In this document: positions 1-21,283 of the stretch, piece after piece | Numbering within the stretch: the first letter of the stretch is position 1 | Layout: every line of letters starts with the position of its first letter | IMG/VR virus record: IMGVR_UViG_3300027771_000124 | Span: 1-21,283 of that record | Length of the DNA stretch: 21,283 nt | Origin: a virus | Direction: 5' to 3' (one strand) | Notes under the pieces: generated by a model | The model's database searches: none | The model's input: the letters and a program-made list of their open reading frames with translations, nothing else | What the model was told of the DNA's origin: nothing | Position numbers and translations under genes: made by a program

Positions 1-323
1 GTAATAGCGTTATCTGCGCGGTCACGGCTCTCTTCTGCGAGTAACCTGTTCTGCCTGTGGGCGAGGTCGAGGTCAGCTTCAAAGAGCGTAGAGCCATCTG
101 TGAAATCCACTAGGGCAGCTACGGGTGTCTGTCGTACTAGCTTCACTTCTGCAGCCGAGGCAGGTGCTGTATTAAATTGGATGGTGGTGTCGTTAATAAA
201 AGTAAAAGATGCTCCGGTTCCACCGACCGTGGCACTTACATGGGTTCGATCAATATAATCGAACGTGATGATATACTGTGAGGTCGAGCCGTCACCAGTA
301 TAGGTCACAATGGATACTGCCAT
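1..323 (-). CDS. Tail fibre protein, N-terminal part (T7 gp17-like), partial
   Basis: The first 107 codons of a minus-strand gene are visible, and the reading frame stays open to the window edge. The product resembles the N-terminal domain of the T7 tail fibre family, which anchors the fibre to the tail tube while the distal part, outside this window, recognises the host surface. It opens with a short beta-rich stretch containing VTYTGDGSTSQYIITFDYI. The most diagnostic segment is VRQTPVAALVDFTDGSTLFE followed by LDLAHRQNRLLAEESRD, which lines up with T7 gp17 (RRVT...LVDFTDGSILRAYDLNVAQ...AEEARD). The ATG at 321-323 follows an AGGAG ribosome binding site nine bases upstream. The gene comes directly after the gp16-like gene, as in T7, but is separated from it by an intrinsic terminator. 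The domain assignment is firm. Receptor specificity cannot be read from this part. Confidence 0.93.
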   Translation of the reverse strand, partial: MAVSIVTYTGDGSTSQYIITFDYIDRTHVSATVGGTGASFTFINDTTIQFNTAPASAAEVKLVRQTPVAALVDFTDGSTLFEADLDLAHRQNRLLAEESRDRADNAI

Positions 324-354
324 TGAGTGATACTCCTAGATATAGGGGGTAATT

Positions 355-380
355 GGAAAGACCCCTCCGAAGAGGGGCCT
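355..380 (-). terminator. Intrinsic terminator with a UUCG tetraloop
   Basis: Read on the minus strand, AGGCCCCTC (380-372), TTCG (371-368) and GAGGGGTCT (367-359) form a nine-pair stem with one G-U pair, capped by a C(UUCG)G tetraloop, an unusually stable loop. It is followed by TTCC, so the U-tract is short. It sits 12 bases after the gp16-like stop codon and before the tail fibre start. A partial terminator that lowers read-through into the fibre gene is the likely role. RNA stabilisation or processing is an alternative. Confidence 0.8.
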
Positions 381-392
381 GAGTGTTAGGGG

Positions 393-3300
393 TTATTTGA
401 AGATGTTGTTCATATCTATTTCAGGTTTTTCCCTATGGTTCCCTGATGCCAATCCTCGTTGATATCGCGTGTAATCACGTACCGATTGGTTCAGTTCTGG
501 AACTTCCCGTAGCAATTTCTTCTTTGCACGAGTTTTATAATCAGAGATAATTACTCGAAGTGCATCTACTCGAGGGTCTTCCTGAGTAGTGAACTGACCG
601 TCAAACTTGCTCCATTCTTGATAACGCTTGGAACCAATCATTTTATCAAGCCTCTCAACAAGAGTTTTACCGCCTAGTTTCTCTGTCCCCATTAACTCGT
701 TCCATCGGTGATATTGTTCACCAGTTAACGTCACTCCGCTAATTGTTCTGTCAGGGCCTTGAGCGCCATAACCTAATTTACGGAGTTCAGCTTGTACTGA
801 AGCTAGTTGTTTATGTTCTGGTTTCAGAGATTTCTTAGTGATATGCGGTAGCATCTTCAGGCTTTCAGGGCCTGTCTCTGCTTCACCTGATAACCAATCA
901 TATTTAACAGGAAGCTGACTGCGCATGAAATATGACTTACTGCGGACAGTATCCATGAATCCTCGAGCTTCTAATAGGTTATCTTCGAACGTCTGCGCCA
1001 ATTGTGTATTCATAGATGAATAAGGCATGAACGAGGCAGCACGTTGATTTAGGAACCGCCCTACGGCAGCGGGGTCATCCTTAGAGTTCAACAGAGTTAC
1101 AATATCTGAGATACCTTTGAGGTAGGTCTTGTTAACCACGTTGTTACCTAATGACGCGATGGTCATAGATATGTAAGCTCCGAAGTCTTGATCGGCGTCA
1201 CCAGATTTCGCATACATTTCTGTGATATCACCTATAATACCAAACAATGTTGTATGTGGATCGAGCTTCGCAAAGGAGACCCAGTTAGGATTTTCATGGG
1301 AACCAAAGTTAACTGAATAAGGTTGCCAATCTTTAGACTTCCGCCACATTGCAGCTTCTGCAGGGTCTGTAGGTCCACCACCTGTGACACGCCCATTGAG
1401 TGCTAGTGGGATTAAGGTGCCTACAACAACCGTACCGGTCGCCATCTTGCCTATAGCTTCAGCTCTAACTGCTTGATCTGGGCTATTTAAGGCTTGTTTA
1501 TAAGACTTATGTAGCATGTTGAGACCGGGGGTTCTGTCCCAAGCTGCCCCCATAATGTTAATAGGTGTCTGAATAAACGGAATTACTTGACGAATTAGCG
1601 GGTGTTGGTTTGCTAATTCTTGGATTTTAAAACTAGCAGTTCCTGCCTGTAAGGGGGTTGTGAACGTGGTTGCTCGTGCTTCCCTTAAAGCTTCGACCGC
1701 ATAAGGACTTGCCTCGTTGAAGGAATTAACAGCGTTGTTGATGAACTCTTCTTTAACCTCTGGATCGTCTATAACACGACCCATAAGTACGAGGTCTTGG
1801 AACCGTTCGGCTGCATCAGTTTTCTGGGTGAAGGCTTTTTCAATCTCTGCCTGAAACATAGCATCCTTAGTAGCATACCCTTTAGCTTGGACATCCTCTA
1901 GGGACATATCCTCAAGATCAACTTCGATCATAGCTTTAATGCGCGAACGGAAAGCTGTCTGCTTAAAGAACTCATCCGCTGACATTAGGAAACGAGAGGG
2001 AAGCCGTGCGGCTTTACCTACTATATCCACAGCGTTTCCGGTGAGCTGGCCTTTTACACCTAGATTTTCAGCAGTGATTTGCTTGTTCTGTGTGCCTGCG
2101 CCTACGTCAAACTTTACGGAGCTATCGAGTATTGTCTGTTCATCTTTAAAAGCGATTGCTGACATGTGCAAAGCTTCTGCCATAGAGTTGTATAAGAATT
2201 TATACTGTTTAGCAGCCTGCCTAGCTTGCGTGAAATCACCTGTTCTAGCACCTTGGACTAGACCACCCATCGCTCGTTCTGCTGGGAGTAGGAATAGGTT
2301 CGCAGTGTTTGCGGTGATGTTAAGTATCTGAGTTTTGTAGCCAGATAGAATAGTATTAATCCAGTATTCATTAAGAACACCGATCCATTTTCTATCCATA
2401 GCTTTTGAAACAATCCGCCCAGCACTTTCACCATCTTTGACATACCGAAGCTTCTTAGCTAAGTCGCGTATCTTCTGGGAACCACCGAATGCTGATAGCC
2501 CATCTAAGGTGTCCATAGATAAATCAGCGTCTGTACGGATACGTCCGGCGCTTGTGGCCCGTGCAGCAGAGGTCTGCATACTCTTAGTGTTTGCCTGTAC
2601 TTCCATATGAAGCTGCATGGTTTCGTATAGTTCGCGCTCCATTGAAGCGGAATCCTTACCAGCGGTAACAGCATCATCTAGCTTATTAGATAGATCGGTA
2701 ATTTTACGAGCAGTTGTCTGCATCGCCATCTTACCAGCCACAATCTTTTGAGCTAGGCCACGGGTCATCGTCTCAGTAGCATTGAGGTCCCTAATGAGTA
2801 CGTTCACGTCTGTGTTAGTGGTGCGTGAAATATACTTTAGAGCATCTTCTGTTGTCTTCTGTAATGATACAGGGTTATCAAATTTTAAGGCTTTTGCGAC
2901 ACCCTCGTCTTTAAGAGTATCATGTATTACCGAGATTAACTTATCTCCGGTCATCAGCCCATCTTGGGTATCGATGTTAAATGCGCCCCCATCTTCAATC
3001 GCGTTGATATCAGAGTGGTTCATTTCTTTCATGTTACGCAGAACTTGATCGAGAACATCTTTATTCACGACAGGGACTTTAGCTAATGGAGAGATTTTCT
3101 TAGGGGCAGTCTGCGCACCCAGTGCGGCACCATCAGCGCGTTGGTTAGCGAGTTGTACTTCGCTATCAACTTTAGGTGCTGACATCACCTCTGGGCCTGT
3201 GACATCTGCTTCTACATCTGTTCTCACAGTATCTACATCAGGTGAATTATCAGATTTAGGAGCGTCCGGTGCGTCGGGTGTTTCTCTAGGTGCGGTAACT

Positions 3301-4316
3301 GGCTTTGGTTCTTTACCTACAAATTCTAGCTTATCACCATCCGGTTTATAGATAGAGCCTTCAGGTGAGACAAACGTACCATCTGGACGCGCTTGCAATC
3401 CTTTATTGGGGTTGGTCTCATCAACTGATTTAGCAATTTCATCTATTTCTAAAGTAGCCGCCTCTAACTCAGCTTGAGTATCGTCAGTAACCTTGCCAAT
3501 TGATGTAATTTCCTGCCGAGCCTTACGAGTTAGCGCAAGGTGCTTCACACCTTTGATAATACCCTCGGCTGCTAATCCAGTAATACCGCCTTCAATAGCA
3601 TTCCGTAAGCGGTTCTCCCATTCAGGAGCGTCAGGGTTCGTTTTAAGCGAAGCTAAAGCTTGCTCAATATGTGGCCCGCTCCACTCAGCTTCTGAGATTA
3701 TAGAAGATATGTTAGCTTCATAAGGGTCAAACATAGTTGCATCAACTACGCCGCCAGTGGCGAACGCTCTCACTAGACCGCCTTTACCACCGCCTAGTAA
3801 AGCGAAGCCTGTGAGAAACTGTGATGCACCTTTTGCAAAGCCACCCAGCATACCCTCTGGTTCACGGACTACATCGAGTTCTTGCATCCCGCGAGTTAGC
3901 AATTCTTCGCCAAGTTGATCGGCGTTTTCTACTACTTTCTCTCGGTCCCAGTAGGATGGGATGATATCAACTTTACCATCTCCATCTTTATCTTCCCAAA
4001 CAAGTCGGCCTGTTCCTGTCTTCTCTTCAAGATACTGGCTGACAGAGTTAATTGTCTGGCCTGTCTCGTTGATTGCGGTTTCAAGGCCATCCGCAACGCC
4101 TACTCCAATCTCTTTAATTGCTGAAAAGAAACCATTCTGGCCTTGGGCTTCAATTTCAGCAGCCCGTGCTGCAGTATCTTCTGGAGTAATATATTCATCA
4201 TTTACCACTGCATATGCAGCGCCACCGCCATATTGCCTATCGAAAGCATCATTAGCGGAAGGGTTCTCTAGGAGGTATTTTTTAGCTCCAACTACGTCTA
4301 TTACTGTGTCGTTCAT
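393..4316 (-). CDS. Large internal virion protein, T7 gp16-like (DNA ejection channel)
   Basis: At 1307 residues it is close to T7 gp16 (1318) and has the same place, last of the internal core genes and just before the tail fibre. In the family this protein leaves the virion at infection and helps build the channel that carries phage DNA across the cell envelope. Visible features include an N-terminal segment AKKYLLENPSANDAFDRQYG, an acidic loop DKDGDGKVD at residues 109-117, and a glycine-rich hydrophobic segment at about 157-195 ending in DATMFDP, typical of large phage internal proteins. A Pro/Asp-rich linker at about 335-410 is probably disordered. Around 900-975 there is a conserved-looking block (PFIQTPINIMGAAWDRTPGLN) followed by a hydrophobic stretch (TGTVVVGTLIPLALNG). 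I cannot see the lytic transglycosylase domain that opens T7 gp16. The start overlaps the preceding stop as TAATG and has an AGGAGGT site eight bases upstream. The position-based role is firm; enzymatic activity is unknown. Confidence 0.85.
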   Translation of the reverse strand: MNDTVIDVVGAKKYLLENPSANDAFDRQYGGGAAYAVVNDEYITPEDTAARAAEIEAQGQNGFFSAIKEIGVGVADGLETAINETGQTINSVSQYLEEKTGTGRLVWEDKDGDGKVDIIPSYWDREKVVENADQLGEELLTRGMQELDVVREPEGMLGGFAKGASQFLTGFALLGGGKGGLVRAFATGGVVDATMFDPYEANISSIISEAEWSGPHIEQALASLKTNPDAPEWENRLRNAIEGGITGLAAEGIIKGVKHLALTRKARQEITSIGKVTDDTQAELEAATLEIDEIAKSVDETNPNKGLQARPDGTFVSPEGSIYKPDGDKLEFVGKEPKPVTAPRETPDAPDAPKSDNSPDVDTVRTDVEADVTGPEVMSAPKVDSEVQLANQRADGAALGAQTAPKKISPLAKVPVVNKDVLDQVLRNMKEMNHSDINAIEDGGAFNIDTQDGLMTGDKLISVIHDTLKDEGVAKALKFDNPVSLQKTTEDALKYISRTTNTDVNVLIRDLNATETMTRGLAQKIVAGKMAMQTTARKITDLSNKLDDAVTAGKDSASMERELYETMQLHMEVQANTKSMQTSAARATSAGRIRTDADLSMDTLDGLSAFGGSQKIRDLAKKLRYVKDGESAGRIVSKAMDRKWIGVLNEYWINTILSGYKTQILNITANTANLFLLPAERAMGGLVQGARTGDFTQARQAAKQYKFLYNSMAEALHMSAIAFKDEQTILDSSVKFDVGAGTQNKQITAENLGVKGQLTGNAVDIVGKAARLPSRFLMSADEFFKQTAFRSRIKAMIEVDLEDMSLEDVQAKGYATKDAMFQAEIEKAFTQKTDAAERFQDLVLMGRVIDDPEVKEEFINNAVNSFNEASPYAVEALREARATTFTTPLQAGTASFKIQELANQHPLIRQVIPFIQTPINIMGAAWDRTPGLNMLHKSYKQALNSPDQAVRAEAIGKMATGTVVVGTLIPLALNGRVTGGGPTDPAEAAMWRKSKDWQPYSVNFGSHENPNWVSFAKLDPHTTLFGIIGDITEMYAKSGDADQDFGAYISMTIASLGNNVVNKTYLKGISDIVTLLNSKDDPAAVGRFLNQRAASFMPYSSMNTQLAQTFEDNLLEARGFMDTVRSKSYFMRSQLPVKYDWLSGEAETGPESLKMLPHITKKSLKPEHKQLASVQAELRKLGYGAQGPDRTISGVTLTGEQYHRWNELMGTEKLGGKTLVERLDKMIGSKRYQEWSKFDGQFTTQEDPRVDALRVIISDYKTRAKKKLLREVPELNQSVRDYTRYQRGLASGNHREKPEIDMNNIFK

Positions 4317-5989
4317 TAGTTTGTACCTCCTGTTGTTCCAAATTTACTAACGTCAAAGCCAAAGTCACTTGTCAGATTGACGAGCGATTTAACTTTACTG
4401 GTTGCACCGCCATCTTGATTGAAGTGAATTTTGATTTCCTGATTAACTGAGTACATCAACATCTCCATCTCCGCGTCACTAGGAAATTCACCATTGTTCG
4501 CCGCTTTATAGGTTTTCACAGCCTGTCGGACACGATCTCTCACTAAAATATTTGTTCGCGTCCAAGTGTCGTGGTACTCTTGTTTGGCAAAATCCACACT
4601 GTCGGGGTCACCAAGAATTGAATCTTTTATAGCTGCTAGAGCGCGCCCCTCGGTTGTGGCGGTTGTATTGAAGTTCAGGCCTACTGCATCTGATTTAGGC
4701 TCATAATACTTTGACCACTCGCCCATATACTTACTGATAAATGCAGCGTCTTGGTTGTTCGCTTCGGCGAAAGCTATCAGGCGTTCACTTGCGATTTGCG
4801 CTGTAGGAGCATTCTCTATCTTGCCGAGGATTTCGGTTACATGTTTTGTAGTTAAATTTGCTGGTTCTACTGCTAATTTATTAATTTTGGTATTGTAGTT
4901 CATCAGTGTCATTGCTTCGGCAACATTTTTCTCATCGCCCGTAGCTACGAGCCTCTGAATACGGTCTGCAACAAAGTCATAGTTGTAACCGTCACTGTGG
5001 ATGTTACCGAAGACTTCGGCGCTTATTTGACCGCGTAGCTCTTCCTGAGCTGCATCGTGAGCTTTAGCAGCAGCGGAACTCCGTGCTTCGTTTGTTCTGG
5101 CGATGCTAGATTTAGCCGCATAAATCGACTTCATTGCATCGAGAGATTTACCAACGTAGCCCGTACCGATCTTGGTTTTCATAAGGATGTCTAAGATTTC
5201 AGGGTCACCAGAAGCGGTGGCAGCAAGAATAACACCATCAACTATAGCCTTATTGGTACGCTTATTGTTCTGGCCATTAATATTAGCTTCCTCACCTTGG
5301 AGGCGGAGCCAATTAGCTGCATTAACGAGGGCAGTGTCCTCTTCCTGTTCGGTCATACCCTCTTGCAGAAGCGTACCAATAACCTGTGCAACTTCAGCTT
5401 GTTTAGCTGCGTATGCCTGTTCTTTCTGCCAAGTGATATGTTTCTTTTGCCATGATGATCTGAACTGTTCTTCGTACTTCTGTGCGTTTGTGCCAAAGTA
5501 TTCAGCCATTTCAGCGTCTGAGAAAGTTGACATACCGTTCTTTTCAACAAACTTAGCCTGAAAGTTTTTAATATATTTGTTAATTCGTTCAGGGTTGCTA
5601 GTTGTATGGAGTCTATCCATAGCAAGAGCATTCTCTAGCTCTGCAGCATATCGAGTAGCCATAGTATTCATTTGAGAAATTCTATAACCTTTACGGATAT
5701 AAGGGCTTTCACCTTCCTCAATAATACCCTGCTTAACAGCTTCGCCAATAGCGATGCGGTTCTCTTGGTAAAGGCGTTGCCCCTCTTTAAAGTCTTTCTC
5801 GTTTCTACGCACTTCTTCACGCTTTAGGGCAGGGACTGCCTTCTTTTCCAAGTTCCCAAGGGTATTTGCCAATGCGTCGAACGGACTTCGTTTCACTACA
5901 CCGCGTGTGTAGGTATCTACGGGACTGGCCGTTGGCGCTACCGTTCCGATTTGACCATCGAACGGATTACCTACTACTGGTCTAGCCAT
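4316..5989 (-). CDS. Internal virion protein, T7 gp15-like
   Basis: A 557-residue protein between the gp14-like and gp16-like genes, the position of T7 gp15, which is part of the ejected internal core and forms a periplasmic segment of the DNA channel together with gp16. It is shorter than T7 gp15 (747). The sequence is largely helical and charged, rich in Ala, Glu, Lys and Gln, without membrane segments or catalytic motifs. The N-terminus carries two NPFD/SPFD-like motifs (VGNPFDGQIG and KRSPFDALANTLG), then a long charged helix (KREEVRRNEKDFKEGQRLYQ). Segments such as RYAAELENAL and YEEQFRSSWQKKHITWQKEQ are typical of this family. An ATG preceded by GAGGAA seven bases upstream supports the start, and the stop overlaps the gp16-like start as TAATG. 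The assignment rests on position, size class and composition more than on specific motifs. Confidence 0.8.
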   Translation of the reverse strand: MARPVVGNPFDGQIGTVAPTASPVDTYTRGVVKRSPFDALANTLGNLEKKAVPALKREEVRRNEKDFKEGQRLYQENRIAIGEAVKQGIIEEGESPYIRKGYRISQMNTMATRYAAELENALAMDRLHTTSNPERINKYIKNFQAKFVEKNGMSTFSDAEMAEYFGTNAQKYEEQFRSSWQKKHITWQKEQAYAAKQAEVAQVIGTLLQEGMTEQEEDTALVNAANWLRLQGEEANINGQNNKRTNKAIVDGVILAATASGDPEILDILMKTKIGTGYVGKSLDAMKSIYAAKSSIARTNEARSSAAAKAHDAAQEELRGQISAEVFGNIHSDGYNYDFVADRIQRLVATGDEKNVAEAMTLMNYNTKINKLAVEPANLTTKHVTEILGKIENAPTAQIASERLIAFAEANNQDAAFISKYMGEWSKYYEPKSDAVGLNFNTTATTEGRALAAIKDSILGDPDSVDFAKQEYHDTWTRTNILVRDRVRQAVKTYKAANNGEFPSDAEMEMLMYSVNQEIKIHFNQDGGATSKVKSLVNLTSDFGFDVSKFGTTGGTN

Positions 5990-5992
5990 TAT

Positions 5993-6526
5993 TTATTCCT
6001 CACTCGCCGCTTTTTCGGCTTTGTAATCTGCGTAATCGATGCCGAAGCTACCTAGAGGTTCAGCTACGTTGAATAGTGTCTCTGCAAAGCTTTGAGGCTG
6101 CATAGAGTTGATGCGGGTTTGAGCTTCTGACTGGAACGCTAGTTTCTGATACTCGTTCTGGCCTTGCATTCCCTCGAGACGCTGACTGATACGGTCTGTT
6201 AGGACGCCTTCAGAACGCTCGAAGTCATTGAGAAGCTGGTTGATGTTCACACCTTGAACACCTGAAGCACCTGCAGCGGCCATAGCTGTGCCCTGCGATT
6301 TCATAGCTTTCAGGTCACCATCACGCTTCTGTTGGGAAGCTTGGGTTTGTTCCTGCGCGATTTGCAGGTTGGCCTGCTTGGTCTTTAGGAAGTAAGCATC
6401 TTTAGCTGATTGGGCATTTTGGGCGGCTGCAGCGTTCTGTTTATTGGCCCCATCTATGGCGGATGCTGTACCTGCGGCTGCTGTAGCGGCTTGAACGGCT
6501 AAAGCTATTGTTGTTGGTTCGCACAT
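5993..6526 (-). CDS. Internal virion protein, T7 gp14-like
   Basis: A 177-residue protein at the T7 gp14 position (T7: 196 residues). In T7, gp14 is ejected first and forms the outer membrane part of the DNA channel. The N-terminus MCEPTTIALAVQAATAAAGT is short and hydrophobic, reminiscent of T7 gp14 (MCWAAAIPIAISGAQAISGQ). It is followed by a long Ala/Gln-rich predicted helix (about 25-90) and a segment ASGVQGVNINQLLNDFERSE that resembles the corresponding T7 region (SMLEGSSMDRIKRVTEGQ). The C-terminus is acidic. The start overlaps the stop of the preceding gene as TAATG, with a GAGGAT site upstream. The shared MC start and gene order make the call good, although overall identity to T7 is low. 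Confidence 0.82.
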   Translation of the reverse strand: MCEPTTIALAVQAATAAAGTASAIDGANKQNAAAAQNAQSAKDAYFLKTKQANLQIAQEQTQASQQKRDGDLKAMKSQGTAMAAAGASGVQGVNINQLLNDFERSEGVLTDRISQRLEGMQGQNEYQKLAFQSEAQTRINSMQPQSFAETLFNVAEPLGSFGIDYADYKAEKAASEE

Positions 6527-6990
6527 TATTTTATCCTCACAAATTCGTAGAAGAGCCGTTTCTCGGCCCCATAATTTTCGTGCTTATTGATGAACGTGAA
6601 GCCCATCCATTTAAGCCACTTTATGTGGACGGAATTACGGGCATCGACACAGTTATAAAGGACTAGATAGTCCTCAGAGAGATACTGTAAGGCTCTCCTT
6701 GAATTACGCAGAAATGTTATCTGGTGCTGATAGATGTCATCTGTAGCGACCATCCAAACAACTCCTGCTTCGGGTATGGCAATCGATGGTACAACACCGC
6801 AGACACCCACGCGGTCACCTGTAGGTGCGCGTAGGGTCAGGGTGGTATCCCCAAGATTTAAACTTTGCTGTAGAATACCGAGAGGTTCCTTGCCTGTTGA
6901 GGCTAGACACTCATTTCGATCTGCTTGGCGTAATCTTGGGGCAATGTACTCAACGTCTCCCACCGTGGTTGGTGTTAGAAGTTTATCCAT
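6526..6990 (-). CDS. Internal virion protein, T7 gp13-like (GNAT-like fold likely)
   Basis: A 154-residue protein at the T7 gp13 position (T7: 138 residues). T7 gp13 is needed for virion maturation, and family members look like small acetyltransferase-fold proteins. Visible pattern: a central pair of strands with GVVWMVATDDIYQHQITFLR matching T7 QCWFVTSDQVWRLSGKAKRK, then VLYNCVDARNSVHIKWLKWM matching T7 WNYVWVGNTSHIRFLKTIG, then an aromatic final strand GFTFINKHENYGAEKRLFYE. The N-HIKWLKWMGF pattern is the usual end of a GNAT domain, but I see no clear acetyl-CoA pyrophosphate loop, so enzymatic activity should not be assumed. It overlaps the end of the tail tubular B gene by eight bases, so translation is probably coupled. 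Confidence 0.83.
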   Translation of the reverse strand: MDKLLTPTTVGDVEYIAPRLRQADRNECLASTGKEPLGILQQSLNLGDTTLTLRAPTGDRVGVCGVVPSIAIPEAGVVWMVATDDIYQHQITFLRNSRRALQYLSEDYLVLYNCVDARNSVHIKWLKWMGFTFINKHENYGAEKRLFYEFVRIK

Positions 6991-9346
6991 TTACTCTTCT
7001 TGATCTAAGGTGCATTGAGCCTTCCCATTCTGCCGATAGGAACTGGCAGGGCAGGTGGCTGTTGCTTTCAATTGTAATTTTGATACGATCCGATTTTGAC
7101 ATAACAGGGAAACGGAAGTCTCCAGACGCAAGTGAAGTCGTGCCTAAGATAGACGCACCACCACCACCAATTGCTCGTCCAGTGTAGGAGTATGTAGCTC
7201 CCCCTCCGAATGAATCTAATTTAGGTTCAACCTTTACATCAAAGTCACCCGTATCCTGATAGCGTAGAAGCCACTGCTTGATTTGAAGCCTGCCCCCAGC
7301 AATCGACACGCGCCCACCGTTAGCTGTAGGTTCTTTAAGTGTTGGCTCAGAGAACTCATACTTCATGGTGTATCTCTCACCAATGTAAAACTCTGTAGAA
7401 GTCTTATCACCAGCTACTACCATGACACCTGCGGTGTGAGAAACTTGGCTAATGACTGTACCATGAGCTGACCCACGGGTAACGATTACAGGGGTATCTA
7501 AGGTGTAAGGGGTCGTGATGGTAGTTTGTTTGGCTACTGCATTATAAACTTTGGTTACACCAGTTTCATCTAGACGGAAATCTAAACGGGTGACGTACTC
7601 TTGGTTTGTATCGGAGCGACCTGCGTCGAACTGAATTTTTAATAAAACTGTCTTACCAGCTTTATTTCCTACCACATACAATGAACTCTCAATGAACTCG
7701 GCGCTGATGATGTTCATACCATCTAGCTTGTATTTAAACCAAGCTGATTGAAGCTTCTCGCGGCCAGCCCAGTGATACTTATAGATGTATAAGGTGCTAG
7801 CGTCTTCTGTAGTCAGACAGATTAATACGTTCTCTGCGGTGCTAGAGGCCATCTCATAGACGCCGTCCGGTACATACTTAGCTACGTGTGACGTAACATC
7901 CTGCGCATCTGATCGATCTGTATCATCTACAACATAGTATTCACGGACAGCGGTAAAGCCGCCTCGCTTTGCTGGGAAGTATACAACACTACCTGCTGTT
8001 GCTGGTCGTGCTGCTGTACTCGCTTCATACTCTGTTGTGGTGTTAATCGAGGTATTCTTTGGCGTGATGAAGTCAGCACCCTTCAGAATGAACTGTGTCT
8101 GGTCTGAGAAAAGTAGCAACTTACGGTCAAAGGCCACAGCATGTTTAAGTATCGAAACTTTGGTATTACTTGCGGCAATATCAATTGGATCGTTATCCAG
8201 TAGGGTACGTGCAGTTGTCGCAAAGAAGTCAAAGTATTCTGACGTTCTCGACATGATGACGTTCTCGCCTGATAGGAAACCTAAACGGTTCTGGAAGAAG
8301 AACGTGTCTGAGATTTTACCACCAATAAAGGAAGGGTTGGGAACAGAGGTTAAATCACCTACTGCGCGGTCGCCCCATTCTGCTTGCTCTAATGTGAAGC
8401 TGCCGTTGGATTGACGAATGAGGAGGTGCGGCATCGTTGCTGCATCAATCTCGTATTCGATGTTTGGTTCAATCCATTCGATCCATGTACCGTCACCAAT
8501 TTTAGATTGGGTGCCGTTATCTGATACGAATTTAACGTAGTAATCATCAAAGTCGTTTGTCTGGTCACCTTGTATGTGAGCAATATAACCGTGTGGTGCT
8601 TTGTTTGGGAGTTCATCAAAGCGTTGTACTGTGCCTACAGTTGGCGAGAGACCTTCATCACCAAGACTATCGTAAGTGGCTAGGTCAAACGAAGCGTTAC
8701 CTGTCTTTGTAATGACTACTGTAGAGCCATCAGCTCGTGCAGTGAAATTGGATTGTCCATTGATTGCTGAAGCCAATCTAGATGCGATATCATCTGTCCG
8801 CGTCTGTAGTTGGTCAGTTGAGCTTGTCGTGATGTTAGCGGCTACGCCACCATCTAGGTATACAGTGTAGCGTTGGTTGTAATCACCTTGTTTAACGGCA
8901 ATCAAACCTGTGAATGGGTATAGTGGGGAGGTCGCGCTTGACATCGCTGCCGTCTTAGACGTGTTAACGATGAAGGTATAATCGGCCACTGTAACTGCGC
9001 GGAAGTCAGCGGCGGGTGTGGTACTATCAAGGTATGATGTGCCATCTGGGTATGTAACTGTTTTTGCTACACCGTTAAGGTCGTAGACAGCTACAGTATT
9101 TGCATCATCAATAAACACAAAGTAGCGTTCATTAACGTCTCGATTAATTAAGTGTGTGAACGTGCCTGTAGTCTCTGAATTTCTCATGAGAGCTACATGC
9201 TCTGCAGGCGGTCGTTTACTAAGGCCCTCAACCAAAGAGGGGAAGGCATTCTCCATCACCTCTGCCTGTGAAGACAGACGTAACGATGGGGACTGCTGTG
9301 AGATGCCTTGTACTAGGTTTGGAATAGCGGAACTAATTAAACCCAT
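6983..9346 (-). CDS. Tail tubular protein B, T7 gp12-like (nozzle)
   Basis: A 787-residue structural protein matching T7 gp12 (794) in length, position and N-terminus. MGLISSAIPNLVQGISQQSP, then SLVEGLSKRPP, corresponds to T7 MALISQSIKNLKGGISQQPD, then SETEGLQKRPP. Six copies form the distal tail nozzle below the gp11 ring and hold DNA until ejection. The rest is beta-rich, with many short strands and repeated Thr/Val/Asp, and includes a segment on surface-exposed propeller-like blades (NRLGFLSGENVIMSRTSEYF and KLLLFSDQTQFILKG) that is a hallmark of gp12 homologues. No signal peptide or enzymatic motif was seen. The start codon shares one base with the gp11-like stop (TAATG), implying coupled synthesis of the two tail parts. 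The call is firm. Confidence 0.95.
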   Translation of the reverse strand: MGLISSAIPNLVQGISQQSPSLRLSSQAEVMENAFPSLVEGLSKRPPAEHVALMRNSETTGTFTHLINRDVNERYFVFIDDANTVAVYDLNGVAKTVTYPDGTSYLDSTTPAADFRAVTVADYTFIVNTSKTAAMSSATSPLYPFTGLIAVKQGDYNQRYTVYLDGGVAANITTSSTDQLQTRTDDIASRLASAINGQSNFTARADGSTVVITKTGNASFDLATYDSLGDEGLSPTVGTVQRFDELPNKAPHGYIAHIQGDQTNDFDDYYVKFVSDNGTQSKIGDGTWIEWIEPNIEYEIDAATMPHLLIRQSNGSFTLEQAEWGDRAVGDLTSVPNPSFIGGKISDTFFFQNRLGFLSGENVIMSRTSEYFDFFATTARTLLDNDPIDIAASNTKVSILKHAVAFDRKLLLFSDQTQFILKGADFITPKNTSINTTTEYEASTAARPATAGSVVYFPAKRGGFTAVREYYVVDDTDRSDAQDVTSHVAKYVPDGVYEMASSTAENVLICLTTEDASTLYIYKYHWAGREKLQSAWFKYKLDGMNIISAEFIESSLYVVGNKAGKTVLLKIQFDAGRSDTNQEYVTRLDFRLDETGVTKVYNAVAKQTTITTPYTLDTPVIVTRGSAHGTVISQVSHTAGVMVVAGDKTSTEFYIGERYTMKYEFSEPTLKEPTANGGRVSIAGGRLQIKQWLLRYQDTGDFDVKVEPKLDSFGGGATYSYTGRAIGGGGASILGTTSLASGDFRFPVMSKSDRIKITIESNSHLPCQFLSAEWEGSMHLRSRRVNG

Positions 9347-9933
9347 TATAGCACCTTACGATTGAAGCCACGGTTCATTACTCGAGATACTGAAAAGCTA
9401 TCCATCATATTGTAATCAGCGGTATCGCCTTGGTATTCTTTGAGATCGATTAAAGCTTTTTGCTCATCTCGCGAGGTCATCTTATGGATAGTCTCTGAGT
9501 TTAGCAGGCGATCTGAAAAGATACGGGAAGCCCGAGTTGTAATATATTTCTTAGCGACATCTGGGAGCTGTAGGAAGTCTTGGAAATAGACGATGCTTAC
9601 TTTGATTTTAGATGTAAATTCATAGCTACGCTTATCCAGATTAAACAGCTTACCCTCGCGGCGTACAATGTTGTAGTCCCTTGCATCGATACGTGCGGTA
9701 TCTGCAGGAACGATGATTTCTTTAAAACCATCTGGGGAAAGCTCAACACCGTCTTCGGTATTAAAGTGCCACCCTTGAGCCTGAACCTCACGGCTAACTT
9801 CGTTCAGGACCTGCTTGGCAATAGAGACATCAGTCACTTGATTACCTGTAAGAGTGTTAACGGGTGCCTCACCGATTGTAGTAAGTAAGACGTTGACCGC
9901 TTCTAGCTCGGTCATGGACGTTGGTTTAGTCAT
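9346..9933 (-). CDS. Tail tubular protein A, T7 gp11-like (adaptor)
   Basis: A 195-residue protein, the same size as T7 gp11 (196). Twelve copies form the adaptor ring between the portal and the nozzle and give attachment points for the fibres. Diagnostic segment: ELEAVNVLLTTIGEAPVNTL, aligning with T7 [20 protein letters not shown]. Then comes EVQAQGWHFNTEDGVELSPD, aligning with IQSRGWTFNIEEGITLLPD, and KKYITTRASRIFSDRLL, aligning with RYWIVTKASRQFNNRFF. The C-terminus has the family's YNMMDSF pattern. The ATG at 9931-9933 is preceded by GAGGA six bases upstream. It is the first gene after the capsid terminator, so it depends on read-through or a promoter I cannot identify. The call is firm. 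Confidence 0.95.
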   Translation of the reverse strand: MTKPTSMTELEAVNVLLTTIGEAPVNTLTGNQVTDVSIAKQVLNEVSREVQAQGWHFNTEDGVELSPDGFKEIIVPADTARIDARDYNIVRREGKLFNLDKRSYEFTSKIKVSIVYFQDFLQLPDVAKKYITTRASRIFSDRLLNSETIHKMTSRDEQKALIDLKEYQGDTADYNMMDSFSVSRVMNRGFNRKVL

Positions 9934-9948
9934 GATGTCCTCATATGG

Positions 9949-9983
9949 AAAAAAAAGGGCTGACCCTATAAAAGAGCCAACCC
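9949..9983 (-). terminator. Strong intrinsic terminator after the major capsid gene
   Basis: On the minus strand GGGTTGGCTC (9983-9974) pairs with GGGTCAGCCC (9966-9957), giving a ten-pair stem that includes three G-U pairs. The loop is TTTTATA and eight T residues follow (9956-9949). It lies 10 bases after the capsid stop codon and 15 bases before the gp11-like start. This is the place occupied by T-phi after gene 10 in T7, so it probably lowers transcription of tail genes relative to capsid. Confidence 0.92.
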
Positions 9984-9993
9984 AGATTAAATT

Positions 9994-10956
9994 TTAAGAA
10001 GTTTTAATTTCTACGGCACACTCAGGACGTAGGATACCGTGGCCCATTGCGTACTTAGCAGCCATCAACGTACCTTGGTACATGACTTCAAAGTCGCCAG
10101 ATGTGCGCTCTACGGCTAGGTCCATCAACTTAACTGTACCGATTGCAGATTTCTGCATAACCAGTGCGGCTGTAGTTGAGAAGTTACCGGAGTAAGTGTT
10201 GTTCTCGCCAGATACTGCAGCTACGTTAGTTGTTGGCAGGTTGTTAGTCTTAACAATCTGAATACCAGCAACTTTAAGAACTGTACCTTCAGCGTATACA
10301 CCAGCTCCACCCCAGTCACGATTGATGACGGAAGTCTCTTGGACCAAGTTGTAATACTGTGCAGGAGCTACAAGTGCCACACGCTCGTTCTCAGGCACAT
10401 CTTTCTCGTCCAGAGCTTTTGCTGCGTCGAAGATAGCTGCAGCCAAAGCTGCGCCAGATGTCTTAGAAGTCGAGGAAACTAGAGCTGAACCGCCATTACC
10501 ACCAGTTACGGTAGCTGCTGAACGTGCGCCCAATAGACCTACGCGCATTGTGCGTGTGTCAAATTCTTTAGCCAAGGCCATACCCAACAAGCGGCTGTAC
10601 TCAGCGCGCACGTCATAATGATTTTTAGCCTCATCGATATTTGCAATAAATGTGTCAGCAATCAATACATCATCGATGTTGATAACGATTTCATTGTGAG
10701 CAATTTTCTGTGTACCCAACAAAGGTGTACCTACAGTGTGGTATGCAGCGTTAGCTTTACCTGTCACTGGGAAGGACGCTGACTTGCCGTTCGCGATTGT
10801 GCGAGAGACGTGCAGGTCTTTCATTACGTTTACTTCGTCAAAAGCGGTGAGAACTTCACCAGCGAAGACTTTTAGGAACAGAGCCGAAGCTGCTGCGTTA
10901 TTTGCTGGGGTCGCCTTATTGACAACACCCAAGCGTGATGCGGTTACATTTGTCAT
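9994..10956 (-). CDS. Major capsid protein, T7 gp10-like (HK97 fold)
   Basis: A 320-residue protein, slightly shorter than T7 gp10A (345), with clear matches throughout. ALFLKVFAGEVLTAFDEVNV matches T7 ALFLKVFGGEVLTAFARTSV. GKSASFPVTGKANAAYHTVG matches GKSAQFPVLGRTQAAYLAPG. NHYDVRAEYSRLLGMALA matches NHYDVRSEYTSQLGESLA. SAIGTVKLMDLAVERTSGDF and AKYAMGHGILRPE match SAVGTVKLRDLALE and AKYAMGHGGLRPE. It builds the icosahedral shell around the scaffold. The ATG has an AGGA site eight bases upstream. A roughly 190-base untranslated leader precedes it and a strong terminator follows at once, which marks it out as a separately tuned, high-expression unit. There is no room for a long frameshift extension of the T7 10B kind. 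Confidence 0.97.
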   Translation of the reverse strand: MTNVTASRLGVVNKATPANNAAASALFLKVFAGEVLTAFDEVNVMKDLHVSRTIANGKSASFPVTGKANAAYHTVGTPLLGTQKIAHNEIVINIDDVLIADTFIANIDEAKNHYDVRAEYSRLLGMALAKEFDTRTMRVGLLGARSAATVTGGNGGSALVSSTSKTSGAALAAAIFDAAKALDEKDVPENERVALVAPAQYYNLVQETSVINRDWGGAGVYAEGTVLKVAGIQIVKTNNLPTTNVAAVSGENNTYSGNFSTTAALVMQKSAIGTVKLMDLAVERTSGDFEVMYQGTLMAAKYAMGHGILRPECAVEIKTS

Positions 10957-11147
10957 TTTCTTTATCCTATGAAATTTTTATTTAGATTGAGAATGACTGT
11001 CGCTTACTACTTGTCAGGGTTGTCGGACGCATCCGGCCTAGTCGTTCATCGTTGATAGTCTCAGCCACCTAAAGAGGTGTGCTAGATGTTCTCGTGTCAT
11101 AGGAATTGACGGGACGTGGTTGATACCCAGCGCCCCGCCAGAGGTAG
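10957..11147 (-). other. Untranslated leader upstream of the capsid gene
   Basis: About 190 bases without a convincing gene, the longest non-coding stretch in the window. On the minus strand it holds two small hairpins: one with stem 11066-11070/11075-11079 (CACCT/AGGTG, loop of four) and one with stem 11024-11027/11032-11035 (CGGA/TCCG, loop of four). GTTGATA occurs twice on the plus strand (11051-11057 and 11119-11125). The last 40 bases before the capsid start are A/T-rich. I could not find a sigma-70 promoter with good -35 and -10 boxes and spacing. It may hold a phage- or host-specific promoter, an RNase processing site or a translation-enhancing leader. None is shown by the sequence alone. 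Confidence 0.45.
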
Positions 11148-11207
11148 TTACTTCTTCTTTGGTGGACGACCTACTTTTGTACCGTAAGTCCCTTTACCTT
11201 TAGGCAT
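11148..11207 (-). CDS. Tiny basic phage peptide (19 residues)
   Basis: A 19-codon gene encoding MPKGKGTYGTKVGRPPKKK, which ends in TAA. Peptides of the form MPKGKGTYG-KVGRPPKKK recur in many phages near capsid and portal genes, and that recurrence is my main reason for calling it. An excellent AAAGGAG ribosome binding site overlaps the scaffold stop codon and lies seven bases before the ATG. The peptide is strongly basic (seven Lys/Arg in 19), with a GRPPKKK tail similar to an AT-hook core (GRP). DNA or RNA binding is therefore conceivable, but no function is known to me. It is far below usual gene-calling length and easily missed. Confidence 0.8.
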   Translation of the reverse strand: MPKGKGTYGTKVGRPPKKK

Positions 11208-11218
11208 AATAATCTCCT

Positions 11219-11911
11219 TTAAAATACCGAAGAACGCCCCAGCTTTTCCTCTACATCTTTAGTATACGCAGAGTCCTTGCCGTATCGGGCGTCCTTCATT
11301 GCAGCTACAACTTCCGCTGTGCTACGGAACTCATCCTTGGATGGTGCCTGTGATTTTCCTGAGAGCAAGTTAGGCTCAGAGCCTTCCATAGCTTCTCGCT
11401 TAGACTGCAGCCATTCGACTGCCATCTTAGCATTATCAGTACCTGTCCCAACCATTTGGTTGTAGAGTTCAAGTTCATTGTTCTCGAGGCTACCTTTAGC
11501 CCATTCAGTTAACTCTTGATAACCGTCTTTACCGCCAGCGACTTCCATCACTGCATCTGCATCTGCTGTCTGAGCGGATTGCATACCCTTGATATAGGTT
11601 TCCACCATCTCTTTGGGGTAACCCATAGTCTCAAGTTCTGCGTAGCTTTCCTCGCCTAACTCACCAGAGCTAGAAAATTCCTCAGAGAACTTATCGAAAC
11701 TTGGTGGGTCACTTTTAGGTGCCTCAGTTTCAGGAGCAGCTTCATCGGCTGGACCTGATAGTTTCTTCTCAAGTTCACTGTAGGATTTTGCTAGGTCTTC
11801 GGGAGAGCTAAACTTTTCAGGCAACCATTCAGGACGTTCAGATTGGTTATCCTCCGCAACAGGTGCTTCTGGGCCAGTATCGTCTTCTGTGATTGTGATG
11901 CTTTCTGCCAT
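11219..11911 (-). CDS. Capsid assembly scaffold protein, T7 gp9-like
   Basis: A 230-residue, very acidic protein located between portal and capsid genes, the position of T7 gp9 (307 residues). Scaffolds guide procapsid assembly and then leave the shell. The N-terminal third is rich in Glu, Asp, Ser and Pro and probably disordered, with RPEWLPEKFSSPEDLAKSYS, a segment typical of podovirus scaffolds (PEWLPEKF-S-EDLAKAY-ELE). Then come helical segments and a C-terminal part with more basic residues (DARYGKDSAYTKDVEEKLGR), the usual capsid-binding end. There is no obvious ribosome binding site before the ATG. The upstream 46-residue ORF ends three bases earlier, which suggests translational coupling. 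The call is firm by motif, composition and position. Confidence 0.92.
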   Translation of the reverse strand: MAESITITEDDTGPEAPVAEDNQSERPEWLPEKFSSPEDLAKSYSELEKKLSGPADEAAPETEAPKSDPPSFDKFSEEFSSSGELGEESYAELETMGYPKEMVETYIKGMQSAQTADADAVMEVAGGKDGYQELTEWAKGSLENNELELYNQMVGTGTDNAKMAVEWLQSKREAMEGSEPNLLSGKSQAPSKDEFRSTAEVVAAMKDARYGKDSAYTKDVEEKLGRSSVF

Positions 11912-11914
11912 GTT

Positions 11915-12055
11915 CTAGTAATCGATCCGTGTAATTTTGGATACGCCTTTAGATACGGCAGGTGCAGCCAGTGGTTTCTTTTCAGGTGTGGGTGCAGGTG
12001 TAGCTTCTTCAGCTTTATCCTGCGTCACTGCCTTGTTGTCTTTGGCTTTCAACAT
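11915..12055 (-). CDS. Small Lys/Pro/Ala-rich ORF overlapping the portal end (46 residues)
   Basis: A 46-codon ORF starting inside the portal gene (41-base overlap) and ending three bases before the scaffold start. It begins MLKAKDNKAVTQDK, has a Pro/Thr/Ala/Lys-rich middle (EEATPAPTPEKKPLAAPA) and ends VSKGVSKITRIDY. An AGGA site lies about nine bases before the ATG. It bridges the roughly 100-base gap between portal and scaffold, and without it the scaffold ATG would have no visible ribosome binding site. Both points support it as real and coupled. I recognise no family. Low complexity and charge fit a small virion or assembly accessory protein, but that is a guess. Confidence 0.6.
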   Translation of the reverse strand: MLKAKDNKAVTQDKAEEATPAPTPEKKPLAAPAVSKGVSKITRIDY

Positions 12056-13568
12056 AAGAGTTTCCTAATGCTTTAGCGCCTTCTTGAACGGCTGACGGGC
12101 CAGCTTGCATCATCATCTGTTGCTGCTGTGCCTGTTGCTGTTCTTGGGCGATTTGTTCTTGTGATTTAATCAAGCCTTCAGTCTCGATACCGAGAGCTGT
12201 GGCACGACGTTTGATGTAATCCTGTAGATTGACGTACTGCTGTAGAACCTCTGGTCCTAGAGCTTGCGTCATACCCTGAATAAACATGTCCAACTTGCGT
12301 AGGTCGTGACCGCGTCCGAGGGCTTCCATACCTGTGACGATTGTAGGTTTAACTACATCGTCTGGTAATTTAGGCAGCTTCTTCGATTTGGTCAGAACCT
12401 CAATCTTACGGTTAACGTAAGGCAACTGAAATTCCTGCGACAAGATAGAGTAGATACCGGATAGGGTATCCTCTAGTTCACCTGCAAGGTAACGAATTTC
12501 CTCTGCAGTAACTCGTTCACCGTTACGTTGTACTGATGATTGCAACATGAACTGTTGTGACAAGCGTTCCTCGATACCCTGCATAGCCTGATAGGCTACT
12601 CGGAAGTCGTTGAACTTATCCATCTGTAGAACTGATACATCATTCCGGTTGCCCTCGATGATTGCAGTGTTCTCAGCCTGTGCAATTGTACGCATACGTG
12701 TAGTGCCGTTTGGGTTCACCATAAAGAGAACCTTGGCAGCGGCTGCAGCGCCTTCGACAATTGCTTGGGATAGACCCTCAAGGGACCGAAGGTCACCTAG
12801 AAGTTCTTCTACAAACCCACGACCATAGTCCTCACCGTCGATGCGGGAGAAACGAAGGGGCAGGAAGGGGACATTGTTCTTTTTGTATTTGCCTTTAGAG
12901 CCAGTGATGACTGACCCTTTGACTTCTTGGTATACGTTAAAGAACTCGTTCTTACGCTCGATGTGAGTGTAAACTTCAACAGTCTTTTCATCACCTTCGA
13001 GTTTACCAGAGATGTTAGCAGCGGTCGCTTTATCTAGAGCGTTAGGTGAGACATGCTCAACAGTAACAACTTCTAGAACTTCACCATTAGGTGCGCGAGA
13101 TACGACATAACTGTCTAGGTGGATTACTCGTGTCTTCTCAGGGCCAATGTGCAATAGCACGTTGCCGCCTACGATAAGATGTTTCAGTGCTTCGTGTACC
13201 GCAACTCGGTCGCCAGATGTTTCAATCTCCGACATAACTGCCCGCTCATACTCACCCAGTTGCTGTTCAATCTGGGTTCGCGCTGCTTCATCTTCGGCCA
13301 AATCCTTTAAGGTGTAAGGCTCAACCATGAAACGGAAGAAGGGGGAGTTAGGTGGCATCAGAGCAAGAGAGAGTTTCGATGCTAGGTTATTCACCCCACG
13401 CGCACCGATACCCTGAAACGGAGTATATAAATCACTCGTTTCGTTATGGGCATCTTGCGGTATCAGGGAGGGAATTGTTAGCAACGAGCAGTCTCTTGCT
13501 CGATCTAGATAAGATTGACGCGACTGTTCGAGTTGGTGGTAACGCGCTTCAGCGGTTCCCATACTCAT
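12015..13568 (-). CDS. Portal (head-tail connector) protein, T7 gp8-like
   Basis: A 517-residue protein nearly as long as T7 gp8 (536). Twelve copies form the portal through which DNA is packaged and ejected. Clear family segments: LLTIPSLIPQDAHNETSDLY (T7 YTIPSLFPKDSDNASTDYQT), GARGVNNLASKLSLALMPPN (T7 GARGLNNLASKLMLALFPMQ), GRGFVEELLGDLRSLEGLSQ (T7 GRSYIEEYLGDLRSLENLQE), SSVQRNGERVTAEEIRYLAG, ELEDTLSGIYSILSQEFQLP and TGMEALGRGHDLRKLDMF. The C-terminus is Gln/Met-rich (from about residue 465), as in T7. The ATG is eight bases after the previous gene's TGA. Its ribosome binding site is weak (GTGAGAA), so coupling to the 78-residue gene is likely, and Met3 is an alternative start. Confidence 0.97.
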   Translation of the reverse strand: MSMGTAEARYHQLEQSRQSYLDRARDCSLLTIPSLIPQDAHNETSDLYTPFQGIGARGVNNLASKLSLALMPPNSPFFRFMVEPYTLKDLAEDEAARTQIEQQLGEYERAVMSEIETSGDRVAVHEALKHLIVGGNVLLHIGPEKTRVIHLDSYVVSRAPNGEVLEVVTVEHVSPNALDKATAANISGKLEGDEKTVEVYTHIERKNEFFNVYQEVKGSVITGSKGKYKKNNVPFLPLRFSRIDGEDYGRGFVEELLGDLRSLEGLSQAIVEGAAAAAKVLFMVNPNGTTRMRTIAQAENTAIIEGNRNDVSVLQMDKFNDFRVAYQAMQGIEERLSQQFMLQSSVQRNGERVTAEEIRYLAGELEDTLSGIYSILSQEFQLPYVNRKIEVLTKSKKLPKLPDDVVKPTIVTGMEALGRGHDLRKLDMFIQGMTQALGPEVLQQYVNLQDYIKRRATALGIETEGLIKSQEQIAQEQQQAQQQQMMMQAGPSAVQEGAKALGNSYVESQRQQGSDAG

Positions 13569-13576
13569 TCAGTTTC

Positions 13577-13813
13577 TCACTTAGTAATCTGAAGACCAGC
13601 GCCCTTACCGAGATTGCTCACGGTAGGATCGAGATCGACTTTAAGTTGTGATGTACCCGAGGCTTTACCTTGGATTGCACCTTTCTCTGCTGCCATCCCA
13701 CTCTCGGGATTGCTCGGGTCATACATATTTGTCATGACCGGATTAACCGCTGCAGGGGCTGCAGGGGGTGGGGCTGGTGTAGGTGCTGCTGGCGAACCGC
13801 CTCCAATACACAT
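13577..13813 (-). CDS. Small virion-assembly protein, T7 gp7.3-like position
   Basis: A 78-residue protein just upstream of the portal, where T7 has gp7.3 (99 residues, a virion protein needed for tail and fibre attachment). It starts MCIGGG, then has a Pro/Ala-rich stretch (about 8-23), and ends with SQLKVDLDP...GAGLQITK. A short Cys-Gly-Gly start, a low-complexity middle and a C-terminal S-LKVDL-P...GL-I motif are common in podovirus proteins at this place. T7 gp7.3 ends similarly in SLSVARSSGGGINI. An AGGAG site lies nine bases before the ATG. Function is inferred from position. Sequence similarity is limited to the C-terminus. Confidence 0.65.
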   Translation of the reverse strand: MCIGGGSPAAPTPAPPPAAPAAVNPVMTNMYDPSNPESGMAAEKGAIQGKASGTSQLKVDLDPTVSNLGKGAGLQITK

Positions 13814-13816
13814 AAT

Positions 13817-13993
13817 CTATTCTCCTAGTTTTGAAGCTTGTTGTTCTTCGTAAAGTGTTTGCATGAAATCTACGACCGAACGCTGTCCACCTCGCCACAT
13901 CAGCATATCATGCTGCTCAAGATATTGAGGTGCCATAACTGGGAAACGTGTATTCAGTTCATTTAGTAGTTCGTTAGATATATAAGGGAACAT
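13817..13993 (-). CDS. Small conserved-looking ORF between PhoH and gp7.3-like gene (58 residues)
   Basis: A 58-codon ORF that fills the gap after phoH. It begins MFPYISNELLNELNTRFPVM and ends QTLYEEQQASKLGE. Arrangement: a short helix (ELLNELNTRFP), the segment APQYLEQHDMLMWRGGQRSV, and a final helix. GAGGAT lies about nine bases before the ATG, and the stop is followed by the next gene's start after three bases, overlapping its ribosome binding region. Spacing and ribosome binding site support a real gene. I do not recognise the family. As the first gene of the virion module it may be an assembly factor, but nothing in the sequence proves it. Confidence 0.72.
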   Translation of the reverse strand: MFPYISNELLNELNTRFPVMAPQYLEQHDMLMWRGGQRSVVDFMQTLYEEQQASKLGE

Positions 13994-14017
13994 TGATCTA
14001 ATCCTCTATGGTGCAAC

Positions 14018-14731
14018 CTAATCAAATGCTCGTGTCCATGCGGCACAGATGCCAGAACGAACAACGTCATCATGAGTAAAGTTACAGTGGGCTGCAGGGA
14101 TGTCGTGTTTATGTAGTAGGTCGATAGCAATCTTCAGGCCTGAAGTTCCCTGAAGGTCATGCTGCGAGATATCGCCGTTGATGACGACCTTAGTTTCCTC
14201 ACCAATTCGAGTGAGAAACATCTTCATCTCATGGGCGGTGAGGTTCTGACCCTCATCTAAGATGACGAAAGCATTATTAAAAGAACGACCACGCATAACT
14301 TCGAATGGGACAATCTCGATGTCACCTCGCTTGATTGCTAGCTCGTACTTACCTTTACCCAGCCGAGCAATTAGCACTTCCGTTAGTGGGTAGACCCAAG
14401 GTGCAATCTTATCTTCGATAGTACCGGAGAAGAACCCCAGCGATTTACCAGCAGGAATGTTTGGACGTGTTAAGATAATCTTACGGACACGCTTTTGTGC
14501 ATACATATCTGCGGCAATAGCTGCAGCAATAAAGGTTTTACCAGTACCTGCAGGTCCTGTGACGAAGACCTGTGAATACTGTTTAATGCAGTTGATATAG
14601 TTATCTTGAGCTACGTTCATAGGTAGGAGGGCTTGGACGCGCGGAGTTACCACGCGCCCTTGCTCTTCGACCTTACGTTGATAGGCAGACTTCTTAGTCT
14701 TATCTCTTTTGCTTATCGTGTTCTTGGCCAT
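14018..14731 (-). CDS. phoH: PhoH-like P-loop ATPase
   Basis: A 237-residue protein with a complete PhoH ATPase core: Walker A GPAGTGKT at residues 59-66, the LTRPNIPAGKSLGFFSGTIE segment at 88-106 characteristic of PhoH, Walker B FVILDEGQN at 155-163, and sensor-like VVINGDISQHDLQG at 182-195. The basic N-terminus (about 1-25) has many Lys residues. PhoH proteins are common in marine phages and related to helicase-type ATPases. An RNA- or phosphate-stress-related role has been proposed in bacteria, but the role in phages is unresolved. The ATG is preceded by AAGGAA, and the NrdJ stop is nine bases upstream, so it belongs to the nucleotide module operon. The family call is firm; function remains open. 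Confidence 0.96.
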   Translation of the reverse strand: MAKNTISKRDKTKKSAYQRKVEEQGRVVTPRVQALLPMNVAQDNYINCIKQYSQVFVTGPAGTGKTFIAAAIAADMYAQKRVRKIILTRPNIPAGKSLGFFSGTIEDKIAPWVYPLTEVLIARLGKGKYELAIKRGDIEIVPFEVMRGRSFNNAFVILDEGQNLTAHEMKMFLTRIGEETKVVINGDISQHDLQGTSGLKIAIDLLHKHDIPAAHCNFTHDDVVRSGICAAWTRAFD

Positions 14732-14740
14732 TGTTGTTCC

Positions 14741-16729
14741 TTAACGGATTGGGCAGGCACCAGTGGCGCATTCATCGTCGGTCAACTCATCGAAAGAGTT
14801 GGCATTCTCGATATCTACTGGTGACAATTTTGAAACGTATTCATCATATACTTCTTGAGACACGACATCTTGAGGCAGGTAGGCATAGCCCAAGTCTGCC
14901 GCAGTCTTTGTCGGGTCATTACGATAAATGAATGACACACCTACATAGAGGTCCCAGTTGTTCATGATCCATTCAATGATGGCTGGTACTTCGTCAGGTG
15001 AGTAGCTGATTGTTACTGAGCAATTATGATCGACGTAGTGTTTCATCATAAGACCGTAGCGGTCCAACTGTTGCACAGCGGTTTCGAGGTTCACGAACTT
15101 ACCATCCACCTCGTCAAACTTCACATCGTCATAGGCTACCGGAAAGGTAATCAAGACGCTGTCAGGTTCGAAAGGTTTCTCGATGACTGTGTAGTTAGCT
15201 GCAGTCATGATAGGTACGATTGGATCGTGCTTGGAGAAGGTCACGTTATTGAAGAGGTACTTACCAAGTGGCTTGTGGACTCCCTCCGTAGTCGACATGA
15301 TCTTTGACAGGGTTCCACTTGGCTTGATAGTTGTAACAAGCTTCGCCCGTGGTAGCCCCAGATCATCTGCAATATCGTTAGCACCCTGACGGGCAGAGGC
15401 TGCGATATTCTCCAACATCGATGGTACGTTGTTATATAGATAACCTTGGTGGTCCATCCACTTCACGATGCCTGTAGCGCCTACGCCGCATAAACGGAGG
15501 AACTCATTCAACTCGTGCCATGAACGCTGCAAGATACCATCATCTAAGTTTACACAAGTCTGGCGGTAGTTTGCTCGGGCTGCTAGGTACACAGCTTTCG
15601 TCAAACCCTCGAAGTCATCTAGGTATTTACCCCAATCTACCTCAACTAGGTTACAGAAACTCTTGTTTCCTAACAGAATTTCTGCGCACGGATTAACTCC
15701 CTTGAAGTGTGGGGCACGTTTCAAAGCAGCTTCAGCATTGATAAAGCCCGGCTCGGAGCCACCAGCTTCTAACATTCTCTCGAAGATGTAAGATAGTTCC
15801 CACTTGGTAGGCTTCTTATAGAACATCAAGGAGTTGTTAGATTGCTGACGGTGTGCGTTATCATGCAGCCAGAAATCTTTCTTAGCTGTAATGAAGTCAT
15901 CAATCTCAGGGTCATCGACAGGCATCACTGCAATCTCTGCAGATCGACGTGAGGATAGTGTAGTACCCATATGGTTAAGTAGATCGAGGATATCCATGCG
16001 TGTTAGCAGTTCGCCGGAACGCTTGTTCATGATGTCGCAGATGCGGCTCAACGCAATGTGGAGCGTGTCATCACCAGATGAAATCCAGCCGTAACCTTTC
16101 AGGCGTGTACCTGCTGGGCGGATTTCACGGTAGTCTAGGATGAGACGATCTACAGGGTCCTTGAGTGCCATGATTTTACCCAAGGCCTTTGCCCAAGCTT
16201 TAGCACTATCGCCAATCGAGATACGATAGATGCGGTAGCCTTCTTCAGTGACTGTACTCTCGGTCACGTTCTCTTCACGACCTTTATTGGAACGCTCTGA
16301 ACGCCATACTTCAATCTCTGTCTCACGAGCGAAGCCATTCAGCGTACCCACTACAGGCTCGAAGCCTACGCCACAGCCTTGCAGCAACAACCAGAACGCA
16401 TCAACTACGTCATGGACTGTCTCGATACGCCCGAAGCTACAGTTAAACTGCGAAGCCTCATGCTTCTTAGCTACGTCCGTACCACCGAGCCACAGTGTGC
16501 GACCTGATGTTGTAGCCTTACGAGAGAGCATCAACTCGCGGAACTCTTCCAGCTCACCAACTTCTCCTTGGTTAAGCTTCTCACCTTTTGAGCGTTCCCA
16601 TAGCCATTGCTGGTGGGTGATTACTCTGCCCACTGTCTCCGGCCATGTTTCAAATACAGTGCCTTCATCATTGAGAGGGCGGTTGTAGGTCCGGCGTGTT
16701 ACCACCTGCGCCCGTACATCATTAGTCAT
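14741..16729 (-). CDS. nrdJ: Adenosylcobalamin-dependent ribonucleotide reductase, class II monomeric type
   Basis: A 662-residue enzyme of the Lactobacillus leichmannii RTPR type (739 residues), which reduces ribonucleoside triphosphates to deoxy forms using a cobalamin-generated thiyl radical. Visible residues: Cys97 in QFNCSFG and Cys359 in SFCNL as the redox pair, Cys348 and Glu350 in NPCAE as the thiyl radical and catalytic acid, and the C-terminal pair Cys654 and Cys659 in ECATGACPIR that re-reduces the active site. The Cys348-Cys359 spacing of 11 is that of RTPR Cys408-Cys419. Other family motifs are GCGVGFEP (118-125) and KPSGTLSK. It overlaps mazG by four bases (ATGA), with a glutaredoxin gene two genes upstream as a possible reductant. 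It needs no oxygen or second subunit but does need host B12. The call is firm. Confidence 0.97.
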   Translation of the reverse strand: MTNDVRAQVVTRRTYNRPLNDEGTVFETWPETVGRVITHQQWLWERSKGEKLNQGEVGELEEFRELMLSRKATTSGRTLWLGGTDVAKKHEASQFNCSFGRIETVHDVVDAFWLLLQGCGVGFEPVVGTLNGFARETEIEVWRSERSNKGREENVTESTVTEEGYRIYRISIGDSAKAWAKALGKIMALKDPVDRLILDYREIRPAGTRLKGYGWISSGDDTLHIALSRICDIMNKRSGELLTRMDILDLLNHMGTTLSSRRSAEIAVMPVDDPEIDDFITAKKDFWLHDNAHRQQSNNSLMFYKKPTKWELSYIFERMLEAGGSEPGFINAEAALKRAPHFKGVNPCAEILLGNKSFCNLVEVDWGKYLDDFEGLTKAVYLAARANYRQTCVNLDDGILQRSWHELNEFLRLCGVGATGIVKWMDHQGYLYNNVPSMLENIAASARQGANDIADDLGLPRAKLVTTIKPSGTLSKIMSTTEGVHKPLGKYLFNNVTFSKHDPIVPIMTAANYTVIEKPFEPDSVLITFPVAYDDVKFDEVDGKFVNLETAVQQLDRYGLMMKHYVDHNCSVTISYSPDEVPAIIEWIMNNWDLYVGVSFIYRNDPTKTAADLGYAYLPQDVVSQEVYDEYVSKLSPVDIENANSFDELTDDECATGACPIR

Positions 16730-17052
16730 CTGTTATCACCATTACCTTTAAGCGTACCCCGAGCTTTTCGGGACGCTAGTTTATCTAGATTGTTCTGGGC
16801 TAAGTCTGAGAGCTTGCGGTTATGTTGCCGCGCAAACTCACTGATGAACCAAAGGCAATCGCCCAGCTCATCGAGGATATCTTCCCGTGGATATGTACCG
16901 TCTTTGCGATACCACTTGGCTAGCTTACCTGTTAACTCACCCACCTCTGAGGCGAGGCCCAAGCTGAGATACTCGAGAGCTTTATCCTTTGGGTAGACTG
17001 CGGTCGTAGCCGCTAGGTCTTGGTAATCGTTTAGCTTTGTTACAGTGGCCAT
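16726..17052 (-). CDS. mazG: MazG-like nucleoside triphosphate pyrophosphohydrolase
   Basis: A 108-residue, single-domain member of the all-alpha NTP pyrophosphatase superfamily. The metal-binding motif is complete: SEVGEL gives Glu36 and Glu39, and DELGD gives Glu62 and Asp65. Between them lies KLAKWYRKDG, and WFISEF follows. Such enzymes hydrolyse (d)NTPs to the monophosphates. In marine phages it has been proposed to modulate ppGpp or to recycle nucleotides from host DNA, and substrate preference cannot be read from the sequence. It starts at a TAATG junction with the glutaredoxin gene and overlaps nrdJ by ATGA, which places it firmly in the nucleotide pathway. It is about half the length of two-domain bacterial MazG. 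Confidence 0.93.
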   Translation of the reverse strand: MATVTKLNDYQDLAATTAVYPKDKALEYLSLGLASEVGELTGKLAKWYRKDGTYPREDILDELGDCLWFISEFARQHNRKLSDLAQNNLDKLASRKARGTLKGNGDNR

Positions 17053-17279
17053 TATGTTCGTCCTAAATATGCTTGAAGATTTTCATAGCCACCGACAAGC
17101 GCCCCATCGGGTCGAAAGATTTGTGGTACAGTTGTGAGGTTTGCCATACCCATCAGGGTTTTATGGACAGGGGCGTCTGCGAGAGGGATACCCTCCCAAT
17201 CAAGTCCAGCATCATCGAGGAGCTGCGCAGCTTTCAGACAATACTTGCAGTTCTTTTGGGTAATGATGGTGAACTTCAT
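17052..17279 (-). CDS. Glutaredoxin-like thiol reductase
   Basis: A 75-residue glutaredoxin/NrdH-like protein. It has the active-site CxxC as Cys11-Lys-Tyr-Cys14 after a first strand (FTIITQKN), the cis-proline TVPQIF (Pro52), and the GGYENL segment (63-68) that holds glutathione or partner contacts. Such small proteins supply electrons to ribonucleotide reductases, and the class II reductase is encoded just downstream, past mazG. CKYC lies between the usual glutaredoxin CPYC and other variants, so dependence on glutathione versus thioredoxin reductase is not decided. The start overlaps the DUF3310 gene stop as ATGA and the stop overlaps mazG as TAATG. Confidence 0.92.
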   Translation of the reverse strand: MKFTIITQKNCKYCLKAAQLLDDAGLDWEGIPLADAPVHKTLMGMANLTTVPQIFRPDGALVGGYENLQAYLGRT

Positions 17280-17521
17280 AGTATGCTCTCCCCCTTGAGT
17301 TGGTGGATGCGCATCTCGCAGTAGCGAATGACCTTACCTAGATCGGTAATCTCACTCTCCCGTCCGTCCATGCCTTCATAGAGTTTGCTGCCAGCACGTA
17401 GGGAATACTTAACGATGTTACCAATATGGAAAGGTAGGTCATTACGCATAATGAACTCGATAGGCTCAATGGCATACTGAGTGTAATGAGCTGGTCTGTT
17501 TATAATGTCGGGGGTGTCCAT
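17276..17521 (-). CDS. DUF3310 family protein
   Basis: An 81-residue protein with the DUF3310 pattern: INRPAHYTQYAIEPIEFIM, then HIGNIVKYSLRAGSK, then DLGKVIRYCEMRI, which corresponds to the family's HPAHY...G-E-IE...F--GN--KY--R...DL-KA-WY--R. The family is very common in phages, often next to nucleotide metabolism genes, and is related to the region found in T7 gp1.7, reported as an unusual nucleotide kinase. I infer a nucleotide-related role from this and from the neighbours, but no nucleotide-binding loop is visible. It overlaps the exonuclease gene by 22 bases, with a purine-rich AAAGG site eight bases before the ATG. Confidence 0.85.
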   Translation of the reverse strand: MDTPDIINRPAHYTQYAIEPIEFIMRNDLPFHIGNIVKYSLRAGSKLYEGMDGRESEITDLGKVIRYCEMRIHQLKGESIL

Positions 17522-18240
17522 AGAACTACCTTTCCTGTGTTGAAGTCGAACTCGGTATTGCGACAGATGCGGGCAACCCGCGCCTGCACGAGTGCGACGT
17601 TTTCTGAGAGTTTCTTTTTGGCGTAAGCTTCAACCACTGCGGCCCACATCTCGGTGGTATTGACACAACCCTCGAGAATTTTTTCTGCTGTTTTGGGACC
17701 GCACCCAGCTAGGCCTGTATATCCATCCACTACATCCCCAGTTAAAGCTTGGGTCATATGAAAGTAATCAGCTTCAAGCTCAGTGATAGTTCGTGCCGCT
17801 TCATCTTTAGCAGGGTTGAAGAGCTGACACGGAATTGTTGCAAGGTCTTTATCCTCACTGACAATCACGCAGTCTGGCTCATTGGTAGCTGTGATGCCGA
17901 GGAGGTCATCAGCTTCCATACCCGCAACCATGACAGCATCCATCTCTTCAACCATGTACTTACGGAGAGGTGAAAGTGTCAGAGGCTTGCGAGTATTCTT
18001 CCGGTTACTTTTGTAGGACGGGAGGATATCTTTACGCCAGTTAACCGGATCGGTGATGAAGAGTTTGAACTCCCCATGACCAAGTGCATCCGTCACCCTC
18101 TCGAGGTACTTATGGATGTAGTCGATACCCTCGCTCTCATGGGCGTGAAGGGTCCATAGGCCATCGCCCCAATCGATAGGACGCTCGGTACTGACTCCAG
18201 CTTTGAACGCTACAATGTCTGCATCGATGAGGAACTTCAT
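17500..18240 (-). CDS. 5'-3' exonuclease, T7 gp6/FEN-like
   Basis: A 246-residue member of the FEN/PIN nuclease family. Metal ligands in order: Asp6 and Asp8 (FLIDADIVAF), Glu109, Asp111 and Asp112 (MEADDLLG), and Asp130 and Asp132 (VIVSEDKDL). Lys/Arg residues in WRKDILPSYKSNRK (68-81) match the family's helical arch. The helix-three-turn-helix GDVVDGYTGLAGCGPKTAEK at 168-187 binds duplex DNA. In T7, gp6 degrades host DNA to nucleotides and removes RNA primers, and both jobs fit here next to dNTP synthesis genes. Length is shorter than T7 gp6 (300). It starts by a four-base ATGA overlap with the 69-residue gene. Confidence 0.94.
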   Translation of the reverse strand: MKFLIDADIVAFKAGVSTERPIDWGDGLWTLHAHESEGIDYIHKYLERVTDALGHGEFKLFITDPVNWRKDILPSYKSNRKNTRKPLTLSPLRKYMVEEMDAVMVAGMEADDLLGITATNEPDCVIVSEDKDLATIPCQLFNPAKDEAARTITELEADYFHMTQALTGDVVDGYTGLAGCGPKTAEKILEGCVNTTEMWAAVVEAYAKKKLSENVALVQARVARICRNTEFDFNTGKVVLWTPPTL

Positions 18241-18446
18241 TGCATCTTGCCCCCAGAAAAGGCCATCACGATACCTCGTTCCCCATCATCGTCATCTTGA
18301 GGAGCCATCATGGTTAGGCAGATAAGGGCAGCATCATGTACGATGTTCTGCACCCCCTTATCGGCAGTCTTGTCATGTACTTCTGCAAGCTTTGCTATGC
18401 ACTGAGACATGGTAGTTAATACTACTAGATCAATGTTCTCATCCAT
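18237..18446 (-). CDS. Hypothetical protein between thyX and exonuclease (69 residues)
   Basis: A 69-residue ORF that I do not recognise. It overlaps thyX by eight bases and the exonuclease start by four (ATGA), so it is probably a translated member of the coupled operon. The N-terminal half (VVLTTMSQCIAKLAEVHDKT) and the middle (VQNIVHDAALICLTMMA) look helical. An acidic patch PQDDDDGE follows, and the tail MAFSGGKMQ carries a Gly pair. There are no membrane segments, zinc ligands or known catalytic motifs. A small helical regulator or partner of neighbouring enzymes is possible, but that is only context. Confidence 0.75.
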   Translation of the reverse strand: MDENIDLVVLTTMSQCIAKLAEVHDKTADKGVQNIVHDAALICLTMMAPQDDDDGERGIVMAFSGGKMQ

Positions 18447-19077
18447 CGGTGAGGGCCTCCCATGATTGTGGAAATAGTGAGGACATCTGTTCGCCTAGAA
18501 GGTCGGCAAAATCTTGTGTCTCTCGTTGAGTGTCGGACTTGATGCGAAGGTTGTAGACCCGCGACCAGAACAGGAGAGAGCCTGTCCATACCCACTCGGT
18601 CATTGTGCTTTGAGGTAGGATGGCCCGAGCTTGTTCAGCACAGATGCCGAGGGCTATCATCTTGTTATATGTAGCAATCGCATCAATGCAGATGTCGTGG
18701 TATTCTTCGAGGAACTCTTCGCTACGTCGATGTGCGTCAGGCGATGAGCCTTGCTTCACGTCCTCTGCAGCACCCCGAAAGAACTTAGGCTTCCAGTAAG
18801 CTGGCGGGGTCTTGATATATCGACGGCTCTCTTCGTTCCATGTACCACCCACTTGGTGTTTTGCCAGTTGTCGGCTTACGAAGATTGGTGCGCTGCACCG
18901 GAAGGTAGCCTGTGGGTGAGAGAAGGGATGGTAGTGCTGCTCTCTGGCTAGGAAGTTTATCAAGCCATTGTTACGGGCCTCACTGTAACCGTCAGCCTGT
19001 TTAGAAAACGATACGCGGGCTGCATCAGCAACCAGATCGTCTGAACCCATATGGGTCATGTAAGATACATCAGTCAT
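18439..19077 (-). CDS. thyX: FAD-dependent thymidylate synthase (ThyX), phage-type signature
   Basis: A 212-residue flavin-dependent thymidylate synthase, which makes dTMP from dUMP with methylene-tetrahydrofolate and NADPH. Family landmarks: HPFSHPQATFRCSAPIFVSR (50-69), the signature KHQVGGTWNEESRRY (73-87), ARAILPQSTMTEWVWTGSLL (150-169) and NLRIK with Arg178 near the dUMP site. In the canonical signature, RHRx7S, the first part is Arg-His-Arg. Here it is Lys73-His74-Gln75, and Ser84 is eight residues later, one more than usual. A similar form occurs in marine phages. AAGGACT lies seven bases before the ATG. It is upstream of and coupled to the nucleotide genes, giving dTTP where class II reductase supplies the rest. 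Confidence 0.95.
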   Translation of the reverse strand: MTDVSYMTHMGSDDLVADAARVSFSKQADGYSEARNNGLINFLAREQHYHPFSHPQATFRCSAPIFVSRQLAKHQVGGTWNEESRRYIKTPPAYWKPKFFRGAAEDVKQGSSPDAHRRSEEFLEEYHDICIDAIATYNKMIALGICAEQARAILPQSTMTEWVWTGSLLFWSRVYNLRIKSDTQRETQDFADLLGEQMSSLFPQSWEALTDG

Positions 19078-19093
19078 TAGTAGTCCTTAACGG

Positions 19094-19492
19094 TTAGATT
19101 TTAATAAACTTAGGGATGTTGAAGGTGTGAACTTCACGATGACAATTGGCACAGAGGAGGTGACACTTATCGACTTCTGTTATTAGGTTGGTCCATGACC
19201 TCTGCATGTTAGATTGGGAGACCCCAAACCTTTTGAGCGTGTCATCGTAATGATGGAATTCAAATACATTGGGGTGGTATTCTTCATCACATCGTTCGCA
19301 CCGACCGCCCTTATAGGCGACCAGTTCTCGTTTTCGTTGGCGGACCATTTCTCGGACATAGATCGAGTTAGGATTTTTAGTGAGTGTCCGCCCAATTTGA
19401 ACCGACCTTGTACTCGCCTGTGATTGGACACCGGAACTTGAAGTGGTCTCCAGCGAGTTGAAAAGATTTAACTGCTTCTCTTCCAACGTCAT
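19094..19492 (-). CDS. HNH endonuclease, start nested in the DNA polymerase gene
   Basis: A 132-residue protein with a ββα-metal HNH fold. Zinc ligands are Cys65-x2-Cys68 (RCERC) and Cys114-x2-Cys117 (CANC). His80 and His81 (FEFHHYD) and the C-terminal NCHREVH (116-122) complete the active site. Such free-standing enzymes are frequent in phages, either as homing-type nucleases next to replication genes or in DNA processing. The ATG at 19490-19492 lies 116 bases inside the polymerase gene. I prefer it because AAGGAG (19500-19505) precedes it by seven bases, while the internal Met49 (19346-19348), after the polymerase stop, has only a weak site. The first 48 residues, Ser/Thr/Gln-rich, would then be translated from polymerase sequence in another frame. 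If the start is Met49, an 84-residue HNH core remains. Confidence 0.9.
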   Translation of the reverse strand: MTLEEKQLNLFNSLETTSSSGVQSQASTRSVQIGRTLTKNPNSIYVREMVRQRKRELVAYKGGRCERCDEEYHPNVFEFHHYDDTLKRFGVSQSNMQRSWTNLITEVDKCHLLCANCHREVHTFNIPKFIKI

Positions 19493-21167
19493 CAGCTATC
19501 TCCTTTCTAGCGATGAGCTGCACCTCGTCATGGACGTGAGCAACTTGGGCATAGTCTTCGCCCCACTTGTAACCTTTAGCGGTTAGATTTTGGTAAAGTA
19601 TTACTGTGGCTTGCTTGGCTAGCAGCGCACCAGCACCCTGTAGTAAGGTATTGAGTGCCGCATGGGGTGAACGAACCGGAAGTATTCTTCCATCTAGTCC
19701 AGCTAAGTGATTGTTCTTTTCAACTGCAGCACCGACAGCATCCCGTAGTTGCTTGAGAGCAGGGGTTGCCTTCATGAATTTGTTGATAAGCTTACGCCCT
19801 TCCTTCTCGGAACCATCAACGATGGAACCAATCTTGGCAGGACCTGCGCCATACAGAAATCCATAAATGAATGTCTTTGCTGAGTTCCTAGTAGGTAGAC
19901 CAGCAGCCTTCTGGTTAACCGAATGTATATCCCCGTTAAGGACGACATCCACGTAGGCAGCGTCATCGTACTTAGCCATGAAGTGTGCCAAGCATCTCAA
20001 TTCTAGGCCGGATAAATCTGCGCCCACAAGATCATAGCCAGTTGGTGCATGGAATAAGGCTCGGCAATCTGTACCGAACGGCGCACCGACACTGGGTGTT
20101 TGTGCAATGTTAGGTCTGTTGTGGGTGCAGCGTCCTGTTGCAGCACCGTTGGTATTGACCTGTCCATGTATGCGTCCACCCTTAACCATCTTTAGCCATG
20201 CGTTCTTGCCGACAGCTAATTGACCCAGCCGCTTATCTAACATGAGATACTCACGGAGGAGGGAAGCTTCAGGGTAATCTAAGCCAGCGAGAACTGTCTC
20301 ATCTACCTTGGGCTTACCGTTATCTGTGTGAACAAGAGGCAACCAGCCGTGAACAGTGGTCAGCCTGTTAGCAATGTGGTCACGACTTGCAGGATTGAAT
20401 ACAACTTCCTTAACCTTATAGGTCAGCTCACCCTTAACGTACCCTCGTGATTTGTTATTCACTCTAGGTGTAAAGGGTTCACGTATTTCCCAAGGCTCGA
20501 AAGCTTCCTGCAGTTGCACACCGATCTCTGCCTGTCTCCGCTGTAGTTTAGCCAGCAGCTCATTAGCTTTCACCTCATCGAAGTGGAAACCGTGAGCCTC
20601 TTGCATACGGATAACATGAGCAAAGTCATGCTCGAGCTTGATACTTTCTGGCGAAGGCTTCTTACTCATGATGAACTTGTAGAACTTCAGGTTCGTGTAA
20701 CAGTCTTGGACGCAATATGTCTGCATGTCCTCGGACCATTCTGCCCAGCCACCATCATACTCAATCTTATTCTCACCAATACGGTAGCCCCAAGCTTTAA
20801 GGCCGTGACTACCAATCAGATTACGTGGGTGGTCCTTGCCCTGTGGTTTCTTAATGTAGGCAAAGTCGTTGTTCTTTAGATCAGACCAGATCAAGCGAGA
20901 CATAATCAACGTATCATGTATCACACCATGATACTCAAATCCGAACAGCTTATACAAAGCTGGCAGGTCGAAGCCTTGAATGTTATGGCCTGCCAAAAGC
21001 TCTGCATTCTCGAGGTATGACAAACCATCTGCAATGGAGATATAACCCTCTTGGTCAGCACAGCTAACCTCTTCCTCAGTGTCCATATCAATCAATACAA
21101 GTGAATGTATTGTATTAAGTTCATCGAGTAGTCCGTTGGTTTCGATATCAAATAGTATACGTTTCAT
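19377..21167 (-). CDS. Family A DNA polymerase with 3'-5' exonuclease, T7 gp5-like
   Basis: A 596-residue replicative polymerase. Proofreading domain: Asp7 and Glu9 (FDIETNGL), Asn62 and Asp67 (HNIQGFDL), and Tyr151/Asp155 (YCVQD). Polymerase domain: motif A with Asp384 (VGADLSGLELRCLAHFM), motif B with Arg427, Lys431 and Tyr435 (RNSAKTFIYGFLYG), and motif C His546-Asp547-Glu548 (HVHDEVQ). Tyr435 matches T7 Tyr526, the residue that allows dideoxynucleotides. The C-terminus GSNWADTH matches T7 GPNWAICH, so the gene is complete. It is about 108 residues shorter than T7 gp5 (704), mainly because the thioredoxin-binding segment is reduced (about 224-250). The ATG follows GAGAGGGA and lies 24 bases after the primase-helicase stop. 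The HNH gene begins inside its 3' end. Confidence 0.97.
   Translation of the reverse strand: MKRILFDIETNGLLDELNTIHSLVLIDMDTEEEVSCADQEGYISIADGLSYLENAELLAGHNIQGFDLPALYKLFGFEYHGVIHDTLIMSRLIWSDLKNNDFAYIKKPQGKDHPRNLIGSHGLKAWGYRIGENKIEYDGGWAEWSEDMQTYCVQDCYTNLKFYKFIMSKKPSPESIKLEHDFAHVIRMQEAHGFHFDEVKANELLAKLQRRQAEIGVQLQEAFEPWEIREPFTPRVNNKSRGYVKGELTYKVKEVVFNPASRDHIANRLTTVHGWLPLVHTDNGKPKVDETVLAGLDYPEASLLREYLMLDKRLGQLAVGKNAWLKMVKGGRIHGQVNTNGAATGRCTHNRPNIAQTPSVGAPFGTDCRALFHAPTGYDLVGADLSGLELRCLAHFMAKYDDAAYVDVVLNGDIHSVNQKAAGLPTRNSAKTFIYGFLYGAGPAKIGSIVDGSEKEGRKLINKFMKATPALKQLRDAVGAAVEKNNHLAGLDGRILPVRSPHAALNTLLQGAGALLAKQATVILYQNLTAKGYKWGEDYAQVAHVHDEVQLIARKEIADDVGREAVKSFQLAGDHFKFRCPITGEYKVGSNWADTH
19500..19505 (-). 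promoter_or_regulatory. Ribosome binding site that sets the HNH start
   Basis: AAGGAG on the minus strand, seven bases upstream of the ATG at 19490-19492 and inside the polymerase reading frame (codons for Lys-Glu). It is the best ribosome binding site near the HNH gene and the reason for choosing the nested start. Confidence 0.65.
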
Positions 21168-21191
21168 ATGCTGTCCCTCTCGACTAGCTTG

Positions 21192-21283
21192 TTAAAAGTC
21201 TGGTGACCCATCGTCACCTGCAAACACTTCAGGTTCTTGAACCTCAAACATTCTTCCGGTCTCTTGATTGTAGTGGATGTAAC
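21192..21283 (-). CDS. Primase-helicase, C-terminal end only (T7 gp4-like), partial
   Basis: Only 29 residues and the stop codon are visible, running off the right edge. They read YIHYNQETGRMFEVQEPEVF followed by AGDDGSPDF and stop. T7 gp4 ends similarly: EYNKETGWLEP, then an acidic tail finishing in DF. The acidic tail with a terminal aromatic residue in T7 gp4 contacts the DNA polymerase, and here the polymerase gene follows 24 bases later. The helicase and primase domains lie outside this window. The tail match and the neighbouring polymerase make the call good, although the fragment is short. Confidence 0.8.
   Translation of the reverse strand, partial: YIHYNQETGRMFEVQEPEVFAGDDGSPDF

Follow-up and report, generated by a model that had tools for sequence, protein, structure and literature searches.

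A widespread lysine-rich phage microprotein with a Gly-Arg-Pro core, and its gain and loss between the scaffold and capsid genes of T7-like marine phages

The question raised by this locus is whether an open reading frame for only 19 residues, lying between the scaffold and major capsid genes of a T7-like marine phage, is a genuine gene and, if so, what its basic product may do. The window, i.e. the whole 21,283-base virus record that was analysed, carries its genes on the minus strand and gave PHROGs matches to capsid, scaffold, portal, tail and PhoH proteins; its nearest named relatives are Roseobacter phages, e.g. CRP-114, with about 84% identity over scaffold and capsid. The peptide, MPKGKGTYGTKVGRPPKKK, here called P, is encoded on the minus strand (translation of the plus strand of 11148-11207 does not give it), and its ATG lies 11 bases past the stop codon of the scaffold gene (Table 1). 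An earlier note on this DNA had described a complete and well-placed 19-residue gene with a good ribosome-binding site, a description borne out by the exact translation and by the AGGAG found 6 nt from the ATG. Elsewhere in the window, a 132-residue ORF that overlaps the end of the DNA polymerase gene carries CxxC and HH patterns and, judged by eye from its translation, looks like an HNH-type endonuclease.

Table 1. Positions of P and of the other features discussed (window positions unless a locus is given)
Feature	Position	Strand	Basis or description
Gene of 19-aa peptide P, stop codon included	11148..11207	minus	exact translation and family conservation
Shine-Dalgarno (SD) AGGAG, 6 nt before P ATG	11214..11218	minus	sequence
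Scaffold (head assembly) gene, directly upstream of P	11219..11911	minus	PHROG 1052, E 3.1e-53
Major capsid protein gene, downstream of P	9994..10956	minus	PHROG 267, E 9.5e-84
Indel cassette (SD, P ORF and stop)	11148..11218	minus	present or absent between otherwise colinear relatives (alignment with L135, CRP-114, L172 and others)
Conserved, putatively structured leader ahead of the capsid gene, kept irrespective of P	11016..11081	minus	covariation, covariance-model hits
132-aa ORF overlapping DNA polymerase gene end	19094-19492	minus	by eye from translation
K family copies	L122:3758-3892, L129:2633-2767; same slot in several MCP loci		small basic protein, 44-49 aa
13-residue ORF in place of P	L157:700-740		ORF with SD
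Lysis genes in the slot of phage ProddE	L123:2263-2907		annotation
95-aa basic neighbour of P, example	L297:12498-12785

Conservation and annotation of the P family

The family to which P belongs has the consensus M-P-x-G-[K/P]-G-T-Y-G-x-K-x-G-R-P followed by a Lys-rich tail, and its members are mostly 18-50 aa long. A search of IMG/VR for the motif, the check that the earlier note had proposed, matched at least 120 contigs when a degenerate pattern of the full-length peptide was used. To avoid circularity, only part of P was fixed in further patterns. With MPYG[..]GTYG fixed and the rest left free, at least 120 IMG/VR contigs were found, and GRP was present in 120 of the 120 matches listed; across the full-length and N-terminal-only scans, GRP occupied residues 13-15 in 223 of 223 distinct sequences among the matches listed, with lysine at positions 11 (213/223), 17 (200/223) and 18 (182/223) and proline at position 16 (140/223). 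When residues 5-15 were fixed (at least 120 contigs), MPxG lay directly upstream in 97 of the 104 examined, the other seven comprising a truncated contig and variants that are altered or displaced by about one residue, and when MPxGPGTYG (Pro5) was fixed (at least 120 contigs) GRP stood at residues 13-15 in 117 of the 120 listed.

Serine 10 is encoded by both TCN and AGY codons, and arginine 14, within a GRP that is conserved even where the MPYG pattern left it free, by both AGR and CGN. Among 13 distinct P ORFs from relatives found via the capsid protein, differences at codon positions 1, 2 and 3 were 96, 135 and 471 (pairwise sums), and codon differences were synonymous in 395 cases against 159 non-synonymous. 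The codons thus vary while the protein does not, which indicates protein-level conservation rather than a chance ORF; by these sequence comparisons P is shown to be under protein-level selection and is confirmed as a real gene. The outcome named beforehand as fatal to the proposal was a peptide no better conserved than its nucleotides, and both the third-position variation and the partial-pattern scans came out in favour of P. Of 306 ORFs of the family, 253 are preceded by an SD-like sequence; for random ATGs the figure is 331 of 3057. The same 306 ORFs had a median length of 29 aa (35 in the Pro5 set), 30 of them being of 19 aa or fewer, and a median net charge per residue of +0.42. One locus (L148) has Gly6 of P changed to Asp. 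The G+C content of P loci had a median of 0.37 (range 0.29-0.56) and was no clear separator of R- and V-type members (medians 0.353 and 0.382).

P was read directly in CRP-171, P-SSP10, SS120-1 and P-SSP2, the P-SCSP1u copy is MPYGKGTYGSKVGRPP..., and further cyanophages and CRP-113 match P by DNA (blastn with short DNA). The pattern was not found in P-SSP7, Syn5, HTVC019P, P-SSM2, HTVC010P, SIO1, CRP-114, CRP-125 or ProddE, and one scan of 84,980 species genomes gave three contigs with P, all in metagenome-assembled genomes. That this is a recurrent phage gene missed by gene callers, as had been suggested, agrees with the absence of any CDS annotated over P in five of the six named phages read (CRP-171, P-SSP10, SS120-1, P-SSP2 and P-SCSP1u); the exception is HTVC115P, in which a P member (MPQGPGTYG...) directly after the portal gene is annotated as hypothetical protein gp73. 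PHROGs gave no match to six members, and NCBIfam none to the P head (six P members among ten proteins), its one sub-threshold hit falling on a C-terminus fused to the head. Pfam gave for the P head only sub-cut-off AT_hook and chance hits, with DUF6496 on a fused C-terminus, and a solved-structure search with P gave nothing meaningful (one match, E 3.4). A tblastn search of phages with a 29-aa member found no match, probably owing to the low-complexity filter, and it was blastn with short DNA that brought out the named carriers. A literature search with the strings KGTYG and GRPPKK returned, judged by titles and abstract openings, nothing on phage proteins. By these searches the P family is widespread, almost never annotated and outside Pfam, PHROGs and NCBIfam.

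The scaffold-capsid slot and the leader of the capsid gene

The window capsid protein retrieved 80 loci. Fifteen of these lacked a readable scaffold-capsid slot and were set aside, and the addition of the window and of three named phages brought the number of rows placed on a capsid tree to 69. Nine rows held P only, nine P with a second small basic protein, K, four K only, ten a 13-aa peptide and 37 none of these, so that P was present in 18 of 69 rows and not, as an essential head component should be, wherever the same capsid gene occurs. Alignment of the slot showed clean indels of the SD and P ORF between colinear flanks, and the locus L135 is without P though its capsid protein is 97% identical to that of the window. 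Mapped on this tree, the distribution of P requires at least nine presence/absence changes, seven of them on well-supported branches. Such repeated gain and loss in its own slot indicates from sequence that P is an accessory gene and no essential capsid part; its easy loss argues against structural necessity, and the capsid-stabilising role once considered for it is weakened by these clean exchanges between close relatives.

The K family (MAKKGLYANIHAKR..., phrog_16028) likewise comes and goes in the slot, alone or beside P, and a K module lies inside larger proteins in the PHROG profiles phrog_22379, 11180 and 28131. Co-occurrence of P and K is strong by count (Fisher p 0.0003; both in 9 rows, P without K in 9, K without P in 4 and neither in 47), yet the sign test on the tree gave a median p of 0.25, and it is therefore not claimed. 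The 13-residue ORF, M[PS]KKKPYGKGTKK, has an SD, has PYGKGT in common with P and replaces P in some relatives (L157 and similar contigs); it was rejected as a second tiny family, since 18 of its 19 matches follow the same scaffold end, in a single kind of slot, and the remaining one lies inside another reading frame. The slot also holds an ORF resembling a membrane protein in two loci (L200 and L201) and annotated lysis genes in Desulfovibrio phage ProddE, as if it were perhaps a general insertion site.

The stretch from P to the capsid gene contains a leader element that is kept with or without P. In an alignment of 20 sequences (19 distinct, chosen from 25) its two hairpins covary, with 97.7% of cells paired and 43 cells with both sides changed, and the covariation score was 0.667 against 0.174 +- 0.032 in shuffles; the second hairpin has an invariant TGCG loop, followed by GAYAAY. 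Folded as a single sequence, the leader was no more stable than shuffled versions (z 0.16), and the argument for structure is thus one of covariation. A covariance model of the leader (R1) matched in HTVC019P (E 8e-7), where the hit lies 60 nt ahead of the capsid gene, and at the corresponding place in SS120-1 (E 0.006); among the 16 named records searched, nine had no match at E<=1, and Syn5 and P-SSM2 gave weak matches only. Sequence matches thus place the leader in roseophages, in pelagiphage HTVC019P and probably in cyanophage SS120-1. Rfam gave no match at E<=1, no paper title returned by a literature search for structured RNAs in capsid-gene leaders concerned such an element, and the leader is possibly an undescribed structured RNA.

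Neighbours, fusions and likeness to AT-hooks

For 240 loci (scans 1 and 2), the immediate neighbours of P of at least 80 aa were set against those at positions drawn 2000 times at random within these loci; the loci are fragments and partly non-independent, and the figures are therefore enrichments, not exact probabilities. Four small basic families adjoined P at 78 of 240 loci against 22.2 expected, no draw being as high, and small basic neighbours overall numbered 111 against 39.1 expected, compared with 76 against 84.2 for small acidic and 115 against 85.1 for small near-neutral ones; the enrichment is specific to basic proteins. Head and packaging genes adjoined P at 47 loci against 47.0 expected, the major capsid gene at 12 against 11.3, the T7-type scaffold at 13 against 5.0 and the large terminase at six against 19.5, i.e. 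fewer than expected. A second set of 120 new loci gave 50 against 17.1 for the four small basic families, 61 against 24.8 for small basic neighbours overall, 21 against 6.4 for the scaffold, 46 against 29.6 for head and packaging genes and 3 against 4.2 for the capsid; DUF5872a, one of the four families, was not enriched there (3 against 1.6). The claim that such peptides recur next to capsid genes thus stands for the scaffold side in T7-like phages, in both sets, but not family-wide.

The neighbouring families comprise DUF6321 (E 2e-26), DUF5872-like proteins (E 5e-4 and 0.048, below cut-off) and DUF5754-like proteins. The commonest neighbour, at 46 loci, is a 95-aa basic family ending ..KSFKARHxxNIxKGKxSAAYWADKVKW, which resembles DUF5754/Tlr6F weakly: 20 of the 46 members match at E<=0.1, the best at 2.5e-5. 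Its predicted alpha/beta fold (mean pLDDT 82.9) had no PDB match at E<=0.001 and so gives no clue to function; solved-structure searches likewise gave no match for this family or for DUF6321. P was present in 0 of 10 named phages bearing the DUF5754-like family, so this association is not general. At 11 loci P adjoins a 92-aa gene (cluster 28), several having minus-strand genes downstream that include a RusA-like resolvase, and terminase, tail, endolysin-like and small basic genes are also among those next to family members, in many cases on contigs with no T7-type head gene in view. The P head is also found in fusions: with DUF6496 at the locus L265 and, in a 63-aa member of the second set, with a module that to the eye looks like gp30 of HTVC019P, which is that phage's own small basic protein in the scaffold-capsid slot.

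Most AT-hooks have a GRP core with K or R on the flanks, often with P (PMC11354804), a description that the P family fits at the residue frequencies given above. The Pfam AT_hook model (PF02178) aligns over the GRP segment in four members (L226, L212, L290 and L273), its gathering score of 17.4 bits never being reached (best 16.0 for L273; 14.8 for L226). These scans cover longer members, the window 19-mer being below the 20-residue minimum; nothing was obtained for L056, L012, L105, L059, L092 and L063 or for seven of ten further members, and none passed for L263, L265 and L025. The residue before GRP is Val in 113, Arg in 59 and Lys in 44 of the 223 sequences, the window copy having Val, and the RGRP of HMGA type is confined to a minority of the family. 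Thus the AT-hook likeness seen in the earlier note holds for the GRP core between lysines, but with scores below the Pfam cut-off and Val common before GRP we state a likeness and no membership; by analogy, and with moderate confidence, P may work like an AT-hook without being filed in that family.

Possible functions and comparison with known systems

P-family peptides probably bind DNA. Charge, size, the slot between head genes in T7-like phages and the basic company of P suggest a DNA-coating role, and our working hypothesis, which we hold tentatively and at somewhat less than even probability, is that P, as a cationic peptide, binds the minor groove of phage DNA late in infection and so aids condensation or packaging. 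P would be a translated accessory microprotein, intrinsically disordered and strongly cationic, and its strong ribosome-binding site, together with the slot between the scaffold and capsid genes, would have it made in large amounts late in infection. The invariant Gly-Arg-Pro core and flanking lysines would lie in the DNA minor groove in the manner of an AT-hook while the Lys tail would contact phosphates; P would so coat newly made phage DNA, help its condensation or packaging and possibly enter the virion. Against this reading stand the AT_hook scores below the Pfam cut-off, the frequent Val before GRP and the missing P in the ten named phages with the DUF5754-like family. The cryo-EM study of P-SCSP1u, a P carrier, likewise describes the capsid as major capsid protein only (PMC10575957) and mentions neither mass spectrometry nor small proteins in its main text, though a disordered peptide on DNA would escape view in such a structure. 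A broader proposal, to which we lean less and which we think rather unlikely, is that MPxG[K/P]GTYGxKxGRP is a widespread DNA-docking head, complete in fewer than 20 residues and grafted with Lys tails, DUF6496 or gp30-K-type modules, and that together with DUF6321, DUF5872-like and DUF5754-like proteins it would form a mobile small-basic-protein kit, some of it shared with giant viruses, for coating or condensing phage DNA.

P might instead act on the host and not on the virion, binding the host nucleoid, RNA or ribosomes for takeover or for shielding phage nucleic acid from defence, its late-operon place only setting the dose. Its free gain and loss in one slot (the at least nine changes over 69 rows) is typical of accessory genes, its places in the genome vary with no family-wide tie to head genes, and the 11 loci beside the 92-aa gene, several with the RusA-like resolvase downstream, fit such a role; we nevertheless regard it as unlikely, given that P is enriched immediately after the T7 scaffold gene in both sets of loci. 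That scaffold adjacency, together with the position directly after the portal gene in HTVC115P, would favour a head-assembly accessory that binds scaffold, portal or the inner face of the capsid and tunes assembly in T7-like phages. However, L135 does without P despite its near-identical capsid protein, and the occurrence of the family beside terminase, tail, endolysin-like and small basic genes, often with no T7-type head gene in view, makes this improbable as an account of P.

The motif could also be an N-terminal docking or targeting tag of several small phage proteins, the function of which would lie in an exchangeable C-terminal module. Its N-terminal position in the 97 of 104 examined, with only truncated, slightly changed or shifted exceptions, speaks for this, as does the variety of C-terminal parts, some being plain Lys tails and others DUF6496 or further modules, up to about 170 residues past the head; the window form and others, however, hold almost nothing past the head (the 30 of 306 ORFs noted above), and we give a mere tag a low probability. 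A short ORF with a strong SD between two head genes, followed by a conserved RNA leader, might suggest that P serves the capsid gene as a leader peptide or as a translational coupler, its amino-acid sequence being of no importance. This is contradicted by the conserved protein sequence with its synonymous drift, the same protein occurs in unrelated gene neighbourhoods and in longer fused forms, and the RNA leader is present whether or not P is; we consider it very improbable indeed. The P family, conserved and common in phage contigs yet absent from Pfam, PHROGs and NCBIfam and mostly unannotated, illustrates in a concrete case a layer of phage genes that goes missing. Its carriers include the cultured phages P-SSP2, P-SCSP1u, CRP-171 and HTVC115P, which makes translation, virion content and DNA binding directly testable, and some of the families found beside it, whose function has long been obscure, extend to giant viruses.

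The adenovirus mu peptide is a small basic viral DNA-condensing protein. P resembles such proteins in being tiny, highly cationic and encoded by double-stranded DNA viruses, and differs in having a conserved motif, not charge alone, and in that its DNA condensation is putative; protamine-like viral proteins are typically <15 kDa (PMC6163548). DUF5754/Tlr6F, DUF6321, DUF5872 and DUF6496 have neighbourhoods in common with P, DUF6496 occurring also in the fused protein, but no Pfam match ties the P head to them; Tlr6f is reported from PLVs, virophages, Megavirales and some phages, its function being unknown (PMC4642659). The K family is a small basic protein of the same scaffold-capsid slot, but has another sequence, is 44-49 aa long and is already a PHROG. 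In H-NS, an AT-hook-like Q/RGR inserts into the minor groove (PMC7074111), but it is a loop of a C-terminal DNA-binding domain, whereas P is a free peptide with putative DNA binding. With the AT-hook (PF02178; HMGA) P has in common the GRP core, flanking K/R and P, a length of 10-15 residues and expected disorder. It differs in being a single copy in a phage microprotein, in having Val before GRP in about half of the family, in scoring below the Pfam cut-off in the members tested and in its equally conserved N-terminal block, MPxG[K/P]GTYG, which is not described for AT-hooks.
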